From: Flavobacteriales bacterium
GTDB taxonomy: Bacteria > Bacteroidota > Bacteroidia > Flavobacteriales_D > Sanyastnellaceae
Direction of reading: 5' to 3'
Assembly (NCBI GenBank): GCA_018402085.1
Contig: JAGYJM010000002.1
Span: forward strand, 2,247,501-2,311,500
DNA length: 64,000 nt
Position 1 is the first letter of the stretch. Each line of letters begins with the position of its first letter. The notes below the pieces were generated by a model, which was given only the letters and a program-made list of their open reading frames with translations, was not told the DNA's origin and did not search any database. Below are positions 1 to 64,000 of this stretch, piece by piece. Both the position numbers and the translations under genes were made by a program.

Positions 1-41
1 CTGTCATGTTGAGAACGTGTGCTTCCTTTCAAAAGCGGGTG

Positions 42-71
42 CAAATATAGATACGTAATTGATACACGCAA
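42..71 (-). promoter_or_regulatory. Bacteroidota-type promoter for a gene leaving the window
   Basis: On the reverse strand TTG (71-69), a 19-bp spacer and TATATTTG (49-42) match the Bacteroidota -33/-7 consensus TTG-N17-23-TAnnTTTG. An ATG at 7-5 on the same strand, about 35 nt downstream, is probably the start of a gene that continues beyond the left edge. Confidence 0.6.
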
Positions 72-118
72 AGGTTTCATTAATTTTTTTTTCGATAAAG
101 CTATTAACATCTTGACTG

Positions 119-805
119 TCAGTTAGAATCATTTGAATCCGCCGCTTTTGCGGCGTCATATTCCTCCCGTAAAAGCCCTATATCACTGAGCAGCTGCGCC
201 ATAGCATCTTCACTGGTTCCGTCGTAAAATCCGCGTAAACGACCGTCAGCATCAACCAACACCACGTTCTCCGTATGGATAAAGTCCTGTAAACCACCAT
301 CTCCCTCATCTAATACCGCGAAATATGATCTGCGAGCAAGCTCATAGATGTGTGCCTTCGGTCCCGTCAGCAACCACCACTTTTCCGGGTCCGCTCCGAA
401 GCGCTCACCGTATTCTCGCAAGACTGTAACGCTGTCAATTTGCGGCGTGACACTGTGAGAAAGGAGCAAAATGTCTTCTGAATCTTTCAAAGATTCCTGC
501 AATTCAGCCATATTTTGGTTCATAACCGGACAAATCGTCTGGCATCGAGCGAAGAAAAAGTCAACTACGAGCATCTTTCCGAGCGTATTTTCGAGCTTCA
601 CTGTATCACCCATTTGGTTCACCAGCTCAAAATCGAGTATGCGGTGCCCCTCATCATCTCGCATGTCTTTGTCTACCAATGCCGGATTAATATCGCCGGG
701 CTGATAAACCGGTAATCGGTTTTCAGGTTTGATAATCCAATACGCAATGCCGATACCGACAGCCGTGATGCCTAAAAAAATGAACAGTGCTTTACGATCA
801 CCCAT
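119..805 (-). CDS. SCO1/SenC family copper-binding thiol protein
   Basis: A membrane-anchored thioredoxin-fold protein of the SCO family, which delivers copper to, or reduces cysteines of, the CuA site of cytochrome c oxidase. It has 228 residues. An N-terminal transmembrane anchor (about residues 6-25) is followed by the copper motif CQTIC (C88, C92, inside FFARCQTICP) and the distal histidine H177 (in DFIHTENVV). All three metal ligands are present, so it should be functional. It is the last gene of a four-gene reverse operon, 10 bp after the fructosamine-kinase-like gene. No oxidase genes are nearby. The last residues (AAKAADS) are encoded by a palindromic element (136-155) and form a hydrophilic tail after the fold. 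Confidence 0.93.
   Translation of the reverse strand: MGDRKALFIFLGITAVGIGIAYWIIKPENRLPVYQPGDINPALVDKDMRDDEGHRILDFELVNQMGDTVKLENTLGKMLVVDFFFARCQTICPVMNQNMAELQESLKDSEDILLLSHSVTPQIDSVTVLREYGERFGADPEKWWLLTGPKAHIYELARRSYFAVLDEGDGGLQDFIHTENVVLVDADGRLRGFYDGTSEDAMAQLLSDIGLLREEYDAAKAADSNDSN
136..155 (-). repeat. GGATGC-tailed hairpin element, variant copy
   Basis: Reverse-strand stem GCCGC, loop AAAA, stem GCGGC, tail GGATTC (one base off the GGATGC consensus). It lies in the SCO coding region and reads AAKAADS in frame. Confidence 0.65.
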
Positions 806-815
806 AGTTCTCTGT

Positions 816-1682
816 TTACTTCAATAACCCGAGTTCGACCAGGTTCGTTCGAACTGCGGCACGATATGACAAACCAAATAAATGTTCATGTACAAGTAAG
901 GGATACAGGTTACAAAGCAGCATGCGCTCTTGCCAACCGGCCTCCAGCGGCCATACTTCCTGATAGGCCTCGTAAAAAGATGAGCCGAATCCGCCAAACA
1001 AGGTCGTCATGCCAATATCCATTTCACGGTGCCCACAATACACTGCCGGGTCAACCAGAACCGGGCGTCCACATTGATCCGTCATCCGGTTTCCGGACCA
1101 TAGATCTCCGTGCAAAAGCACGGGATGTTCAATGGGCATCTTATACCTTATATATATAGTGACATTTTTGAGTACATGCTCAATTTGTTCTTCCCCTACC
1201 GCTCCGCTCACCATCAACAGCGGTCTCAAGCGGTGTTCAATGAAGAAGGTTGACCAGGTCTCTTCACGGGTATTTCGCTGTTTAAGGGTAGCAATGTAGT
1301 TGTCAGAAGAGAATCCAAACCCGTCTTGTTCGATACGATGCATTTCAGCCAGCGCTGCTCCGGCTGAGGCATCGTCAGCGGCTGTAGTATTTCTGCCCGG
1401 GATGTACTCAAGCAGCAGAAACTGATCGTCTGCATGGTAGATTTCCGGAATTCGAAATGCCTCTCCTGCAGACCGAAGCGTCTCCAATCCTCTCGCCTCT
1501 TCCCTGAACATCCCCGGGAGACTCGTTCGTGCAATCTTCAGAAATGCCTCTTCACCATTGCATATAATTCGCCATGCTTCATTAACTGACCCTCCACTCA
1601 AGGAGACCGCTGCACTGAGGTCTACCTGGTGGCCCTGCTCCTCTGCCCACTCATGAATGCGCCTTTCTATTCTGACTTCCAT
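816..1682 (-). CDS. Fructosamine kinase / aminoglycoside phosphotransferase family protein
   Basis: A small-molecule kinase of the fructosamine-3-kinase family (Fructosamin_kin), which phosphorylates the sugar of glycated amines so that the adduct decays; this is protein or metabolite deglycation. It has 288 residues, the usual length. Visible motifs are a Lys in AFLKIA (residue 49), the catalytic loop HGDLWSGN (191-198) and the metal-binding DPAVYCGHREMD (211-222), which is typical of this family rather than of antibiotic kinases. It overlaps the 3' end of the upstream amidohydrolase gene by 16 bp, so the two are probably translationally coupled, and the SCO gene follows 10 bp later. The substrate is inferred from the family only. 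Confidence 0.9.
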   Translation of the reverse strand: MEVRIERRIHEWAEEQGHQVDLSAAVSLSGGSVNEAWRIICNGEEAFLKIARTSLPGMFREEARGLETLRSAGEAFRIPEIYHADDQFLLLEYIPGRNTTAADDASAGAALAEMHRIEQDGFGFSSDNYIATLKQRNTREETWSTFFIEHRLRPLLMVSGAVGEEQIEHVLKNVTIYIRYKMPIEHPVLLHGDLWSGNRMTDQCGRPVLVDPAVYCGHREMDIGMTTLFGGFGSSFYEAYQEVWPLEAGWQERMLLCNLYPLLVHEHLFGLSYRAAVRTNLVELGLLK

Positions 1683-3313
1683 ACCTGCTCTCCGTTGATC
1701 CAGGTCTGGAGGAAACCGGTAGGGAGTATTTCGTCATCCGGCACTTCCCGTAAATCGCGGTCAAGCACTGTAAAATCAGCAAGCTTCCCAACCGTAAGGC
1801 TGCCTTTCTGCTCTTCTTCGAAGTTTGAAAGTGCCGCCCACAAGGTCATCCCCATCAGTGCTTCATCTCTTGTCAGTGCATTTTCCGGTAAGAATCCACC
1901 TTCCGGGTAGCCCTCGGCATCTTTTCTGACCGTTGCGGCATAAAAGGTATTGATCGGTGAAATGCCCTCCACCGGAAAATCCGTACCCAGTGCCAGCATA
2001 CCGTTTTGTGCTAGCAAGTCTTTGTATGCGTAAGCCCGGCGCAGACGATTACGCCCTAAACGCAGTTCTGCCCAATACATATCACTCGTGGCATGCGTTG
2101 GCTGCACTGAAGGGATCACTGAATAAGCTCCAAAGAGCGGTATATCCTCACGGTGAACTACCTGTGCATGCTCTATACGCCACCTCAGGTCATTTGAACC
2201 CTCCAGCACTTCGCCGTAAAGCTGTAAAATGGTTCGATTAGCGCTGTCTCCGATGCAGTGTGTGTTCATTTGAAAGCCGGCATTGTGCATTTGTAGTGCA
2301 CGATTCCGGAAATGTTCGATGCTGTCAAGCAAAAATCCGACGTGTTTCTGTGCCATCTGATCGCTGTATGGTCGAATGAGGCAGGCACCACGCGACCCCA
2401 GGGCACCATCTGCATAAAACTTGAACGAACGTACTGACAGCCTCTCTTTTACCATCGGGCCACGATCAAGCCATTCATCAATATTCTCTTGTGTATCCGA
2501 AAGCATGGCGTAGACGCGCATTTTCAGTGCCCCGGCTTCTTGCATCGAATCAATCAGAGCGATGTCGCGGTGATCAAGTCCGGCGATTGACACGGTAGTG
2601 AGGCCAACGGCAAAGCATCGCTCCTGCGCCTCCATGAGCGCCTGTTCTTTCGCGGATCTGTCTGCTAACGGCACCAGTGCACTTACCTTATCCACCGCTT
2701 TATCGATCAGAATACCCGTTAGCCGACCCTCGACCACCTCAAACGCTCCGCCAAGGATGGTATCACCCGGCGTGACCCCCGCCATATCCAACGCTTTTGC
2801 GTTGACCAAAGCCGCATGCCCATCAACCCTGGTGAGCAAGACCGGGCGATCAGGGAACAGACTGTCAAGCGCTGCCCTGTCAGGGTATTGCTGCACAGGC
2901 CAGTCATTCTGATCCCATCCACGTCCCACCAGCCAACCGTCCGGATAGGCCCCGGCATGAGACTTCACACTTTCAAGCACCTCATCCCAACTCGACGTAC
3001 CTGTAAGATTCGCCTCCTGAAGACCGAGTCCGTATGCCAGGAGATGGCAGTGCGCATCGATGAACCCCGGATATACAAATTGCTTGCGCGCATCTACGAT
3101 TTGGTCTGCCCTGTACTTATTGAGGATCTTTCTTTCAGGACCGAGTTCGATGATTCTGCCATCACGAATGGCCATTGCTTCTGCTTCAGGAAGCTCGGGA
3201 TCCATCGTAATGATATTCGCATTATGGATGATCAGATGAGCCTGTTCATTCTTAAAACCGCATGCTTGCAACAAGGTAGCGAGCAGGAATATCGGGATCA
3301 GGAAACGCATCAT
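1667..3313 (-). CDS. Amidohydrolase lipoprotein, YtcJ-like
   Basis: A metal-dependent hydrolase of the amidohydrolase superfamily, YtcJ/NfdA-like branch, of 548 residues. The N-terminus is a lipoprotein signal (hydrophobic stretch ending LLQAC, Cys18), so it should sit in the periplasm or outer membrane. The beta-sandwich start (AMAIRDGRI) is followed by the metal motif DAHCH (H88, H90), further histidines in MNTHCIGD and RIEHAQ, and a C-terminal LGTDFPVEG with the catalytic Asp. The substrate cannot be read from the sequence; relatives act on N-acyl or N-substituted compounds. It overlaps the SDR gene by 4 bp (ATGA) and the downstream kinase gene by 16 bp, which places it in one operon. Confidence 0.9.
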   Translation of the reverse strand: MMRFLIPIFLLATLLQACGFKNEQAHLIIHNANIITMDPELPEAEAMAIRDGRIIELGPERKILNKYRADQIVDARKQFVYPGFIDAHCHLLAYGLGLQEANLTGTSSWDEVLESVKSHAGAYPDGWLVGRGWDQNDWPVQQYPDRAALDSLFPDRPVLLTRVDGHAALVNAKALDMAGVTPGDTILGGAFEVVEGRLTGILIDKAVDKVSALVPLADRSAKEQALMEAQERCFAVGLTTVSIAGLDHRDIALIDSMQEAGALKMRVYAMLSDTQENIDEWLDRGPMVKERLSVRSFKFYADGALGSRGACLIRPYSDQMAQKHVGFLLDSIEHFRNRALQMHNAGFQMNTHCIGDSANRTILQLYGEVLEGSNDLRWRIEHAQVVHREDIPLFGAYSVIPSVQPTHATSDMYWAELRLGRNRLRRAYAYKDLLAQNGMLALGTDFPVEGISPINTFYAATVRKDAEGYPEGGFLPENALTRDEALMGMTLWAALSNFEEEQKGSLTVGKLADFTVLDRDLREVPDDEILPTGFLQTWINGEQVWKSE

Positions 3314-4065
3314 TTCGTTTTATGAAAGCTAAATGAATTGGCTTGTGCCGCCGGCATGATGACAATATCGTTCAGGCAAACGTGCTCTGGCCTCGAAAGC
3401 ACGAACCATACGGTATCTGCAATGTCTTCTGAACGCAGCGGCTGATAGCCATCGTATACTTTTTCGGCCTTTTCGGCATCGCCTTTGTAGCGCACCAGAC
3501 TGAACTCGGTTTCTGCAGCGCCAGGAGAAACCTGGGTCACTTTCACACCGAGCGGAAGAAACTCAACACGCATCGCTTTGGTGAGGGCGTCTACGGCGAA
3601 TTTGGTTGCACAATAAACATTGCCTCCCGCGTACACCTCCTTACCGGCAATGGAGCCGATATTGACGACATGTCCGCTGCGGGCAGCCTTCATTCGTTGC
3701 ACTACAGCGCGGGTCACGATGAGCAGTCCTTTCACGTTGGTATCGATCATGCGGTTCCAGTCTTCGAGGTCACCGTTATCAATCGTCTCACGCCCCACAG
3801 CGAGTCCGGCGTTATTGACCAACACATCGATGGCCTTCAGCCTTTCCGGGATTCGCTCGAGGGCTTTTTCAACTTCATCAACCTTGCGAACGTCAAAGGC
3901 CAGCGGATAGAGTTCACCTTTTCCTTTATACTCTTCAGCGAACTGCACCAACCGGTCAACTCTGCGACCATTTACGATTACGCTCCATCCTTCATCCGCC
4001 AGTTTTCTGGCGATGGCTCTTCCAAATCCGGCCGTTGCACCGGTTACCAAAGCAATTTTCGACAT
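3310..4065 (-). CDS. SDR family NAD(P)-dependent oxidoreductase, YdfG-like
   Basis: A classical short-chain dehydrogenase of 251 residues, close to the YdfG (NADP 3-hydroxy acid/L-allo-threonine dehydrogenase) group. It shows the cofactor motif TGATAGFG (8-15), NNAG (near 87-90), and the catalytic YCATK (near 154-158) with an upstream Ser in NIGSIAG. An Arg in NGRR after beta-2 suggests NADP preference. It is the first gene of the reverse operon running to the SCO gene and overlaps the amidohydrolase start by 4 bp. A weak promoter-like box (reverse TACCTTTC, 4092-4085) lies just upstream. Confidence 0.93.
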   Translation of the reverse strand: MSKIALVTGATAGFGRAIARKLADEGWSVIVNGRRVDRLVQFAEEYKGKGELYPLAFDVRKVDEVEKALERIPERLKAIDVLVNNAGLAVGRETIDNGDLEDWNRMIDTNVKGLLIVTRAVVQRMKAARSGHVVNIGSIAGKEVYAGGNVYCATKFAVDALTKAMRVEFLPLGVKVTQVSPGAAETEFSLVRYKGDAEKAEKVYDGYQPLRSEDIADTVWFVLSRPEHVCLNDIVIMPAAQANSFSFHKTK

Positions 4066-4194
4066 CTTCTACAGCTATTTCGCCGAAAGGTACAAGCTAA
4101 CGGAGCAATGGCACAATTGAAGCGTGTCTGAATTTACATTCGCTTAAAGTTGGCAATAGGTTTCCGTTCATACCTTCGCAACAAAGTATATACC

Positions 4195-6351
4195 ATGCGA
4201 TTTATTCCGTTCTGTCTTTTTTTCTGCCTTGCGGCAGGATGGTCTTCTGCCCAGACCATCAGTGAAATCCAGGGCGAAGCGGCTGCTTCACCTTATGTTG
4301 GTGAAATCGTAACCACTTCAGGGATGGTTACGGCCCTTGACGACCTGGGGTACTTTATTCAGGATGGCGTCGGAATGTGGTCTGCCATTTATGTGTACGA
4401 CAGTGATTTCACCCCTGCTCTGGGCGATGAAATTGAGCTGACAGCAGAGGTGGAGGAGTTTTACGAGCTGACAGAGCTTAAGAACGTTTCAGCCTTGAGC
4501 GTGCTTTCATCAGGCAATACCCTTCCTGAACCGGAAGTGTTGCCTACGGGTGAGATCAGCGATGAAGGATGGGAAAGTGTTTTAGTTCGCGCTGAAGAAG
4601 CCATTTGCACAAATGCAGACCTGGGCTTCGGTGAGTTTGAGCTGAATGATGGCAGCGGCACCATCGCCGTTGACGATTTGTTCTATCTGTTTGAAGCAAG
4701 CGAAGACGTGAGTTACACGGTTACCGGGCCTTGTTACTACTCATTCGGTGCTTTCAAAATTGTACCTCGCGATGCCAATGATGTTCAGATTGCAGAACCG
4801 CTGTTTTTCACTACGGATCCTGAAGAGTTTGAAATGACCGGCAGTTCAATGGAGATCCGATGGGAGACCAACGCACCTTCAAATAGTGTTATCGAGTACG
4901 GACTGACAGATCAGTACGAGCTTGGCGTGGCGGCAGACGAAACGCAAGTTACCGAGCATCTGATTGAACTTACCGATCTCGAGGAAGCCACTTCATATCA
5001 CATCCGGGTATTCTCAGAGTCAGGCGACGATAGCACGCCGCTCTTTACTCGTGTGGTGAGCACGACCTCATCGGTTGGAGGTGACATTCAGGTCTGGTTC
5101 AATCATGAGGTTGACAACAGTGTTGCTACCGAAACCGAGGCAGTTTCAACAAACTTCATCACAGATACGATCGTACATTATATAGGTAGCGCTCAGCATA
5201 CGCTGGATATTCAGATTTACGATTTGCTCGATGTGAATCCGATTCTGATAACCGCAGTCAATCAAGCTCATGCAAACGGTGTAGCAGTGCGTTTCATTTC
5301 TGACCTTGAAACTGAGAACCCGGCCCTTGAAAACCTGAGCGACGACATTCCGCTGCTCAAAGGGAATACCGACGGCATCATGCACAACAAGTTTCTTGTG
5401 GCAGACGCTGAATACCCTGAACTCGCGTGGGTCATGACCGGCTCAATGAACTGGACCTTCAACAACCTTGGCTGGGACTACAACAACGTAATTCTCGTTC
5501 GCGATCAGGCGCTGGCCCGCACTTACACCCGTGAGTTCAACGAGATGTGGGGCAGTGAAACCGAGACTCCGGATGAGGCAAATGCGCGTTTTGGTCCGGA
5601 TAAAACCGACAATACTGCGCATAAATTTCTCATTGGCGGACGTCCGATTGAGTGTTACTTCTCCCCGAGCGACGGCACCACAGCTCAGATCCGGGAGCGG
5701 ATCAACAATGCTGAGCAGAGCATCCACCTCGGACTGATGCTGATTACCGAGAACAGTCTGGGAACTGCGCTCGTGAATGCTTTCAACAACGGCGTAGATG
5801 TTACGGGTATCATCGACTACGTTGAATTCAATGGAAGCGAGTTCGAGTTTCTTGTGGATAATGGACTGAACGTGATAGATTACCAGAACGAAGACGGCAC
5901 TTCATGGCCTGATGGACCGGTGCTACACCACAAGTATTGTATTATTGACCATGCGGGTGCGCAGCCGGTTTTGGTCAACGGTAGTCACAACTGGACGGCG
6001 TCGGCTGAATCGATCAATGACGAAAATACCCTGATCATCGAAGATGCCGACCTTACCAACCAATTCTATCAGGAGTGGCTCGAGCGCTGGAATGAACAGA
6101 CTTCGGTAAGTGTTAAGGAGTATGCTGCACCGATGCTCACAGCTTACCCGAATCCGTTTACCGATGCCCTCCGAATGGAAGCACCCACGAACGGAAGGCT
6201 GGTGATTTACGATGCATCCGGACGTCAACTTGCAGAAATGCAGGTTCAGCAGGGCACGCAGATTATTGATCTATCCAACTCACCTTCAGGTATTTACCAC
6301 CTAACCTTCTTCGGAGAAGGGGTTCGACACGTGCGCGTCATTCGGCAGTAG
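4195..6351 (+). CDS. Secreted phospholipase-D-fold nuclease with T9SS type A tail
   Basis: An exported protein of 718 residues. ATG 4195 was chosen over the in-frame TTG at 4150 because it begins a clean signal peptide (MRFIPFCLFF...SSAQ). Order of domains: an OB-fold-like region (VGEIVTTSGMVTAL), a fibronectin-III/phosphoesterase-N-like module (ETNAPSNSVIEYGLT), then two phospholipase-D motifs, HNKFLVAD with GSMNWT and HHKYCIID with GSHNWT. Paired HKD motifs make one active site in Nuc-type nucleases and phospholipases. The C-terminus (YPNPFTDAL ... SGIYHLTF) is a Por secretion type A signal, so the protein leaves the cell through the type IX system. With the OB-fold, a secreted nuclease is more likely than a lipase; that choice is inference. 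Its 3' end overlaps the convergent methyltransferase gene by 14 bp. Confidence 0.88.
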   Translation: MRFIPFCLFFCLAAGWSSAQTISEIQGEAAASPYVGEIVTTSGMVTALDDLGYFIQDGVGMWSAIYVYDSDFTPALGDEIELTAEVEEFYELTELKNVSALSVLSSGNTLPEPEVLPTGEISDEGWESVLVRAEEAICTNADLGFGEFELNDGSGTIAVDDLFYLFEASEDVSYTVTGPCYYSFGAFKIVPRDANDVQIAEPLFFTTDPEEFEMTGSSMEIRWETNAPSNSVIEYGLTDQYELGVAADETQVTEHLIELTDLEEATSYHIRVFSESGDDSTPLFTRVVSTTSSVGGDIQVWFNHEVDNSVATETEAVSTNFITDTIVHYIGSAQHTLDIQIYDLLDVNPILITAVNQAHANGVAVRFISDLETENPALENLSDDIPLLKGNTDGIMHNKFLVADAEYPELAWVMTGSMNWTFNNLGWDYNNVILVRDQALARTYTREFNEMWGSETETPDEANARFGPDKTDNTAHKFLIGGRPIECYFSPSDGTTAQIRERINNAEQSIHLGLMLITENSLGTALVNAFNNGVDVTGIIDYVEFNGSEFEFLVDNGLNVIDYQNEDGTSWPDGPVLHHKYCIIDHAGAQPVLVNGSHNWTASAESINDENTLIIEDADLTNQFYQEWLERWNEQTSVSVKEYAAPMLTAYPNPFTDALRMEAPTNGRLVIYDASGRQLAEMQVQQGTQIIDLSNSPSGIYHLTFFGEGVRHVRVIRQ

Positions 6352-7507
6352 AAGCCTTTTGCTTTTTCTTGCTGCCTTCGTAAAGTTCAAAACCTGCATA
6401 AACACATTCGAGTCGACCATTGAAGAGCTTATGCTTTTCATAGGGTTTGAATCCTATGTGATGATAAGCTTCGAGGTTTGAGCTGATGACCCAGGCACGG
6501 CAGCCGGTAAAGTCATGTTTAAGCTTCGATCCGATCTCACCGTAAAAACGGTGGATGTCATCAGGTTGTAGCCGTTCGCCGTATGGTGGGTTCAAAACCA
6601 CCACTCCGGGTTCGCCGGGAGGCTGATGCTTCATGAAATCATGCTCCTCTACGCTGATGTCATGGGGCCAGGCAATTTTACTCAATGCTTCATTGGTTTG
6701 CTTTACCGCCTTGTAATCAATGTCACTGGCCACAATCCTGACCTTTTCCTTTGAGCGATTCTGCCAGAGCTTCAGTCGTTCTTCTTCCACAATTTGTTGA
6801 TCCAGATTATTCCAGTTCAGGAAACCGTAGTTGAGCCTGAACCACTGCGAGGGCAGGTTAGCAGCCATCATAGCAGCCTCCATGACGAGTGTGCCTGATC
6901 CACACATAGGTACATAGAGGGGTTCATTCGGTTTCCACCCGGAATAGGCGAGCATTCCTGCGGCGAGGCATTCATTGAGCGGCGCCATGGCTCCTTTGGG
7001 GCGGTAACCACGTCGGTGTAAACTATCGCCTGAACTGTCGAGCGAAATAGTTACGCTGTCGCCAGACACCCTCAGGTGGATCCGTATGTCAGGATTTTCG
7101 AGCTTGACTGATGGGCGTTTCCCCGTTTTTCGACGGAAGCGATCCGCAATGGCGTCTTTGAGGCGGAGGGCCGTAAAATGTGAATGTTGAAAATGATCGC
7201 TGTTGACAACAGCATCAATGGCCATGGTTGAACGCGTGCCCAAGATCTTCTCCCAGGGCTGTTGAAGTCCGAGTTTATAGAGTTCATCGGTTGAGTTGGC
7301 TTTACCTTTAAACCAGGGAATGAGCACCCGAATACCATAGCGTGATGCCAGATTCACCCTAACCATGCCGCGGTAATCAGTGCTAAAGTAGGCGCCTCTG
7401 GTAGACACCTCTACATCTTCCATACCGAGCTCTTCGAGTTCTTTACCGAGCAGAGGCTCGAGTCCGGCCAACGTTGTAACGTACAGCCGCTTGTTATCTT
7501 CTTTCAT
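6338..7507 (-). CDS. THUMP-domain class I rRNA methyltransferase (RlmL N-terminal-like)
   Basis: An RNA guanine-N2 methyltransferase of 389 residues that resembles the RlmL half of E. coli RlmKL. ATG 7507 was chosen because it forms TAATG with the stop of the SUI1 gene and begins the conserved KRLYVTTLAGLEPLL. A ferredoxin-like/THUMP region (about 1-155) is followed by a Rossmann methyltransferase with PMCGSGTLVMEAA (motif I) and the catalytic VVLNPPYGERL (NPPY, specific for exocyclic amine methylation). The RlmK half is absent, as is normal in Bacteroidota. Coupling with a SUI1 factor suggests a translation-related operon. Confidence 0.93.
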   Translation of the reverse strand: MKEDNKRLYVTTLAGLEPLLGKELEELGMEDVEVSTRGAYFSTDYRGMVRVNLASRYGIRVLIPWFKGKANSTDELYKLGLQQPWEKILGTRSTMAIDAVVNSDHFQHSHFTALRLKDAIADRFRRKTGKRPSVKLENPDIRIHLRVSGDSVTISLDSSGDSLHRRGYRPKGAMAPLNECLAAGMLAYSGWKPNEPLYVPMCGSGTLVMEAAMMAANLPSQWFRLNYGFLNWNNLDQQIVEEERLKLWQNRSKEKVRIVASDIDYKAVKQTNEALSKIAWPHDISVEEHDFMKHQPPGEPGVVVLNPPYGERLQPDDIHRFYGEIGSKLKHDFTGCRAWVISSNLEAYHHIGFKPYEKHKLFNGRLECVYAGFELYEGSKKKQKASTAE

Positions 7508-7857
7508 TAACTGCCTTTTCGTTTTGTGGTATATCCATCTGCTTCGAGCAGCCTGATGACCTGTTCTCTGTGGTCTCCCTGCAGAATGATTTCTCCGTCT
7601 TTGGCCGATCCTCCCACGCCGCATTTTGACTTGAGTGACTTACCGAGCGTTTCGAGGTCATCGCTGTTTCCTGTAAACCCTTCGATCAAGGTCACCGTTT
7701 TGCCTTTGCGCATTTTCCGGTCAAGTGAAACGTAGAGTTTCTGCTTTGAAGGAGGGAGCGTTTCCTCTTCATTGTGCTGTTCCTCGTCGTAGTTAAAATC
7801 GGGGTCGGTGCTGTATACAACATCGATCCTATTGTTCTTTCCTGATCGCTTACCCAT
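7507..7857 (-). CDS. SUI1/eIF1-like translation factor (YciH family)
   Basis: A 116-residue member of the SUI1 family (bacterial YciH), which monitors start-codon selection and represses aberrant initiation in the systems where it has been studied. A polar N-terminus of about 40 residues precedes the compact domain KGKTVTLIEGF ... LKSKCGVGGSAKDGEIILQGDHRE, the family signature. Its stop codon overlaps the ATG of the rRNA methyltransferase by one base (TAATG), which indicates translational coupling. Confidence 0.93.
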   Translation of the reverse strand: MGKRSGKNNRIDVVYSTDPDFNYDEEQHNEEETLPPSKQKLYVSLDRKMRKGKTVTLIEGFTGNSDDLETLGKSLKSKCGVGGSAKDGEIILQGDHREQVIRLLEADGYTTKRKGS

Positions 7858-7914
7858 AACAGAACTTTCGACAAAGGTAACCGATCAGCGCAATGCATCC
7901 TTGCATGTGAGGCA

Positions 7915-8565
7915 CTAGCTGTGGTCGTTCGCGTCAGGCGCACCCGAATTGTCAGAGAAAGGTTCTTCGACAACATGTTCAGCACCTGCTTCTTCATCGA
8001 GAAGGTCGTCATCACTATCATCTGCGAGCAGCACCACATCGATCAGGGTGTGTGCCATCGCGGCGGTCCACACTCCATAGATTTCGGTGAGGTATCCGAG
8101 CCCCACAATAATCAGCGTCATGGCCACACCGTAAACCGATATGCGCCAATCGCGCGGGTTCAGGTATCCGTGAATCCCCACAAAGAGCACAGCCGTAATA
8201 ATGATGCCCAACATTGGTTGCAACACCCCCCGAAAAAGAAGCTCTTCGCCCACACCTGCACAAACGGAGATGAAGAGAATTTCACTACGATTCAGGTCAA
8301 GGTCGCCAATCATTCGTGCGTACCGGATGCGCACCCCTTTCATGAAATTACGGTGCACAATGAACTTGGCGATGTAGGCCGCAATAAGGCCTACCGGTAT
8401 ACCGATCAATAACTGCTGCCAAATCGGCGCCGGGCCGCTCCAGCGCTCCAGAAGGTTCACCTCGGCAAACCGCGCGATCACCCATCCGATCAGCGGCATA
8501 CCGAGCAGTGTTGCGGCTGCCATGCCCCGCAGACGCCGTTTTTGTAGCTCACTCACTTTCTTCAT
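7915..8565 (-). CDS. CPBP family intramembrane glutamic protease
   Basis: A multi-pass membrane protein of 216 residues of the CPBP (Abi/CAAX prenyl protease) family. Motif 1 EELLFRG gives the catalytic Glu pair and Arg, motif 2 is the His in GIHGYLNP, and motif 3 is AHTLID. At least six hydrophobic segments are visible, followed by an acidic tail (ADDSDDDLLDEE). A longer reading to ATG 8607 exists, but a perfect reverse-strand -7 box (8578-8571) lies inside that extension and only 5 nt before ATG 8565, so the shorter start and a leaderless transcript are preferred. The substrate is unknown; family members process prenylated proteins, anti-sigma factors or bacteriocins. Confidence 0.85.
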   Translation of the reverse strand: MKKVSELQKRRLRGMAAATLLGMPLIGWVIARFAEVNLLERWSGPAPIWQQLLIGIPVGLIAAYIAKFIVHRNFMKGVRIRYARMIGDLDLNRSEILFISVCAGVGEELLFRGVLQPMLGIIITAVLFVGIHGYLNPRDWRISVYGVAMTLIIVGLGYLTEIYGVWTAAMAHTLIDVVLLADDSDDDLLDEEAGAEHVVEEPFSDNSGAPDANDHS

Positions 8566-8570
8566 CGCCT

Positions 8571-8578
8571 CAAAGGTA
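8571..8578 (-). promoter_or_regulatory. -7 promoter box of the CPBP protease gene
   Basis: Reverse-strand TACCTTTG matches TAnnTTTG and ends 5 nt before ATG 8565, so the transcript would be leaderless or nearly so. This decides the start of the CPBP gene. Confidence 0.55.
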
Positions 8579-8617
8579 CTATTCAATCGACGAAAGGTCG
8601 CGTTCATGGAAATTCGG

Positions 8618-8625
8618 TATCTTTG
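8618..8625 (+). promoter_or_regulatory. -7 promoter box of the MopE-like gene
   Basis: TATCTTTG matches the Bacteroidota -7 consensus and lies 21 nt before ATG 8647, back to back with the CPBP promoter. No clear TTG is seen at -33. Confidence 0.5.
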
Positions 8626-8646
8626 TCTATAACCAAACCGAAACCA

Positions 8647-9594
8647 ATGCGCTTCTTTATTATCCTTTTCGCCGTGCTTTTCGCAGGTGTAACGTTCGAA
8701 TCTACTGCCCAGGGAAACTGCAATGATGAAGATCTAGATTACCTCGCAGAAAACATTGATTTTGTGCTTACAGTGACACAAGACTGCGGTATTGACTGCA
8801 TTTTCGCGGGCAATCAGGAAGCCTGTTTTAATGATTGTTTCAGTGCTCAGGTTCCACTTTCGGCAAGTTGCACTGACTGTTTCAGTGCTCAAACCACCTG
8901 CGCTGAAGATAATTGCTTGCTTACCTGCGCGTTCGGTTCCTCCGAAGCCTGCCAGGCTTGCATTGAGGAATTCTGTCTGGATGATTTCAACACGTGTGCA
9001 GGCATCACAGATAACGATGGCGACACCTTTACTTCTTTGAGTGATTGCGATGACAACGACGCGGATGTCTATCCTGGAGCGCCGGAAATCTGGTACGACG
9101 GGGTTGATCAGAACTGCGACGGACTAAACGACTTTGATCAGGATGGCGACGGCGATCCTTCTGCTGACTTCGGCGGAACCGATTGCGACGATACCGACCC
9201 AAACGTATTCAACAACGCGCCTACCTGGTATGCCGACAATGACGGAGATGGTTTTGGAAACCTCTTTGTTTCTGAAGTTGCCTGCACTGCCCCCGAAGGT
9301 TTTGTGGCAGACAACACTGACTGTGACGACAATGACCCTACCGCGTATCCGGGTGCGCCTTCTACTTCTGCCGGAATTGACAACGATTGCAACGGAACGA
9401 TTGATCCGGATGAAATACTGATTTGTGTGGGCGATTTCAACAATGACCTGGTAGTGGGTACGCAAGACTTGCTTCAGCTCTTAGGTGAATTCGGCTGTCA
9501 GGAAGATTGCAGTACCAACCTTGACGCTGATCCTTCCATCAATGCGGGTGACCTGCTGGCCTTCCTCTCTGCATTTGGTCTGATCTGCAACTAA
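8647..9594 (+). CDS. Secreted MopE-type calcium/metal-binding repeat protein with dockerin-like end
   Basis: A 315-residue exported protein. ATG 8647 starts a signal peptide (MRFFIILFAVLFAGV...STAQ); the in-frame TTG at 8623 overlaps the promoter. After a Cys-rich region (about 15 cysteines between residues 20 and 120) come three Asp-rich repeats of the Put_metal-binding/MopE type (DNDGDTFTSLSDCDDND, with YPGAPE and DNDCNG spacing). The last 50 residues (GDFNNDLVVGTQDLLQLLGEFG ... DADPSINAGDLLAFLSAFG) look like paired EF-hand-type calcium loops, as in dockerins. No Por sorting tail is present. The role is unknown; a calcium-dependent surface or adhesive function is inference. The methyltransferase gene begins right after its stop. 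Confidence 0.8.
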   Translation: MRFFIILFAVLFAGVTFESTAQGNCNDEDLDYLAENIDFVLTVTQDCGIDCIFAGNQEACFNDCFSAQVPLSASCTDCFSAQTTCAEDNCLLTCAFGSSEACQACIEEFCLDDFNTCAGITDNDGDTFTSLSDCDDNDADVYPGAPEIWYDGVDQNCDGLNDFDQDGDGDPSADFGGTDCDDTDPNVFNNAPTWYADNDGDGFGNLFVSEVACTAPEGFVADNTDCDDNDPTAYPGAPSTSAGIDNDCNGTIDPDEILICVGDFNNDLVVGTQDLLQLLGEFGCQEDCSTNLDADPSINAGDLLAFLSAFGLICN

Positions 9595-10236
9595 GTGGAT
9601 TTTCTCCCTGAGCATATAGAAAAATACGCAACGCAGCACTCCGAAAAAGAACCGGAAGTGCTGCGTTCTTTATTTCGGGAAACATGGCAGAAAGTGGTCA
9701 TGCCGCGCATGTTGTCAGGTCATCTTCAAGGGCGCTTTCTCAGTATGATCAGCAAGCTGATGGCGCCTCGAAAGGTGCTTGAAATTGGCACTTACACAGG
9801 CTACAGCACATTGTGCTTCGCCGAAGGTCTCGCAAAAGACGGCACCATTGATACGTTTGAAATCAATGAAGAACTTCAAGTCATTCAAGACAAGTACTTC
9901 AAAATGGCCGGGGTACATGACCGCATCAACCGCTACTTCGGTGATGCCATGGAAAACCTCGGAAAAGTGAGCGGCCCCTACGACCTCGCCTTCATTGACG
10001 CAGATAAGGAGAACTATGGTGCTTATTATGAAAAGGTAGTATCGCTCATGCGTCCGGGCGGACTCATTTTGATCGATAATGTACTCTGGACCGGCAAGGT
10101 AACAGCGCCTGTTGACGGGCATGATCCGGAGACCGCAGCCTTAAAGCGGCTGAATGAGCACGTCACCAAAGACGAGCGAGTCACCAACCTCCTGATACCG
10201 ATTCGCGACGGTATCATGGCAGTGCGTGTAAACTGA
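9595..10236 (+). CDS. Class I SAM-dependent O-methyltransferase (CCoAOMT-like)
   Basis: A 213-residue enzyme of the caffeoyl-CoA/catechol O-methyltransferase family (Methyltransf_3), which methylates vicinal hydroxyls using SAM and a divalent metal. Motif I VLEIGTYTGYSTLCF, the metal-binding FIDADKENY and LIDNVLWTGKV are all present. The start is GTG 9595, directly after the TAA of the preceding gene, because no in-frame ATG occurs before residue 36. It is probably co-transcribed with the MopE-like gene. The natural substrate is not predictable. Confidence 0.92.
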   Translation: MDFLPEHIEKYATQHSEKEPEVLRSLFRETWQKVVMPRMLSGHLQGRFLSMISKLMAPRKVLEIGTYTGYSTLCFAEGLAKDGTIDTFEINEELQVIQDKYFKMAGVHDRINRYFGDAMENLGKVSGPYDLAFIDADKENYGAYYEKVVSLMRPGGLILIDNVLWTGKVTAPVDGHDPETAALKRLNEHVTKDERVTNLLIPIRDGIMAVRVN

Positions 10237-10262
10237 AAGAGCCGCCCAAAGGCAGCTCTTTT
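10236..10262. terminator. Bidirectional rho-independent terminator
   Basis: AAAGAGC/GCTCTTT stem extended by GCC/GGC around a CAAA loop with one mismatch. It sits between the convergent O-methyltransferase and sucC genes; the A and T runs at either end suit termination from both sides. Confidence 0.75.
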
Positions 10263-10284
10263 CATTATCGTTCAAAAGATGGCA

Positions 10285-11499
10285 TCAAGTACCGAGCACT
10301 TCTTTCACTTTATCAGCAGCTTCCTGCAGAAGGATTACGCTGTGAACTTCAAGTCCTGAGTCTTCAATCAGTTTCTTCGCTTCTTCAGCGTTGGTTCCTT
10401 GCAGGCGCACAATGATCGGCACGGGAATGTCTCCTATGTTCTTGTAGGCATCTACAACACCCTGCGCCACGCGATCGCAGCGAACGATACCGCCGAATAT
10501 ATTAACAAGAATCGCTTTCACGCTCTCATCTTTCAAGATGATTCGGAACGCTTTCTCAACACGCGCTGCATCCGCAGTGCCACCTACATCAAGAAAGTTT
10601 GAAGGAGCGCCGCCGCTTAGCTTGATAATATCCATGGTGGCCATGGCAAGGCCTGCGCCATTCACCATGCAGCCTACATTTCCCTCAAGCTTCACGTAGT
10701 TGAGCCCTGCTTCACCCGCTTCAACCTCCGTAGGGTCTTCTTCAGTTTTGTCACGCATTTCTGCATAGTCTTTGTGGCGGAAAAGCGCATTGCCGTCGAG
10801 CGTTACTTTCGAGTCGACGGCGATGATTTTATCATCTGAAGTCTGAAGTACCGGATTGATCTCGAACATCGAAGCATCGCAACCGATGAAGGCATTGTAA
10901 AGGGCATGAACAAATTTTGTCATTTCCTTAAACGCCTTGCCTTCGAGTCCGAGGTTAAAGGCTACGCGACGTGCCTGGAAGCCTTGAAGACCGATCAGCG
11001 GGTCAACCGCTTCTTTGAAAATACGCTCCGGTGTCTTTTCTGCTACCGCCTCAATGTCCATGCCTCCTTCAGGAGAGTACATGATCACGTGCTTTCCGAT
11101 ACCGCGGTCGAGAAGCACTGACATGTAAATCTCGTTCGGTTCATGCTCGCCCGGATAGTACACATCTTCAGCGATCAGTACCTTATTGACCTTCTTGCCT
11201 TCTGCGGTTGTTTGCGCGGTAACGAGCGTTCCACCGAGAATACCTTTCACCTTATCGGGTACTTCCTCGAGGCTTTTCGCGAGCACCACACCGTTTGATC
11301 CGGTTTCTTTCACCTTGCCTTTTCCGCGGCCACCTGCATGAATCTGGGCTTTCACCACAAACCAGCCGGTTCCTGTTTCTGTTTGCAGCACGCGGGCTTT
11401 TTCAAGGGCCTCTTCAGCCGTATCTGCCACCACACCGCGCTGGATGGCTACACCAAAACTTTTAAGTATGGATTTTCCCTGGTACTCGTGGATATTCAT
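10285..11499 (-). CDS. sucC: Succinate-CoA ligase (ADP-forming) subunit beta
   Basis: The beta subunit of succinyl-CoA synthetase, which with SucD makes ATP from succinyl-CoA in the TCA cycle. It has 404 residues and begins with the signature MNIHEYQGKSILKSFGV (ATP-grasp). Typical blocks follow: VKAQIHAGGRGKGKVK, FEINPVLQT, VDSKVTLDGNALFRH, GNVGCMVNGAGLAMATMD, FLDVGGTA and the C-terminal NIFGGIVRCD. It is complete. No sucD is adjacent, so the two subunits are encoded apart here, as is common in Bacteroidota. Confidence 0.97.
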   Translation of the reverse strand: MNIHEYQGKSILKSFGVAIQRGVVADTAEEALEKARVLQTETGTGWFVVKAQIHAGGRGKGKVKETGSNGVVLAKSLEEVPDKVKGILGGTLVTAQTTAEGKKVNKVLIAEDVYYPGEHEPNEIYMSVLLDRGIGKHVIMYSPEGGMDIEAVAEKTPERIFKEAVDPLIGLQGFQARRVAFNLGLEGKAFKEMTKFVHALYNAFIGCDASMFEINPVLQTSDDKIIAVDSKVTLDGNALFRHKDYAEMRDKTEEDPTEVEAGEAGLNYVKLEGNVGCMVNGAGLAMATMDIIKLSGGAPSNFLDVGGTADAARVEKAFRIILKDESVKAILVNIFGGIVRCDRVAQGVVDAYKNIGDIPVPIIVRLQGTNAEEAKKLIEDSGLEVHSVILLQEAADKVKEVLGT

Positions 11500-11617
11500 C
11501 CTTCTGAATTTTGCGGGCTAAAGTACTCCTAAAGGGTAGAAATTCAAAGCTGAGATACGCTTGCGCTCCACTTCTTTTCAATAATTCAGCGTGAAGCGCC
11601 GCGCATCGTGAAACTCT

Positions 11618-11625
11618 TATATTTG
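11618..11625 (+). promoter_or_regulatory. -7 promoter box of the GT2 gene
   Basis: TATATTTG matches TAnnTTTG, 55 nt before ATG 11681. The predicted 5' leader contains a GGATGC-tailed hairpin (11646-11666). Confidence 0.5.
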
Positions 11626-11645
11626 CCCGTTTATCTTTTTCTTTT

Positions 11646-11666
11646 CGCCGCGAAAGCGGCGGATGC
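11646..11666 (+). repeat. GGATGC-tailed hairpin element
   Basis: Stem CGCCGC, loop GAAA, stem GCGGCG, then GATGC. Intergenic copy, in the predicted 5' leader of the glycosyltransferase gene. Confidence 0.75.
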
Positions 11667-11680
11667 GAATGTGATCGCAC

Positions 11681-12412
11681 ATGCAAACGAACCGAATCCG
11701 TACACTCTCTGTTATCATTCCCGCCTACAACGAGGCGAATACCATTCACCTGATTCTCGACAAAGTTCGTGAGGTCACGCTGATCGATCATATTAAGAAG
11801 GAGGTGATCATTGTGAATGACTGTTCTACAGACGGCACCGAAGAGGCCATCCGCAACTACATCGACTCCCACCCCGATGAGGGCTTCCGCTTTCTGAGCC
11901 ACGCTACCAATATGGGAAAGGGCGCTGCACTGCACACCGGTATCCGTGAAGCTGTAGGTGAGTACCTGGTGATACAGGATGCCGACCTTGAGTATGATCC
12001 TGAAGAATTTAACCTCTTACTACGCCCTGTGGTCAACGGAAGTGCAGACGTCGTTTACGGCTCGCGCTTTCAAGGTGGTAACCCACACCGGGTGCTCTTC
12101 TTCTGGCACACCGTAGGCAACAAGTTTCTGACCTTCCTATCCAACATGTTCACTAACCTGAACCTGACCGATATGGAAACCTGCTACAAACTCTTTGACA
12201 CCAGGATGGTGCAAAGCCTGAGCCTGCAGGAGAAGCGATTCGGTTTTGAACCTGAAGTGACTGCCAAGATCTCCCGCATTCCGCGCGTGCGCATATACGA
12301 GGTCGGCATCTCGTATTACGGCCGCACTTACGAAGAAGGCAAGAAAATCGGATGGCGCGACGGCTTCAGAGCGATTTACTGTATCATTAAATACGGATTA
12401 TTCTCGCGCTGA
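11681..12412 (+). CDS. Glycosyltransferase family 2, DPM1-like
   Basis: A 243-residue inverting GT-A glycosyltransferase resembling dolichyl/polyprenyl-phosphate mannosyl- or glucosyltransferases. It has [13 protein letters not shown] (nucleotide-sugar binding), [11 protein letters not shown], the metal-binding DADLEYDP (DXD-like), YGSRFQGG, and ETCYKLFDT followed by [12 protein letters not shown], all typical of the DPM1 branch. No transmembrane segment is present, so it should be a cytoplasmic enzyme charging a polyprenyl phosphate. The stop codon TGA lies in the loop of a palindromic element (12405-12424). Confidence 0.9.
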
Positions 12413-12424
12413 AGCGCGGGATGC
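12405..12424 (+). repeat. GGATGC-tailed hairpin element spanning a stop codon
   Basis: Stem CGCGC, loop TGAA, stem GCGCG, tail GGATGC. The TGA of the loop is the stop codon of the GT2 gene. Confidence 0.75.
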
Positions 12425-12451
12425 CGGAGGCGGATTTAGTATACTTGCGCG

Positions 12452-13105
12452 ATGATCACAGCCACAGGCATAACGAAAAGCTACGGAGAACTGCAGGTGC
12501 TGAAAGGCATTGATCTCACCATCGAAAAAAGTGAGGTTGTTTCAATTGTAGGAGCGAGTGGTGCCGGAAAAACAACCCTGCTTCAAATCCTTGGAACACT
12601 CGATCGTCCGGATGACGGCACGCTCAATTTCGACAGGCAAGTCATCACCAGCCTTTCTGCACGTGAGCTGGCGGCTTTTCGCAATCAAAAGATCGGATTC
12701 ATATTCCAGTTTCACCAGTTGCTTCCTGAATTTACCGCTCTGGAGAACGTGTGCCTGCCGGGATTCATAGCCCGAACACCCGCAAACGAGGTGAAAAAAC
12801 GGGCGTCAGAGTTGCTCAACATGCTCGGACTTTCTGCACGCACTGAACACAAGCCTTCTGCGCTTTCAGGCGGCGAACAGCAGCGTGTAGCTGTGGCACG
12901 ATCACTCATCAACTCACCCCTGGTGGTATTCGCAGACGAACCCTCAGGAAACCTCGACTCAAAAAATGCCGATGAACTTCACGACCTGTTCTTCAGACTC
13001 CGCGAAGAACTCGGGCAAACATTCGTGATTGTCACCCACAACGAGAAACTGGCCGATATGGCCGACCGCAAAGTGCGCATTACCGATGGGAGAGTGGGGC
13101 ATTAA
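12452..13105 (+). CDS. ABC transporter ATP-binding protein, LolD-like
   Basis: A 217-residue ATPase of the LolD/MacB-type (type VII) ABC family, which powers lipoprotein release or similar extrusion from the inner membrane. Walker A is GASGAGKTT (about 34-42), the Q-loop is [17 protein letters not shown] (typical of LolD), the signature is LSGGEQQR, Walker B is [12 protein letters not shown] and the H-loop is VIVTHN. No permease is adjacent; in Bacteroidota the LolC/E-type partner is often encoded elsewhere. The sequence TATACTTG ends 5 nt before the ATG, so a leaderless start is possible. It overlaps the AlkD-like gene by 20 bp. Confidence 0.92.
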
Positions 13106-13778
13106 AGTAAATCCTGCTGACTACATAAGGGTGGTTAAGAATGCGTTCGAAAAGGTCGCAGACCCAATGGTTGCTGCCGGTCAGGAAACCTACATGCGCG
13201 ATCAGTTTCGGTTCTATGGTGTAAAATCTCCACAAAGGAAGAAAATTCAATCCCTTTTCTTTCACAAGACCTGGTTGCCCGAGCAGAGCTATTACCGCAC
13301 GTCCGTGCGCTTATTTTGGGATGAGGAAATGCGTGAATTACACTACTTCGGACAGGAGCTTTATCTCCGTTGCCTGAAACACCCCACCCACGAAGACCTC
13401 GAACTCCTTGAAGACCTGATTACCACTCACTCGTGGTGGGATACCGTTGACTTTCTCGCTGCGAATATAGCCGGACGCATTCTCATGCAACATCCGGAGT
13501 GGAGGAAAGAGACCATCGCTGCCTGGATGGCCAGTGATAACCTGTGGCTGCAGCGCACTTGCCTACTCTTCCAATTGAAATACAAAGCAGACCTTGATGA
13601 AGCATTGCTCGAAGAGCTCATCGCGGAATTGCACCCTCATCCTGACTTCTTCATCCGCAAAGCGATCGGCTGGATCTTGCGCAGCCACGCTCGTGTAAAT
13701 CCTGAATATGTTCGCAGGATCTGCCACACCTACCCCCTCTCGCCACTGAGCACCCGGGAGGCGCTCAAACATCTGTGA
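13086..13778 (+). CDS. DNA alkylation repair protein, AlkD-like
   Basis: A 230-residue HEAT-like repeat protein of the AlkD/AlkC family, which removes N3- and N7-alkylated purines without base flipping. ATG 13086 was chosen over an upstream in-frame start at 13029 because the conserved domain begins with [19 protein letters not shown]; this leaves a 20-bp overlap with the ABC gene. Family features are [18 protein letters not shown], the Trp-rich [11 protein letters not shown] (with the catalytic Asp) and [15 protein letters not shown], then [15 protein letters not shown] at the C-terminus. Confidence 0.92.
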
Positions 13779-13793
13779 TTCAATATGCTGTTC

Positions 13794-13814
13794 GCATCCC
13801 GCGTTTTCACGCGG
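13794..13814 (-). repeat. GGATGC-tailed hairpin element
   Basis: Reverse-strand stem CCGCGT, loop GAAA, stem ACGCGG, then GATGC. Intergenic, 15 bp after the AlkD-like gene. Confidence 0.75.
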
Positions 13815-13853
13815 AAAAAAATCTACGGCGAAACTCCACGATGAATTTTAACG

Positions 13854-13876
13854 TAGTTTTGTTATGCATGCATAAC
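13854..13876 (+). promoter_or_regulatory. Promoter with overlapping 16-bp palindromic operator for the beta-oxidation operon
   Basis: TAGTTTTG (13854-13861) matches the -7 consensus TAnnTTTG. It shares one base with a perfect 16-bp palindrome GTTATGCATGCATAAC (13861-13876), which would cover the transcription start. The next gene encodes a MarR-type regulator, whose family binds such palindromes as dimers. Autoregulation of the MarR-fadBA-ACAD operon, probably relieved by an acyl-CoA, is inference from position. Confidence 0.6.
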
Positions 13877-13897
13877 TTATTTCGTAATTTCGGAGGG

Positions 13898-14368
13898 ATG
13901 AAACCGCATGAAACCATTGATTTTCACATCCGCTGGGTGTGGGCCAAGATTTCGCGGATGTACAACCAGGAGGCTGCCAAGCATGGTGGCACGATGTCGA
14001 TTGGGTACATTCTGCTGAACATTGAGAAAGAAGGTACCCACTCTACGAAGCTTGGGCCGAAAATGGGAATGGAAGCCCGCAGCCTGACGCGTACACTGAA
14101 AACGATGGAAGATGATGGCCTTATTTTCAGAGAGATTGACCCGAAAGACCGCCGGAAAGTGCGTGTTTTTCTGACAGAGAAAGGCAAAAAAATGCGTGAA
14201 CGTTCAAAAGAAACCGTACTCGCATTTAACAGCCTTGTACATGAACGCATTTCACCTGAGGCGCTTGAAAACTGCATACATGTTTTGCAGGAGTTGAACG
14301 GGCTTCTCGACGATATGCGCGCCGAAAACGAATCAACAAACCACTCAAACCCTATAGCTGACGTATGA
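13898..14368 (+). CDS. MarR family transcriptional regulator of the beta-oxidation operon
   Basis: A winged-helix regulator of 156 residues. ATG 13898 follows GGAGGG and starts MKPHETIDFHIRW; upstream in-frame codons run through the palindrome and promoter and are unlikely to be coding. The wHTH region reads STKLGPKMGMEARSLTRTLKTMEDDGLIFREIDPKD, and DRRKVRVFLTEKGKK is the wing typical of MarR. The gene overlaps the next (fatty-acid oxidation multienzyme) by ATGA, so regulator and enzymes share one transcript. The same arrangement of MarR and fad genes occurs in other Bacteroidota. Confidence 0.9.
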   Translation: MKPHETIDFHIRWVWAKISRMYNQEAAKHGGTMSIGYILLNIEKEGTHSTKLGPKMGMEARSLTRTLKTMEDDGLIFREIDPKDRRKVRVFLTEKGKKMRERSKETVLAFNSLVHERISPEALENCIHVLQELNGLLDDMRAENESTNHSNPIADV

Positions 14369-16767
14369 GACACATTAAAAAGGTCGCCGTATTGGGATCC
14401 GGTGTGATGGGCTCACGAATTGCCTGTCACTTTGCCAATATCGGTGCAGAAGTATTACTCCTCGACATGGTTCCGAGGGAGCTGAACGAGAAAGAACAAG
14501 CCAAAGGTCTATCACTGGAACACAAGTCCGTTCGCAACCGCATTGTCAATGACAGCCTCACTTCTGCGCTGAAATCAAACCCCTCTCCTATTTACCGCAA
14601 GTCATTTGCCCAGCGCATCGCAACCGGGAACTTCGATGACGATCTGGCAAAGATCAAAGACTGCGACTGGGTGATTGAGGTCATCGTTGAACGCCTTGAT
14701 ATCAAACAGCAAATGTTTGAGAAGGTGGAACAGCACCGCAAGCCCGGCACATTGATCACGTCGAATACTTCGGGTATTCCGATCCGTATGTTGAGTGAAG
14801 GACGTTCAGAAGATTTCAAAAAGAACTTCTGCGGCACGCACTTCTTCAATCCGCCCCGCTACCTTAAGTTGCTTGAGATCATCCCCTCTCCGGATACCGA
14901 CCCTGCGGTGATTGATTTCCTGATGAATTACGGCGAGCGTTTTCTCGGCAAAACCACTGTTTACTGTAAAGACACTCCGGCCTTCATTGCCAACCGCGTG
15001 GGGGTATACTCCATCCAGGCGCTGTTTCATACCGTAAGTGATATGAAACTGAGCGTAACCGCAGTTGACAAGCTCACCGGTCCGGTCATGGGTCGTCCGA
15101 AATCAGCTACTTTCCGCACCTGTGACGTGGTCGGACTCGACACTTTGGTGCACGTGGCAAACGGCGTTCGGGAGAACTGTCCGAACGACGAGCAGCGTCA
15201 CCTATTTGAAATTCCCGACTACGTTTCGAAGATGGTCGAAAAAGGCTGGCTCGGTTCGAAAACCAAGCAGGGCTTTTATAAAAAGGTAAAAGACGAGAAC
15301 GGCAAGAGCGATATCCTTGCACTAGACCTTGAGACGCTCGAGTATAAGCCGAAAGAGAAAGTGCGTTACGCCACCCTCGAGACGGCCAAACCGATTGATG
15401 ACCTCGCGAAGCGCACCAAACACCTGTTCAACGGGCAGGATGAAGCCGGCGAATTCTACAAGCGCAGCTTCAGCGGTCTTTTTGCCTATGTCTCGATGCG
15501 CATTCCTGAAATCGCAGACGAGCTTTACAAAATTGACGACGCCATGCGTGCCGGCTTCGGCTACGAAATGGGTCCGTTTGAAGCATGGGATGCCATCGGT
15601 GTTGAGGCGGCATTGAAAGAAATGGAATCGCGCGATATGAAAGCTGCGGCGTGGGTGAGTGAAATGCTTGACAAAGGTGTCACCTCATTCTACAAAACTG
15701 AAGACGGGAAGCGTTACTACTACCATCAAAACAAAGGAACATACGAACTTATTCCGGGTCAGGAAGACAAGGTTGCACTCTCTAACCTTCCTGAATCAGC
15801 CATTGTCTGGAAGAACTCCGGCACGACGATCTACGATCTCGGTGACGGCATTCTGAATATTGCCTTCCACACGAAGATGAATACCATTGGCGGTGAGGTG
15901 ATTTCGGGTTTGAACAAGGCACTCGACCTCGCCGAGTCGTCTTACCGTGGGCTGGTAGTAGCGAATGAGGGACAAAACTTCTCAGCCGGTGCAAATGTGG
16001 GCATGATCTTTATGATGGCCGTTGAACAGGAATGGGACGAACTCGATTTTGCGGTGCGTGCCTTCCAGAATACCATGATGCGGATTCGCTACTCGAGCGT
16101 TCCGGTGGTTGCTGCTCCTCACGGACTGACGCTCGGTGGTGCTTGTGAGCTTTGCCTGCATGCAGACAAGGTGATTGCCAACGCCGAAACGTACATGGGG
16201 CTTGTGGAGTTTGGTGTGGGGGTCATTCCCGGTGGTGGTGGCACCAAAGAATTTGCCTTGCGAACAAGTGATGAATTCAAAGAGGGCGATATCCGTATCA
16301 ATACGCTTCGGAATCGTTTCCTCACCATTGGTCAGGCCAAAGTGAGCACCTCTGCTTATGAGGCCTTTGACCTCGGATACCTGCGCGAGGGTCAGGATGA
16401 AGTGATCGTGAGCCGGGAGCGCCAGATCGCCTATGCGAAGCAGGTCTGTATGATGATGGCTGACAAAGGCTACACTCAACCCGTACCGCGAAAAGATGTC
16501 AAGGTACTCGGGAACGAAGGCATGGGTATCGTCTACGTGGGTGCCAACAGCATGTTGAGCGGAAATTATATCTCTGAACACGATCAACTGATCAGCCAGA
16601 AACTCGGCTCGGTACTGTGCGGCGGAGACCTTTCCGGCATGACTGAGGTTAGCGAGCAGTACCTGCTTGATCTCGAACGCCGTGCATTCTTAGAGCTGTG
16701 CGCTGAGCGCAAGACCCTCGAGCGTATGCAAAGCCTGGTAAAAACCGGTAAAATTCTTCGAAACTGA
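14365..16767 (+). CDS. 3-hydroxyacyl-CoA dehydrogenase / enoyl-CoA hydratase (FadB/FadJ-like)
   Basis: A bifunctional beta-oxidation enzyme of 800 residues. The N-terminal NAD-binding domain has VLGSGVMGSRIACHFANIG (about 8-26), then NTSGIPI and the catalytic HFFNPPRYLKLLE; two helical 3HCDH domains follow. The C-terminal part (about 490-720) is a crotonase domain (LVVANEGQNFSAGANV oxyanion region; APHGLTLGGACEL). The order dehydrogenase-then-hydratase is the reverse of E. coli FadB and is usual in Bacteroidota and Bacillus FadN-type proteins. It overlaps the MarR gene by 4 bp and is followed by thiolase after 25 bp. Confidence 0.95.
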   Translation: MRHIKKVAVLGSGVMGSRIACHFANIGAEVLLLDMVPRELNEKEQAKGLSLEHKSVRNRIVNDSLTSALKSNPSPIYRKSFAQRIATGNFDDDLAKIKDCDWVIEVIVERLDIKQQMFEKVEQHRKPGTLITSNTSGIPIRMLSEGRSEDFKKNFCGTHFFNPPRYLKLLEIIPSPDTDPAVIDFLMNYGERFLGKTTVYCKDTPAFIANRVGVYSIQALFHTVSDMKLSVTAVDKLTGPVMGRPKSATFRTCDVVGLDTLVHVANGVRENCPNDEQRHLFEIPDYVSKMVEKGWLGSKTKQGFYKKVKDENGKSDILALDLETLEYKPKEKVRYATLETAKPIDDLAKRTKHLFNGQDEAGEFYKRSFSGLFAYVSMRIPEIADELYKIDDAMRAGFGYEMGPFEAWDAIGVEAALKEMESRDMKAAAWVSEMLDKGVTSFYKTEDGKRYYYHQNKGTYELIPGQEDKVALSNLPESAIVWKNSGTTIYDLGDGILNIAFHTKMNTIGGEVISGLNKALDLAESSYRGLVVANEGQNFSAGANVGMIFMMAVEQEWDELDFAVRAFQNTMMRIRYSSVPVVAAPHGLTLGGACELCLHADKVIANAETYMGLVEFGVGVIPGGGGTKEFALRTSDEFKEGDIRINTLRNRFLTIGQAKVSTSAYEAFDLGYLREGQDEVIVSRERQIAYAKQVCMMMADKGYTQPVPRKDVKVLGNEGMGIVYVGANSMLSGNYISEHDQLISQKLGSVLCGGDLSGMTEVSEQYLLDLERRAFLELCAERKTLERMQSLVKTGKILRN

Positions 16768-16792
16768 TCACACCCTAAAAGAGAAGCAAATT

Positions 16793-17971
16793 ATGAACGC
16801 ATATATCATAGGTGGATACCGAACCGCAGTGGGAAAAGCCCCGCGCGGAGTATTCAAAAACACTCGCCCTGACGACCTCGGAGAAAAAGTCATTCGTCGA
16901 CTGCTCGAGGACTTTCCGCAGCTCGATAAGGAGCGCATTGACGACGTGATTGTCGGAAATGCCACCCCTGAGGCGGAGCAAGGACTCAATATAGGGCGCA
17001 TGGTCTCACTCATGGGTCTCGACACCGAAAAGATTCCCGGCATGACTGTAAACCGCTACTGTGCATCCGGACTGGAGACCATTGCGATCGCCAGTGCCAA
17101 GATTCACAGCGGCATTTCGGATTGTATTATCGCAGGTGGTATTGAGACCATGTCGCCCATTCCTTTCGGAGGATGGCGCATCGTGCCCAATGCTAACCTC
17201 GCGAAAAATAGTCCGTCGTACTATTGGGGCATGGGCCTCACCGCCGAAGCGGTGGCCAAAGACTTCAAGATCTCACGTGAAGACCAGGATGCTTTCGCGC
17301 TTCGCTCGCATGAACGTGCAGCGGCGGCAATTGACGAAGGTCGTTTCAAAGATGACATCGTTCCCATAGAGGTGAGAGAAGTGTATGTCAAAGACGATAA
17401 GCGCGCTGAGCGCACCTTTACCGTGGATACCGATGAGGGTGTACGCAGGGGCTCAACCATTGAAGCACTCGCCAGACTTCGTCCGGTATTTGACGCAAAA
17501 GGCAGCGTCACCGCCGGTAACAGTTCACAAACTTCTGACGGTGCAGCCTTTGTGATGATCGTCTCAGAACGCATGCTGAAAGAACTTGGCGTAGAGCCGA
17601 TCGCTCAACTGAAGGCTTTTCACGTATCCGGACTGGAGCCCCGCATCATGGGGGTTGGTCCGATTTACGCGATTCCAAAAGCGCTTGAGCGGGCCGGACT
17701 CAAACAAGCCGATCTGGATCTGATTGAGTTGAATGAAGCTTTCGCCTCACAGTCGGTAGCAGTTGTGCGCGAACTGGGGCTCGACGAAGATCGCGTGAAT
17801 GTGAACGGTGGAGCGATCGCACTCGGGCACCCGCTGGGTTGTACCGGCGCGAAGCTGACTGTACAAATGATGAACGAAATGAAACGCCGCAAGGGCAAGT
17901 ACGGTATGGTCACCATGTGCGTGGGTACCGGACAGGGCGCTGCAGGTGTATTTGAATTTTTTAATCACTGA
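16793..17971 (+). CDS. Acetyl-CoA C-acyltransferase (3-ketoacyl-CoA thiolase)
   Basis: A thiolase of 392 residues that cleaves 3-ketoacyl-CoA to acetyl-CoA and a shortened acyl-CoA, the last step of beta-oxidation. The nucleophilic Cys is in [10 protein letters not shown], the catalytic His in [16 protein letters not shown], and the second Cys in [11 protein letters not shown]. It lies 25 bp after the multifunctional hydratase-dehydrogenase gene and 20 bp before the acyl-CoA dehydrogenase gene. A degradative FadA-type role follows from these neighbours. Confidence 0.95.
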
Positions 17972-17991
17972 AAAGTAGAAGCATAAAGGAT

Positions 17992-19788
17992 ATGGAAACG
18001 ACAGAACAAAAGAAGAAGGCGATCACCGGAGGAGAGTTCCTGGTGCGCGACGTCGAAGCCAATGAAATCTTCATTCCGGAAGAATGGACGGAAGAGCAAC
18101 TGATGATGAAACAGACCTGTGCTGATTTCGTGAATCAGCACATTGTGCCGAACCTCGATCGCATTGACGCGATGGAAGAAGGGCTCATGCCATCACTGCT
18201 TGACAAGGCAGGCGAACTGGGAATGCTCGGCATCTCTGTACCGGAAGACCTCGGCGGTATGGGCATGGACTTCAAAACCTCCATGCTCTGTACAGAAGCA
18301 CTCGGAGAAGCGCATTCATTCTCTGTGGCCTACGGAGCACATACGGGCATCGGTACCCTTCCGATTCTCTACTACGGAAATGAGGAGCAAAAGAAAAAGT
18401 ACATCCCAAAACTCGCCACCGGTGAGTGGAAGGCGTGTTACTGCCTGACAGAGCCGGGCAGCGGTTCAGATGCGAACAGTGGAAAAACCAGCGCAAAGCT
18501 CAGCGAAGACGGTAAGCACTACATCATCAACGGTCAAAAGATGTGGATCACCAACGGAGGTTTCGCTGATGTACTGACCGTGTTTGCCAAGATTGACGAC
18601 GATGAAAACCTGAGTGCGTTTATTCTCGATCGTGATATGGAAGGTATTTCCTTCAATCCGGAAGAAAAGAAGATGGGTATCAAAGGCTCGTCTACGCGTC
18701 AGGTGTTCTTCAATAATGTCAAAGTACCGGTAGAGAACCAGCTTTACGAGCGCGGCAAGGGCTTCAAGATTGCGGTGAACATCCTGAATGTGGGCCGTAT
18801 CAAACTTGCAGGCGGCGTGCTCGGTGGCGCGAAAGGCGTCATCACTGAAGCCGTGAAATACGCCAACGAACGCGAGCAGTTTGGCCGTCCGATCTCAAAA
18901 TACGGCGCCATTCGCGAGAAGCTTGCCAAAATGGCCATCCGCGTGTTTGCATTGGAGTCAGCCACTTACCGTGCCACCCAAAACATCGAAGACGAAATCA
19001 ACCACCTCGTTGCCGGCGGCATGGAAAAAGGCGAAGCGACCTTGAAAGGTATTGCTTCGTATGCTCCGGAATGTGCCATGCTGAAAGTACACGGATCAGA
19101 AGTGCTCGACTACGTGGTTGACGAAGGGGTGCAGATTTACGGCGGTATGGGCTACAGTGCCGAAACCCGCATGGAGCGTTCTTACCGCGATTCGCGCATC
19201 AACCGCATCTTCGAGGGAACCAACGAGATCAACCGCATGCTCACGGTCGATATGATCCTGAAGAAAGCGATGAATGGTGAAGTTGACCTGATGGGTCCCG
19301 CTCAGGCAGTGGCTAACGACCTGATGTCGATTCCTGATTTCGGTGACGCACCTGCAAACGTCTTCGAGCAATACCACGGCTACATCAAAAATTTCAAGAA
19401 AGCGATTCTGATGGTTGCCGGAGCGGCAGCGCAGAAGCTGATGATGCAGCTTGCCAAGGAGCAGGAGATCCTGTTGAGCATTGCTGATATGGCCATTCAG
19501 ACTTACGCTGCTGAGTCTCTGCTGCTGCGCGCACAGAAGTATGCCGACATGAAAGGTGAGGCCGCTGCGGAGGCACACATCGAAATGATGAAGGCCTTTA
19601 CTTATGAAGCGGGTGAGGTTATCGGTCAGTCAGGCCGTGAAGCCCTGATGTCATTTGCAGAGGGCGATGAGCTCCGCATGATGATGACCGGCATGAAGCG
19701 ATTCACCAAAACAGACATGATCAACATCAAAGAGGTACGTCGCAGCGTAGCGGCACGTCTCATTGAGGTAGATAAGTATCCTTGGTAA
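17992..19788 (+). CDS. Acyl-CoA dehydrogenase family protein
   Basis: An FAD enzyme of 598 residues catalysing the first, alpha-beta dehydrogenation step of fatty acid oxidation. The core resembles very-long-chain-type dehydrogenases: ACYCLTEPGSGSDAN and KMWITNGGFAD (FAD/substrate loops), EREQFGRPISKYGAIREKLA, and QIYGGMGYSAETRMERSYRDSRI with the base likely the Glu in FEGTNEINRML. A C-terminal helical extension of about 180 residues beyond the core is usual for this long type. It ends the operon and a strong terminator lies 24 bp after its stop. Confidence 0.95.
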   Translation: METTEQKKKAITGGEFLVRDVEANEIFIPEEWTEEQLMMKQTCADFVNQHIVPNLDRIDAMEEGLMPSLLDKAGELGMLGISVPEDLGGMGMDFKTSMLCTEALGEAHSFSVAYGAHTGIGTLPILYYGNEEQKKKYIPKLATGEWKACYCLTEPGSGSDANSGKTSAKLSEDGKHYIINGQKMWITNGGFADVLTVFAKIDDDENLSAFILDRDMEGISFNPEEKKMGIKGSSTRQVFFNNVKVPVENQLYERGKGFKIAVNILNVGRIKLAGGVLGGAKGVITEAVKYANEREQFGRPISKYGAIREKLAKMAIRVFALESATYRATQNIEDEINHLVAGGMEKGEATLKGIASYAPECAMLKVHGSEVLDYVVDEGVQIYGGMGYSAETRMERSYRDSRINRIFEGTNEINRMLTVDMILKKAMNGEVDLMGPAQAVANDLMSIPDFGDAPANVFEQYHGYIKNFKKAILMVAGAAAQKLMMQLAKEQEILLSIADMAIQTYAAESLLLRAQKYADMKGEAAAEAHIEMMKAFTYEAGEVIGQSGREALMSFAEGDELRMMMTGMKRFTKTDMINIKEVRRSVAARLIEVDKYPW

Positions 19789-19811
19789 TTGAACAGAACA
19801 TTATTGATGAA

Positions 19812-19839
19812 AAGGCTGCCGTAACCGGCAGCCTTTTTT
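19812..19839 (+). terminator. Rho-independent terminator of the beta-oxidation operon
   Basis: A perfect 10-bp stem AAGGCTGCCG/CGGCAGCCTT with loop TAAC and six Ts at the 3' side, directly after the acyl-CoA dehydrogenase gene. Confidence 0.9.
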
Positions 19840-20194
19840 GTCTCCTGCGAGACTCTTGCAGGACGCCTGTGAGACGCCTGTGGGACGCTTTCAGGTTAGG
19901 CGATAGGAGTTTGGCGTTCGGTGGGCAGCGCATACTTGCGCTGTTTTATTATCTCCCGCATTCTTGCGGGGACGGCTTAAAGCCGTCTGAGAATTGTGGT
20001 TCAACGTCAAGGAGGCGTGTGACGCATCCCTATCTCTTGGTTTTTGTTATCCGTGTGGCGGCGGCTGACAGCAGACCGCAGACAGCAGACCACCCACCTC
20101 TAAGCTTCCACGATTTGCAGCAAAAAATGAAATCGCCGCAAGCAAACTTTTTGAAGGTCAGGTGCATCATAGTAGTGTACCAACCCTAATCGTT
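19840..20194. other. Intergenic repeat-derived sequence
   Basis: No gene is seen. It contains degenerate copies of spacer repeats found elsewhere in the window: GACGCC-type hairpin fragments (19861-19888), CAGCGCATACTTGCGCTG (also near 42095), CCCGCATTCTTGCGGG, GACGGC-TTAAA-GCCGTC (19971-19987) and GCAGACAGCAGACC heptamers. Confidence 0.6.
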
Positions 20195-22504
20195 ATGACT
20201 GCCTTGCGTCTTTTTTTCATGGCTGCAGCACTTTTCACTGCTGTTTTCGCGTATTCTCAAAATCTCTCAGAAAGTCAATGGATCTTTGGGTCGGGTAATC
20301 TGGTAAATTTTGAGGGGGCTGATCCTGTTGCAGGCACCTTTCCGATGAACGTTAACCCTGATGATGTTCCGGCTGTCATAAGCAATGACAGTGGAGATTT
20401 ACTGCTTGCCGCAAATCGTAATGAGGTGTACGGTGCCAATGGTGAGATATTACCGAATGGTAACTTTAACAACTTCGCCTTCGAAAATATGTTCGTCCCC
20501 ATTGCCGGCACCAACGATTACTACCTCATTCGCTCGTATGGAGGGTCAGGAATGACCTATTCACGCGTTGACATGGACCTAAATGACGGACTTGGTGACG
20601 TGGTGGAAGGCGAGAAAGACATTTCGTTTTATGAGGTAAGCGGGCACCTTATGGTGGCATCCAAGGCAGACGGCAGCGGGCACTGGCTCATTTCTGCAGA
20701 CAATCAGAACGGAACAGACAACTGCTATATCCGAACCTTTGATGTTACCGATGCCGGACTCATCGAGAATGATATCTACTTTGACTCGTGGACGTGGGTT
20801 GGCTGGGAAAGTACGCTTGACGAGGCGCGCATATCACCCGATTGCAGCCTCATTGCCGTGGCCTTCAAGGGGCACTACCTTGCCTTGTTTCAATTTGACA
20901 ATGAAGAAGGAGTAGTCACCGACGCCACCGATGACTCGTTTGATAATTTGACCAGTTTTGGAGTCACCACCACCCTTGAATTTTCACCCAATAGTGAGTA
21001 CCTCTACACTATTGGTGATGAAAGCAGCCTGGTGAAATTTAACATTTCAAGTTTCAATTCGCCCACCATTCAATCGAGCCTACTCAATACAGGAGCCGCT
21101 GACAACCCTCAAAGTTGGGATGATCTGAAAAGGGCGCCGAACGGAAAACTCTACGTACTCTACTCTTCAGGCAATGACTTTCGCCTTGACTGCATTGAGA
21201 ACCCTGATGATGCCGGTGAAGTAGTGCTGACACCAAATGCCGTCTCACTCGAAGCTACATCAGGAGACCGCTTTCCGAATACCCCCAATCTCTTTTGTGC
21301 GCAGCCCTTCTTCGTAAACCCCGAAACCAATGACGTTTGTCTAGGTGACTCCACCTTCTTCTCGCTCAACTTTAATCAGCAGCCGGATTCCATTCTATGG
21401 GATTTCGATGACCCGGATTCAGGAGACGAAAACTTCAGCGAAGACTTTGAAACGGCGCACTTTTATGAGAATCCCGGCAGCTATGACGTAGAGGTAGACG
21501 TCTGGTTCAATGACAACCTCTTCGAGTTCACCCTGCCGACCAATGTCTTCACCTTCCCGAACCCCGACCTCGGTGACGACCTCACCGTTTGTGAGGGTGA
21601 AACCGTTACCCTCGACGCAGGTGAAGCACAGTCTTACGAGTGGAACACCGGCGATGAAGGCCAAATCATCACCGTCGCTGAAAGCGGTACTTATTCGGTG
21701 CTTGCGAGTAACGGTCTATGTGAAGCAGAAGATGATATCACGGTTACCGTCATCCCCCTCCCGGTGGTGGATCTCGGGAGCGATGTCACTCTCTGCGAGC
21801 TTCCACCCTACACCATCGAAGCCAACACCGAAGTGACCTGGTTCGATGGCAGCATCGGCAGCAGCATTGAAGTTGACGACAATGGTACCTACACGGCGAG
21901 CATCACCAACGAATGTTTCACCGTGGCCGATTCAGTTGAAGTGGCTTTTGTGGTACTTCCTGAAAGTCCGCTCGCAGAAACCCTGCAAGCCTGCGAAGGT
22001 GACAGCATATTTCTGGCGGCGGGCTTCCCCGAGATTGAGGGGCTTGAAGTCAACTGGAGTGGAAATGGCCTGAGTTCTGACATCGATAGTTTGTTTGTGT
22101 CGCAAGACGGCGTGTATACCGTGTCTTATGAAATCGACGGCTGTTCAGATCAAGACCAGATCGAGGTTGACTTCCTCCCCTACACGGATCCTTACCAGTT
22201 GGTGATGCCCAACGTCTTCACGCCAAATGGCGACGCCGTGAACCGTTACTTTGAACCTGTGATGCCGAATAGTCCGGGTTTCAATGCCTGTACCGCTCCT
22301 TCGCTCGAAGTGAATCTGCGCATTTACAATCGATGGGGCAATAACCTCCTTGAGAATGAATGTCGCTGGGATGGTCTCAATCAAAACGAGCTAGACGTTT
22401 CGGAGGGCACCTATTACTACATCGTTGATTTGCGCTCAGTGTGCCTTGACCGCGATGAGCTGCGCACACTGAACGGTTCGCTGACCCTCATCCGGGGCGA
22501 ATAA
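20195..22504 (+). CDS. Secreted PKD-domain protein with T9SS type B sorting domain
   Basis: A 769-residue exported protein. ATG 20195 gives the signal peptide MTALRLFFMAAALFTAVFAYSQ; an in-frame ATG at 20162 adds a non-signal extension. Residues about 25-390 look like a WD/beta-propeller-type region (repeated LYTIGDESSLVKFNIS-like blades), followed by a PKD-like module (SILWDFDDPDSG) and two Ig-like repeats (VCEGETVTLDAGEAQSYEWNTGD). The C-terminus VMPNVFTPNGDAVNRYFEP ... RIYNRWGN is the gliding-motility-associated type B tail. It should be delivered to the surface or medium. Its stop abuts the convergent YdjM-like gene. Confidence 0.87.
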   Translation: MTALRLFFMAAALFTAVFAYSQNLSESQWIFGSGNLVNFEGADPVAGTFPMNVNPDDVPAVISNDSGDLLLAANRNEVYGANGEILPNGNFNNFAFENMFVPIAGTNDYYLIRSYGGSGMTYSRVDMDLNDGLGDVVEGEKDISFYEVSGHLMVASKADGSGHWLISADNQNGTDNCYIRTFDVTDAGLIENDIYFDSWTWVGWESTLDEARISPDCSLIAVAFKGHYLALFQFDNEEGVVTDATDDSFDNLTSFGVTTTLEFSPNSEYLYTIGDESSLVKFNISSFNSPTIQSSLLNTGAADNPQSWDDLKRAPNGKLYVLYSSGNDFRLDCIENPDDAGEVVLTPNAVSLEATSGDRFPNTPNLFCAQPFFVNPETNDVCLGDSTFFSLNFNQQPDSILWDFDDPDSGDENFSEDFETAHFYENPGSYDVEVDVWFNDNLFEFTLPTNVFTFPNPDLGDDLTVCEGETVTLDAGEAQSYEWNTGDEGQIITVAESGTYSVLASNGLCEAEDDITVTVIPLPVVDLGSDVTLCELPPYTIEANTEVTWFDGSIGSSIEVDDNGTYTASITNECFTVADSVEVAFVVLPESPLAETLQACEGDSIFLAAGFPEIEGLEVNWSGNGLSSDIDSLFVSQDGVYTVSYEIDGCSDQDQIEVDFLPYTDPYQLVMPNVFTPNGDAVNRYFEPVMPNSPGFNACTAPSLEVNLRIYNRWGNNLLENECRWDGLNQNELDVSEGTYYYIVDLRSVCLDRDELRTLNGSLTLIRGE

Positions 22505-23548
22505 TCAGATACCCTTGAGGCGTTGCCAGAGCTGATCCAGCGCACGTCCGGCAGTTGCCCTATCCGGTTGGGGTTGTTCAGCCTGTTCAACGGTGGTTTC
22601 GCCGCGGACCTGTCCCGAGTCATTCGGGAAGCGGCGGATGCGATAACCGAATACAAAATCAGAAGGTCCGCCGTCAATACCTACCGGTTGTCCGAAGCGG
22701 AGATCGTTGACGACTACTCCTGTATCCGACTCAACGACCTGGTAATATCCTTGCGTGAGGAACAGCAATAGATCGAGGTCTTCAGAGGGACGATAAGGAT
22801 CCAGGAGGGAATCATTTCGCGGGACGAAATAAACATCCGCCGCTTTTGCGGCGCGCTCATCAAGCAGCGAATAATAACTCACGTAATATCCGTCACCACT
22901 CTTCGCATTGAGGGTCCAGAGCAGGCTGTTCAACGGAGTATTTCGTGATTCATAGTACTCTGCCTCGATGTTATTGGCCTCGAGTACCTGCTCGAAGTAG
23001 CGATTTGCGATCGACTTGTGCACCACCGTCAGGGCGAGGTAAGAAGTGCTCAGCGCGATGCCTATCCACATCACCCACTGCCTGAGCGGCTTCGTGCGAC
23101 GAATGAACATGGTGGCGATCAAGAAGAGCAGGAAAGGAACAGTGTAGAGCGGATCCGCCACAAAGATCGTATGCCATGCAATGCGCACGGGATGTGGCCA
23201 GAAGAGCTGGGTGCCCCATGAGGTGAAGCAATCCAGCAGGGCGTGCGTGAGCATGGTGAAAAATACCGCGGAGATCCATAAACGCACACTGCCCCGCTTG
23301 CCTCTGTAAATCTTGGCAATCAACCGGCCGAGCAGGGGCGAAAAGAGTATAAAAAAGAGGAGGCTATGCGAGAATCCACGGTGCCAGGCCACACCTGTAA
23401 GGTCATCGGTGAAGGGCCTGACCATGATGTCGAGATCGGGAATGGTGCCAATGATTGCCCCCCACATAATGGCGCGGTTGCCGGCTTTTCTGCCGACTAC
23501 GACCTCAGCGGTGGCTGCACCTAAAACAATCTGCGACAGAGAATCCAT
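22505..23548 (-). CDS. YdjM-like metal-dependent hydrolase, inner membrane
   Basis: A polytopic protein of 347 residues with the YdjM/LexA-regulated hydrolase domain: MDSLSQIVLGAATAEVVVG, GTIPDLD, AWHRGFSHSL and HALLDCFTSWGTQLFWP carry conserved Asp and His residues that could bind metal. Four transmembrane helices are visible in residues 1-180, with a soluble C-terminal domain of about 170 residues. The enzymatic activity of this family has not been shown. A palindromic element (22834-22853) lies within the soluble domain and reads AAKAAD in frame. Confidence 0.85.
   Translation of the reverse strand: MDSLSQIVLGAATAEVVVGRKAGNRAIMWGAIIGTIPDLDIMVRPFTDDLTGVAWHRGFSHSLLFFILFSPLLGRLIAKIYRGKRGSVRLWISAVFFTMLTHALLDCFTSWGTQLFWPHPVRIAWHTIFVADPLYTVPFLLFLIATMFIRRTKPLRQWVMWIGIALSTSYLALTVVHKSIANRYFEQVLEANNIEAEYYESRNTPLNSLLWTLNAKSGDGYYVSYYSLLDERAAKAADVYFVPRNDSLLDPYRPSEDLDLLLFLTQGYYQVVESDTGVVVNDLRFGQPVGIDGGPSDFVFGYRIRRFPNDSGQVRGETTVEQAEQPQPDRATAGRALDQLWQRLKGI
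22834..22853 (-). repeat. GGATGC-type hairpin element inside a CDS
   Basis: Reverse-strand stem CGCCGC, loop AAAA, stem GCGGCG, tail GATG. In frame as AAKAADV in the YdjM-like protein. Confidence 0.75.
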
Positions 23549-23638
23549 TTGGCGAATCTACCGAAACAAACAATAGCACGGCACAGAGGTTCTTCAGCCT
23601 TGTTCATTCACAACTAAGCGCGGTGCGCGTCTGTATAT

Positions 23639-23646
23639 TACCTTTG
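23639..23646 (+). promoter_or_regulatory. -7 promoter box of the M42 peptidase gene
   Basis: TACCTTTG matches TAnnTTTG, 16 nt before ATG 23663. No TTG at the expected -33 distance. Confidence 0.5.
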
Positions 23647-23662
23647 TCAAAACCACCAACGT

Positions 23663-24754
23663 ATGTCCCGCAAGAAAAAGATCATCACCAAGAAGTCAGC
23701 AGCATTCATGGAGCGTTACCTCAACAACGCTTCACCAACCGGTTTTGAATCATCCGGACAACAAATCTGGCTTGACTACCTCAAACCCTACATCGATGAT
23801 CACTGGGTAGATACCTACGGATCTGCAGTGGGTGTGATCAATCCGAAAGCCGAATATAAAGTCGTCATCGAGGCCCACGCCGATGAGATCTCGTGGTTTG
23901 TGAATTACATCACCAATGACGGCTTCATTTACGTGCGCCGCAACGGTGGCAGTGACCACATGATCGCGCCTTCAAAGCGGGTGAATATTCACACAGATAA
24001 AGGTATTGTCAAAGCCGTGTTCGGCTGGCCGGCAATACATACCCGGAGCGCAGGAAAAGAGGAAGCGCCATCGATGAAAAACATTTTCATTGACGCAGGC
24101 TGCAAGAGCAAAAAAGAAGTAGAAGAACTCGGCATCCATGTGGGGTCGGTGGTCACCTTCGAAGACGAGTTGATGACGCTGAACAATGATTTCTATGTCG
24201 GACGTGCCCTTGACAACCGCATGGGAGGCTTCATGATTGCTGAAGTTGCACGACTGCTGAAAGAAGATAAAGTTGAGCTCCCGTTCGGACTCTATGTGAC
24301 GAATGCGGTTCAGGAAGAAGTGGGCCTGCGCGGCGCGCAAATGGTCGCAGAGCGCATCCAGCCGGACGTCGCGATCGTCACTGATGTGACACATGACACC
24401 CAGACTCCGATGATCAACAAGATTGTACAGGGCGACCTGTCATGCGGAGAAGGTCCGGTACTGACCTATGGTCCGGCCGTTCAGAACAACCTTTTGCGCC
24501 ACATCATCGATGCTGCTGAAGGAGAAAAAATTCCTTTCCAGCGTGCCTCTGCCAGCCGCAGCACCGGTACCGACACCGATGCCTTCGCGTACAGCAACAT
24601 GGGTGTGGCAAGCGCATTGATTTCGCTACCTCTCCGCTACATGCACACCACGGTAGAGATGGCGCATAAGGAAGACATCGAGAATGTGATCCGTTTGATT
24701 TTGGCCAGCCTGAAAAGGCTGGAAAACGGAATGGATTTCAGGTATATCAAGTAG
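23663..24754 (+). CDS. M42 family metallopeptidase (glutamyl/leucyl aminopeptidase type)
   Basis: A cytoplasmic dinuclear-metal aminopeptidase of 363 residues that degrades small peptides as a large tetrahedral oligomer. Metal and catalytic residues appear as EAHADEISW (His ligand, Asp), ALDNRMGG (bridging Asp), QEEVGLRGA (catalytic Glu pair), VTDVTHD (Asp ligand) and LRYMHTTVEMA (final His). No signal peptide is present. Some relatives were once annotated as endoglucanases; peptidase is far more likely. Confidence 0.94.
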   Translation: MSRKKKIITKKSAAFMERYLNNASPTGFESSGQQIWLDYLKPYIDDHWVDTYGSAVGVINPKAEYKVVIEAHADEISWFVNYITNDGFIYVRRNGGSDHMIAPSKRVNIHTDKGIVKAVFGWPAIHTRSAGKEEAPSMKNIFIDAGCKSKKEVEELGIHVGSVVTFEDELMTLNNDFYVGRALDNRMGGFMIAEVARLLKEDKVELPFGLYVTNAVQEEVGLRGAQMVAERIQPDVAIVTDVTHDTQTPMINKIVQGDLSCGEGPVLTYGPAVQNNLLRHIIDAAEGEKIPFQRASASRSTGTDTDAFAYSNMGVASALISLPLRYMHTTVEMAHKEDIENVIRLILASLKRLENGMDFRYIK

Positions 24755-24780
24755 TTGGTGGTTGGTGGTTGGTGGATGCA

Positions 24781-24920
24781 GCGCAAAAAGAGAGGGACGC
24801 CTGATAGGCGTCCGGGAATATTCGGTCAACGCGAATTTCGGTTCATACGGATAGGGACGCCACCCTGGCGTCCGGGAATATTCGGTTGACGAGCATTGTT
24901 GTTTTCACGGAGGCCAGTCG
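24781..24920 (-). repeat. Two reverse copies of the 60-bp hairpin repeat
   Basis: Two GGACGCC/GGCGTCC hairpins start 60 bp apart (24795 and 24855), each followed by GGGAATATTCGG; the stretch ATTCGGTTGACGAGCATTG and GTTGTTTTCACGG is the reverse complement of the first unit of the array at 35.7 kb. The rest of 24755-24984 is GTTGGTG repeats and CCCCGATC repeats, with no gene. Confidence 0.85.
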
Positions 24921-24984
24921 GGCGCAATGATGCGCCGGTAAAAAATGCGTCTCCGCCCCCCGATCTGCCATCCCCGATCCCCGA

Positions 24985-25386
24985 TCAAACAATGCCTACG
25001 AGGCGTTTGAGGAGGTAGACGTCGAGAGGTTTCTCGAGCACCTTGATGATAAGGGGGTCTTGCTCGGCCTTCTCAATGTCGCTTCGATCAATGCTTGAAG
25101 AGAGCATGAACACTTTGAATGCATTTTTCACCTCAGAAGGTAATTCTTCAAAAATCTTCAGAGTTTCGAACCCGTCTACAGAAGGCATCTGAATATCCAA
25201 AAGCAGAATATTGGAGATTTCACAGAGCTCACTGTGATTCTTTCTGATGTAGGCTACAGAAGAAGGGCCGTCAGTAAACGACAAAATCTCTGCATCGAGA
25301 TTAGCGAGCTTTAGCAGCTTGGTATTGACCACAATGTCGATATCATTGTCATCTACAAGAAAGATATTCAGCGACCGGCCGTTCAT
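24985..25386 (-). CDS. Stand-alone response regulator receiver protein
   Basis: A single CheY-like receiver domain of 133 residues with no output domain. The acidic pocket is VDDNDID, the phospho-acceptor Asp is in ILLLDIQMPSVDG, the switch Ser in VFMLSSSID and the conserved Lys in VLEKPLD. It is the last gene of a five-gene reverse operon and overlaps the receiver-kinase hybrid gene by 4 bp, so it likely takes phosphate from the two kinases upstream and relays it, or acts as a sink. Confidence 0.93.
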   Translation of the reverse strand: MNGRSLNIFLVDDNDIDIVVNTKLLKLANLDAEILSFTDGPSSVAYIRKNHSELCEISNILLLDIQMPSVDGFETLKIFEELPSEVKNAFKVFMLSSSIDRSDIEKAEQDPLIIKVLEKPLDVYLLKRLVGIV

Positions 25387-26471
25387 TTTCGAATGGGTAA
25401 TTTTATTTCAAAGCGCGATCCTTCACCTTGTTCAGATTGAACCACTATTTCTCCGTTCATTTTTTCCGTTGCTTCTTTCACAATATACAACCCCAAGCCG
25501 GTTCCGAGGTGATTCACTGAAGAACGATAAAACATTTCAAAGACTTTTTTCTGTTCTTCTCTTGCGATTCCCGTACCGTTGTCTTGCACAGTAAGCACTA
25601 CTTCACCGCCTTCGGCTTTGACGTCAACTTTGACCCACTGTGTTTCTTTTTCTTCATCGCGGTACTTGATCGCATTAGACACCAGGTTATTGAAGATCAT
25701 TTTAAGTCTGAGCTCATCAAGGTAAACATCTTCAAGCTGAGACACGTGCTTCTGAATCTCAACATTTGTGCCTCCTTCAAAGTAGCGATAGTGCTCAACC
25801 ACCTCATCTACGAGCAGTTCAAAGTCAATTTTAGATATAAACTCTCCTTGCTTAACGTTCTGGTAGTAATTGATGATGTTCTGTACGAAAATATCGAGCC
25901 TTCCAACCGTTCGTTCTATCATACCGAAGTATTCTCCGGCCTTACCATCTATATTCTCAGCGCGTGCTACTTTCAGTACTCCGAGGATACTCACCAATGG
26001 AGCCCGCAGGTCATGTGATGCACTGTAGACGAATTTCTCAAGTTCATTGTAGGCCTTCTGCAGCTCTTCGTTCTTCTCCTGGATCTCCCGTCGGCTCTCG
26101 TAAAGCTCGTAGGCGTTTTCGATGGTCATTTTGAGCTCTTGCTCATTCCACGGCTTCGCGATGTAGCGGTACACCTGACCTTTATTGATCGCGTCGATCA
26201 CCGCCTCGATATCGGCATAACCGGTAAGGAGCATCCGAACAGGATCGGGGAAGTCAGGAATAATGAGTTCGAAGAATTCAACCCCACTGAGGTTGGGCAT
26301 CTTCTGGTCAGAGATGACCACATGAACTTCGTTTTCACTGAGTATTTGGACCGCTTCTCCCGCTTCTGTGGTGACAAAGACATTGTAATCTCTGCGGAAT
26401 GCAGCCTTAAACGAAGTCAAGTTGTGTTCTTCGTCATCGAGATAAAGTACGCTTATCTTCTTGTCGGCCAT
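25383..26471 (-). CDS. Hybrid receiver - histidine kinase
   Basis: A cytoplasmic protein of 362 residues in the order receiver then kinase. Residues 1-120 are a receiver (YLDDEEHN, VVISDQKMPNLSG, LLTGYAD, IAKPW) of the kind found in RpfG/HupR proteins. A short coiled coil (about 120-145) leads to HisKA with SASHDLRAPLVSI (phospho-His) and HATPase with N box NNLVSNAIKYRD, G1 VQDNGTGI and GTGLGLYIVKEA. There is no sensor domain, so its activity is probably set by phosphorylation of its own receiver, for example by the 7TMR-DISM kinase encoded just upstream (10-bp gap). Confidence 0.93.
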   Translation of the reverse strand: MADKKISVLYLDDEEHNLTSFKAAFRRDYNVFVTTEAGEAVQILSENEVHVVISDQKMPNLSGVEFFELIIPDFPDPVRMLLTGYADIEAVIDAINKGQVYRYIAKPWNEQELKMTIENAYELYESRREIQEKNEELQKAYNELEKFVYSASHDLRAPLVSILGVLKVARAENIDGKAGEYFGMIERTVGRLDIFVQNIINYYQNVKQGEFISKIDFELLVDEVVEHYRYFEGGTNVEIQKHVSQLEDVYLDELRLKMIFNNLVSNAIKYRDEEKETQWVKVDVKAEGGEVVLTVQDNGTGIAREEQKKVFEMFYRSSVNHLGTGLGLYIVKEATEKMNGEIVVQSEQGEGSRFEIKLPIRK

Positions 26472-26481
26472 TGTAGAAGGG

Positions 26482-28605
26482 TCACTTGCTAGTTCCTGTG
26501 CGGTTCAGCGGCAAAGTAATAATAAATTCAGTGCCTTCGCCCTCTTTTGTTTGCACATCAATTGTACCGTTATGGTCATTGATGATGCCGAGCACAATGC
26601 TCAGCCCCAGTCCTGTACCTTTCCCTACCTCCTTCGTTGTAAAAAACGGGTCAAAAATTCGCGCTTTGACACGTTCAGGAATGCCGGTGCCATTATCAGC
26701 TATGCGCACTACGATGCTTCCTCCCACCAATTCAGAAGACACAGAGACCTTTCGTTCTTCATAAGGCTTGCCGGTTGCGGCCGTAGCTTGAAGCGCATTT
26801 GAAATGATGTTCATGAAAACCTGGTTGAGCTTACCCGGGTAGCACTCCATTTCAGGAAGGTTTTCGGCAAGTTTTGTTTCGACCGGGGCTTCACTTTTGA
26901 TGGTGCTTTTCAGGATGATCAGGGTAGATCGAATACCTTCATTGATATCAGCTTTTTTCAGGGCATCTTCATCGAGCCGTGAGAAAACCCGAAGTCCTTT
27001 TACGATTTCAGCGGTGCGCGAAGCACCGTCTCGAATACCCCGAAGCAATTGATCAATCTCTTCGCGTATGTAAGGCAATTCGAGTTCTTCTGCGAGCACT
27101 CTGGCCTCGTCTATTCTTGTTTGTCGCTCCTCAGGTGCGGCCTCATCAACCGCCTGCCATGCGGTGAGGATACGGATCATATCATCAATGTCGCGCTTCA
27201 GCGGCTCGATATTGCTCGACACAAAATTGATAGGGTTGTTCAGTTCATGAGCGATACCCGCTGTCATCTGACCAAGCGAGGCCATCTTTTCGGCATCTAC
27301 CAGTTGGGCTTGTGCAGCTCTGAGTTCGCTCAATGTGACATTCAGTTCCTCATTGGAATTTGCCAGCTCGCGGGTGCGCTCGTTTACCTTTCTCTCAAGT
27401 ACAATATTCTGCTGCGTGATGATCTGCTCATTATCACGAAGCGCTCTGAGCTTGGCCTCTTGCTCGCGTTCCTTTTCTCGCTTGAGCTGGTTGATTCGGT
27501 CAGCCAGGGCAAATGACAGCAGTACGACCTCAAGGGCTGACCCTATGGGCAAGGCATACTGGGTCACATTGTTATAAGGTAACACCCCCAAATCACGAAG
27601 TACGAATACCGTAACACCAATGAGGAAGATCGACCACGCGATCAAAAAGTACAATGCCGGATGAAAACCTTTTCTCCAGATGCGTGCAGCCACAATCACC
27701 AGCAAGAAAGCGGCAATGGCGCAAAAATTGATCAGTTTGTATGCCAGCACAAGGTGCCCGGTAATGGTGAGCACGCCGGCTATGGTGTATACCCCGAGGT
27801 AGAAATTAAGCAGGTAGTGCCACCACCGGGCATACTGACGGGTGTGTAGATAATGCTGGGCAAAGATGACCGTGGTAACACCGCTCAATACTCCGCAGAA
27901 ATGCGCACTGCGCACACTGAGCCATTGGTTCTCAGGCCAGAAATAAACATTCCCGTATCCATTCAACACCAGTTGGGTTAGTCCGACAAAGAAAATGTAG
28001 AGTACATAATACAGGTAGTTATTATCGCGTACCGAAAACCAGATGAACAGGTTGTAAAGGAACATTACAAGAATGATTCCGGCGTACACCCCAAAGAAGA
28101 TGTCTTGACGGTTCTGCTGCCAGTAGAGTTCTTCTTTTGGCGCAATCGAAAATGGCAAGATCAATTGCTTGCCACTGCGTATCCGGAGGTAAATTGCAGA
28201 GGGCGTCTCGAGTGAACTGATCGCAAAGAGAAAGTTTGGCACCGGCTCAGCACGACTCCCGAAACTGTATGCTTCACCTGAGGTATCGGCATGAACGATT
28301 TCACCTTCAGCCACATGATAAAAAAAAAGGCTGTCAATGTTGGGCGCCTGGAGTTCGAAGTAGGAGTTCTCCCCCACCGGTGGTATATCAATCCGCAGCC
28401 ATACCGGATGATCGAGAACCCCCAGGTTCGGAACCTCATCAGCGATACGCCTGAAGGCTTCCTTCCGAGCATCATTGAACTGCAGGGTGCAAGAGGTGTC
28501 TTGATAAACAAACACCCTATGGTCATCGCTATCATTGATGGCAAATAAAGCCGGGGTAATGAACAACGTCAGAAGGCACAGAATGGGGCGGAGACTGCGA
28601 TTCAT
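26482..28605 (-). CDS. 7TMR-DISM sensor histidine kinase
   Basis: A 707-residue membrane sensor kinase. After a signal peptide (ending near LFAIND), residues 25-160 form a 7TMR-DISM extracellular domain of jelly-roll type, a fold related to carbohydrate-binding modules. Seven hydrophobic helices (about 170-370), a coiled coil and HisKA (GIAHELNNPINFVSSNI) follow. The HATPase has NIISNALQA, IADNGTGIP and GKGTGLGLSIV. It is therefore a receptor for an external small ligand. It overlaps the GNAT-like gene by 4 bp, coupling a possible signal-making enzyme to its possible sensor; that link is inference. Confidence 0.93.
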   Translation of the reverse strand: MNRSLRPILCLLTLFITPALFAINDSDDHRVFVYQDTSCTLQFNDARKEAFRRIADEVPNLGVLDHPVWLRIDIPPVGENSYFELQAPNIDSLFFYHVAEGEIVHADTSGEAYSFGSRAEPVPNFLFAISSLETPSAIYLRIRSGKQLILPFSIAPKEELYWQQNRQDIFFGVYAGIILVMFLYNLFIWFSVRDNNYLYYVLYIFFVGLTQLVLNGYGNVYFWPENQWLSVRSAHFCGVLSGVTTVIFAQHYLHTRQYARWWHYLLNFYLGVYTIAGVLTITGHLVLAYKLINFCAIAAFLLVIVAARIWRKGFHPALYFLIAWSIFLIGVTVFVLRDLGVLPYNNVTQYALPIGSALEVVLLSFALADRINQLKREKEREQEAKLRALRDNEQIITQQNIVLERKVNERTRELANSNEELNVTLSELRAAQAQLVDAEKMASLGQMTAGIAHELNNPINFVSSNIEPLKRDIDDMIRILTAWQAVDEAAPEERQTRIDEARVLAEELELPYIREEIDQLLRGIRDGASRTAEIVKGLRVFSRLDEDALKKADINEGIRSTLIILKSTIKSEAPVETKLAENLPEMECYPGKLNQVFMNIISNALQATAATGKPYEERKVSVSSELVGGSIVVRIADNGTGIPERVKARIFDPFFTTKEVGKGTGLGLSIVLGIINDHNGTIDVQTKEGEGTEFIITLPLNRTGTSK

Positions 28606-29345
28606 TTCTTTACGCTCAGGTCAAAGTGCACATTCACACTTCCTTTCGGTCCTGATACGGAAATTACTTTACCGGGGTTACTGCGCAGCTCGAGCATCTC
28701 TTTACGAAGCTCATCATTCATCTTCGTTTCGTTATCAGGATGCAAGTAATGGGCAACCGTGGCGATGAGGCGTTCATTTGGGTAAGGAATACCACCTTTA
28801 TCACCTATGCTTTCAATGTTGAAAAAGCCGAAATCAGGCATCCATCTTCTCGTCACAGGTGACGACAGGGCGAGTAAGTGGCGTATTTCCAGCTTTTCTG
28901 CGAGACTGACGCCACAGTTAATCACCAGCTTGCTCCCAATACCAAGTCCGGCCACCTCAACTGAATTCCACAGTGCACAGAGTTCACCGCACCCTTCTAT
29001 CTGCATATCGGCGATGATGGCATCAATGTTGGGGTCATGCTTTCGCACAGGCTGCTGAAGCGGAATATCGGTTTCTTCCGAAGCCATGTGAATGCGTGCG
29101 CCACCATAAAGTTTGCCCCCATCCGGAGATAAGGCTGCAATCAGGTATACATTCGGGTCATCCAACCAGCCGTCATTGGCCGAGATAACCTTTCCCACTT
29201 TGTGGTGAGCCAGTACAGCAGCATGGCCACTGAGAAAGCGAGTACTCAATTCAAGGTCGTCTACGGCGCGGATGGCGCGAAACAAGACGGAGCGAATTCT
29301 GGCAGACGCCGTACGAACTCTTGGATTACTTACGGAAGAGCCCAT
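28602..29345 (-). CDS. GNAT/LuxI-like acyltransferase of unknown substrate
   Basis: A 247-residue protein with features of the GNAT fold in the arrangement seen in N-acyl amino acid synthases and LuxI-type enzymes: an N-terminal helix with Arg (LSTRFLSG), a strand YLIAALSPDGGKLYGGARIHM, then CGELCALWNSVEVAGLGIGSKLV, which resembles the acyl-CoA pyrophosphate loop, and LLALSSPVTRRWMPDFGF near the end. No signal peptide. It sits between the E1-like gene (20-bp overlap) and a sensor kinase gene (4-bp overlap). A role in making an acylated signal or modifying a protein is inference; the family assignment itself is moderate. Confidence 0.6.
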   Translation of the reverse strand: MGSSVSNPRVRTASARIRSVLFRAIRAVDDLELSTRFLSGHAAVLAHHKVGKVISANDGWLDDPNVYLIAALSPDGGKLYGGARIHMASEETDIPLQQPVRKHDPNIDAIIADMQIEGCGELCALWNSVEVAGLGIGSKLVINCGVSLAEKLEIRHLLALSSPVTRRWMPDFGFFNIESIGDKGGIPYPNERLIATVAHYLHPDNETKMNDELRKEMLELRSNPGKVISVSGPKGSVNVHFDLSVKK

Positions 29346-30408
29346 CGGCGTCTATAAATTTTCTACCCTTAACATTTGGCTGTCCGAGCAAAATCATTCG
29401 TGCAACTTGCACGGCAATACCTGCTCCTGCCGTCACTTCTGATCCTATTTGAGGCCATCTACTGATCGTTTTGCCCATCTCTGTCAGTGAGACCTTCATC
29501 CGCTCGCTGATCTCATCGGGGGTCATGATCTTTGCTACCGTTTCTTGAGACCACTCACCGGTTTCAATCAACTTCAGTGCCTCCTCATCGGTGATCCGAC
29601 CGTGAAGAATTCCTGCAGCACGATCCAGATCAAAGCGCTCTACATCAAGCATGCCGCGATCTGAGGTCTCCATCACCACCGGAATACCTCGTTTGCGCGC
29701 CTCCCAGCGTGTAAGGATCTTGACCGGCAGACTGTCACATTCTTCAATCAGCAAATCCAGTGGAGCCACATCGCCAAAAAAGGTGTCAACGTTTTCTTTG
29801 GTGACTCCATCGTGAAATACTTCTACGTTCAGATAAGGGTCTATCTCAGCAATCTCCCGGGCCACGACGGTTGCTTTGGGAAGCCCGAGATTCACCAGGC
29901 TACTGCGTATCCTGTTGAGATTTGACAACTCCAGGGTATCATAATCTGCTATGCGAAGGGTACCCCCGCAGCGCTCCATCGCCAGCGCCATTGCAACACC
30001 AGAACCCACGCTAAGGCCAATGACCCCCACGCGTTTCGTCTGCAAAATGCGTTGCTCATCTGCCGTGATCTTGTGCATATTCCGGTTAGTGCGCACTTCT
30101 CTGAATTCAGCCTCTTTCAGTAAATGCACCAGCATGTTTCGCCAGGGGTAATAGACCCAACAACCATAGCGCTCCGGGTTTTCACCTAAACGGGCACGGA
30201 CAGCAAGCTCAACATCTGCTTCGCTCCAGTCGTATCCCGGCCGACGCAATGTGACAAGTTCTGAGATTTGAGACTCGATGGTATCGAGAATTATGGGCTG
30301 CCGATCTTTGAGCAACTGTGCTAACTCAGGACTTCCGCCTTCATAAAACTCCGGGCGCATTACGCGCTCACCCACCTGCGGACTATCTTTGCTGATCAGC
30401 TCTTTCAT
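29326..30408 (-). CDS. ThiF/E1-like adenylyltransferase (Rv1355c-type)
   Basis: A 360-residue protein whose residues about 125-310 are a ThiF/MoeB-type nucleotide-binding domain: RVGVIGLSVGSGVAMALA (glycine loop), ADYDTLELSNLNRI (Asp and Arg for ATP) and LLIEECDSLPVK (adenylation Asp). It adenylates a carboxyl group, classically the C-terminus of a ubiquitin-like sulfur carrier. The CxxC zinc motifs and an obvious catalytic Cys are missing, and no ubiquitin-like protein is nearby, so the substrate may be a small acid or a protein tail. The roughly 115-residue N-terminal region is unassigned. It resembles the ThiF part of mycobacterial Rv1355c but lacks its nitroreductase half. First gene of the signalling operon. 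Confidence 0.8.
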   Translation of the reverse strand: MKELISKDSPQVGERVMRPEFYEGGSPELAQLLKDRQPIILDTIESQISELVTLRRPGYDWSEADVELAVRARLGENPERYGCWVYYPWRNMLVHLLKEAEFREVRTNRNMHKITADEQRILQTKRVGVIGLSVGSGVAMALAMERCGGTLRIADYDTLELSNLNRIRSSLVNLGLPKATVVAREIAEIDPYLNVEVFHDGVTKENVDTFFGDVAPLDLLIEECDSLPVKILTRWEARKRGIPVVMETSDRGMLDVERFDLDRAAGILHGRITDEEALKLIETGEWSQETVAKIMTPDEISERMKVSLTEMGKTISRWPQIGSEVTAGAGIAVQVARMILLGQPNVKGRKFIDADGLFRK

Positions 30409-30547
30409 AACATTTTATTCCCTAAAGCAAGGTGCCTAAAACACACATTACCCTGAACGCGCTCACAAGAAGTTCTTAACATCTTAAGGTGAGCAGAATG
30501 AAACCTCATTCTTATTCATCCGTAAGTGCTCCTACATTTTGTCACTT

Positions 30548-31009
30548 ATGGAGTACCTGAATGAAAAGCCGGTTTGTATTGTTGAAAAACGCTTCCTGAG
30601 CGCCTGCAAAGAGGCTATGAGCGATATTTTTACCATCTTCCCCGTATCGAGCAGCGCAGAGCTTTGGAAACACAGCGAACAGAAAAGCATCAGCTTGATC
30701 GTCAGCAGCAAAAACCTTCTCGGCGAAAAGCCTTTTGGACTGCTGAAAGGGCTGGCTGCGCTGCATTCATCAGCCGTCTTACTCTTTCTCTCCCAAAACG
30801 AGAATGCAGACTATCTCATCCCGATGGTCAACAGTGTCAACCGTATCCGCATCGTGACAAATGCGCAGTATGACGCAGGGCTTCGCAGGGCCGGTGCCGA
30901 TGCATTTTCTCTTTTTCTCGAAAGCCGTCGCAAAGACAAATTAATTGAAGAGCTCACCTCTGAAAATGAGCAATATGAGTTTATGCTGCGCCAGTCTTTG
31001 TTGTCTTGA
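30548..31009 (+). CDS. Receiver-like protein lacking the phospho-acceptor Asp
   Basis: A 153-residue protein; ATG 30548 is preferred to the in-frame TTG at 30539. The alternating strands and helices follow a CheY-like pattern: VCIVEKRFL where the acidic pair would be, LIVSSKNLL where the phospho-Asp would be, VLLFLSQ for the switch Ser, and a final helix RRAGADAFSLFL. The acidic triad is absent, so it cannot be phosphorylated in the normal way. It ends in a predicted coiled coil (KDKLIEELTSENEQYEFML). It is divergent from the E1/kinase operon and 79 bp ahead of a kinase-like gene, so a scaffolding or sequestering role in that pathway is likely. The receiver assignment rests on pattern only. 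Confidence 0.5.
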   Translation: MEYLNEKPVCIVEKRFLSACKEAMSDIFTIFPVSSSAELWKHSEQKSISLIVSSKNLLGEKPFGLLKGLAALHSSAVLLFLSQNENADYLIPMVNSVNRIRIVTNAQYDAGLRRAGADAFSLFLESRRKDKLIEELTSENEQYEFMLRQSLLS

Positions 31010-31087
31010 ACAGCCGTAACAACTTTCTCTTGTTCACATCTTATTTTGCAGCAGTTGCCGGAGGATTCTAACTTAGTCTTCTGAGGT

Positions 31088-32038
31088 ATGGAGAACTTTC
31101 ACCCGCACATTAGCTGGACGTACTCACTGAAAGAGCAGCGGTTTTTATTCTTTTCAGACAGGGGTTTCATTGAAACTCAAAAGGGTACTGACCAACTTAG
31201 CCTATGGTTTGAGCGTACTTCCGGAATTACCCGTATACCCGCCGTTGCGGGCAAATCATTCAGGGTAATCGGCGCCCCCGGCGGCGGGCATGAGCGAGAG
31301 TACTTCATTTGCACACGGGGCATATTTCTCTCAGAAGATCCGGCGGTGGTATCAGGCATTTGCGAGTTGCTGATTCCGCAAGACATTGGTTATTTCGAAG
31401 AGACAACACCTGAAGATATTGAGCGTATCATCCATTCATGGGAGCAAAAATCTCCGAAAAACGCCGTTCATGCCCTCCGTGCTCCGGTGAATCGCATCAG
31501 AGGCATCGCAGCCATCCTCGAGCATGAACTGGAACTCAGTGCTGAACATGAAAAGTTGCTCCAGTACCTGAAGTCTTCGTCAGAACGTCTGCGGAAGCTC
31601 ACTTTGCACCTTACCCGCAAACCGTATGATGCCAATAAAGCTTATACTTCAGTGGTTGAAGTGGTTCAAGACGCCGTAAAAACGGCGGATGAATACAATT
31701 CTTACACCATTCATATTGAAGCTGATGAACACAGAAGCGGACTGAATCAGAGGGCGGCACGCTGCCTCTTCAACCTCGCCGTAAATATCCTGACAACAGC
31801 TCCTTCACCGTATGCTGTAAAAGTACGCCAGCTCGATGATGCCGTCGTTGCCGTAGACTTCACTACGAAAGAGGGTATGCACCCGCCTGACCTGAACAAT
31901 GAACACGGTGCGCCGGAAGGGAGCCTCGAGCTCTTTCGTCAGGTCGAAGAAGCGCTGGTCATTCGGCGGGTTGACGAAAACGGACGTTTATGGCATCGGA
32001 TCGTGTTGCCCGCAACTGCGCTGGTTCCGATCAATTGA
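31088..32038 (+). CDS. Histidine-kinase-like protein with degenerate ATP-binding domain
   Basis: A 316-residue protein without membrane segments. Residues 1-115 look like a PAS-type domain. Residues 120-175 resemble HisKA: H128 in VHALRAPVNRIRGIAAILEHE aligns with HDLRAPL, but Ala replaces the Asp/Glu needed for phosphotransfer chemistry. The remainder resembles HATPase_c, with a remnant N box (CLFNLAVNIL) but no DxGxG or GLGL motif, so ATP binding is doubtful. It probably acts as a phosphoacceptor (Hpt-like) or as a dimerisation partner for the kinases across the promoter. It overlaps the convergent DUF4924 gene by 8 bp. Confidence 0.65.
   Translation: MENFHPHISWTYSLKEQRFLFFSDRGFIETQKGTDQLSLWFERTSGITRIPAVAGKSFRVIGAPGGGHEREYFICTRGIFLSEDPAVVSGICELLIPQDIGYFEETTPEDIERIIHSWEQKSPKNAVHALRAPVNRIRGIAAILEHELELSAEHEKLLQYLKSSSERLRKLTLHLTRKPYDANKAYTSVVEVVQDAVKTADEYNSYTIHIEADEHRSGLNQRAARCLFNLAVNILTTAPSPYAVKVRQLDDAVVAVDFTTKEGMHPPDLNNEHGAPEGSLELFRQVEEALVIRRVDENGRLWHRIVLPATALVPIN
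31672..31691 (+). repeat. GGATG-type hairpin element inside a CDS
   Basis: Stem CGCCGT, loop AAAA, stem ACGGCG, tail GATG. In frame (AVKTADE) in the kinase-like gene. Confidence 0.7.
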
Positions 32039-32570
32039 GCTCGCCCCTTCGCATTTTTTTATATCGATCTGCAAGCAAAGCCAGAAAATGCTGAAAGGTC
32101 TTCATGGCAGACATGGTGTCTTCGCTGATTTCTTTTCCCTTCAGTCGCAGTACGAGTAAACCGTACATGGCGGTAACTGCCGCTTCAATGGCATTCATCT
32201 GAGGGTTTTCAGACTTTTTCAGAAACTCATTGATGTTGGGCTCTGCCTTCTCGAAGGCCTTTGTGTAAGCCTCGTCGCGAATCAGATTGGTCAGTGTGTG
32301 GTGCAAGTAATTCAGTTCCACCAGCAGCTCTTCCACTTCGGGGAGATGACCTTTTTTCGCTGCACCTGAAGTCTTCATGGCGCGCATTAATTGCGCAAAC
32401 CATTCAAGTTCGGCATCGATATCCATCTCGCTTTGCTCGTCCTGCGAAAGAAATGCACGGATTGGAGCCATTTCAAAATCGGCAGCCCGCACCAGATCCT
32501 GCATTTGCCAGATGTACAATATGTACTCGATGATATTCTCACGCTTGCGCGCTTCAGCTACGGTCATCAT
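32031..32570 (-). CDS. DUF4924 family protein
   Basis: A helical cytoplasmic protein of 179 residues with the family signature near the start (AEARKRENIIEYILYIWQMQDLVRA). Function unknown; the family is confined to Bacteroidota as far as I know. It overlaps the upstream OmpH-like gene by 4 bp, as the two are co-transcribed here. Confidence 0.85.
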   Translation of the reverse strand: MMTVAEARKRENIIEYILYIWQMQDLVRAADFEMAPIRAFLSQDEQSEMDIDAELEWFAQLMRAMKTSGAAKKGHLPEVEELLVELNYLHHTLTNLIRDEAYTKAFEKAEPNINEFLKKSENPQMNAIEAAVTAMYGLLVLRLKGKEISEDTMSAMKTFQHFLALLADRYKKMRRGELN

Positions 32571-33214
32571 TCTTCTACCTGGGTTTGCTCAAGTGCATAT
32601 TCTGCATTCAATCCGGTCAGCACATCCGCAGTGATATCGAACGGTTCAGAACCATAGAGCACGCCTTCACCTGAGATTCCCCAGTTCAGAATGAGGTCAA
32701 TGCCGTTTTCTTCGGCATAGCGATCCAGATAAGCAGTTATGCGGCTCGTGATTTCGATCTGAAACTCCTGCTCTTTGCGTAACAGGCGATCCTGCTCCTG
32801 TTGTTGCATCGCTTGTAGTTCGTATTCAAGCTCCATCATGCGTTGTTGGGCAATCTGCAACTCCTCATCGGTTGCTTGTCCGCTCTGCGCATATTGCATC
32901 AACTCCTGATACTCCCCTTCAGCTTTGGAAAGCTGACGCTGCAATTTACTCTCACTCTGGCGGGTACTGCTGATCATCTCATCCTGCTTGTCAGTGAAAA
33001 ACTTATAGCCCAAATTGAGACTATCTCCCCGAATGAAGGCCACACGCGGCTGGGCGTCAGGATCGCGAGGCTCTTGCCTTGACGCAGTGGCTTTAGCGCC
33101 GACCGTGTTCGCATCCGCCGCTTCTGCGGCGCCATCATCACCACCTTTCAAAAAGGCGGCATAAGCAGCGAGCAAGAGGGCCACTGCACTTAAAGCAAGC
33201 GTTATTTTCTGCAT
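32567..33214 (-). CDS. OmpH/Skp family outer membrane protein chaperone
   Basis: A 215-residue periplasmic protein. The N-terminus has one hydrophobic segment (LALSAVALLLAAYAAFL) that is either a signal or an anchor. It is followed by an alanine-rich linker partly made by a palindromic element, then VAFIRGDSLNLGYKFF, a long coiled coil (about 85-160, rich in Gln and Glu) and the closing strand DLILNWGISGEGVLYGSEPFDIT. This matches Skp tentacle architecture: prefoldin-like trimers that hold unfolded outer membrane proteins. Second gene of a reverse operon after the 82-residue protein. Confidence 0.87.
   Translation of the reverse strand: MQKITLALSAVALLLAAYAAFLKGGDDGAAEAADANTVGAKATASRQEPRDPDAQPRVAFIRGDSLNLGYKFFTDKQDEMISSTRQSESKLQRQLSKAEGEYQELMQYAQSGQATDEELQIAQQRMMELEYELQAMQQQEQDRLLRKEQEFQIEITSRITAYLDRYAEENGIDLILNWGISGEGVLYGSEPFDITADVLTGLNAEYALEQTQVEE
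33111..33131 (-). repeat. GGATGC-tailed hairpin element inside a CDS
   Basis: Reverse-strand stem CGCCGC, loop AGAA, stem GCGGCG, tail GATGC. In frame (AAEAADA) in the linker of the OmpH-like protein. Confidence 0.75.
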
Positions 33215-33215
33215 A

Positions 33216-33464
33216 TCAAACGTTTTGGGAGTCTTTCCAGGCGGTTACGAAATCGTCGCGCATAGCTTTGAAGCGCTCAAGCACGCGTGCACAGAACTCG
33301 TCTGTGACCATATTTTTAACATCTTCAACACCGGTGACATCCAACTGTTTGATCTTATAGGTCTGTTCAAACGGACCAGCTTCAAACTTGAGGTGGTACT
33401 TTTCGTTCCAGCTAAAGATGCTGATCTTCATCACCGGATGCGGAACCTCCGCCACTATTCGCAT
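33216..33464 (-). CDS. Small conserved hypothetical protein
   Basis: An 82-residue protein starting MRIVAEVPHPVMKISIFSWNEKYHLKFEAGPFEQTYKI. I recognise this as a conserved hypothetical in Flavobacteriales but know of no function. A longer in-frame start (33512) would run through the promoter box at 33486-33479 and is rejected. One basepair separates its stop from the OmpH-like gene start, so they share an operon. Confidence 0.75.
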   Translation of the reverse strand: MRIVAEVPHPVMKISIFSWNEKYHLKFEAGPFEQTYKIKQLDVTGVEDVKNMVTDEFCARVLERFKAMRDDFVTAWKDSQNV

Positions 33465-33478
33465 AACTGTATTTTGCG

Positions 33479-33486
33479 CAAAGATA
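33479..33486 (-). promoter_or_regulatory. -7 promoter box of the OmpH operon
   Basis: Reverse-strand TATCTTTG matches TAnnTTTG, 14 nt before ATG 33464. Confidence 0.5.
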
Positions 33487-33502
33487 GTAACTACACAGAG
33501 CA

Positions 33503-34426
33503 ATGAAGGCACCGGCCTATCACCATCAGGAAGCAGCCGATCTGGCCTGGTGCATCGGGAGTAATCCGCTGATGCTTTCGCACCCGAAGTCAGTGTACAA
33601 AACGCTCGATGAGCAGTGGTTTCAGGAAGAATACGCGCGTAGCAGCGACTGGCTTCGCCGCATAGACGCCCACCCGAAGCCGTTGCGTGACTACCTGCAA
33701 AGCGAACACCGATTGCCTTTGGGCAAGCGTTTTGAGCGCTACCTGAGTTTCTGGCTGCAGCAAAGTGACCATTTCGAACTGATCGCAGAAAATGTGCAGT
33801 TGCAGAATGAGAAAGGCACGGTGGGCGAAATCGATTTCATCTTTCGCGAACGGCTGAGCGGACGGGTGTTTCACATGGAGGCCGCCTGCAAGTTCTACCT
33901 CGCTGCCCAAAACACCCCGAACTGGAAACAATGGATTGGTCCGGGCGGACGCGATACACTGCAACTGAAAATGGACAAGCTCGAGAAGCAACTGGCCATC
34001 ACCCAGACGCCGGAGGGCATGGATTTTCTGCAGCGTGAGCGCATTCCAACACCTGAGCCGGTGCTGTTCATGAAAGGCATGTTGTTTCATCACTTCGCAT
34101 CGCTGCGCAAACACAAGCCGCCGCTGTATGCCGCTGAGAACTACCTCTCGGGCTGGTGGTGCTACCTTGAAGAAAGTGACAGACTTTTCAGCGATGACAG
34201 TACCTGGGCGGTGCTGCCGAAAAGTGATTGGCTTTCAACTTACCACACCCGCTTTGGTGACCGCGAGCTGGTGCCGGGCATCCGAATGAAGGCCTACTGT
34301 CGCGAACTGCTCGAGAAATACCGACGTCCGCTGATGACGATTCGCCTCTTTCCCGGCGCTGAGGGATGGGAAGAAGGGAGCAGAGGGTTTGTGGTGCCCG
34401 GCCTATGGCCTGGCAAAAATTCATAA
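33503..34426 (+). CDS. DUF1853 family protein
   Basis: A 307-residue cytoplasmic protein of the DUF1853 family. The central region KGTVGEIDFIFRERLSG...FHMEAACKFYLA has the spacing of a PD-(D/E)xK nuclease-type core (Asp then ExxxK), with WIGPGGRDTLQLKMDKLEKQL as the family block. No enzymatic activity has been reported that I know of. Divergent from the OmpH operon, about 40 bp apart. Confidence 0.85.
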   Translation: MKAPAYHHQEAADLAWCIGSNPLMLSHPKSVYKTLDEQWFQEEYARSSDWLRRIDAHPKPLRDYLQSEHRLPLGKRFERYLSFWLQQSDHFELIAENVQLQNEKGTVGEIDFIFRERLSGRVFHMEAACKFYLAAQNTPNWKQWIGPGGRDTLQLKMDKLEKQLAITQTPEGMDFLQRERIPTPEPVLFMKGMLFHHFASLRKHKPPLYAAENYLSGWWCYLEESDRLFSDDSTWAVLPKSDWLSTYHTRFGDRELVPGIRMKAYCRELLEKYRRPLMTIRLFPGAEGWEEGSRGFVVPGLWPGKNS

Positions 34427-34551
34427 TGAACAATGCAGAATTCATAATTGGGATACGTCTTATCTCTCCGATGCCAATTCTGCATTGTGAATTATGCATT
34501 GTGCATTGTGCATTATGAATTACGAATTCTGCATTGTGAATTGATTTGAGG

Positions 34552-34559
34552 TAATTTTG
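34552..34559 (+). promoter_or_regulatory. -7 promoter box of pyrD
   Basis: TAATTTTG ends 4 nt before the GTG start of pyrD, which implies a leaderless or near-leaderless transcript. Upstream (34427-34551) are short AATTCATAATG / GCATTGTG repeats with no gene. Confidence 0.5.
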
Positions 34560-34563
34560 CGGC

Positions 34564-35598
34564 GTGTACAAATCATTCATCAAGCCCCTCTTCTTCTTGC
34601 TGCCTCCTGAGCGGGCGCATTACCTGAGTTTTGACCTGTTGAAACTGGCCTTGAAAGTGCCGGGTGTCAAAGGCGTTTTCCGAAAGCGTTTTGTGGTGGA
34701 AGACGACCGCTTGAAGCGGACAGTATTTGGGATTGAGTTTCCGAATCCGGTAGGGTTGGCAGCCGGCTTCGACAAAGATGCCAAACTCTACAACGAGCTT
34801 GAGCATGTGGGCTTTGGCTTTGTGGAGATTGGCACCGTGACACCGCGTCCGCAGTCGGGCAATCCCAAGCCACGGCTCTTCCGTTTACCCGGTGACAACG
34901 CGCTGATCAACCGCATGGGCTTCAACAACGAAGGCATGGAGGCCGCCGTGGAGCGCTTGAAAAAGCGGAAGACGAAGATTGTGATCGGGGGCAACATCGG
35001 GAAGAACAAAATCACACCGAATGAAGAGGCCACTGCCGATTACGAGAAGTGTTTTGACGCCCTGTTTGATCACGTAGATTACTTCGTGGTGAATGTCAGC
35101 TCACCCAACACACCGAACCTGCGCGATCTTCAGGAGAAGGAACCGCTGAAGGCGCTGCTGAACCATTTAATGGATCGCAACCGCACCAGGGAGCACCCGA
35201 AGCCCCTTCTTCTGAAAATCGCTCCTGACCTGACCGATTCGCAACTCGATGACATCATTGAGATCGTCGCCGAAACGAAGATTGACGGTGTCATTGCCAC
35301 CAATACGACCATCGCGCGGGCACCACTGACCACAGACCAGCGTAGCATCGAGGCCATCGGTGCGGGCGGACTCTCCGGTCAGCCACTGACCGATCGCAGC
35401 ACCCATGTGATTCGGTATTTGCACGACAAGTCGAACGGCAGCTTCCCGATCATCGGTGTAGGAGGCATTTCCAGCGGCGAACAGGCCCTCGCCAAACTGA
35501 AAGCCGGCGCGAGTCTGATTCAGGTCTACACGGGGTACGTGTATGAAGGTCCGGGCTTACCGGCCAAGATCAATCGGTATTTGGCGAAGCACCTATAG
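34564..35598 (+). CDS. pyrD: Quinone-dependent dihydroorotate dehydrogenase (class 2)
   Basis: Fourth enzyme of pyrimidine synthesis, oxidising dihydroorotate to orotate with electrons passed to quinone at the membrane. It has 344 residues and a GTG start. The N-terminal amphipathic helix ([19 protein letters not shown]) marks class 2. FMN and substrate blocks: [56 protein letters not shown] (catalytic Ser), ATNTT, and [11 protein letters not shown] near the end. Complete. Confidence 0.96.
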
Positions 35599-35713
35599 CG
35601 CTTCGCGCTGTCAGCCGTCTGCGATCTGCGGTCTGCGGTCTGCGGAAATATACGAATGCCTTGTTCTTTGTTGGCGCATCATTGCGCCCATTTTATGCTT
35701 AGTGCTCCATAGA

Positions 35714-36340
35714 TAGGGACGCCTTCCAGGCGTCCCTATCCGTGAAAACAACAACGCTCGTCAACCGAAAATTCCCGGACGCCTGGGAGGCGTCCCTATC
35801 CGTGAAAACAACAACGCTCGAAATCCGAAAATTCTCGGACGCCTGGGAGGCGTCCCTATCCGTGAAAACAACAACGCTCGAAATCCGAAAATTCTCGGAC
35901 GCACTGGGAGGCGTCCTATCCGTGAAAACAATAACGCTCGAAATCCGAAAATTCTCGGACGCCTGGGAGGCGTCCCTATCCGTGAAAACAACAACGCTCG
36001 AAATCCGAAAATTCTCGGACGCCTGGGAGGCGTCCCTATCCGTGAAAACAACAACGCTCGAAATCCGAAAATTCCCGGACGCCTGGGAGGCGTCCCTCTC
36101 GGTGGATACGACAACTCTCGAAATCCGAAAATTCTCGGACGGCTGGAAGGCCGTCCCTCTCGGTGGATACGACAACTCTCGAAATCCGAATATCCCCGGA
36201 CGCCTGGGAGGCGTCCCTATCCGTGAAAACAACAACGCTCGAAATCCGAAAATTCCCGGACGCCTGGGAGGCGTCCCTATCCGTGAAAACAACAACGCTC
36301 GAAATCCGAAAATTCTCGGACGCCTGGGAGGCGTCCCTAT
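35714..36340. repeat. 60-bp tandem repeat array with central hairpins
   Basis: About eleven units of 60 bp (one of 61). Each unit is AAATCCGAAAATTCTCGG, then a hairpin GGACGCCTGGGAGGCGTCC, then CTATCCGTGAAAACAACAACG. Variants preserve pairing: one unit has GGACGGC/GCCGTCC, another has compensating indels (35901-35916), and two units carry the right flank CTCTCGGTGGATACGACAA. Long reading frames on both strands are a consequence of the period being a multiple of three. 35599-35713 and 36341-36443 hold no gene. Confidence 0.95.
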
Positions 36341-36443
36341 CAACTGGCAACATTTCGCACCGCTGCGCGCAAGGATGCGCGCCCGGCAGCCCCCACCCTT
36401 TCGGCTTCAGGCGTTTACGTACCTTGAGACACAATCATAGCGC

Positions 36444-36929
36444 ATGAATTTACCACAGCACACCAACGCCGACCTCGTCCAGCAATTCTATACGTCATTT
36501 GCCAAGAAAGACCTTGACGGAATGCTGGCCTGCTATCATGAGGATGTCGTGTTTGAAGACCCTGCGTTTGGCAGGTTAGAAGGCGACCGCGCCCGAAGCA
36601 TGTGGCGAATGTTACTCGCGAGCAAAAATGCGAACCTCAGGATCACCTTTGATGGCATTGAGGCCGACGAAAACGTCGGGAAAGCAGAGTGGGTGGCCAA
36701 GTACGTGTATGGTCCGCACAAAAGAAAAGTGACCAACCATGTGACGGCAAACTTTGTCTTCAAAGACGGGAAGATCATCCGGCACACCGATACCTTCAGT
36801 GTGTGGAAATGGAGCCAACAAGCCCTGGGTGCAGCCGGATATCTGCTGGGGTGGACACCCTTTCTGAAGCGCAGGGTGCAGGAAATGGCAAACCGGCAGT
36901 TGGATCGGTTTATGGATGTCCCGCGCTAA
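36444..36929 (+). CDS. NTF2/SnoaL-like nuclear transport factor 2 family protein
   Basis: A 161-residue cone-fold (NTF2-like) protein: LVQQFYTSFAKKDLDGMLACYHEDVVFEDPAFG is the SnoaL-type start, followed by curved strands (ANFVFKDGKIIRHTDTFSVWKWS). Such proteins bind small hydrophobic ligands or act as isomerases; the ligand is unknown. It stands alone between two repeat regions. Confidence 0.85.
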   Translation: MNLPQHTNADLVQQFYTSFAKKDLDGMLACYHEDVVFEDPAFGRLEGDRARSMWRMLLASKNANLRITFDGIEADENVGKAEWVAKYVYGPHKRKVTNHVTANFVFKDGKIIRHTDTFSVWKWSQQALGAAGYLLGWTPFLKRRVQEMANRQLDRFMDVPR

Positions 36930-36953
36930 CGGTTTCCGGGTTTCTCAGTTTCG

Positions 36954-37043
36954 CGAGCGGACGCGATAAATCGCGTCCCTACAGCAATGCTATTTATAAA
37001 GATAAGCAGCGCAATCCCGATAGCTATCGGGATGCGCTGACGC
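36954..37043. repeat. Dispersed repeat, copy A (CCCTACAG hairpin plus CCCGATAGCTATCGGG)
   Basis: GGACGCGATAAATCGCGTCCCTACAGCAATGCT, then AGCGCAATCCCGATAGCTATCGGGATGCGCTGA. A second copy with a changed but paired stem lies at 38161-38243. The rest of 36930-37250 contains nothing I recognise. Confidence 0.8.
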
Positions 37044-37250
37044 AAGAACACAATTTCCCTATTTCCCTATATCGCTTCTATAACGCAGCTAAAAATTAGA
37101 AGGTCGACACCTATTATTCGCTTTTGCTGAATGCTCTCGAACGATTTGTGAAGCTTCGCTGCCCCCCGCCCGGCAATGCTTAGCGATTTTTTTTGTCAAT
37201 AAGTCTTAAACCATGGCACGACTATTGGTGACTAGCCTAAAACTGCTCTT

Positions 37251-38108
37251 ATGAAAAATGCACTTTTAAAAATCACTGTTCTTTTCTTTTTCATCTTCGC
37301 ATTGAGCCATTCTTATGGTCAAGAGGAAACTGTCGCCGGTAAGCAAGAGCAAGTTGTGATCGTCACCATGAAAGATGGAACCGAGTATAAAGGAACTATC
37401 GTATCTCAAGACAACGAAACCCTTGTTTTGAGAACACCCAACGGTACATTGAACCTGGTTTCAGTGAACGTGGATACCATTGAAAACTATGATTACGAAG
37501 GGAAATTCGAATTCCCTAACCCACATGATACGCGATACTTCTTCGGTCCCTCCGGAATTCCCGTGAAAAAGGGAAAAGGCTATTACCAGAATGTGTTGCT
37601 TACCGGCAACTTTGCGAACTATGGCATTACCAAGAATATCTCAGTAGGCGGTGGACTTGAATTTATCTCTACGGTATTGGGTAATCCAGTTTGGTTTCTG
37701 ACGCCGAAAGTGGGATTTGACATATCGAAGAACCTTCATGCCGGTGGTGGTGTCATCGTAGCCGGACTTGCCGGAGAAGGCACCGCATCACTCGGTTATG
37801 GGGTTTTCACTGTAGGCCACGCTGAAACGAACTTCACTGTAGGGGCAGGTTATGGCTTCATCAGTGGAGAAGCATCACAGAATCCGGCCATTATGCTATC
37901 AGGTACACACAGGGTTAGCAGAAGCATCGCCTTGCTCACTGAAAACTATATTCTACCAATGAATACAGGTGAAACCTTCTATTTTGGTATCCACGGCATC
38001 CGCATTCTATCGAAGCGCAACTCGTTTGACATCGGTGCCATTGTCATTCCAGAAATTGCAGAAGATATTCCGGCGTTGCCTTATGTAGGGTATGTTCGGA
38101 CGTTTTGA
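37251..38108 (+). CDS. Putative outer membrane beta-barrel protein
   Basis: A secreted 285-residue protein of unknown function. A signal peptide (MKNALLKITVLFFFIFALSHSYGQ) is followed by a small strand-rich module with VTMKDGTEYKGTIVSQDNETLVLRTPNGTLNLV, which resembles an Sm-like or SH3-like fold. From residue 105 on, short amphipathic strands rich in Gly and aromatic residues end in VGYVRTF, as outer membrane barrels do. I recognise the overall type from Bacteroidota but no named family. Confidence 0.65.
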   Translation: MKNALLKITVLFFFIFALSHSYGQEETVAGKQEQVVIVTMKDGTEYKGTIVSQDNETLVLRTPNGTLNLVSVNVDTIENYDYEGKFEFPNPHDTRYFFGPSGIPVKKGKGYYQNVLLTGNFANYGITKNISVGGGLEFISTVLGNPVWFLTPKVGFDISKNLHAGGGVIVAGLAGEGTASLGYGVFTVGHAETNFTVGAGYGFISGEASQNPAIMLSGTHRVSRSIALLTENYILPMNTGETFYFGIHGIRILSKRNSFDIGAIVIPEIAEDIPALPYVGYVRTF

Positions 38109-38160
38109 TGTTTGACGTTAGACGGTCGACGTAATCGACTTAACGCAACACCCCCTAATA

Positions 38161-38243
38161 ACGGACGCGCTAAGCGCGTCCCTACAGCAATGCTACTTGA
38201 AAGATAGGCAGCGCAATCCCGATAGCTATCGGGATGCGCTGAT
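38161..38243. repeat. Dispersed repeat, copy B
   Basis: GGACGCGCTAAGCGCGTCCCTACAGCAATGCTA and AGCGCAATCCCGATAGCTATCGGGATGCGCTGA, matching copy A at 36954. Followed by TTTCCC-type short repeats up to 38300. Confidence 0.8.
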
Positions 38244-38314
38244 ACAAGCTCAAGGTTTCCCAGTTTCCCGGTTTCCCGGTTTCCCAGTTTCCCAGTTTCC
38301 TGAGGATAAGAAAC

Positions 38315-39175
38315 CTACTCCCCAAAGAAATCAGCGAATGAGCCCGCATCTTTCAACCTCACCCCTTTCTCAGTGTGTTGCACGGTGCAGCATTGGTTGA
38401 CGGCATCGTGCTCGAGGAATAAAATCAACTCTTCGTCGGCGGCACGGTTCAGGAACTTCTCTTTCTCGCTGAGTGTGAGCAGCGGACGTGTATCATACCC
38501 CATCACATACGGCAGCGGAATGTGTCCGGTGCTCGGTAGCAAATCGGCCATGAAAACAAGCTTCTTGCCTTTGTAGTTGATGATCGGAATCATCTGCGAC
38601 TCGGTATGTCCGTCTGCGAAAAAGACATCCATGCCTTTGAAGGCGTTGTGGGTTTCGTCGCCCATGCGCTCAACAAAGTTGAGTTGTCCGCTCTCCTGAA
38701 TCGGCAGGATGTTCTCTTTCAAAAACGATGCTTTCTCGCGGGCATTCGGCATGATGGCCCATTCCCAGTGCTTTTCGTTGCTCCAGAAGCGGGCGTTTCT
38801 GAAGGCCGGACGCATCATCGTGCGGTCATCGTTGTATTCAATCGCACCGCCGCAGTGGTCAAAGTGCAGGTGCGTCAGGAAGACATCCGTAATGTCATCG
38901 CGATGAAAGTCGAGTTGTTGAAGCCCTTTGTCGAGCGAATCATCGCCATGGAGGTAATAATAGCCGAAGAACTTCTCGCTCTGCTTGTCGCCCATGCCGC
39001 AGTCGACCAGGGTGAGCGAATCACCGTCTTCAATCAGGATCGAACGCATGGCCCACGAGCACATGTTGTTCTCGTCTGCCGGATTGGTACGCGACCAGAG
39101 TGACTTGGGCACCACACCAAACATGGCGCCGCCATCGAGTTTGAAGTTGCCGTTATTGATGGGATAGATCTTCAT
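38315..39175 (-). CDS. MBL-fold metallo-hydrolase
   Basis: A 286-residue metallo-beta-lactamase-fold hydrolase. ATG 39175 (MKIYPINNGNFKLDGG) is preferred to an upstream in-frame start that runs through GATCGCGGATC repeats. Metal ligands: HLHFDHCGG, a His in DGHTESQM, Asp in FMADLLPSTGH and the closing His in LFLEHD. No signal peptide. The layout is that of the lactonase/AttM-like and flavodoxin-free branches, so hydrolysis of a lactone or thioester is possible but unproven. Confidence 0.88.
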   Translation of the reverse strand: MKIYPINNGNFKLDGGAMFGVVPKSLWSRTNPADENNMCSWAMRSILIEDGDSLTLVDCGMGDKQSEKFFGYYYLHGDDSLDKGLQQLDFHRDDITDVFLTHLHFDHCGGAIEYNDDRTMMRPAFRNARFWSNEKHWEWAIMPNAREKASFLKENILPIQESGQLNFVERMGDETHNAFKGMDVFFADGHTESQMIPIINYKGKKLVFMADLLPSTGHIPLPYVMGYDTRPLLTLSEKEKFLNRAADEELILFLEHDAVNQCCTVQHTEKGVRLKDAGSFADFFGE

Positions 39176-39314
39176 AGCAATTGGGCTTTGGTGCGAAGTT
39201 AAGGAACAGGATCGGGGATCGCGGATCGCGGATCGGACGTGACAAAACATCCATAAAACGGAAGTAGAAATGGGAACGGGAAATAGTCACGTGCGCTATA
39301 AGTCAACACATTGC

Positions 39315-39322
39315 TATTTTTG
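39315..39322 (+). promoter_or_regulatory. -7 promoter box of the AlsD-like lipoprotein gene
   Basis: TATTTTTG matches TAnnTTTG, 14 nt before ATG 39337. Confidence 0.45.
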
Positions 39323-39336
39323 CTAAAACTCCTCCC

Positions 39337-40122
39337 ATGCGGCTCTTCACCCCTTTGATTCTTTCGTGCACCATCGTGGCCTGCTCAGATGTCGAAAAGC
39401 AATCTCCTCAACATGCAGCTGCAGATGCCGCTGTCACGGAGGCTACTCCCGAGCTGCGGTCAGTGATGGTTCAACACTTCGGTGCCTTGCGCATCATGAT
39501 GCACCAGGGCGATATCTCCGCAAAGGTTGATATGCGCGACCTTGCTGATCGACCCAACTTGTACGCCCTCGGTGCGGTGGCACAACTGAAGGGTGAAATC
39601 CTCGTTCTGGGGGGTAAAGCTTTCATCGCGAAACCTGTCCCGACGCGTCGGGAAGCGATGGATGGTCAGGTCTCGCTTGACACCACGATGCAACATGAAG
39701 CCGCATTGCTCGTCACGGCCGAGGTTGCTGAATGGAAGTCCTACCCCCTGCCGGATGGAGACCTCACCAAAGATGAATTGCAGACCTTCATTGCCACGCA
39801 AGCCGAGGTACACGGACTCGACCCTTCCGGACCTTTTCCGTTCATGATTAAAGGAATGACCTCTTTCGATTGGCACGTCATCGATTGGCCCGAAGGCGAC
39901 CGCGAACACAGCCACGAGAAGCACGTGACCTCAGGCCCACACGGACATCAAGACAGCACGGAGGTTCAGATCCTCGGTTTTTACAGCGATCATCATCATG
40001 CGGTGTTCACACATCATTCTACAAATCTGCACATGCATGTGCTGACGGATGACCGTACGCTGGCTGCACATGTCGATGACCTGGTTGTACACCGCGGTGC
40101 GGAGTTGTTCCTACCGGAGTGA
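39337..40122 (+). CDS. Acetolactate-decarboxylase-like lipoprotein
   Basis: A 261-residue lipoprotein (signal ending IVACS, Cys16) whose body resembles alpha-acetolactate decarboxylase: HFGALRIMMHQGDISAKVDMRDL, NLYALGAVAQLKGEILVLGGKAF, then FYSDHHHAVFTHHSTNLHMHVLTDDRTLAAHVDDLVV. The zinc triad of AlsD (HxH and a later His in GHV) appears as LHMH and AAHVDD, so metal binding is probably kept. AlsD is normally cytoplasmic and makes acetoin; an exported relative must act on something else in the periplasm. The extra His-rich insert (HSHEKHVTSGPHGHQDS) may bind metal. Confidence 0.75.
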   Translation: MRLFTPLILSCTIVACSDVEKQSPQHAAADAAVTEATPELRSVMVQHFGALRIMMHQGDISAKVDMRDLADRPNLYALGAVAQLKGEILVLGGKAFIAKPVPTRREAMDGQVSLDTTMQHEAALLVTAEVAEWKSYPLPDGDLTKDELQTFIATQAEVHGLDPSGPFPFMIKGMTSFDWHVIDWPEGDREHSHEKHVTSGPHGHQDSTEVQILGFYSDHHHAVFTHHSTNLHMHVLTDDRTLAAHVDDLVVHRGAELFLPE

Positions 40123-40132
40123 TACTTGTGGG

Positions 40133-40151
40133 GGACGGCTCACAGCCGTCC
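40133..40151. repeat. GACGGC hairpin repeat
   Basis: GGACGGCTCACAGCCGTCC; related hairpins with the same GACGGC/GCCGTC stem and a different 5-base loop lie at 19971, 42139 and 46448. Confidence 0.6.
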
Positions 40152-40257
40152 ATACGTCCATGAGTCTATAAGTCTCCCCGTTTCCCAAAACGTCTATACG
40201 TCGATAGATCCATAGGTCGATGAGTCGATAAACCTGCCGATCTCATCGAAACCCTTT

Positions 40258-40412
40258 GCTGACGAGGATCTCGGGCTTAGTGACGAGGCTCACGACGATA
40301 GTGACGAGGCTCACGAGCTTAGTGACGAGGCTCACGAGCTTAGTGACGAGGCTCACGAGGAAAGTGACGAGGCTCACGACGTTAGTGACAAGCTTCACGA
40401 AGAAAGTGACAA
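40258..40412. repeat. 21-bp tandem repeat
   Basis: About seven units of AGTGACGAGGCTCACGAGCTT, starting at 40258, 40279, 40300, 40321, 40342, 40363 and 40384. The core GTGACGAGGCTCAC is nearly self-complementary; the last six bases vary and the sixth full unit (40384) changes both arms to GTGACAAGCTTCAC. Confidence 0.9.
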
Positions 40413-40586
40413 TCCGTCTGCTGTCAGCTGTCGGCAGTCAGCGGTCTATTTCAATGGTTCGATTGCTTGATTGTTTGAATGGATGACACCATCGGCGTCT
40501 TCAGCTGTCGTCCTGTCTTCTTCTAGAAGCATAATAAATGAGCAGGCTGCCAGCCCTCCAAAACCCTTGAATCATCTTGATCTTCG

Positions 40587-40650
40587 TTATTGTGTAATGG
40601 CACAATACATCCTATATTGGGCGTTATTGTACCACTCAGTTACACAATAA
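40587..40650. repeat. 11-bp inverted repeat at the left side of the AT-rich island
   Basis: TTATTGTGTAA (40587-40597) and its exact complement TTACACAATAA (40640-40650), with further partial pairing inside (CACAATA/TATTGT). It lies at the border where composition turns AT-rich, about 90 bp before the nuclease gene. The remaining 40413-40739 has no gene. Confidence 0.6.
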
Positions 40651-40710
40651 CACCCTAGACGGGGATATATGTGTAACTCTGGACTCAGGGGGAGTGGAGC
40701 ATATATACTA

Positions 40711-41690
40711 GTTGTGCATAATGCGAAAAAAAGACACGAATGCTAATATTCAGAGATACTAAATATATTAAGACGCCTTTCAGAAATGAAGATGAGCTGG
40801 AGCAAGTTGTTGTTTCCAACTATGAATACATTTTCGGACCGACTTCAATCTATCTTCCTAAAAAGATGATTAAAACAGGTGATGGAACAGGTACAATACC
40901 AGACGGATTTGCAATTGACTTAGGAGCGAGAAAATGGTACTTGGTTGAAGCGGAACTACTCCATCATAACGTCTGGAATCATATTGCGCCTCAAGTATCG
41001 AAACAGGTAATTGCCAGCTTACAACCTATATCCAAAAAGACTATTGAAGACCTAGCTGTCGAACAATACCAGAATGACCCAATTACAAAGGAGAAATTTT
41101 CAGATCAAGGCATAAAAGAGATTAATGTACGAAAGATATTATCTGAAATATTGGAAAAGGAACCATCTGTGGGAATACCAATTGACGCTATCTCAGGAGA
41201 CCTTAAAGAATGGGCTAGAACTTTAAAGTATAACGTTAAGCTTTGGAAAATTACCAAGTACGTTGAATTTAATCAACCAGAAAACATTGTCTATGAATTT
41301 CCTGAAGAGTTTAGACCTGAGTTGGACACAGAAGAAGAAAAGGAAATTGACTCTACGACTGGCGAAATATCTCGTTATGAAGCGACAATAGCAGACTTAA
41401 TCGAAGGGGATTTCCTTGAAATCGGACAGACTTTAATAATGGAATACAAGCCAAGACACGGACAGAAGAAAAAATATGAAGGAATTATTCAAGAAGACGG
41501 TTCCATTTCTGTTCTTGACCAAACATACAGTAGTCCATCATATGCAGCTCTTGCAGGAATTCAAGATGCGGGCAGTGATAGAAAAACAGTAAACGGCTGG
41601 ACAAGTTGGAAAACAACAAGCGGGAAAACAATTGCAGACATTCGTGAAGAATATTTGAAACAAGAAGAAAATAAAAGCACTATGCACAAT
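40711..41690 (+). mobile_element. Cassette-like unit: single AT-rich gene between inverted 13-bp ends
   Basis: TTGTGCATAATGC (40712-40724) and GCACTATGCACAA (41678-41690) are inverted copies matching at 12 of 13 bases and enclose only the nuclease-RAMA gene. Base composition inside is clearly more AT-rich than in flanking genes. This looks like a gene cassette or a small non-autonomous element; no integrase, transposase or target duplication was seen. Confidence 0.5.
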
Positions 41691-41720
41691 CGAGTAGGCC
41701 GCCCCGCCAGCGTTAGCTGA
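40740..41720 (+). CDS. PD-(D/E)xK-like nuclease with C-terminal RAMA domain
   Basis: A 326-residue protein unlike its neighbours in AT content and codon use, so probably acquired. The N-terminal half has IPDGFAID and WYLVEAELL, the D-(x)-ExE arrangement of a PD-(D/E)xK nuclease core, with a basic HIAPQVSKQV helix after it. Residues about 225-310 match the RAMA domain found beside restriction-modification genes: LIEGDFLEIGQTL, YEGIIQEDGSISV, TYSSPSYAALAGIQD, VNGWTSWKTTSGKTIADIREEYL. It may recognise modified or foreign DNA and cut it, as a stand-alone defence factor; no methyltransferase is next to it. The last residues (after ENKSTMHN) read into flanking group II intron-like sequence, which supplies the stop. 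Confidence 0.8.
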   Translation: MLIFRDTKYIKTPFRNEDELEQVVVSNYEYIFGPTSIYLPKKMIKTGDGTGTIPDGFAIDLGARKWYLVEAELLHHNVWNHIAPQVSKQVIASLQPISKKTIEDLAVEQYQNDPITKEKFSDQGIKEINVRKILSEILEKEPSVGIPIDAISGDLKEWARTLKYNVKLWKITKYVEFNQPENIVYEFPEEFRPELDTEEEKEIDSTTGEISRYEATIADLIEGDFLEIGQTLIMEYKPRHGQKKKYEGIIQEDGSISVLDQTYSSPSYAALAGIQDAGSDRKTVNGWTSWKTTSGKTIADIREEYLKQEENKSTMHNRVGRPASVS

Positions 41721-41880
41721 CGGGGGGAGCCTCTCACACCACCGTATCCCGATGAATCGGGACAGGCTGTACGGGTCTCGTATACGGCGGTTCGTTAACT
41801 TAACCTGAGATTAAGATAGTAGTCCATCATAGAGAGGTAACCTCTTGATTTCAAGCGCGGGATGGTTATGGTAGTGCGAA
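41691..41880 (-). mobile_element. Remnant of the 3' end of a group II intron
   Basis: Read on the reverse strand: a short open frame ending IPRLKSRGYLSMMDYYLNLR then stop (41797-41795), as at the C-terminus of an intron-encoded reverse transcriptase; then ACCGCCGTAT/ATACGGTGGT (41791-41782 with 41747-41738), followed by GTGAGAGGC, as in domain V regions; then a CCCCGTCAGC/GCTGGCGGGG hairpin (41725-41702) and CCTACTCGAT at the end, as in domain VI. An extra CCCGAT/ATCGGG hairpin (41748-41761) sits in the domain V loop. No complete reverse transcriptase is present. The match is from memory of such introns. Confidence 0.5.
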
Positions 41881-42464
41881 GTCTTAAACATTCAAACAAA
41901 CGAACATTCAAGCAATCGAACATTTAAATTGCAGATTTCCGATTTACGAGTGCGGATTGATGATTTCCGGGAACGTTCAGATGACGCAGGTGTGCCTTCG
42001 GCTTGACTCCTCCCCCATTGCATGGCGGGCTCAACAATCAAACAATCGAACATTCAAACCATTGAAATGGCTGACGGTGTGGCGATCTGATCGGCAGCGC
42101 ATACTTGCGCTGCTTGAATGTCCAGGCCAACCTTGAGGGGACGGCATATTGCCGTCCGAAGAGTATTGCGAAAAATCACAAATCAACCTCTCAGCCCCGC
42201 AGCCGCGGGGCAGCTCTCCTCATCTGAGGAGAGCCTTGTTTGTTTGTTGCTGATTTACTATTCAGTACTCATTAGTCATTCCTTATTATTCTCCCGTTTT
42301 CCCGTTTCCCGATTTCCCCAACCAGTCCATACGTCCATGAGTCTATACGTCCATGAGTCCATAAGTCTTCCGGCCTCCCGCCCGTAAGCCGGTCATTCCG
42401 TTCGCCCGTAAGCCCGTTCGCCTGTTCGGCGGTAAGCCCTATCTTCGCGCTTTGATTGCCCGCT
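41881..42464. other. Gene-free spacer with short dispersed repeats
   Basis: Contains CAAACAATCGAACATT repeats (41890-41930, 42035-42060), CAGCGCATACTTGCGCTG (about 42093-42110), the GGACGGC-ATATT-GCCGTCC hairpin (42139-42157), GTCCATACGTCCATGAG repeats (42325-42365) and GCCCGTAAGCC repeats. A TATCTTCG box (42440 area) may be the purB promoter. No gene is seen. Confidence 0.6.
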
Positions 42465-43808
42465 ATGAAGCTCAATGAACTGACTGCCATCTCGCCCGTT
42501 GATGGACGTTACCGAGGGAAGACCGATGTCCTCGCCCCCTATTTTTCAGAGTACGGACTGATTCGCTACCGCGTACAAGTGGAGGTAGAGTACTTTATCG
42601 CCCTCGCCGCTTACGGATTGCCGCAACTGCCGGAATTGACCGAGGCGCAGATCACGGCGCTGCGCGACAGCTATCTGAATTTCAGTGAAGCCGATGCCCA
42701 ATCGATCAAAGACACCGAGAAGGTCACCAACCACGACGTGAAAGCCGTGGAGTACTTCCTGAAAGAAAAACTCGACGCCCTCGGATTGTCCGCCGCGAAA
42801 GAGTTTGTGCATTTCGGACTCACCTCGCAGGACGTCAACAACACGGCGATTCCGCTGTCGTTGAAAGCCGCCACGAACGAAGTCTATCTGCCCCTGATCA
42901 AAGAAGTACTTTCTGACATCCGCCGCTTTTGCGGCGAATACAAAGACGTGCCGATGCTCGCCCGCACACACGGACAAGCAGCTTCGCCTACCCGCCTGGG
43001 TAAAGAATTTGAAGTCTTCGCCGAGCGTCTGGAAATCCAGATTGCGCAGCTTGAAACGATTCCGTTCAGCGCGAAATTCGGCGGGGCCACCGGTAACTTC
43101 AACGCGCACCACGTCGCCTACCCTGAGCACGACTGGAAGGCATTCGGCAATCATTTTGTGAACGATATTCTGCAACTGCAGCGTTCGCAAACCACAACGC
43201 AGATTGAGCATTACGATAATATCGCCGCGCTGTGCGATGCAATGAAGCGCATCCATTCGATTCTGATTGACCTGAACCGCGACCTGTGGACGTATATCTC
43301 GATGGACTACTTCAAGCAGAAGATCAAGGCGGGCGAAGTGGGATCCTCGGCGATGCCGCACAAGGTGAATCCGATTGATTTTGAGAACAGCGAGGGCAAC
43401 CTCGGCGTGGCAAATGCCCTGCTCGAGCACCTCTCTGCAAAGCTGCCCATTTCGCGTCTGCAACGTGACCTGACCGACAGCACCGTGCTGCGCACCATCG
43501 GGATGCCGTACGCGCATGCCCTCATCGCTTTGCACTCAACCCGCAAAGGATTTAGCAAATTGCTGCTCAATGAAGACAAGCTGAAGGCCGATCTCGAAGC
43601 GAACTGGGCCGTAGTGGCGGAGGCGATTCAGACCATCTTGCGCCGCGAGCAATATCCGCAGCCCTACGAGGCGCTGAAAGCACTGACCCGCAAGAACGAG
43701 CGCATCACGCAGGCCTCGATTCACAGCTTTATTGAAACGCTTGACGTCAGCGACGCGATCAAAGACGAGCTCAAGCAAATTACACCGCACAATTACACCG
43801 GCGTCTGA
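42465..43808 (+). CDS. purB: Adenylosuccinate lyase
   Basis: An enzyme of 447 residues that splits SAICAR and adenylosuccinate, acting twice in purine synthesis. ATG 42465 starts MKLNELTAISPVDGRYRGKT; an in-frame TTG 9 bp upstream is not needed. Signatures: TNHDVKAVEYFLKEKL, HFGLTSQDVNNTA, ARTHGQAASPTRLGKE, and the fumarase-lyase motif GSSAMPHKVNPIDFENSEGN. A palindromic element (42917-42936) codes for IRRFCGE within a helix. It is followed after 3 bp by the ABC exporter gene. Confidence 0.97.
   Translation: MKLNELTAISPVDGRYRGKTDVLAPYFSEYGLIRYRVQVEVEYFIALAAYGLPQLPELTEAQITALRDSYLNFSEADAQSIKDTEKVTNHDVKAVEYFLKEKLDALGLSAAKEFVHFGLTSQDVNNTAIPLSLKAATNEVYLPLIKEVLSDIRRFCGEYKDVPMLARTHGQAASPTRLGKEFEVFAERLEIQIAQLETIPFSAKFGGATGNFNAHHVAYPEHDWKAFGNHFVNDILQLQRSQTTTQIEHYDNIAALCDAMKRIHSILIDLNRDLWTYISMDYFKQKIKAGEVGSSAMPHKVNPIDFENSEGNLGVANALLEHLSAKLPISRLQRDLTDSTVLRTIGMPYAHALIALHSTRKGFSKLLLNEDKLKADLEANWAVVAEAIQTILRREQYPQPYEALKALTRKNERITQASIHSFIETLDVSDAIKDELKQITPHNYTGV
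42917..42936 (-). repeat. GGATG-type hairpin element inside purB
   Basis: Reverse-strand stem CGCCGC, loop AAAA, stem GCGGCG, tail GATG. Antisense to the gene; codes for DIRRFCGE. Confidence 0.7.
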
Positions 43809-43811
43809 CGC

Positions 43812-45641
43812 ATGAAGAAATTCTGGGACATCTTCCGAATGGTTTCAAAGTACAAGCGCAACTTGTACGCGAACGTGTTCTTCAACCTGTTGAACGCCGT
43901 GCTGTCGCTGTTCACCTTCCTGAGCGTCGTGCCGTTTTTGCGCATCCTGTTCAATCCGGGCGGCGCAAAAGCGCCGGATGCCTTAGACAACCCGGATACC
44001 AAATCGGGGGATTACTGGTATAACTACGTCTCTAACCAACTGGATGCCTACGTGCTGGAGCACGGACAAATGCAGGCGCTGATGTGGATGTGTATCGGAA
44101 TTGTAGTGCTCGCTTTGCTGAAAAACATTGTGGGCTACCTGGCGCTTTACAGCCTGGCGACGATCCGCACCGGTGTGGCGCGCGACCTGCGACAGAAGCT
44201 GTACCGTCGCGCCGTCGCACTGCCGATCGGCTTCTACTCGGATGAGCGCAAAGGCGACGTGATCTCGCGCATGACCAACGACCTGATGGAGGTCGAATTT
44301 TCGGTCATCGGTACGCTTGAGGTATTGTTCAAATCGCCCATCATGATCCTGCTCTCCCTCGCCACGCTCTTCTCCATTAGTTGGCGACTGACCCTGTTCG
44401 CGCTAATCTTCTTACCGGTTTCGGGATTCCTCATTTCGCGCATCGCCAAAAGCTTGAAGAATGCGGCCAAGCGTGGCAAAGACCGATTGGGCGACCTGAT
44501 TTCGGTGATTGAAGAGTCGCTGACCGGACTCCGCATCATTAAGGCCTTCAACGGCGAGCGCAAGTTTCACGAGAAATTTGACGAAGTCAACGAGGGCTAC
44601 TTCCAACTGATGCGCAAGCTGTACAAGCGCGAATACCTCGCCTCTCCGATGAGTGAGTTCATCTCGCTGACCGTCATTGCTATTCTGCTTTACGTAGGTG
44701 GTAGTCTGGTACTCGGCGACACCGATGCCATCAGCGGCGATCTGTTTATCGGTTACCTGGTGGTCTTCTCGCAGATCATCGCACCGGCGAAGTCGTTCAG
44801 CGACGCCATCTTCAAGATCAACAAAGGCGGTGCTTCTATTGAGCGCATCAACGACATCATGAATGCCGAGGTGACGATCAAAGACAAGCCCGATGCACGG
44901 CCATTGCAGGAGTTCAAAGAGGGCATCCGCTTTGACAACGTGCGTTTCGCTTACAAAAATGAAGAGGTCATCCGCGGTATTTCGTTTGAGCTGAAGAAGG
45001 GCCAGACCGTTGCGTTGGTGGGTCCTTCAGGAGGCGGCAAGTCTACGCTGGCCAACCTCCTCGGGCGTTTCTACGACGTCAGCGGCGGCAACATCCTGAT
45101 TGACGGCACGCCCCTCACTGATTACAAGCTCGAAGATGTCCGCGCCAAGATGGGCATGGTGACGCAAGACAGCATCCTGTTCAATGATACGATTACGGCG
45201 AACATTGCGCTCGGCGCAAAAGCGCCGGATGCGAACATGATCGTTGAAGCCGCACGGGTGGCCAACGCTGAAGAGTTCGTGAAAGAATTGCCCGGAACTT
45301 ACGACTTCGTGGTCGGCGACATGGGCGGCAAGCTCAGCGGCGGACAAAAACAGCGCATCAGCATCGCACGTGCTGTGTACAAAAATCCGCCAATTCTGAT
45401 CCTCGACGAAGCGACGAGTGCGCTTGATACCAAATCAGAGAAGCTCGTCCAGGAAGCCATCTTCAAGCTGATGAAGAACCGCACCTCGTTGGTGATTGCG
45501 CACCGTTTGAGCACGATTCAGAATGCTGACCTCATCCTCGTCATCAAAGACGGTCAGATTGAAGAGCGCGGCACACACCAGGAGTTAATGGACAAGAACG
45601 GCGTCTACCGCTCGTTGGTTGAAATGCAGCAATTCGACTGA
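43812..45641 (+). CDS. ABC transporter, fused permease and ATPase (MsbA-like exporter)
   Basis: A 609-residue half-transporter. Six transmembrane helices lie in residues 1-330 with an extracellular insert after helix 1 (about 45-80) partly encoded by a palindromic element. The ATPase follows: Walker A VGPSGGGKST, Q-loop MVTQDSILFNDT, signature LSGGQKQR, Walker B ILILDEATSALD, H-loop IAHRLST. Related proteins flip lipid A or other lipids. Two identical 20-bp palindromic elements (43962 and 45213) both encode GAKAPDA, one in the insert and one between the Q-loop and the signature. It starts 3 bp after purB. Confidence 0.93.
   Translation: MKKFWDIFRMVSKYKRNLYANVFFNLLNAVLSLFTFLSVVPFLRILFNPGGAKAPDALDNPDTKSGDYWYNYVSNQLDAYVLEHGQMQALMWMCIGIVVLALLKNIVGYLALYSLATIRTGVARDLRQKLYRRAVALPIGFYSDERKGDVISRMTNDLMEVEFSVIGTLEVLFKSPIMILLSLATLFSISWRLTLFALIFLPVSGFLISRIAKSLKNAAKRGKDRLGDLISVIEESLTGLRIIKAFNGERKFHEKFDEVNEGYFQLMRKLYKREYLASPMSEFISLTVIAILLYVGGSLVLGDTDAISGDLFIGYLVVFSQIIAPAKSFSDAIFKINKGGASIERINDIMNAEVTIKDKPDARPLQEFKEGIRFDNVRFAYKNEEVIRGISFELKKGQTVALVGPSGGGKSTLANLLGRFYDVSGGNILIDGTPLTDYKLEDVRAKMGMVTQDSILFNDTITANIALGAKAPDANMIVEAARVANAEEFVKELPGTYDFVVGDMGGKLSGGQKQRISIARAVYKNPPILILDEATSALDTKSEKLVQEAIFKLMKNRTSLVIAHRLSTIQNADLILVIKDGQIEERGTHQELMDKNGVYRSLVEMQQFD
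43962..43981 (+). repeat. GGATGC-tailed hairpin element inside the exporter gene, copy 1
   Basis: GGCGC, AAAA, GCGCC, GGATGC. In frame as GAKAPDA, in the extracytoplasmic loop region. Confidence 0.85.
45213..45232 (+). repeat. GGATGC-tailed hairpin element inside the exporter gene, copy 2
   Basis: Identical over all 20 bases to the copy at 43962 and in the same frame (GAKAPDA), within the helical subdomain of the ATPase. The two are 1251 bp apart, a multiple of three. Confidence 0.85.
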
Positions 45642-45642
45642 T

Positions 45643-45864
45643 TCAGTCTTTCACTTCTTCGTAATCGACGTATTCACCGAGGTTGTCAGAATTCATCGAC
45701 GAAGCCTTTGAGCTACCCCCACCCTGCTGACGGCGTTGACGCTCGGCCGCACGTCCGGCCTCATACGCACGCTTTTTCTCAAACGCACGCCAGCGGTTGT
45801 ACCACTTGACAGCGGTGTAAATCACCCACGCGATGAATGCCAGACGGAGCAGGTTCCAGATCAT
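45643..45864 (-). CDS. DUF4834 family membrane protein
   Basis: A 73-residue protein with one N-terminal transmembrane helix (LLRLAFIAWVIYTAVKW), a basic coiled stretch (KKRAYEAGRAAERQRRQQ) and an acidic end (GEYVDYEEVKD). This is the usual size and layout of DUF4834. Function unknown. It is convergent with the exporter gene, 1 bp apart. Confidence 0.82.
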   Translation of the reverse strand: MIWNLLRLAFIAWVIYTAVKWYNRWRAFEKKRAYEAGRAAERQRRQQGGGSSKASSMNSDNLGEYVDYEEVKD

Positions 45865-46480
45865 ACGGCAAAGTTAAGTCATCTGGTCGAACAGTCTAAT
45901 GGTCTGATGGTCTGATGGTCTTTTTGGGAAGACGGGAAATTGGGAGACTGGGAGACCTGAGGACTTATGGACCTATGGACTTATGGACGTATGGACGTGT
46001 GGACTGTTTTGGGAAACAGGGAAACCTAGAAACTGGGAAACTGGGGTATGTGATTCTCTCACTCACTCTCACTCTCACTCTCACTCTCATTCTCATTCTC
46101 ATTTTCATTTCCCGGTTGCGCTTCGCGCGTCGGTTATCGGATCAGGAGTGATTGTGATTCAAAAATTCTCGGACGGCTGGAAGGCCGTCCCTCTCGGTGG
46201 TCTCCACTAACTGAAAAGCGCCGCAGTCCCGATGGTCATCGGGAGCGGCGCCCAGAAACACCGCTTCCTTCCATTCTCATTTTCACTTTCATTTTCATTT
46301 CCACTTCGGTTTCGATTTCACGAAAACGTACGCACGATGTGCGTCCCTACACTATTTGCACATTTCATAAAAAGGCAGCGCATCCGGAGAATCGCTGAAG
46401 TGACGATCGCTCTGATGCGCTGCCTTCTATGTTTCAAAACCTTTTGAGGGGCGGCTTATTGCCGTCTGATTGATTTCAAA
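45865..46480. other. Gene-free spacer of simple and dispersed repeats
   Basis: Holds GGTCTGAT repeats, GGACGTATGGACGTGTGGACTG followed by GGGAAACAGGG (about 45985-46025; a near copy lies at 49852-49890), CACTCT/CATTCT hexamers (46056-46110), one unit of the 60-bp repeat (46158-46200, GGACGGC/GCCGTCC stem), a hairpin ending GTGCGTCCCTACA (about 46328-46352) and a GGCGGC-TTATT-GCCGTC hairpin (46448-46466). No gene is seen. Confidence 0.65.
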
Positions 46481-47359
46481 TCAGAACCCAAACATCCCAT
46501 TGGTATTTGCGAGTCCTTCAGTAGATATTTCCTGGATGACGTCCCAATGCTCTACGATCTTTCCTGCTTCCATTCGGAATAAGTCGTAAAACACCTGATT
46601 CTTCCCACTCCATTCGCCTTCACTGACGGTCAGCACGAAATTGCCTTCGCCAAGCACCTTGTGGATCTTGTTGTACTTGAACATGTTGTTTTGCGAAGTG
46701 AGGTATTCAACGGCCTCCACAATTCCGCTCAGGCCATCTTTGATATCGGGGTTGTGTTGATCATACTGATCAGCACTGATGTATTCAGTAATCTTAGCCG
46801 GATCCTTGCCCATGAGCACGTCTTCAACGAGCGCAACGGCCAGTTGTTTGTTGGCTTCTGTTTGATCGTGATCCTTGGCGGTTGTGGGTCCGTCAGTTTG
46901 GCTTCTACCACTCGCGGTTTCGTTGACCAGCGGGGTCATGGCGTCCCAGTGTTCAGCGACTTTTCCGTTTTCGTCAAGTCGGATGATATCGAACGAGACC
47001 ATCTCGGCCGCGCCAAACGGCTGTGCGTTGCGCCAGATGTTGTGCATGAAAATGAAGTTACCGTCTTCAAACATGCGGATGTTCTCGGCGGTGGTTCCGT
47101 GCTCCTGCAACACAGGCAGCATTTGAATAAAGGGCTCCAGTCCGGTTGGAATAAACGGATTGTGCTGGATGTAATCGGCATTGGCGACCTCGCGCATGGT
47201 GGCGGGATCATTCTGCAATACGGCACCTAAAAAAGTGCCCACGGTCTCTTTTTTACTCATGGTTTGAACAGTTGATGATTGATTGTCGCTTGTTTCACTC
47301 GATGAACTACAGGAAGCGATAAAACCCGTAATTAGTAGCATAGCAATAGCTTGTCTCAT
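46481..47359 (-). CDS. Lipoprotein with two SnoaL/NTF2-like domains
   Basis: A 292-residue lipoprotein (MRQAIAMLLITGFIASC, lipobox Cys17) containing a tandem duplication of a SnoaL-like domain. The halves align: ADYIQHNPFIPTGLEPF with ADQYDQHNPDIKDGLSG, NFIFMHNIWR with NFVLTVSEGEW, and KVAEHWDAMTPL with KIVEHWDVIQEI, each with the conserved HW pair. Proteins of this type are called SnoaL-like aldol condensation-catalysing enzymes, but activity is unproven. It is transcribed away from an HxlR regulator gene through a shared operator region. Confidence 0.85.
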   Translation of the reverse strand: MRQAIAMLLITGFIASCSSSSETSDNQSSTVQTMSKKETVGTFLGAVLQNDPATMREVANADYIQHNPFIPTGLEPFIQMLPVLQEHGTTAENIRMFEDGNFIFMHNIWRNAQPFGAAEMVSFDIIRLDENGKVAEHWDAMTPLVNETASGRSQTDGPTTAKDHDQTEANKQLAVALVEDVLMGKDPAKITEYISADQYDQHNPDIKDGLSGIVEAVEYLTSQNNMFKYNKIHKVLGEGNFVLTVSEGEWSGKNQVFYDLFRMEAGKIVEHWDVIQEISTEGLANTNGMFGF

Positions 47360-47382
47360 GTAAAGCATTTTATTACTTTTGA

Positions 47383-47451
47383 TTCGCAAGCAAAACTATA
47401 ATATTACTTGCCTAAAGCAAGCGATTTCAGCAAAACTTTCGTTTCGCAAGC
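47383..47451. promoter_or_regulatory. Divergent promoter and likely HxlR operator
   Basis: On the reverse strand TTG (47420-47418), 19 bp, then TAGTTTTG (47398-47391) form a consensus promoter for the SnoaL gene. CTTGC-CTAAA-GCAAG (47407-47421) is an inverted repeat covering its -33 end, and TTCGCAAGC occurs at 47383-47391 over the start and again at 47443-47451, exactly 60 bp apart. GCAAGC half-sites at this density point to binding by the HxlR regulator encoded next door. Confidence 0.6.
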
Positions 47452-47473
47452 ATTTTTTAACAACCCTTTTATC

Positions 47474-47905
47474 ATGTCACAAGAATTCAGGTGTGCCTGT
47501 CCTTTCACATCAGCCCTCGACGTATTAGGAGACAAGTGGACCCTGGTCATCATCAAGCAGATGCTTATAGAAGATTGCGTGACCTTTAAAGACTTCACCG
47601 AAAGTGAAGAAGCCATCGCCACCAATATTCTGTCATCGAGGCTGAAGCAACTCGAAGAGCTGGGCGTCATCCTCAAAACCAAACTTCCGGATAACAAGAA
47701 GACGAACTACTACCTGCTCACCGACCGAGGGCTGGCGCTAGCTCCCATACTCGTCGAACTGGCGAGTTGGAGTGACCTTCACTTGCGAGAGCTCCATCCC
47801 GGCCTTTTGGACGGTGAAAAAATGCAGCCCCTTCGCACCGACAAAACAGCCTTCGTGCAAACCTTAACAGAAAGTTACCGCGACAAACGCAACAAATTTC
47901 TGTAG
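47474..47905 (+). CDS. HxlR family transcriptional regulator
   Basis: A 143-residue winged-helix regulator. ATG 47474 gives MSQEFRCACPFTSALDVLGDKWTLVIIKQML, the HxlR signature with the usual redox-candidate cysteines (C8, C10). LSSRLKQLEELGVI is the recognition region and LTDRGLALAPILVELASW the C-terminal helix. Some HxlR proteins sense thiol-reactive aldehydes or quinones. Its target is probably the divergent SnoaL lipoprotein gene, with which it shares the operator region. Confidence 0.92.
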   Translation: MSQEFRCACPFTSALDVLGDKWTLVIIKQMLIEDCVTFKDFTESEEAIATNILSSRLKQLEELGVILKTKLPDNKKTNYYLLTDRGLALAPILVELASWSDLHLRELHPGLLDGEKMQPLRTDKTAFVQTLTESYRDKRNKFL

Positions 47906-47977
47906 GATTTCCGTTCTATGTAAGCATGCAATAGCGTTTGACACTGTCCGGATTACACGGCTAATTACAGGCAAACC

Positions 47978-49036
47978 ATGACAACATTATTCAGAGCCTT
48001 TTTTTCTATACTCACTTTAGCGACGCTTGCAGCGTGTCAGAAAACTGAGGAAACACCGCCGGAGCATCGCAATAGCGCAGCGATGATTTATGCCGGAGTG
48101 CACGACCCGGCGCAGCTGGTCGAAGTCAACAACGAGCTGATTCTCTTCGCCAGTGCAGTAGAATGGTCAAGCTACACCTTTGGCAGCAATGAATGGGAGT
48201 TGCTTGGTGATGATATCTATTCCGAAGGCGGGCCGGATTGGTATGACGGTTTCAGTTTATGGGCGCCCTCTGTCATACCGCACAATACGAATGAACTGCG
48301 TCTATATCATTCGGCCGTTTCAGATGAAGAAAACCACCAGTCACGCATTGGTTTCGCAGCAGTGAACACCGCCACATCTGATTTCAACTTCACATCGTCA
48401 AGCGATTACGTATTGGAATCAACCAGTCTTGAAGAGCCTTTTGCCATCGACCCCGCTGTCTTCAAGGATGATTGCGATCGCTATTGGCTGGTTTATGGAT
48501 CACACGCAGAAGGCGTGTGGATGGTGGAGCTTGACGAAAATACGGGCCTGCTCAAAGAGAATCCTGACAATAAAACATGGTCACCTACAGATGAACGCTT
48601 CACAGAGATTGCCAATTATGGCGGAGACCTCGACGAGAACAATGTAGAAGCGGCATACGTCTACAATCATCCTGAAAACACCTACTACTACTTATTCGTC
48701 AACTGGGATGTGTGCTGCAGCGGGATCAACAGCACCTACAATATCCGCGTCGGACGATCTGAATCTCCAACAGGTCCGTTTCTCGACAAAGATGGAAACG
48801 ACCTTAGATTCGGTGGCGGAAGCCTGTTCATGGATGCCAACGGTGACATCGCAGGTGATGACAGGTTCATTGGCCCCGGTCACTCAGGTATTTACCGCCA
48901 CTGGGACGGAAACTACTATTTCTCGCATCATTTCTATGACGGCGCCAACAATGGCGAACCATCGCTCGCTGTATGGAACCTTAACTGGGTAGACGATTGG
49001 CCCGTTTTAAATCTGCAAGACTACGTAAACCTCTAA
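47978..49036 (+). CDS. Glycoside hydrolase family 43 lipoprotein (arabinanase-type)
   Basis: A 352-residue lipoprotein (lipobox LATLAAC, Cys20) with a five-bladed GH43 propeller. The catalytic base is the Asp in GVHDPAQLVE, the pKa-modulating Asp is in FAIDPAVFKDD, and the acid Glu is in NNVEAAYVYNHP. The calcium/His centre is likely the His in IGPGHSGIYR. GSHAEGVWMVELD and APSVIPH support an endo-arabinanase-like member, which cleaves alpha-1,5-arabinan. Followed 12 bp later by an SGNH esterase gene, which suggests joint action on a decorated plant or algal polysaccharide. Confidence 0.87.
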   Translation: MTTLFRAFFSILTLATLAACQKTEETPPEHRNSAAMIYAGVHDPAQLVEVNNELILFASAVEWSSYTFGSNEWELLGDDIYSEGGPDWYDGFSLWAPSVIPHNTNELRLYHSAVSDEENHQSRIGFAAVNTATSDFNFTSSSDYVLESTSLEEPFAIDPAVFKDDCDRYWLVYGSHAEGVWMVELDENTGLLKENPDNKTWSPTDERFTEIANYGGDLDENNVEAAYVYNHPENTYYYLFVNWDVCCSGINSTYNIRVGRSESPTGPFLDKDGNDLRFGGGSLFMDANGDIAGDDRFIGPGHSGIYRHWDGNYYFSHHFYDGANNGEPSLAVWNLNWVDDWPVLNLQDYVNL

Positions 49037-49048
49037 CCTATTCTTCTT

Positions 49049-49792
49049 ATGAAAACATCGAATGCCCTTTTACTATTCGGACTCATCTTTCTGACGTTGA
49101 TTTCTTGCCGCAAAGACGACGAGAACGATCCCGGCCCCAAGCCTCAAAGCACCTCTATCAATAAAATTCTGCCGCTTGGTGCCTCCAGGGTAGAAGGGGC
49201 AAGACCCGAGTTTGAAAGTTACCGCTATGAATTGTGGAAAGACCTGAAAGAAGGCAACTGGACGTTCGACTTCATTGGTACCCGAAGTGATAATGCTTCA
49301 TATCCCATCTTTGAAGGGCAGTCATTTGATATCGACCATGAAGGTCGTGGGGGCTGGACATCAGGAGAAATCCTGAGCGGTTTGAACGGATGGCTCAGTC
49401 AAACCGGCTCACCTGATATCGTGCTATTCAGTTCCCCGGGAGGCAATGATATCTTGAACGGTCAAGACTACGACCAGGCGATAACCAATATAAACGCGAT
49501 CATCGATGCCTTGCAATCCAATAATCCCAATGTCACCGTCCTGATCGAGCAACCTGCACCGGGACACACTGATTTTATGAGCGCTGAATTCATAGAGGTT
49601 TTCGATCAATTGCAGCAGGATGTGCTCACCATTGCATCTGAACAGTCAACTGCAGAATCACAGGTCATCGCAATCGATATGTTCACAGGCTTCACAGACA
49701 ACTACCTCGCTGATGATGTGCATTACAACGAAGCTGGTGCCACATTCATCGCAGAGCGCTACTACAGCGAGTTGATTTCTGTGCTCGAATAG
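49049..49792 (+). CDS. SGNH/GDSL hydrolase lipoprotein
   Basis: A 247-residue lipoprotein (lipobox LTLISC). SGNH blocks: ILPLGASRVEG (Ser in a GAS variant of GDS), Gly in GGWTSGEIL, Asn in SPGGNDILNG and the Asp/His pair in DDVHYNEAGA. It should be a serine esterase, possibly removing acetyl or feruloyl groups from the substrate of the neighbouring GH43 enzyme (12 bp upstream). Confidence 0.87.
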   Translation: MKTSNALLLFGLIFLTLISCRKDDENDPGPKPQSTSINKILPLGASRVEGARPEFESYRYELWKDLKEGNWTFDFIGTRSDNASYPIFEGQSFDIDHEGRGGWTSGEILSGLNGWLSQTGSPDIVLFSSPGGNDILNGQDYDQAITNINAIIDALQSNNPNVTVLIEQPAPGHTDFMSAEFIEVFDQLQQDVLTIASEQSTAESQVIAIDMFTGFTDNYLADDVHYNEAGATFIAERYYSELISVLE

Positions 49793-49908
49793 TCTCCTGC
49801 TTGCTGGGATTGCTTCCATCGTGCTATTGACATAACGACGTATAGACTTATGGACATATGGACGTGTGGACTGTTTGGGGAAACGGGGAGAACGATTTTC
49901 GATTCCAC

Positions 49909-49975
49909 GGCGCACACCGCAGTGTGCGCTTACAGTTCCATGCGCGCAATGCATTGCGCGCTTACAGTTTATTCT
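49909..49975. repeat. Two hairpins with TTACAG tails
   Basis: GCGCACACCGCAGTGTGCGC-TTACAG and GCGCGCAATGCATTGCGCGC-TTACAG. Stems differ but stay paired; related copies with CACAG or TACAG tails occur at about 58264 and 59667. Confidence 0.75.
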
Positions 49976-49998
49976 TTCCCTATGGCTACTTTTGAGCC

Positions 49999-51414
49999 AT
50001 GCAAGGTCGCGCAGATCAAACTTCACCGGGAGTATGGCATGGCATAGCCACGAGCAGGTTGATAAAATTCGCTCCGATTCACGCAGTGCTCATTGCGTTG
50101 GTTACCGCACTGGCTTTATGGCAAGACTGGCAGTACGATGAAGTCTGGACCTTCAATGCTGTCAAAGACCAAAGCGCAGCAGACCTGCTGCAATACACCC
50201 ATTTTACCTTTGCCAATCACCAGGTGGTGAACAGCCTTTACTTCAAATGGCTTCAGGAAACCGGCTGTTCGCACGCCTTCTTCTTCAGATTGCTCAGTTT
50301 GCTGAGCTTCGTGGTTTTTCTCGTCGCGAATGATCGACTACTAAAAATTCTTAACCTCCACCGATCGCTTATTCTACTGATCGCAGTAGCTCCCTATTTG
50401 GTTTATTTCAGCCTGGGGAGAGGCTACGGACCTGCCCTGGCATCATTCTCACTGGCTATGCTTTGCCTGTTCAGGAAAAGCAGCAACCCGGGTTCCCTAA
50501 ACGGGTATGGTTTCATCTTCTTTGGTGTCTTCTCAATGCTGAGCATTTTTTCATTTCTGTATGGCTACATGGCATTGCTTATGATTTACCTCTACAGGAT
50601 CCGTAAGACGCGGAGGTATGTGCACTTGTTTGTTCAAGTGATGCTTTCAATTACCGCAATGGCCTACGTGTACCATGCTGGTAGCATTGTAAACGAGTCA
50701 GATCCATACATCATTGGCACGGATCGGCTCTTTCGCAATGGCACCCTGGGCAGTGTGCTCCACTGGCTTACACACGTTAAAGGAGATTCCGGTTTTGAAG
50801 GCTCCAAGCTGCTCAAGATTGCATTTCTGTCAACTGCAGGCCTCACCCTGCTCAGCGCCTTTAAATGGAGGCAAAAAAAGGACATCTCCACATCCGATGA
50901 AGCCATACTACTATTCGCGCTTTGTGCTCCTTTGGTTTTTATGGTGGCCGCTCACCTCCTATTTGGTGCTCAGTATCCGCTGCAGCGCGCAGTGATGTAC
51001 CTGGTTTACCTCGGACTCCTCCTCCTGGCCGTTGCCACAAGACACTATACGCGTCTTTTGCATGGAATTCCTGTCGTGCTCATTCTGTTATTTTCCGTTT
51101 TCACGAACAGCCACCATTTCGCCGAATTGCTCCTTCCTTCTCTTAAAACAGCACTTGCGCTCACCGGCGATGCTCCGCTGCTGGTCATGAGTCACAACCC
51201 GAACGTTCAACACATCAATCAACTGCATAAAATCAAAGCGCCTACACAGCTCTTGCAGTCTTCAAATGACCAACAGATTCAGGAATGGCTGGGTACCCGA
51301 AGTACATGCTATCTGCTTCTTCCTGAAAATGCGGTCAACAAGTTTGACCTGAATGTTGTTGAAGAGACAAATTGCCGAGACGGTCAGGTGCTCATCAAAC
51401 ATTCACGAGAGTGA
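49999..51414 (+). CDS. Polytopic membrane protein, GT-C (ArnT/PMT-like) candidate
   Basis: A 471-residue protein with about ten transmembrane helices. An acidic pair lies in the first loop (WQYDEVWTF, D47 and E48), the position of the catalytic Asp-Glu in GT-C glycosyltransferases of the PMT/ArnT/GT39 group, and SLGRGYGPALASFSLAML follows as in that group. The C-terminal 70 residues are soluble. It would transfer a sugar from a polyprenyl-phosphate donor outside the membrane; no acceptor is suggested by context. Assignment is by layout, not by a strong motif. Confidence 0.6.
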   Translation: MQGRADQTSPGVWHGIATSRLIKFAPIHAVLIALVTALALWQDWQYDEVWTFNAVKDQSAADLLQYTHFTFANHQVVNSLYFKWLQETGCSHAFFFRLLSLLSFVVFLVANDRLLKILNLHRSLILLIAVAPYLVYFSLGRGYGPALASFSLAMLCLFRKSSNPGSLNGYGFIFFGVFSMLSIFSFLYGYMALLMIYLYRIRKTRRYVHLFVQVMLSITAMAYVYHAGSIVNESDPYIIGTDRLFRNGTLGSVLHWLTHVKGDSGFEGSKLLKIAFLSTAGLTLLSAFKWRQKKDISTSDEAILLFALCAPLVFMVAAHLLFGAQYPLQRAVMYLVYLGLLLLAVATRHYTRLLHGIPVVLILLFSVFTNSHHFAELLLPSLKTALALTGDAPLLVMSHNPNVQHINQLHKIKAPTQLLQSSNDQQIQEWLGTRSTCYLLLPENAVNKFDLNVVEETNCRDGQVLIKHSRE

Positions 51415-51416
51415 TC

Positions 51417-51437
51417 GCATCCTGCCCTTTTGGGCAG
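51417..51437 (-). repeat. GGATGC-tailed hairpin element
   Basis: Reverse-strand stem CTGCCC, loop AAAA, stem GGGCAG, tail GATGC. It lies between the GT-C-like gene and the CIA30 gene, 12 bp before the latter. Confidence 0.8.
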
Positions 51438-51449
51438 AAATTCAAGGCA

Positions 51450-51971
51450 ATGACAAACATCCTTCTTACCTTCTGCATAATGCTCACGACCACCCTCTAT
51501 GACTTCAATAATGCTTCAGACGCCTCCGCTTGGCGCGTGGTCGATGATGTGGTGATGGGCGGACGTTCAACCGGTTCGTTCAATGTCAGCTCAGACGGGC
51601 ATGGTGTTTTCTCAGGTTACGTTTCGCTCGAGAATAACGGTGGCTTTTCATCAGTGCGTCACCGATCAGAGCCTATTGCCGTAAGGGATGCCTCTATGGT
51701 GCGTCTTCGGGTGAAGGGTGATGGCAAAGAATACCAGTTCCGATTAAAAGCGCGCAGTTCAGATTACTATTCGTACGTAGGTAAATTTAAGACGTCAGGA
51801 GAATGGGAGACCATTACGATCAAGTTAAATACGATGTACCCCTCTTTTCGTGGTCGAGCCCTTGACTTTGCCAACTTCGATCAGGAGACCATTGAAGAAA
51901 TGGCTTTTTTGATCGCGAATAAACGTGAAGAGTCATTCACCTTGTTGATTGACAAGATCGAGCTGCGGTGA
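51450..51971 (+). CDS. CIA30 family protein
   Basis: A 173-residue beta-sandwich protein of the CIA30 (NDUFAF1-like) family: LYDFNNASDASAWRVVDDVVMGGRSTGSF, then GYVSLENNGGFSSVR and FRLKARSSDYYSYVGKF. ATG 51450 begins a short hydrophobic segment (ILLTFCIMLTT) that may be a signal. In mitochondria CIA30 assists complex I assembly; bacterial members have no shown function. The gene is flanked on both sides by oppositely oriented hairpin elements (51417 and 51982). Confidence 0.88.
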   Translation: MTNILLTFCIMLTTTLYDFNNASDASAWRVVDDVVMGGRSTGSFNVSSDGHGVFSGYVSLENNGGFSSVRHRSEPIAVRDASMVRLRVKGDGKEYQFRLKARSSDYYSYVGKFKTSGEWETITIKLNTMYPSFRGRALDFANFDQETIEEMAFLIANKREESFTLLIDKIELR

Positions 51972-51981
51972 TATTTTTTTA

Positions 51982-52002
51982 CTGCGTTAAAACGCAGGAT
52001 GC
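51982..52002 (+). repeat. GGATGC-tailed hairpin element
   Basis: Stem CTGCGT, loop TAAA, stem ACGCAG, tail GATGC. Intergenic, 10 bp after the CIA30 gene. Confidence 0.75.
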
Positions 52003-52032
52003 GTCGGTTATCCGTCTTGACAGCGGAACTTG

Positions 52033-52257
52033 TCACTCCGTCTCAGGCTGCTTGTCCGGCACAAACTCAAGTAAATCACCCGGCTGACAGTCAAGCGCTT
52101 CGCAAATGGCACTCAGCGTTGAAAACCGCACGGCCTTCACTTTACCTTGCTTCAGAATCGAGAGGTTAACGACCGAAACACCCACTTGTTCTGAGAGGTC
52201 TTTCAGTTTCATTTTTCGCTTTGCCAGCATCACATCGAGATGTACTTCTATCGCCAT
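52033..52257 (-). CDS. Small XRE/Cro-type HTH regulator
   Basis: A 74-residue single-domain HTH_26/XRE regulator: MAIEVHLDVMLAKRKMKLKDLSEQVGVSVVNLSILKQGKVKAVRFSTLSAICEALDCQPGDLLE is a complete helix-turn-helix fold. Such YozG-type regulators are commonly paired with a small membrane protein; here a membrane protein gene ends 9 bp upstream on the same strand. Confidence 0.9.
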   Translation of the reverse strand: MAIEVHLDVMLAKRKMKLKDLSEQVGVSVVNLSILKQGKVKAVRFSTLSAICEALDCQPGDLLEFVPDKQPETE

Positions 52258-52266
52258 GACGCTTGA

Positions 52267-52803
52267 TTATATGGTGAGTGACTCCTCGATTGCATCGATT
52301 AACCGGCGGCCATTGTCTTCGTTCTTGCCCCATGAATAGACCTGAAAAAGGGTCACCGAGCAAAACTTCATGACCGATCGCTCGTCATCGCCCTCCAACC
52401 AGATGTAGATGTTTTCACCCCATGACTTCCACGAAATCCCGGAGCTTGCCTGCAGTTCAAGTCGATCTTTATCCGCCGCCACAAGGCTAAATGCTGAATC
52501 TTCAAGTACCTCTTTAACCTTCTCAAAAGCCAGGTCTTTTGAAAACTCAAAAGTAAACTCATGCTTCACTTTGGAGGTCAGAATGTTCAGACTGCTCATA
52601 AAATAAGGCTTCATCGCCGGACGCTTCCGAACGGCCAGGTTAAAAATGAAGAAGCCCAGCAGAACGAACAGCGGTCCGAGCAAAAGTGGATCTGACGTGC
52701 GAATCGACCACAAGGTCAACACCGGAAGTCCAACGACAAAAACGAGCAATGCCAGCCATATTTTGAAATCTTGCTGACGCGGGATGTGGGTGATGTATTT
52801 CAT
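52267..52803 (-). CDS. Membrane protein of unknown function, partner of XRE regulator
   Basis: A 178-residue protein with two N-terminal transmembrane helices (WLALLVFVVGLPVLTL and LLLGPLFVLLGFFIFNLAV) and a soluble C-terminal domain (about 85-178) with alternating strands and helices. No family was recognised. It is probably co-transcribed with the XRE regulator gene that follows after 9 bp, in the manner of DUF2975-XRE pairs, but the sequence is not DUF2975. Confidence 0.7.
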   Translation of the reverse strand: MKYITHIPRQQDFKIWLALLVFVVGLPVLTLWSIRTSDPLLLGPLFVLLGFFIFNLAVRKRPAMKPYFMSSLNILTSKVKHEFTFEFSKDLAFEKVKEVLEDSAFSLVAADKDRLELQASSGISWKSWGENIYIWLEGDDERSVMKFCSVTLFQVYSWGKNEDNGRRLIDAIEESLTI

Positions 52804-52944
52804 GATTGTAGTCTGTTTTCTATTGACCGCAATCTACAAAATATTATTGATTTGTGATATTTTATTAACGTTTTTCATTAATTATTCATTGACGAACATA
52901 CTGATACCGTCTGGCATAGACAACCTGTTTTGGTCATTGTCAAG

Positions 52945-53070
52945 CTGTCTGCCGTCTGCCGTCTGCCGTCTGCTGTCTGCTGTCTGCTGTCTGCCGTCTG
53001 CTGTCTGCCGTCTGCCGTCTGCCGTCTGCCATCCACGATCCACGATCCACGATCCCCGATCCCCGATCCA
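52945..53070. repeat. GTCTGCC heptamer and CCACGATC repeats
   Basis: About twelve GTCTGCC/GTCTGCT heptamers (52945-53030) followed by CCACGATC and CCCCGATC octamers (to about 53070), upstream of the DUF4252 gene. A second heptamer run lies after that gene at 54081-54170. The remainder of 52804-53130 is AT-rich and gene-free. Confidence 0.9.
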
Positions 53071-53130
53071 CCCCTTGTAACAAAGTTGCTCCTCATTCGT
53101 CTACCTCCTGAATCCCCAATCATAAAACCT

Positions 53131-53892
53131 ATGAAAAAGCTATTTCCCCTTATGATGCTCATCCTGGTGAGCAGTGCAGCCATGGCGCAGAGCAACCCGA
53201 TTGACCGTTACTTCCAGGACTGGAGCAGCGACACCGCCTTCACGAAAATCACCTTCTCCGGAAAGATGTTCGAGATGGCCAATTACGTTGACGCCGAGAC
53301 GGAAGAAGAGAAAGAAATGCTGGAGACTTTCCGCATGATCAAGGGCATCTGCGTGGTGATGCGCGAAGGTGCAGACTTCGGTGAGCAGGCCTTTATTCAG
53401 GCGCGAAAGCGCCCGGATGCGAAGTTCGAGAGCCTTGTCGTCATTGAAGACCAACGAGGCAAGGCTGAAGTCCTGATTTCAGAAGCAAATGGCACCGTAG
53501 AAGAAGTCATCGTGATTGCAGGCGGCAAAGAAGGATTCGCCGTAGTGGGCGTATGGGGTGACATCGAGCTGAACAAGCTGGCCAACCTCGCCCGTGAAAT
53601 GCAGGTCGAAATGATGAAAGACTTTGACGCCGATGCCGCGAAAGCCGGTAAAGACGTTTCGTTCTTCCCAAACCCTGCCGGCAATGGCCCGCTCACTGTT
53701 GACCTCCCTACAGAATTAAAGGATGCCCGCGTGCAGATCTTTGACCAGCAAGGACGTATGGTCACTGAGCAACGCGCAACTGGAACCCGCATACAGCTCA
53801 GCACTGCTGAGCTCACTCAGGGCACTTACATTTTGGCCGTAACGAAGGGAAACAACCGTGTGTTCAGTGAGCAACTGATCATTCAAAAGTAA
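53131..53892 (+). CDS. DUF4252 protein with T9SS type A sorting tail
   Basis: A 253-residue exported protein. ATG 53131 starts the signal peptide MKKLFPLMMLILVSSAAMAQ; the reading frame stays open upstream only because of heptamer repeats. Residues 25-165 are a DUF4252-like domain (ITFSGKMFEMANYVDAE, VVIEDQRGKAEVLISEANG, KLANLAREMQVEMMKDF). The C-terminus SFFPNPAGNGPLTVDL ... LTQGTYILAVTKGN is a Por secretion signal. DUF4252 proteins usually lack such a tail, so this member is probably surface-exposed. A palindromic element (53400-53420) encodes QARKRPDA in the domain. Confidence 0.85.
   Translation: MKKLFPLMMLILVSSAAMAQSNPIDRYFQDWSSDTAFTKITFSGKMFEMANYVDAETEEEKEMLETFRMIKGICVVMREGADFGEQAFIQARKRPDAKFESLVVIEDQRGKAEVLISEANGTVEEVIVIAGGKEGFAVVGVWGDIELNKLANLAREMQVEMMKDFDADAAKAGKDVSFFPNPAGNGPLTVDLPTELKDARVQIFDQQGRMVTEQRATGTRIQLSTAELTQGTYILAVTKGNNRVFSEQLIIQK
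53400..53420 (+). repeat. GGATGC-tailed hairpin element inside a CDS
   Basis: Stem GGCGC, loop GAAA, stem GCGCC, then CGGATGC (one extra C). In frame as ARKRPDA in the DUF4252 protein. Confidence 0.75.
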
Positions 53893-54049
53893 TTTTTTAA
53901 CGCTGACTTACAGAAAGTTGCAACTTTCAAGGCGTTTTTCTCCACCAAGTTGTAACCTCTGAAAGCAAGCTCCGTATCAGGATGTGTAAGATGTATCATT
54001 GGTACGAGCATCGAGCAAACAACAGTAAGCAAGCAAACAAAGACTTTAT

Positions 54050-54080
54050 AAGCCATCCTTCGGGGTGGCTTTCTTTTTTC
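54050..54080 (+). terminator. Strong rho-independent terminator far from any gene end
   Basis: AAGCCATCC-TTCG-GGGTGGCTT (9-bp stem with a UUCG tetraloop) then TTCTTTTTT. It is 158 bp after the DUF4252 stop, so it may end that transcript or a separate small RNA. A 16-bp palindrome GAAAGTTGCAACTTTC (53913-53928) lies between. Confidence 0.85.
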
Positions 54081-54170
54081 CGTCTGCCGTCTGCCGTCTG
54101 CCGTCTGCCGTCTGCCGTCTGCCGTCTGCTGTCTGCGGTCGGCTGTCGGCTGTCGGCTGTCGGCTGTCCG
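54081..54170. repeat. CGTCTGC and GGCTGTC heptamer run
   Basis: Seven CGTCTGC-type heptamers followed by four GGCTGTC heptamers, directly after the terminator. Similar heptamers occur at 20060, 35620 and 40425 in short runs. No gene lies in 53893-54293. Confidence 0.85.
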
Positions 54171-54293
54171 TATTATACGATCCATCCGTTCGATTCTACA
54201 GTTCAGTCAGATTGAATTGAAACGCTGCTGGTCTCATCGCACCTTCGTATCGTGAAACCTGCTCCTCACCGGAGCCTTTAAAAACAACACGTT

Positions 54294-54920
54294 ATGAAGA
54301 CCCTACTTTTTCTCGCACTGTTCAGTTTTCCTTTCCTTGCACCGAAAGCTGATTTTGACCAATCGATGGAACGTGCACTTGAGCGCTTCGCTCAGGCCGA
54401 GAACACCGAAGAACTGATGAAGTCAGCCCGGGCATTTGATAAAATCGCTGAAATGCATCCCGAACAATGGCAACCCCTTTATTATGCAGGGATCAGCTAC
54501 GCATCCGCCGCTTTCGCGGCGGAAGAAAGCGCAACTTTAAACAAGGCACTCAACCTGTGCAATGCCCGCGCCAACACGATGACGAAGCACTGGCCTGAAA
54601 ATGCCGAAAGCCACGTCTTAATGGCCGTAGCGCACGGAGCCGCCATCACCGCCAATCCTTCGCAGGCGCCGCAGTATACCAACCTCCTGCACGCTGAAGC
54701 CCAGAAAGCACTCGATCTTGAACCGGGAAATCCGCGGGCACAGTTGATGCTGATCCGCAACGGAATGGGTGCTGCTCAGTGGATGAATCAGCCGCTTGAC
54801 ACGTACTGCGCAAAAGCGCAGGATGCTTACGATGCTTTTGATACCTTCAAGTCTGAAGAGCACTTCGCACCAACCTGGGGCAAAGACCAACTTCTCGAAC
54901 TGGCAAACAGCTGCAAATAA
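54294..54920 (+). CDS. Secreted TPR-like protein of unknown function
   Basis: A 208-residue helical protein with a signal peptide (MKTLLFLALFSFPFLAP). Helix pairs resemble tetratricopeptide repeats (AFDKIAEMHPEQWQPLYYAGISYA; AEAQKALDLEPGNPRAQLMLIRN). It contains two palindromic elements, in opposite orientation, coding for SYASAAFAAEE and YCAKAQDA. First gene of a likely operon with the 2TM protein and the LytS-LytTR pair. Confidence 0.72.
   Translation: MKTLLFLALFSFPFLAPKADFDQSMERALERFAQAENTEELMKSARAFDKIAEMHPEQWQPLYYAGISYASAAFAAEESATLNKALNLCNARANTMTKHWPENAESHVLMAVAHGAAITANPSQAPQYTNLLHAEAQKALDLEPGNPRAQLMLIRNGMGAAQWMNQPLDTYCAKAQDAYDAFDTFKSEEHFAPTWGKDQLLELANSCK
54501..54522 (-). repeat. GGATGC-type hairpin element inside a CDS
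   Basis: Reverse-strand stem CCGCCGC, loop GAAA, stem GCGGCGG, tail ATGC. Reads ASAAFAAE in the gene, a different frame from the other copies. Confidence 0.75.
54807..54826 (+). repeat. GGATGC-tailed hairpin element inside a CDS
   Basis: TGCGC, AAAA, GCGCA, GGATGC. In frame as CAKAQDA, in the same gene as the copy at 54501. Confidence 0.8.
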
Positions 54921-54951
54921 TAGTCACAAGAACACTTTAAACGCAATTACT

Positions 54952-55236
54952 ATGAATTCTCGGGAAGAAAAATACCGCCATGCGAAAGAGCGCGTTGAAG
55001 CCGAACGCAGCTTTTACGGACACTTCTTTCTCTACCTCATCATCAACACCGGCATCTTCATCCTTGACTACGTTCAGGGAGGTCCGAGCTGGTGGTACTG
55101 GCCGGCCATTGGCTGGGGAATCGGACTGGCGTCTCACGGATTGAGCGTTTTCGGTCTTAACCTTGTACTCGGAAAAAAATGGGAAGAGCGCCGCATGCGC
55201 CAACTCATGGAAAACGACAACGATCACAATGGCTGA
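54952..55236 (+). CDS. 2TM domain-containing protein
   Basis: A 94-residue protein with an N-terminal amphipathic helix (EEKYRHAKERVEAERSFYGHFFLYLIINTGIFILDYV) and a second transmembrane helix (WYWPAIGWGIGLASHGLSVFG), ending in a charged tail. This is the 2TM domain, often linked to LytS-type kinases in Bacteroidota. Its last 8 bases overlap the start of the kinase gene, so the three proteins form one system. Confidence 0.9.
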   Translation: MNSREEKYRHAKERVEAERSFYGHFFLYLIINTGIFILDYVQGGPSWWYWPAIGWGIGLASHGLSVFGLNLVLGKKWEERRMRQLMENDNDHNG

Positions 55237-56326
55237 ATCGCAAAAAAAAACGACGAAAGAGCACAAGTCTCAATGGGTCCGCAAACGCATGCGCGACCCA
55301 TTGATTGTTTTTCTTGCATCACTCGCGGCGGCCTACTATTTCACCGGCGGCAAGCTCTTCAACAGTTGGGAGTATTTTCTGGTGGGTACTTCATGGTCAA
55401 TGGCCATCTGGTATAGCCAGGCCGTGGGAAACGGCCGATTGATTGACTGGCTTGACACCAAAATATCCTGGCTTGAGCAGCCGCGGAAAAGGGCCATTAT
55501 CGGATTTCTCATGCTGATCACCTACTCATTTGTAGCCTTTCAAATCATTCAGCTCACTTACGGCTATTTCTTCTTCGGCTGGGAGCGCGAAGGGTTCTGG
55601 GTTTCGAAAGAGTTTTGGGCGAACTTCTGGAACTCAGGTCGCATTGCGGTGGGAATCTCCTTTACGATTGCCTTTGTGTTGACGGCTGTCGGTTTCTTCC
55701 GCGGATGGAAAAGTGCTGCAGTACGCGCAGAACGTCTAGAGAAAGAAGTCTACGCGCAACGTTATGAAGCGCTCAGAAGTCAGCTCAATCCGCACTTTCT
55801 GTTCAATAGTCTAAATGTGCTCACTGAGTTGATCTATGAAGATAAAAATCTGGCAGTGGGCTTCATACGCAAGATGAGCGATGTGTATCGCTACGTGCTT
55901 GACAGTCGTGACCGTGAACTGGTGCCGCTGAGTGAAGAGATGAATTTTTGTCATTCTTATATCGATTTATTGAAAGAACGCTTTGGAGAAAACCTCGTGG
56001 TCACCTGGCACCTAAGCGAAACAAGCCCCGAGCAACACATTCTGCCGATGGCCCTGCAGTTGCTGGTTGAGAATGCCGTGAAGCACAACTCGGCCTCGGT
56101 GGCACAACCATTGAAGATCACTATCACCGCGCAGACAGAAGTACTGTGCGTGCGCAATAATTTACAGCCAAAACGAACCCATGAGCATTCAAATAGAATC
56201 GGGCTCACCTACCTGAAGAACCGTTACGCTACGTTCGGCCAAGGCGAGGTGATTGTGGATCACCATACAGAAGACGGTTATTTTGAAGTGTGCCTTCCGT
56301 TCATCAAAATTGAAAACAATGAATGA
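55229..56326 (+). CDS. LytS-type sensor histidine kinase (His_kinase family)
   Basis: A 365-residue membrane kinase. ATG 55229 overlaps the 2TM gene stop. Four transmembrane helices in residues 25-165 form a sensor without a large external domain; then LRSQLNPHFLFNSLNVLTELI is the His_kinase phosphorylation box, and LPMALQLLVENAVKHN the N box of a HATPase. The G boxes are poorly kept, as is usual for the family. Its partner is the LytTR regulator encoded next, overlapping by 8 bp. Confidence 0.92.
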   Translation: MAESQKKTTKEHKSQWVRKRMRDPLIVFLASLAAAYYFTGGKLFNSWEYFLVGTSWSMAIWYSQAVGNGRLIDWLDTKISWLEQPRKRAIIGFLMLITYSFVAFQIIQLTYGYFFFGWEREGFWVSKEFWANFWNSGRIAVGISFTIAFVLTAVGFFRGWKSAAVRAERLEKEVYAQRYEALRSQLNPHFLFNSLNVLTELIYEDKNLAVGFIRKMSDVYRYVLDSRDRELVPLSEEMNFCHSYIDLLKERFGENLVVTWHLSETSPEQHILPMALQLLVENAVKHNSASVAQPLKITITAQTEVLCVRNNLQPKRTHEHSNRIGLTYLKNRYATFGQGEVIVDHHTEDGYFEVCLPFIKIENNE

Positions 56327-57095
56327 TCGCCGTTACATCCTGATAGAAGACGAACCACGCGCGGCAAAGCGCCTGCAACGCCTGGTCAGTGAGTTGCAGT
56401 CTGACTGGCAATTGCTCGGTCAGGCTGACACGGTTGAAAGTGCCATTGCATTGATGAAGGCACATCCGAATGCTGACCTTGCCTTTTGCGACATCCAATT
56501 GGCAGACGGACTATCATTTGAAGCGCTTGAACAGGCGAAACCGAAACTTCCGATCGTTTTCGTCACGGCCTATGACCATTACGCCATCCGGGCGTTTGAG
56601 CATTTTAGTATCGACTACCTACTGAAGCCCATTACCGAGGAAGCGCTTGAACGCGCCATCAGCAAGTTGCAGCGCTCGTGGCAAGAATCGGCCAATCCTG
56701 TTCAAGCCGATGACCTGCAGTACCTCTTGCAACACTTGCAACAAGGTACACGCACCTACAAAGAGCGCTACCTGGTGCGTATTGGCGACAAACTGCGGTT
56801 TTTCAACATTCAAAACATCCGCTGTTTTTACAGCGAAGACAAAACCACCTACCTCCTGAACACCGAAGGACGGAGTTATCCGATTGATCGTCCGCTTGAA
56901 GAAATCGCGAGCGAGGTAGACCCTGTGCGGTACTTCCGGATCAACCGCAAATTCATGGTATCGCCCGACGCGATTCAGGAAATCAGCGCCTGGAGTAACA
57001 GTCGGCTTCGGCTTGTACTGAAAGGGATGGAAGAAGAGATGGTGGTGGTTGCCCGCGAAAAAACGGGCGATTTTAAAGAGTGGCTGGATCGATAA
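56319..57095 (+). CDS. LytTR family response regulator
   Basis: A 258-residue regulator. The receiver has IEDEPRAAKRL, LAFCDIQLADGLSFE (phospho-Asp), FVTAYD and LLKPI; residues 150-258 are a LytTR DNA-binding domain (RYLVRIGDKLRFFNIQNIRCFYSEDKTTYLL, RYFRINRKFMVSPDAIQEI). ATG 56319 overlaps the kinase stop. LytTR proteins bind pairs of direct repeats; no candidate site was identified. A palindromic element (56816-56835) encodes NIRCFYSE in the DNA-binding domain. Confidence 0.93.
   Translation: MNDRRYILIEDEPRAAKRLQRLVSELQSDWQLLGQADTVESAIALMKAHPNADLAFCDIQLADGLSFEALEQAKPKLPIVFVTAYDHYAIRAFEHFSIDYLLKPITEEALERAISKLQRSWQESANPVQADDLQYLLQHLQQGTRTYKERYLVRIGDKLRFFNIQNIRCFYSEDKTTYLLNTEGRSYPIDRPLEEIASEVDPVRYFRINRKFMVSPDAIQEISAWSNSRLRLVLKGMEEEMVVVAREKTGDFKEWLDR
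56816..56835 (-). repeat. GGATG-type hairpin element inside the LytTR gene
   Basis: Reverse-strand stem CGCTGT, loop AAAA, stem ACAGCG, tail GATG. Codes for NIRCFYSE, comparable to DIRRFCGE in purB. Confidence 0.65.
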
Positions 57096-57127
57096 TGGAA
57101 AGCAATATTCCCATCTTTAAGGCGCGC

Positions 57128-57403
57128 CTATTTCAGCGGACGCTCTTCGATGCGTTTAAATTTAAACGGGCCCAGTTCAACTTGCACCTCTGTTTGCGCC
57201 GTTTCAGCCTCATTGTTGTCGAGATTGAGGCGGTCAGATAGTTCATCCAGCAGTTTCCCGCCGAGATAGCCCATCACCGGCAGGAAGCCATCTACTTTTT
57301 CTTTGCGCAAGGCTTTTGGGGGCTGATCCGGATCTGAATCAGCCTGCGCGCAGAGCGACAAACTTACGCAGAGGGTGCAGAGCAGTAAGAGTAGCTTTTT
57401 CAT
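57128..57403 (-). CDS. Small secreted protein of unknown function
   Basis: A 91-residue protein with a signal peptide (MKKLLLLLCTLCVSLSLCAQA), a polar middle (DSDPDQPPKALRKEKVDGFLPVMGYLGGKLLDELSDRL) and a basic end (GPFKFKRIEERPLK). No family recognised. It stands alone, convergent with the LytTR gene. Confidence 0.6.
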   Translation of the reverse strand: MKKLLLLLCTLCVSLSLCAQADSDPDQPPKALRKEKVDGFLPVMGYLGGKLLDELSDRLNLDNNEAETAQTEVQVELGPFKFKRIEERPLK

Positions 57404-57495
57404 GCTTCGAGACTAAGACGCACAAGTATGAGAGAAAGTTACGGCAAAGATTGTAAGCTCGCTCACTACTGTGAGGAAAATGGTATTTTTCAGGC

Positions 57496-58236
57496 GTGGC
57501 TACTGAACTCGAAACATGTCTGAATTGCGAGCATCCGCTTGAAGACCACTACCAGTTTTGTCCTGAATGTGGGCAGGAGGCGCGTGCGTCAGCGGGTTCG
57601 CTGAAAGATTTTTTCCGCAATTTTTTAAGTGACTACTTCACCTTTGACAGTAAATTCATGCGCAGCTTTGCGCCGCTTTTAGTCAAACCGGGTTTCTTAA
57701 CGAACGAGTTTTTTGCCGGACGGCGCGTGCGGTACATTCCTCCTTTGCGACTGTATATCTTCGTTTCGATTGTCTTCTTTCTGGTGCTTTCTGTGCTCGG
57801 GAACAATGACACCACCACTACCGAATCTGCTTTCTGGGATGCCTTTTTTGGTTCGTACCTGCCCAAGGTCTTCTTTGTGCTGCTTCCGCTATTTGCGCTG
57901 ATCCTGCATTTACTATACCTCCGCAGACCGCCTACTTACATTCACCACTTTGTCTTTGCGCTTCACTACCACGCGAACTTGTTCTTGCTGACGCTGGCCT
58001 ACCTCCTGATCAGCGAGATCTTTGCGAGCTTCGATCAAATCATCGTAAATCAGATTCTATCATCGGCCTTTGCCCTATGGTTTCTGGGTTACCTATTCAT
58101 TGCCATCAAACAGGTGTACCATCAATCGTTCGGACGAACGTTTCTGAAGTGGCTGCTCTTGCTGATTGTTTACGGTGGTGTGCTGTTTGTGGTGGTGTCG
58201 GCGTCGTTGCTGGTGCTGACTTCGCAGTCGGTGTGA
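57496..58236 (+). CDS. DUF3667 zinc-ribbon membrane protein
   Basis: A 246-residue protein with a GTG start. The N-terminal zinc ribbon CLNCEHPLEDHYQFCPECGQ has two CxxC pairs; it is followed by the DUF3667 signature DFFRNFLSDYFTFDSKFMRSFAPLLVKPGFLTNEFFAGRRVRYIPPLRLYIF and about five transmembrane helices. Function unknown. No obvious partner gene. Confidence 0.87.
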   Translation: MATELETCLNCEHPLEDHYQFCPECGQEARASAGSLKDFFRNFLSDYFTFDSKFMRSFAPLLVKPGFLTNEFFAGRRVRYIPPLRLYIFVSIVFFLVLSVLGNNDTTTTESAFWDAFFGSYLPKVFFVLLPLFALILHLLYLRRPPTYIHHFVFALHYHANLFLLTLAYLLISEIFASFDQIIVNQILSSAFALWFLGYLFIAIKQVYHQSFGRTFLKWLLLLIVYGGVLFVVVSASLLVLTSQSV

Positions 58237-59044
58237 AGTTCCAGAATAGATTCGCCATTCTCATGCGCGCAATTCATTGTGCGCCCACAGTGGTTTCCGC
58301 CCCGGGGGGTGACATATCCAGGAAAATCTGCGGTGTTGACAAGTGTACCGACTCCAAAAGTGTTGACACAGCTTCGACAAGGGTGTTGACAAATGTATTT
58401 AAACGCAGCGTTGACAAATGCCATCCTTTTTCAACTGTTGACAAGACAACGATCGTATTGTTGACGTTGTGGCTTGCCTGATGGATTGGCCGTCAAACGC
58501 CGCGTATCGTACGATCGTTTATTGCTATTCGAGAGGGCAGCTTTTGTTTTGTGATACACATCATTTGAAAACAAGTGTCACACAATGAATTGAATTCTTT
58601 TCAGCAAAAGAGCTGCATGGTGCTTTGTAAGAGCTTCCCACTGCGCCTTTAAATGTGGAGACCGCAAGGTTGATGCTTTCTAAGGGTTCAGCGGTACAAC
58701 GAAATGCGTCATTCGTAAAGTGGAGCGGTGATTGCTTTGACGGAAGGGAATTGGAGGCGAACTTTGCTTCACGCAGTTGGCTGCGAGGCCAACCAAAAGA
58801 ATGCGCGCGGTGGTGGCGGGGGAGGGGCCCATCATCGTGAGAAATGGCGGGATCGGGACGAAATTCCGCCAGCAGCCCAAACCCGCCTCCGGCCAATACG
58901 CTCATTCCCCGAAACTCCTGCACCCCTAGCCATTAGCGTCATCATCTCTCATTCGGGCTGGCCTCAACTAAAATACCAAGTCACTCCTTTTTAAGGATTA
59001 AAGCACCCGATAATGTAATTTGGACCATCAATAACGCCCATGTG
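58237..59044. other. Long gene-free region with a GTTGAC array and a hairpin repeat
   Basis: Contains a TGCGCGCAATTCATTGTGCGCCCACAG hairpin (about 58264-58290), six GTTGAC boxes (58335-58465), and from 58550 to 58990 sequence of ordinary composition with only overlapping open frames of about 60-120 codons on both strands. None of these has a recognisable start region, motif or neighbour. A decayed gene cannot be excluded. Confidence 0.5.
58335..58465. repeat. Six GTTGAC boxes at 23-27 bp spacing
   Basis: GTTGAC begins at 58335, 58362, 58385, 58410, 58437 and 58460 (spacings 27, 23, 25, 27, 23). Four are followed by AA or A and three sit in GTGTTGACAA. The spacer sequences are unrelated. Confidence 0.75.
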
Positions 59045-59515
59045 ATGTTCCGAATACTCGTTTTAAGTCTGCTTCTCCCCTGCGCTCTCTCTGCACAATC
59101 CGAAGCAAAAGAGCGCATGGCCGAACTTAGTTTTCTCACCGGCGAATGGGTCGGCACATCCACGCTCTATGAAAACGGCAAAGTAAAGTCACAGGTGCCC
59201 GCTTTTGAGCGCATATCCTATGACCTCGACAGCAGCATTCTGGTCATTGAGTTGAACTCAGAAACCCTCAAGCTCCACACCATTATCCGCTGGGATGACG
59301 AAGAGAACACCTATCACTACCAGGCCTTTTCAGAACGAGGGACGGGTATTCTTCCTGCTGAGCTTGTTGACGGTAAACTGGTCGTCAATGCAAGTGACAC
59401 AAAACGCTACATCTTCGAAAGAACCGCTGACGGCGGATTCCGCGAATACGGTGAAAAGCTTTCCGAAGGTCAGCGGGTCATTTACTTCGAAGATCGGTTT
59501 GTGGATACAGAATAG
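59045..59515 (+). CDS. Secreted DUF1579-like protein
   Basis: A 156-residue exported protein (signal MFRILVLSLLLPCALSAQ). LSFLTGEWVGTSTLYENGK followed by antiparallel strands (DLDSSILVIELNSETLKLHTIIRWDDEENTYHYQAFS) resembles DUF1579 and lipocalin-like proteins. The role is unknown. ATG 59045 is used rather than the GTG three bases earlier. Single-gene unit. Confidence 0.7.
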   Translation: MFRILVLSLLLPCALSAQSEAKERMAELSFLTGEWVGTSTLYENGKVKSQVPAFERISYDLDSSILVIELNSETLKLHTIIRWDDEENTYHYQAFSERGTGILPAELVDGKLVVNASDTKRYIFERTADGGFREYGEKLSEGQRVIYFEDRFVDTE

Positions 59516-59572
59516 ACCTGCGCGGTTCGAGATCTTCAGAAATGTTCCGCCAGTTGCGAATTCCCTTGGCCC

Positions 59573-59700
59573 TGCGGTTCTCGGATGCCTGTGAGGCATC
59601 CCTCTCAGATGCGGCGCCAGATATTTTCATTTTCATTTCCTTTTCCATTTTCATTTTCATTTCCATGCGCACAATGCATTGTGCGCCTACAGGTCCATCG
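59573..59700. repeat. Single unit of hairpin repeat and CCTACAG hairpin
   Basis: CTCGGATGCCTGTGAGGCATCCCTCTC is a 60-bp-array-type hairpin with a GATGCC/GGCATC stem; ATTTTC hexamers follow; then TGCGCACAATGCATTGTGCGCCTACAG (about 59664-59692). Confidence 0.75.
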
Positions 59701-59749
59701 GTCGATTGTCTCTGCTTCCGTACCTTCGTGGCACCAAAATTAAATTGCT

Positions 59750-60964
59750 ATGAGTACTGTGCGAATTGGCGTCATTCGTGAAGGCAAAGTTCCACCCGAT
59801 CACCGCGTACCGCTCTCTCCTGAGCAGTGTACCCGCGCCATGCGAGAGCATCCGAACCTCGAAATCAAAGTGCAGCCGAGCCCGATTCGTAAGTTTACCG
59901 ATGGTGACTACGAAGCCCATGGCATCACCTTGCAAGATGACCTCAGCGACTGTGACATCCTGATTGGGGTGAAAGAAGTGCCACTCGAGATGCTCATTCC
60001 GAACAAGACTTACCTGTTCTTCTCGCACACGCTCAAATTGCAGCCGTACAATGCGAAGTTGCTTCGTGAAATCCTCGACAAGAAAATACGCCTGATTGAT
60101 TACGAAGCCATCACTGACAAGAACGACAAGCGCCTCATTGGTTTCGGTCGCTATGCAGGCATCGTAGGTTGCTACAATGGCTTGCGCACGTACGGACTCA
60201 AGCACGGATTGTATGAACTCAAACCCGCACACCAATGTGAAGACCGCAAAGAGATGGAGGGCGAACTGCTGAAAGTACGCTTTATTCAGGGCTTCAAACT
60301 GGTGTTAACCGGTTTTGGCCGTGTCGGACATGGTGCTCGGGAGATCCTCGATCTTCTGCCCATCAAAGAAGTGGACGCCGATACGTTTTTGAACGCTGAT
60401 TTCGATGGGCCTGTCTTTACGCACCTCGGCACGGATCAATACAACGCCCGCAAGAGCGATGGCGGATTTGACAAGGCCGAGTTTTACGATGATCCTTCAG
60501 GTTACGAGAGTACCTTCCCGCGCTTTGCGCACGTGGCCGACATGTACATTGCCTGTCATTTCTACGGTGAAGGTGCACCGTTCCTATACACGCGTGAAGA
60601 CATCCGTCATCCTGACTGGAGCATTGACACCGTGGCCGATATCAGCTGCGACATCGATGGTCCGGTAGCGAGCACAATTCAGCCGAGCACCATCGCTGAT
60701 CCGATCTATGGCTACGACCCTGCTACCGAGCAGGTCGTTGATTTCCGCGCGGAGAACGCAATTGCGGTCATGGCCGTTGACAATTTGCCTTGCGAACTGC
60801 CGAAAGACGCGAGTGAAGACTTCGGTGAAGAGTTTATCAAGCACGTCATGCCACTGCTGGTAAATGGCGATCAAGACGACATTCTCTGGCGGGCCACTGA
60901 GACGACCTTAGAGGGTGAGCTGACTCCTCATTTCGCTTATCTGAAAGACTACGCAAAAGCGTAG
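59750..60964 (+). CDS. NAD(P)-dependent dehydrogenase, saccharopine/alanine dehydrogenase-like
   Basis: A 404-residue enzyme of the AlaDh_PNT superfamily. The N-terminal domain has VRIGVIREGKVPPDHRVPLSPEQ (substrate-binding Arg and Lys pattern) and IGVKEVPLEML; the Rossmann domain has LVLTGFGRVGHGA; ISCDIDGPVASTIQPSTI resembles the C-terminal part of lysine-forming saccharopine dehydrogenases. It could be saccharopine dehydrogenase (lysine pathway) or a related opine-type enzyme; the sequence does not decide. The stop codon lies inside a palindromic element (60949-60968), making the last residues YAKA. It converges with the TonB-like gene, 4 bp apart. Confidence 0.8.
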   Translation: MSTVRIGVIREGKVPPDHRVPLSPEQCTRAMREHPNLEIKVQPSPIRKFTDGDYEAHGITLQDDLSDCDILIGVKEVPLEMLIPNKTYLFFSHTLKLQPYNAKLLREILDKKIRLIDYEAITDKNDKRLIGFGRYAGIVGCYNGLRTYGLKHGLYELKPAHQCEDRKEMEGELLKVRFIQGFKLVLTGFGRVGHGAREILDLLPIKEVDADTFLNADFDGPVFTHLGTDQYNARKSDGGFDKAEFYDDPSGYESTFPRFAHVADMYIACHFYGEGAPFLYTREDIRHPDWSIDTVADISCDIDGPVASTIQPSTIADPIYGYDPATEQVVDFRAENAIAVMAVDNLPCELPKDASEDFGEEFIKHVMPLLVNGDQDDILWRATETTLEGELTPHFAYLKDYAKA

Positions 60965-60968
60965 GATG
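60949..60968 (+). repeat. GGATG-type hairpin element spanning a stop codon
   Basis: Stem CTACGC, loop AAAA, stem GCGTAG, tail GATG. The TAG in the second arm is the stop of the dehydrogenase gene; it reads YAKA-stop. Confidence 0.8.
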
Positions 60969-61712
60969 TTACTGTGGGATGAACCTGTAGGTAATGGTCC
61001 CCACGGAGCGCTTTGGTCCGTCTGACTTTCGAAAGAATTTTGATTTAAGCGCACTGTTGGTGGCCTCTGATGGTATGCAGTCTCCTGTGAAACTCGACCG
61101 GCCGGTATCGATCTCCGCTTCGATGACTTCTCCGGCACGATCAACCACAATGTTCAGCACGACTACCCCGCCGCCCTGGCATTTATATCCGGGAATATGG
61201 AGGTAGCGGATTTCACGCCCCGGCACATCGACCTCGCCTGTGACTTTACCGTTGTAGGACTCACCATGGTAGTCATAAGCATCCAATTCCTCCTGCGAAA
61301 GCATCTGATCGTCATGTGGTGCGGTATTCTCTTGCGGATTCTCAGCCTCGCGACGGGCACGTTCTTGTCGTACGCGCTCAAATTCTTCCTGTGCGAAATT
61401 ATCGAGTTCTTCACTGACCTCCCGCTCAGCGCGTTCTGTTTGACTGCGGCTCGTGTAACTTCGTCGCTCATTACTGCGTTCGGCGCTGGCGTTTGATACC
61501 AGGTTGGCCACATCTTCACGAATGCGTGACGCCAGTAATTCTTCGAGGGTCTTTTCTTCAGGCAGTTCCTCAAATTCAGCCATTTCAACCGAAAGGTACT
61601 CTGTATGCTGTTCAATGCGCTGAGTAGGCACATAGTTAAGCACAGCAAGCACGATAGCATGGATGGCCAGTGCTGCGATGATCGCGATGTATTTGAAGTC
61701 TTTTTTTTTCAC
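60969..61712 (-). CDS. TonB-like periplasmic-spanning protein
   Basis: A 247-residue protein with one N-terminal transmembrane helix (YIAIIAALAIHAIVLAVLNYV), a long charged linker (about 40-160, rich in Glu and Arg, probably helical) and a C-terminal alpha/beta domain (GGGVVVLNIVVDRAGEVIEAEIDTGRSSF ... SVGTITYRFIPQ) of TonB_C type. No YP motif or proline-rich linker, so it may be a TonB homologue with a different partner. Last gene before a 17-bp gap to the head-GIN gene on the same strand. Confidence 0.75.
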   Translation of the reverse strand: MKKKDFKYIAIIAALAIHAIVLAVLNYVPTQRIEQHTEYLSVEMAEFEELPEEKTLEELLASRIREDVANLVSNASAERSNERRSYTSRSQTERAEREVSEELDNFAQEEFERVRQERARREAENPQENTAPHDDQMLSQEELDAYDYHGESYNGKVTGEVDVPGREIRYLHIPGYKCQGGGVVVLNIVVDRAGEVIEAEIDTGRSSFTGDCIPSEATNSALKSKFFRKSDGPKRSVGTITYRFIPQ

Positions 61713-61729
61713 TGACCCGTTGAAAGTAC

Positions 61730-62443
61730 TCAGCGTCTGATCACCTCACCAGAGCCGGTGGTCTTTTGATCGATTTCCTGTGGATTACCTTTATACGTCA
61801 CATTGCCACTGCCACTGAGCTTGATGCTCAGTTCTTCCATCACCGTCACATCTACGTCTCCACTGCCTGAATTGTTGACGTCGGCCTTATTTGAGCGGAG
61901 GTCAACAGTCTGCACATTTCCACTGCCACGTGAGTCAATCTCAACTGCATCGGTATTTCCTTTGACTGACATAGCACCGCTTCCTGATTGTTCGATTTCA
62001 AGATAATCCCCCTCGAAGGCGATGCTGACATCACCCGTTCCGTGATTGATGATTTCAAGCGCTGCGGTCGTGATCGTGCCGCTGGAGCGAATATCAGCAC
62101 TGCCGTCATTGATGATCTTTTCGAGGTTGGATACGATGACTACGGCTTTTAGCTCATCCGTGGAGGTGATACAGCCGTCTGTTTCAATGACAAGCTGTCC
62201 GCTTCGCACCTCAGCTTTGATCTTTGGCATCAGATTCGACTGAGCGGTGATGATCACTTTAGGTGAGGCCCCAGGATCGGCGTTTGTGAGCGTAACATCC
62301 ATCGCACTGCGCACATCGATGCTGGTGAACGGTTCTACAATGCGCGATTCATCAAGTGATTCGCCTGTTCCTTGTACGCAATCAACGCATCCTGTGAAAA
62401 GGAGGGTGACAGCAAAAACCGATGTGAAGAGTAGAGTTTTCAT
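61730..62443 (-). CDS. Head-GIN domain lipoprotein (DUF2807)
   Basis: A 237-residue lipoprotein (lipobox LLFTGC) with the right-handed beta-solenoid of DUF2807: FTSIDVRSAMDVTLTNAD at the head, then repeated GSADIRSSG, GTGDVSIAFEGD, GSGAMSVKGN, GSGNVQTVDLR and GSGDVDVTVME rungs, each with the Gly-Ser-Gly turn. Likely an adhesin-like or envelope protein. It precedes the TonB-like gene, with which it may be co-transcribed. Confidence 0.88.
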   Translation of the reverse strand: MKTLLFTSVFAVTLLFTGCVDCVQGTGESLDESRIVEPFTSIDVRSAMDVTLTNADPGASPKVIITAQSNLMPKIKAEVRSGQLVIETDGCITSTDELKAVVIVSNLEKIINDGSADIRSSGTITTAALEIINHGTGDVSIAFEGDYLEIEQSGSGAMSVKGNTDAVEIDSRGSGNVQTVDLRSNKADVNNSGSGDVDVTVMEELSIKLSGSGNVTYKGNPQEIDQKTTGSGEVIRR

Positions 62444-62479
62444 AGGGTATGCAATTCGTTCGTTCAGGATGCCATGATC

Positions 62480-62500
62480 GCATCCACGCCTTTTGGCGTG
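62480..62500 (-). repeat. GGATGC-tailed hairpin element
   Basis: Reverse-strand stem CACGCC, loop AAAA, stem GGCGTG, tail GATGC. Intergenic between divergent genes. Confidence 0.8.
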
Positions 62501-62614
62501 ACATAAAAGGTAAAGATACGGTCAATGACAACAACAGAAGTATACGGAAAGAGTGTTAAAAAACGAACCGAATTCATAGAAAGCCGTATCTTCGGAGGAC
62601 GAACGTGTTTAACC

Positions 62615-63067
62615 ATGAAAATTAATCTGATGAAAAAAGTACTGACACTGCTCGGCTTCGTAGCGTTGTTCGCAACGGCTGCTTCAGCTCAAACCACTAC
62701 TGAAACGGAGACCAAAGCGAAAACTTCCTGCACTGAGGCGAAAGCTGAAAAAGCCTCTTGTTCAGAATCTACCGCAGCTAAAAAATCATGCTGCTCAAAG
62801 TCTTCAACTGCTACAGCTGAGAAGAAAGATGGTTGTTGTTCTTCAAAAACTGCGGCCTCTGCAGACGGGAAGTCTTGCAGCGACAAAACTTCGACTGCCA
62901 GCGCTAAGCAATCTTGCTCTGGTCAGAAAGACGGCAAGTCTTGCTGTTCTAAAGACAAAACCGCTGAAAAAGGCGAAACGAAAGAAGAGATCAAAACAGC
63001 ATCTCAGGAAAAGCGCGATAAAGCACGTGCTCAGCGCACTACCAGCTCAACGCTCGGGAGCAAATAA
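62615..63067 (+). CDS. Secreted Cys-Lys-Ser-rich low-complexity protein
   Basis: A 150-residue exported protein with a signal peptide (MKKVLTLLGFVALFATAASAQ from residue 6). The mature part has about 14 cysteines in recurring KSCCSK, KDGCCSSK and DGKSCSDK blocks separated by Ala/Thr/Ser/Lys, and a basic Cys-free end (EKRDKARAQRTTSSTLGSK). The Cys pairs could bind metal or form a disulfide mesh. ATG 62615 and ATG 62630 are both possible starts; GGAGGA upstream (62594) favours the first weakly. No family recognised. A terminator follows. Confidence 0.7.
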   Translation: MKINLMKKVLTLLGFVALFATAASAQTTTETETKAKTSCTEAKAEKASCSESTAAKKSCCSKSSTATAEKKDGCCSSKTAASADGKSCSDKTSTASAKQSCSGQKDGKSCCSKDKTAEKGETKEEIKTASQEKRDKARAQRTTSSTLGSK

Positions 63068-63090
63068 TCTACGAGTAGATATCCCATTTA

Positions 63091-63117
63091 AAAGCCTCCT
63101 TTGCGGAGGCTTTTTTT
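63091..63117 (+). terminator. Rho-independent terminator
   Basis: AAAGCCTCC/GGAGGCTTT stem, loop TTTGC, seven Ts. Ends the Cys-rich gene and, read in reverse with the A-run, may serve the convergent gene. Confidence 0.88.
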
Positions 63118-63154
63118 ATGCCCATCATCAACAACTACCAGCCACCAACTACCA

Positions 63155-64000
63155 TCAACCAACCATAAACTGCTTCTCGGCCATTTCTGCCACCTGTTCT
63201 CCAATGGCGAGGGCAGCAGTAGCAGCCGGTGAAGGTGCATTGAGGACGTGAATGCTGTGATCGGTGTATTCGATGCGGAAATCATCACGCGTGTCGCCAT
63301 CCTTGCTGAGGAGCAGCGCCCGCACACCCGCACGACCGGGTTTAATATCATCCATCGTTAGCGACGGGATAAGCCGCTGAAGGGTCTTCAGGAACAACCG
63401 CTTCGAAAATGCCCGTCTGTACTCATTGACACCGAAACTGATGTTATTAAAGAAGAGTTTCCAGGTGCCGCCGTAGGTAAGCGCATCCGCTGTATCTCTG
63501 AGATCAAAGTCTGTTTTGCCATAGCCTTCTCGTTTGAAGGTAAAAACAGCATTCGGCCCGCATTCGATCTCTCCGTTGGTCATTCGGGTAAAGTGGACAC
63601 CCAGGAATGGGAAATCAGGATTTGGCACAGGGTAGATCAAATGGCGCACTTTGTGCTTTGCCTGCTCTGTAAGCTCGTAGTAATCACCGCGGAAACCGAC
63701 AATTTGCTCTTTGAGCTTGACCCCATCTTTACGCGCCAGCCGATCCGCCTGGAGTCCGCTGCAAAAGACAAGAAATTTCGCACGGTATCGGTTCTTATCG
63801 GTTGTGACCACCGTTTCTGAGCCTTCACGCATGAAATCCTGCGCTTCTTCACCCAGCACGACCTTGCTACCATCGTGCATACCTAAGGCTACTTCCGCAA
63901 GTTTCTCAGTGGCTCCCCTGTAGTCGATGATACCTGTGCACCCTACATGAACTCCACCGATTGATTCACAAAAGGGCTCAATCTCTTTAATCTCTTCAGC
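63155..64000 (-). CDS. lhgO: L-2-hydroxyglutarate oxidase (partial, 5' end outside the window)
   Basis: The C-terminal 281 residues of an FAD-dependent DAO-family enzyme that oxidises L-2-hydroxyglutarate to 2-oxoglutarate, with electrons passed to the membrane quinone pool. Reading continues from the right window edge (EEIKEIEPFCESIGGVHVG, then GIIDYRGATEKLAEVALG) through VFCSGLQADRLARKDG, FRGDYYELTEQ, IYPVPNPDFPFLGVHFTRM and RAGVRALLLSKDG to the FAD-binding SIHVLNAPSPAATAALAIGE. An internal Met at 63880 is not the start. The blocks match LhgO/YgaF closely. Confidence 0.93.
   Translation of the reverse strand, partial: AEEIKEIEPFCESIGGVHVGCTGIIDYRGATEKLAEVALGMHDGSKVVLGEEAQDFMREGSETVVTTDKNRYRAKFLVFCSGLQADRLARKDGVKLKEQIVGFRGDYYELTEQAKHKVRHLIYPVPNPDFPFLGVHFTRMTNGEIECGPNAVFTFKREGYGKTDFDLRDTADALTYGGTWKLFFNNISFGVNEYRRAFSKRLFLKTLQRLIPSLTMDDIKPGRAGVRALLLSKDGDTRDDFRIEYTDHSIHVLNAPSPAATAALAIGEQVAEMAEKQFMVG

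Follow-up and report, generated by a model that had tools for sequence, protein, structure and literature searches.

A putative synthase-receptor signalling cassette with a FeeM-like acyltransferase and a 7TMR-DISM sensor kinase in Bacteroidota

A five-gene operon on the reverse strand of the window (the whole 64,000-nucleotide stretch of Flavobacteriales DNA that was analysed) probably encodes a self-contained signalling cassette, in which a putative synthase is made together with its own receptor. The initial annotation had suggested an operon that makes an acylated signal and the receptor for it, and comparison of sequences supports this suggestion through the recurrence of the gene set, the FeeM-like fold of the acyltransferase, and the covariation of acyltransferase and sensor in Algoriphagus. 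The arrangement is not due to chance, since the same gene set was met again in other Bacteroidota families.

All seven open reading frames of the locus were confirmed where they had been annotated, with overlaps of 20, 4 and 4 bp and one 10-bp gap. The operon consists of a ThiF-type adenylating cyclase (29326-30408), an N-acyltransferase that is the proposed N-acyl amino acid synthase (28602-29345), a 7TMR-DISM sensor histidine kinase that is the proposed receptor (26482-28605), a REC-HisKA-HATPase protein that would be the second kinase of the proposed relay (25383-26471), and a lone receiver domain whose Asp and Lys are intact (24985-25386; PF00072, 4.4e-10). Two divergent genes lie on the forward strand (30539-31009 and 31088-32038). 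A Pfam scan of the window proteins found the lone REC domain, the REC-HisKA-HATPase protein, the combination of 7TMR-DISMED2, 7TMR-DISM_7TM, HisKA and HATPase, and ThiF, while the proteins at 28602-29345 and 30539-31009 had no Pfam match. A terminator-like hairpin follows the operon (24795-24813, reverse strand; 8 pairs, 6 of them G-C, with a T-rich tail), but is weak evidence, since 11 such sites occur in the region against a shuffle mean of 8.0. Promoter-like sites in the region were no commoner than in shuffles.

The acyltransferase matched no Pfam or NCBIfam family at E values up to 1, including the autoinducer synthase (LuxI) family. A sequence search of solved structures was equally empty up to E 10, and a fold model was therefore needed. 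The AlphaFold model, built from 48 sequences, had a pLDDT of 92.6 and was compared with 999 chains. The best match was FeeM (2g0b, Z = 17.1; Foldseek TM 0.52/0.65), and the LuxI-type AHL synthases LasI (Z = 15.6) and BjaI (Z = 15.0) share the fold at a greater distance. FeeM was ahead of 1xeb, an ordinary acyl-CoA N-acyltransferase (Z = 15.2), by just 1.9 Z units. The protein is thus an N-acyltransferase with the FeeM/AHL-synthase fold, to which ordinary GNATs come as close as Z = 15.2, and the earlier GNAT/LuxI-like call is borne out by a confident model that falls in the GNAT superfamily, FeeM being the top match and LasI the next, and not in an unrelated fold. Unlike LuxI systems, the acyltransferase belongs to no matched Pfam family, and no LuxR-type domain occurs in the ten window proteins that were scanned.

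The ThiF protein matched NCBIfam NF005901, the Rv1355c family, with E = 1.2e-125 and 420.5 bits over 24-339 of 722; corresponding to the cyclase half alone, it scores below the full-length cut-off of 476 bits. The match to PF00899 was 8e-19, and UBA5 and E1 domains matched weakly. As annotated, zinc and thioester cysteines are lacking: the sequence has three dispersed Cys residues and no CxxC. Residue D225 is invariant across 10 aligned sequences and aligns with an Asp of TcdA; we take it to be the adenylation Asp. By motif position, rather than direct alignment, it would be equivalent to D217 of TrzS. The protein is accordingly a cyclase of the Rv1355c/TrzS lineage that bears this Asp. It has no fused flavin oxidase, and no flavin-dependent oxidase was found at E 0.001 in the window's genome or in six other unfused genomes. 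PF00881 (nitroreductase/FDO) detected three open frames of 192-238 aa in the window's genome, none of which was matched when the FDO half from another locus (L019) was used as the query against that genome. ThiF carries a fused flavin oxidase in 27 of the best 80 of 586 confirmed loci and in 44 of the 51 Algoriphagus loci. Because the oxidase was not found, the window was not classed as a full oxazolone pathway.

In the available parts of the published descriptions, TrzS, a member of the Rv1355c family that carries a flavin oxidase, acts with the acyltransferase TrzA to produce N-acyl tryptazolones (TrzAS being Rv1356c-Rv1355c; PMC12856293), and FeeM and BjaI are named in connection with TyzA (PMC10404671). 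As far as these descriptions go, TrzAS, TyzACB and OxzAB share with the window an N-acyltransferase of FeeM-type fold beside a ThiF cyclase of the same lineage (PMC12856293, PMC10404671). The initial annotation knew of no described system with this gene set; this no longer applies to its ThiF-acyltransferase half, which is known oxazolone chemistry (OxzAB, TyzACB, TrzAS). Some relatives of the window also share the ThiF-flavin oxidase fusion with TrzAS. The window itself differs from TrzAS in that the oxidase is absent from its genome at E 0.001 and that its operon also encodes a receptor kinase and a relay; no receptor kinase was seen in the available parts of the oxazolone papers (PMC12856293, PMC10404671).

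The sensor kinase has an extracytoplasmic ectodomain (ED; residues 22-160, 28126-28542, reverse strand; PF07696, 5.4e-20), a 7TM domain (residues 165-372, 27490-28113, reverse strand; PF07695, 1e-51), and HisKA (2.7e-7) and HATPase_c (1.5e-24) domains. Its AHELNNP, N, G1 and G2 boxes are all intact, and it is thus a 7TMR-DISM sensor kinase. In Algoriphagus, covariation links the kinase half of the REC-kinase to the core of the DISM kinase (r = 0.79). The single receiver was found at the threshold applied in 36 of the 80 loci (the best 80 of 586).

The divergent genes encode degenerate partners, as had been annotated. The receiver-like protein at 30539-31009 has lost the phospho-Asp as well as the acid pocket and the Lys. 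From alignment and position, we infer that it is an orthologue, now degenerate, of the divergent receiver (dREC) that is intact in relatives. It retains the dREC C-terminal tail (...EFMLRQSLLS), and the tail EF[LMI]LRQ.[LM]LS terminates 54 of 65 dREC-type proteins in the 80 loci (again the best 80 of 586). The kinase-like protein at 31088-32038 (pHK) lacks ATP motifs: only Pfam HisKA was matched (1.5e-6), with no ATPase domain. The H-box His is kept (HALRAPV), and this residue, H128, is invariant across 5 sequences. The model made from these 5 sequences matched PAS-kinases and ChpT, but because its pLDDT was 66, it was used only for the outline of a PAS-like domain, a DHp domain and a degenerate CA domain. 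All loci in which proteins of this type were encountered belong to the window's own family; pHK is perhaps a phosphotransfer protein.

Across the phylum, ThiF is patchy (10 of 296 genomes), but all nine phylum relatives of ThiF have it together with the acyltransferase, 7TMR-DISM kinase and REC-kinase. A DISM kinase was also present in 13 of the 13 genomes found with an acyltransferase profile, the window's included, so the enzymes do neighbour kinases elsewhere, as the initial annotation required. In the named loci, which are the best 80 of 586 that were confirmed, the acyltransferase was found in 75 and the DISM kinase in 70. Ten of these 80 lack the acyltransferase-DISM pair: contig ends truncate four (L032, L074, L091, L092), and the uncut ones are L030, L041, L047, L061, L062 and L084. 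L030 and L041 have the acyltransferase and ThiF with no DISM kinase nearby (2 of the best 80 of 586), as does L179, one of 60 loci from a second family (f3); with these three exceptions, the synthase gene is linked to the receptor kinase across genomes. At the strict threshold, the REC-kinase is absent from 10 of the 70 loci with acyltransferase and DISM kinase (among the best 80 of 586); a longer REC-kinase-like protein adjoins in four of them, three end near a contig end, and three have none.

In Algoriphagus, 54 of 72 genomes matched, and 49 loci were newly taken and joined to 3 from the earlier set; 51 of the 52 have the full four-gene set, and the remaining one is cut. ThiF is nearly universal in some groups, being carried by 49 of 50 near-complete Algoriphagus genomes and by 44 of 50 genomes of the window's own family, where 95 of 114 genomes matched and the cassette was found in 18 of the 20 loci taken, the other two being cut by contig ends. 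In f3, 71 of 161 genomes matched, and the enzymes and DISM kinase were found in 59 of the 60 loci taken (3 others are outside that count; 56 complete loci were analysed). In a further family (f4), 106 of 344 genomes matched, from which 30 short and 20 longer loci were taken, plus L240 and L241. The acyltransferase and DISM kinase stay paired in all 22 longer loci, while only 9 have ThiF. The DISM kinase is visible in 23 of the 30 short loci (1.5-kb flanks); in the other 7, of which 5 have ThiF at that position, the flanks are too short to judge. In one family, the ThiF slot holds an ICMT-type methyltransferase or is empty, and in some relatives it holds another predicted enzyme. Thus, ThiF is not a constant partner, and the acyltransferase and DISM kinase form the core.

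A coarse test across Bacteroidota (70 rows, 60 loci with all parts used; L063 was excluded for its split DISM gene) gave partial correlations of only 0.19-0.26 for acyltransferase or ThiF with ED or 7TM. The ectodomains are perhaps saturated, and data at the level of the genus were therefore needed. In the 51 complete Algoriphagus loci (G333, in fragments, and G339 were excluded), acyltransferase identity correlated with that of the ED at 0.90 and the 7TM at 0.92, but with the kinase core at 0.27. The acyltransferase data lost 55 log units on the ED tree and 112 on the 7TM tree, against 2637 on the ThiF tree and 4172 on the kinase core tree, although by the AU test the acyltransferase, ED and 7TM trees still differ from one another. 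With type thresholds of 70% and 30% identity, picked after the data had been seen, five acyltransferase types correspond one-to-one to five ED types, with no mixed combinations among the 51 loci. Mapping onto the kinase/receiver tree gives 17 changes of acyltransferase type, against 3 for FDO state, a property of ThiF. Decisively, the acyltransferase and the kinase sensor in Algoriphagus share a history that conflicts with that of the kinase core, the receivers and ThiF. This evidence goes further than the argument of the initial annotation.

The exchange can be seen directly in the pair L113 and L114, which are 97-100% identical in the divergent receiver, ThiF and both kinases, but only 46% identical in the acyltransferase, 19% in the ectodomain and 37% in the 7TM. 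At the DNA level, an identity of 88-100% gives way to 43-55% where the acyltransferase begins, and is regained close to the 7TM/kinase junction. The ED is the most variable part in the Algoriphagus relatives and is exchanged with the acyltransferase; the 7TM travels too. In ten close pairs, dN/dS was ≤0.13 in all parts tested, indicating purifying selection, and the ectodomain was top or tied for top of six parts in 7 of the 10. Positive selection on the ectodomain was ruled out by its dN/dS of 0.06-0.13 in these pairs. In L124/L125, the ED has diverged alone (dS 1.75, versus 0.13-0.43 elsewhere).

Since acyltransferase and sensor are adjacent in Algoriphagus, tract-wise recombination alone could link them. 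We considered the possibility that this stretch is a recombination hot spot whose parts travel together by contact, with no ligand relation, and turned to f3. In 25 f3 loci with the order ThiF-acyltransferase-DISM, synthase and sensor again co-diverge apart from the kinase core. Another 31 loci, in which ThiF lies between acyltransferase and sensor, served as a control; one, L183, was dropped because no kinase core is present in its DISM frame, which skewed the kinase values. In the remaining 30, the acyltransferase is no longer distinct from the kinase core (0.75 with 7TM, 0.74 with kinase core), and ThiF, now next to the sensor, covaries with it at least as strongly as the acyltransferase (partial correlations of 0.38 with ED and 0.33 with 7TM, against 0.23 and 0.33). 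The difference between L177 and L184 likewise takes in ThiF. All this speaks for contact, and the control as a whole fits either reading. A weak covariation signal persists across the intervening ThiF: in permutations, which ignore phylogeny, the acyltransferase-7TM value of 0.33 was reached in 0 of 1000 and the ED value of 0.23 in 7 of 1000. The lack of mixed pairs despite many type changes, and exchange boundaries that coincide with the beginning of the acyltransferase and lie close to the 7TM/kinase junction, also argue against contact alone, which we regard as unlikely.

About equally improbable is that an N-acyl amino acid or oxazolone lipid is made for its own sake, as an antimicrobial, surfactant or stress lipid, while the kinases answer an unrelated outside cue. 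The TrzAS authors leave the role of oxazolones open, and the mycobacterial pathways are described free of kinases (the word "kinase" is absent from the available text of PMC12856293); furthermore, Dyadobacter L062 and L084 have ThiF beside a different, weakly GNAT-like protein with no cassette kinase. An unrelated cue, however, would not lead the sensor half, but not the kinase core, to follow the identity of the acyltransferase across 51 loci. The acyltransferase and DISM kinase also stay together as the tailoring enzyme changes. Very improbable is a ThiF that acts as an E1-like enzyme and modifies the signalling proteins with a peptide or a ubiquitin-like protein, while the acyltransferase acetylates proteins. 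Membership of the ThiF superfamily and the weak UBA5 and E1-domain matches speak for such a role, but the Rv1355c-family match is far stronger and a characterised member of that family acts on a small N-acyl amino acid. Moreover, no Ubl, E2 or JAB domain, as a partner in E1/Ubl conjugation or in a Ubl-like defence operon would have, occurs among the ten window proteins scanned, and in some relatives the slot is filled by ICMT, another predicted enzyme or nothing.

In the synthase-receptor cassette that we favour, the acyltransferase would acylate an amino acid with a fatty acyl group, and ThiF would activate the carboxylate with ATP and then cyclise the product. With no desaturating oxidase in the window, the result is probably a saturated oxazolone or similar ring. 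The molecule would presumably leave the cytoplasm for the periplasm or the cell's surroundings, where the ectodomain/7TM half of the DISM kinase would detect it; this kinase may then feed a phosphorelay through the REC-kinase and single receivers. In the Algoriphagus relatives, acyltransferase and sensor half are swapped together and behave as pherotypes, which is what a signal between cells and its receptor would be expected to do.

Joint exchange of a signal gene and a sensor half, with the kinase half and flanks conserved, is also a feature of the peptide pherotype loci comQXPA, agrBDC and comCDE, where the signal is a ribosomal peptide, whereas that of the cassette is a putative enzyme-made small molecule. 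Small-molecule quorum systems that combine a synthase with a membrane histidine kinase include CqsA/CqsS, LuxM/LuxN, RpfF/RpfC and PhcB/PhcS. Like the cassette, these link the synthase gene to a membrane sensor kinase and phosphorelay; the cassette differs in synthase chemistry, in its 7TMR-DISM receptor, in phylum, and in having no DNA-binding output. CqsS and LuxN are treated in the available part of PMC8895600. A literature search with little coverage of subscription journals found no comparable small-molecule system in Bacteroidota.

If the cassette works as proposed, Bacteroidota would gain a small-molecule signalling family of their own, and a 7TMR-DISM receptor would gain a ligand class. 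A physiological role would be on offer for oxazolone-type metabolites, the function of which is, according to the TrzAS authors in the available text, a major unresolved question (PMC12856293), and pherotype theory would become testable with enzymatic signals. We give roughly even chances to a broader reading, in which the loci form a new Bacteroidota pheromone family with a fixed core of FeeM-like synthase and 7TMR-DISM receptor, an exchangeable tailoring slot that alters or masks the carboxyl end, and a synthase-sensor block traded between species as pherotypes. The slot could hold a ThiF cyclase, a ThiF-oxidase, an ICMT carboxyl methylase, an FAD-linked oxidase or nothing. If this broader reading is true, related bacteria would use mutually private dialects.

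Inspection of the ORFs confirmed an operon and a divergent gene pair at 24985-32038, exactly where the initial annotation had placed them. In Pfam and NCBIfam searches the operon (minus strand) comprised a ThiF protein (29326..30408), a protein without a sequence match (28602..29345; the acyltransferase), a 7TMR-DISMED2/7TMR-DISM_7TM histidine kinase (26482..28605; the DISM kinase), a REC-HisKA-HATPase protein (25383..26471; the REC-kinase) and a lone REC protein (24985..25386). The plus strand encodes one protein without a domain match (30539..31009; the divergent receiver) and one HisKA-only protein (31088..32038). The cassette proteins contained no output domain in these searches, as had been stated. 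A terminator-like hairpin lies downstream of the operon on the minus strand (24813-24795), at a kind of site hardly commoner than in shuffles. Elsewhere in the window, a tandem array at 35717-36341 (60-bp unit, 10.4 copies, 93% matches) gives rise to long spurious ORFs on both strands. The genome comprises 3.78 Mb in two contigs.

ThiF of the window type was found in 10 of 296 phylum genomes, the window's included, and in all nine others the acyltransferase, DISM kinase and REC-kinase adjoined it. With the acyltransferase profile as seed, 13 of 395 genomes were recovered (the ten already known and three more), and in all 13 the DISM kinase was adjacent to the acyltransferase or one gene away. 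The E1-like and GNAT-like genes are thus regular neighbours of a DISM kinase. Among the best 80 of 586 ThiF loci, the acyltransferase was present in 75, the DISM kinase as well in 70, and the REC-kinase (strict threshold) in 60. Gene order and strand were nearly constant in the 60 complete sets: ThiF-acyltransferase-DISM-REC-kinase in 42, acyltransferase-ThiF-DISM-REC-kinase in 17, and another order in one. Ten loci lacked the combination of acyltransferase and DISM kinase, four of them ending at contig ends; of the six uncut ones, L030 and L041 have both enzymes and no kinase, and L047/L061 (Brevibacillus) and L062/L084 (Dyadobacter) have ThiF and no cassette-type acyltransferase. The Dyadobacter ThiF adjoins a different, weakly GNAT-like protein. 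Outside Bacteroidota, the Brevibacillus loci carry a ThiF of this family at 50-52% identity; a protein of 283-351 aa with no match precedes it, and both the cassette acyltransferase and the DISM kinase are missing. ThiF was carried by 49 of 50 near-complete Algoriphagus genomes (genus name inferred), 69 of 146 genomes of family f3 (taken as Sphingobacteriaceae) and 44 of 50 genomes of the window's own family.

The window ThiF matched the N-terminal half of the 722-residue NCBIfam model NF005901, ‘Rv1355c family’ (E 1.2e-125); the second half was uncovered, and the score of 420.5 bits was below the full-length family cut-off of 476. Rv1355c is TrzS, which together with the acyltransferase TrzA produces N-acyl tryptazolones: TrzA acylates tryptophan, the ThiF domain of TrzS cyclises using ATP, and its fused flavin-dependent oxidase desaturates, the saturated cyclised compound being obtained under limited oxygen or with a mutated oxidase (PMC12856293). 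By analogy, a saturated ring can be expected as the product of a ThiF that lacks the oxidase. No homologue of the oxidase half was found at E 0.001 in the window genome or in six other genomes with unfused ThiF. Because the oxidase is absent from the window genome at this threshold, the cassette was not assigned to the full oxazolone pathway; nor was it assigned to the LuxI systems.

The acyltransferase model (48 sequences, pLDDT 92.6) showed a confident fold of the GNAT kind, as had been anticipated, with FeeM (Z 17.1), LasI (15.6), the plain N-acyltransferase 1xeb (15.2) and BjaI (15.0) as top structural matches. Foldseek again placed FeeM first, with modest TM-scores (0.52/0.65). FeeM and BjaI are also the nearest structures reported for TyzA (PMC10404671). 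On these likenesses we read the protein as a putative N-acyl amino acid synthase, the fold alone being also compatible with an ordinary GNAT.

The exchange of parts was followed in 51 complete Algoriphagus loci, 44 with and seven without the oxidase. Mean identity was high in the signalling parts (DISM kinase core 84%, second kinase 74%, divergent receiver 86%) and lower in the enzymes and sensor (ThiF 60%, acyltransferase 55%, 7TM 50%, ectodomain 25%). Across locus pairs, the identities in acyltransferase, ectodomain and 7TM correlated with one another at 0.87-0.92, compared with 0.50-0.57 against ThiF and 0.18-0.27 against the kinase core. Loci L113 and L114 are 97-100% identical in the divergent receiver, ThiF and both kinase cores, and 46%, 19% and 37% identical in acyltransferase, ectodomain and 7TM, respectively; at DNA level they drop from 88-100% to 43-55% identity where the acyltransferase gene begins and recover to 88-98% close to the beginning of the kinase half. 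When the acyltransferase data were fitted to the trees of other parts, the likelihood loss was 55 units for the ectodomain and 112 for the 7TM, but 2637 for ThiF and 4172 for the kinase core; an AU test showed that the acyltransferase, ectodomain and 7TM trees are not identical. When types were delimited at 70% and 30% identity, values set after the data were seen, five acyltransferase types matched five ectodomain types one-to-one. Types 1 and 2 are the seven oxidase-less loci, and types 3-5 the 44 oxidase-bearing ones. On the kinase/receiver tree, acyltransferase type changed 17 times, a number that tree error can inflate, and oxidase state three times. The conflict of histories was first visible in a smaller Cyclobacteriaceae set. 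Peptide pherotype loci show a matching pattern, in which the signal-making gene and the sensor half are exchanged jointly.

Such covariation might also arise by linkage, if adjacent acyltransferase and sensor were exchanged together with no functional tie. The f3 loci provide both gene orders. In 25 loci with the Algoriphagus order, the acyltransferase partial correlation was 0.77 with the ectodomain and 0.80 with the 7TM, and that of ThiF was -0.13 and 0.23. In 30 loci in which ThiF lies between the two (one faulty row left out), the covariation with the sensor was not distinct from that with the kinase core: acyltransferase correlated with the 7TM at 0.75 and with the kinase core at 0.74, the ThiF partial correlations were 0.38 (ectodomain) and 0.33 (7TM), and the L177/L184 difference takes in ThiF too. 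Acyltransferase and sensor thus appear to swap freely where adjacent and hardly across an intervening ThiF, which indicates that adjacency matters. However, the acyltransferase partial correlation persisted across ThiF, at 0.33 with the 7TM (0 of 1000 permutations as high) and 0.23 with the ectodomain (7 of 1000). A functional tie is the better, though not the sole, reading. In L124/L125, the ectodomain alone diverged, inside one type.

ThiF itself can be replaced. Two f4 genomes, G126 and G715, carry the cassette without it; the ThiF profile matched nothing in G126 and only weakly hit two other places in G715 (best 2.5e-14). Instead, acyltransferase and DISM kinase are separated by an ICMT-family methyltransferase of 213 residues (PF04140, 1.5e-19 and 3.5e-18; L240:7703-8344, minus strand, and L241:9262-9903, plus strand), also present in L276, L278, L282, L283 and L287. 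The 22 longer f4 loci (L242, of another family, left out) all had both acyltransferase and DISM kinase, with ThiF in nine, ICMT in seven and neither in six. Five of these six had no listed same-strand gene in between; one of the five, L273, has a 650-bp gap there, in which ICMT was not clearly found. No slot-type ICMT was found in 218 other loci scanned. In L291, the sixth, the slot holds a 535-residue FAD-linked-oxidase-like protein (4012-5619), named by eye from its sequence. Methyl-ester signals with a masked carboxylate include 3-OH-PAME. By analogy, a cyclase or an ICMT in one slot would both suit a carboxylate-masked N-acyl amino acid; such a role for the slot would also account for ThiF being dispensable, unlike acyltransferase and receptor.

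The DISM kinase core and second kinase covaried (r 0.79 in Algoriphagus, 0.86 in the wider set), as expected if they are partners. The divergent receiver, apparently intact in seven aligned relatives, evolves fast in the window (about 30% identity within the clade) and has indeed lost its active site, as proposed, while keeping its C-terminal tail. Among the 80 named loci, 54 of 65 such proteins end in EF[LMI]LRQ.[LM]LS, perhaps a docking peptide. The tail (D/E)Q(L/Y)EF(L/M)LRQxLLS occurs at 30965-31006 and in the receivers of L016-L107, and is retained even on the degenerate receiver. The other degenerate partner in the initial annotation, a kinase-like protein, matched HisKA as its sole domain, and retains the H-box His; in a low-confidence model, whose matches include ChpT, its outline is PAS-DHp-CA. 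A candidate role in phosphotransfer is our guess. Among loci scanned for it, it was found solely in the window's own family. Eight loci of that family (L232-L239; genomes of 1.7-2.5 Mb) have a short REC protein after the DISM kinase, in the usual place of the REC-kinase. Upstream of the cassette, at about 4700-6700, L036, L039, L040 and 16 other of the 80 loci, all of Cyclobacteriaceae type, encode a REC protein whose 517-572 aa would suit a PorX-like protein.

No description of the cassette was found in the literature searched, in keeping with the initial annotation; half of its chemistry, acyltransferase plus ThiF cyclase, is nevertheless already known from TrzAS. The suggestion of an acylated signal with a DISM receptor gains from the recurrence across genomes and from the co-exchange of sensor and acyltransferase. 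Acyltransferase and DISM kinase, the core of the cassette, are best read as a putative synthase-receptor pair for small-molecule signalling, which would work like quorum-sensing pairs with a membrane kinase, the signal being an oxazolone-type or other carboxyl-masked N-acyl amino acid.
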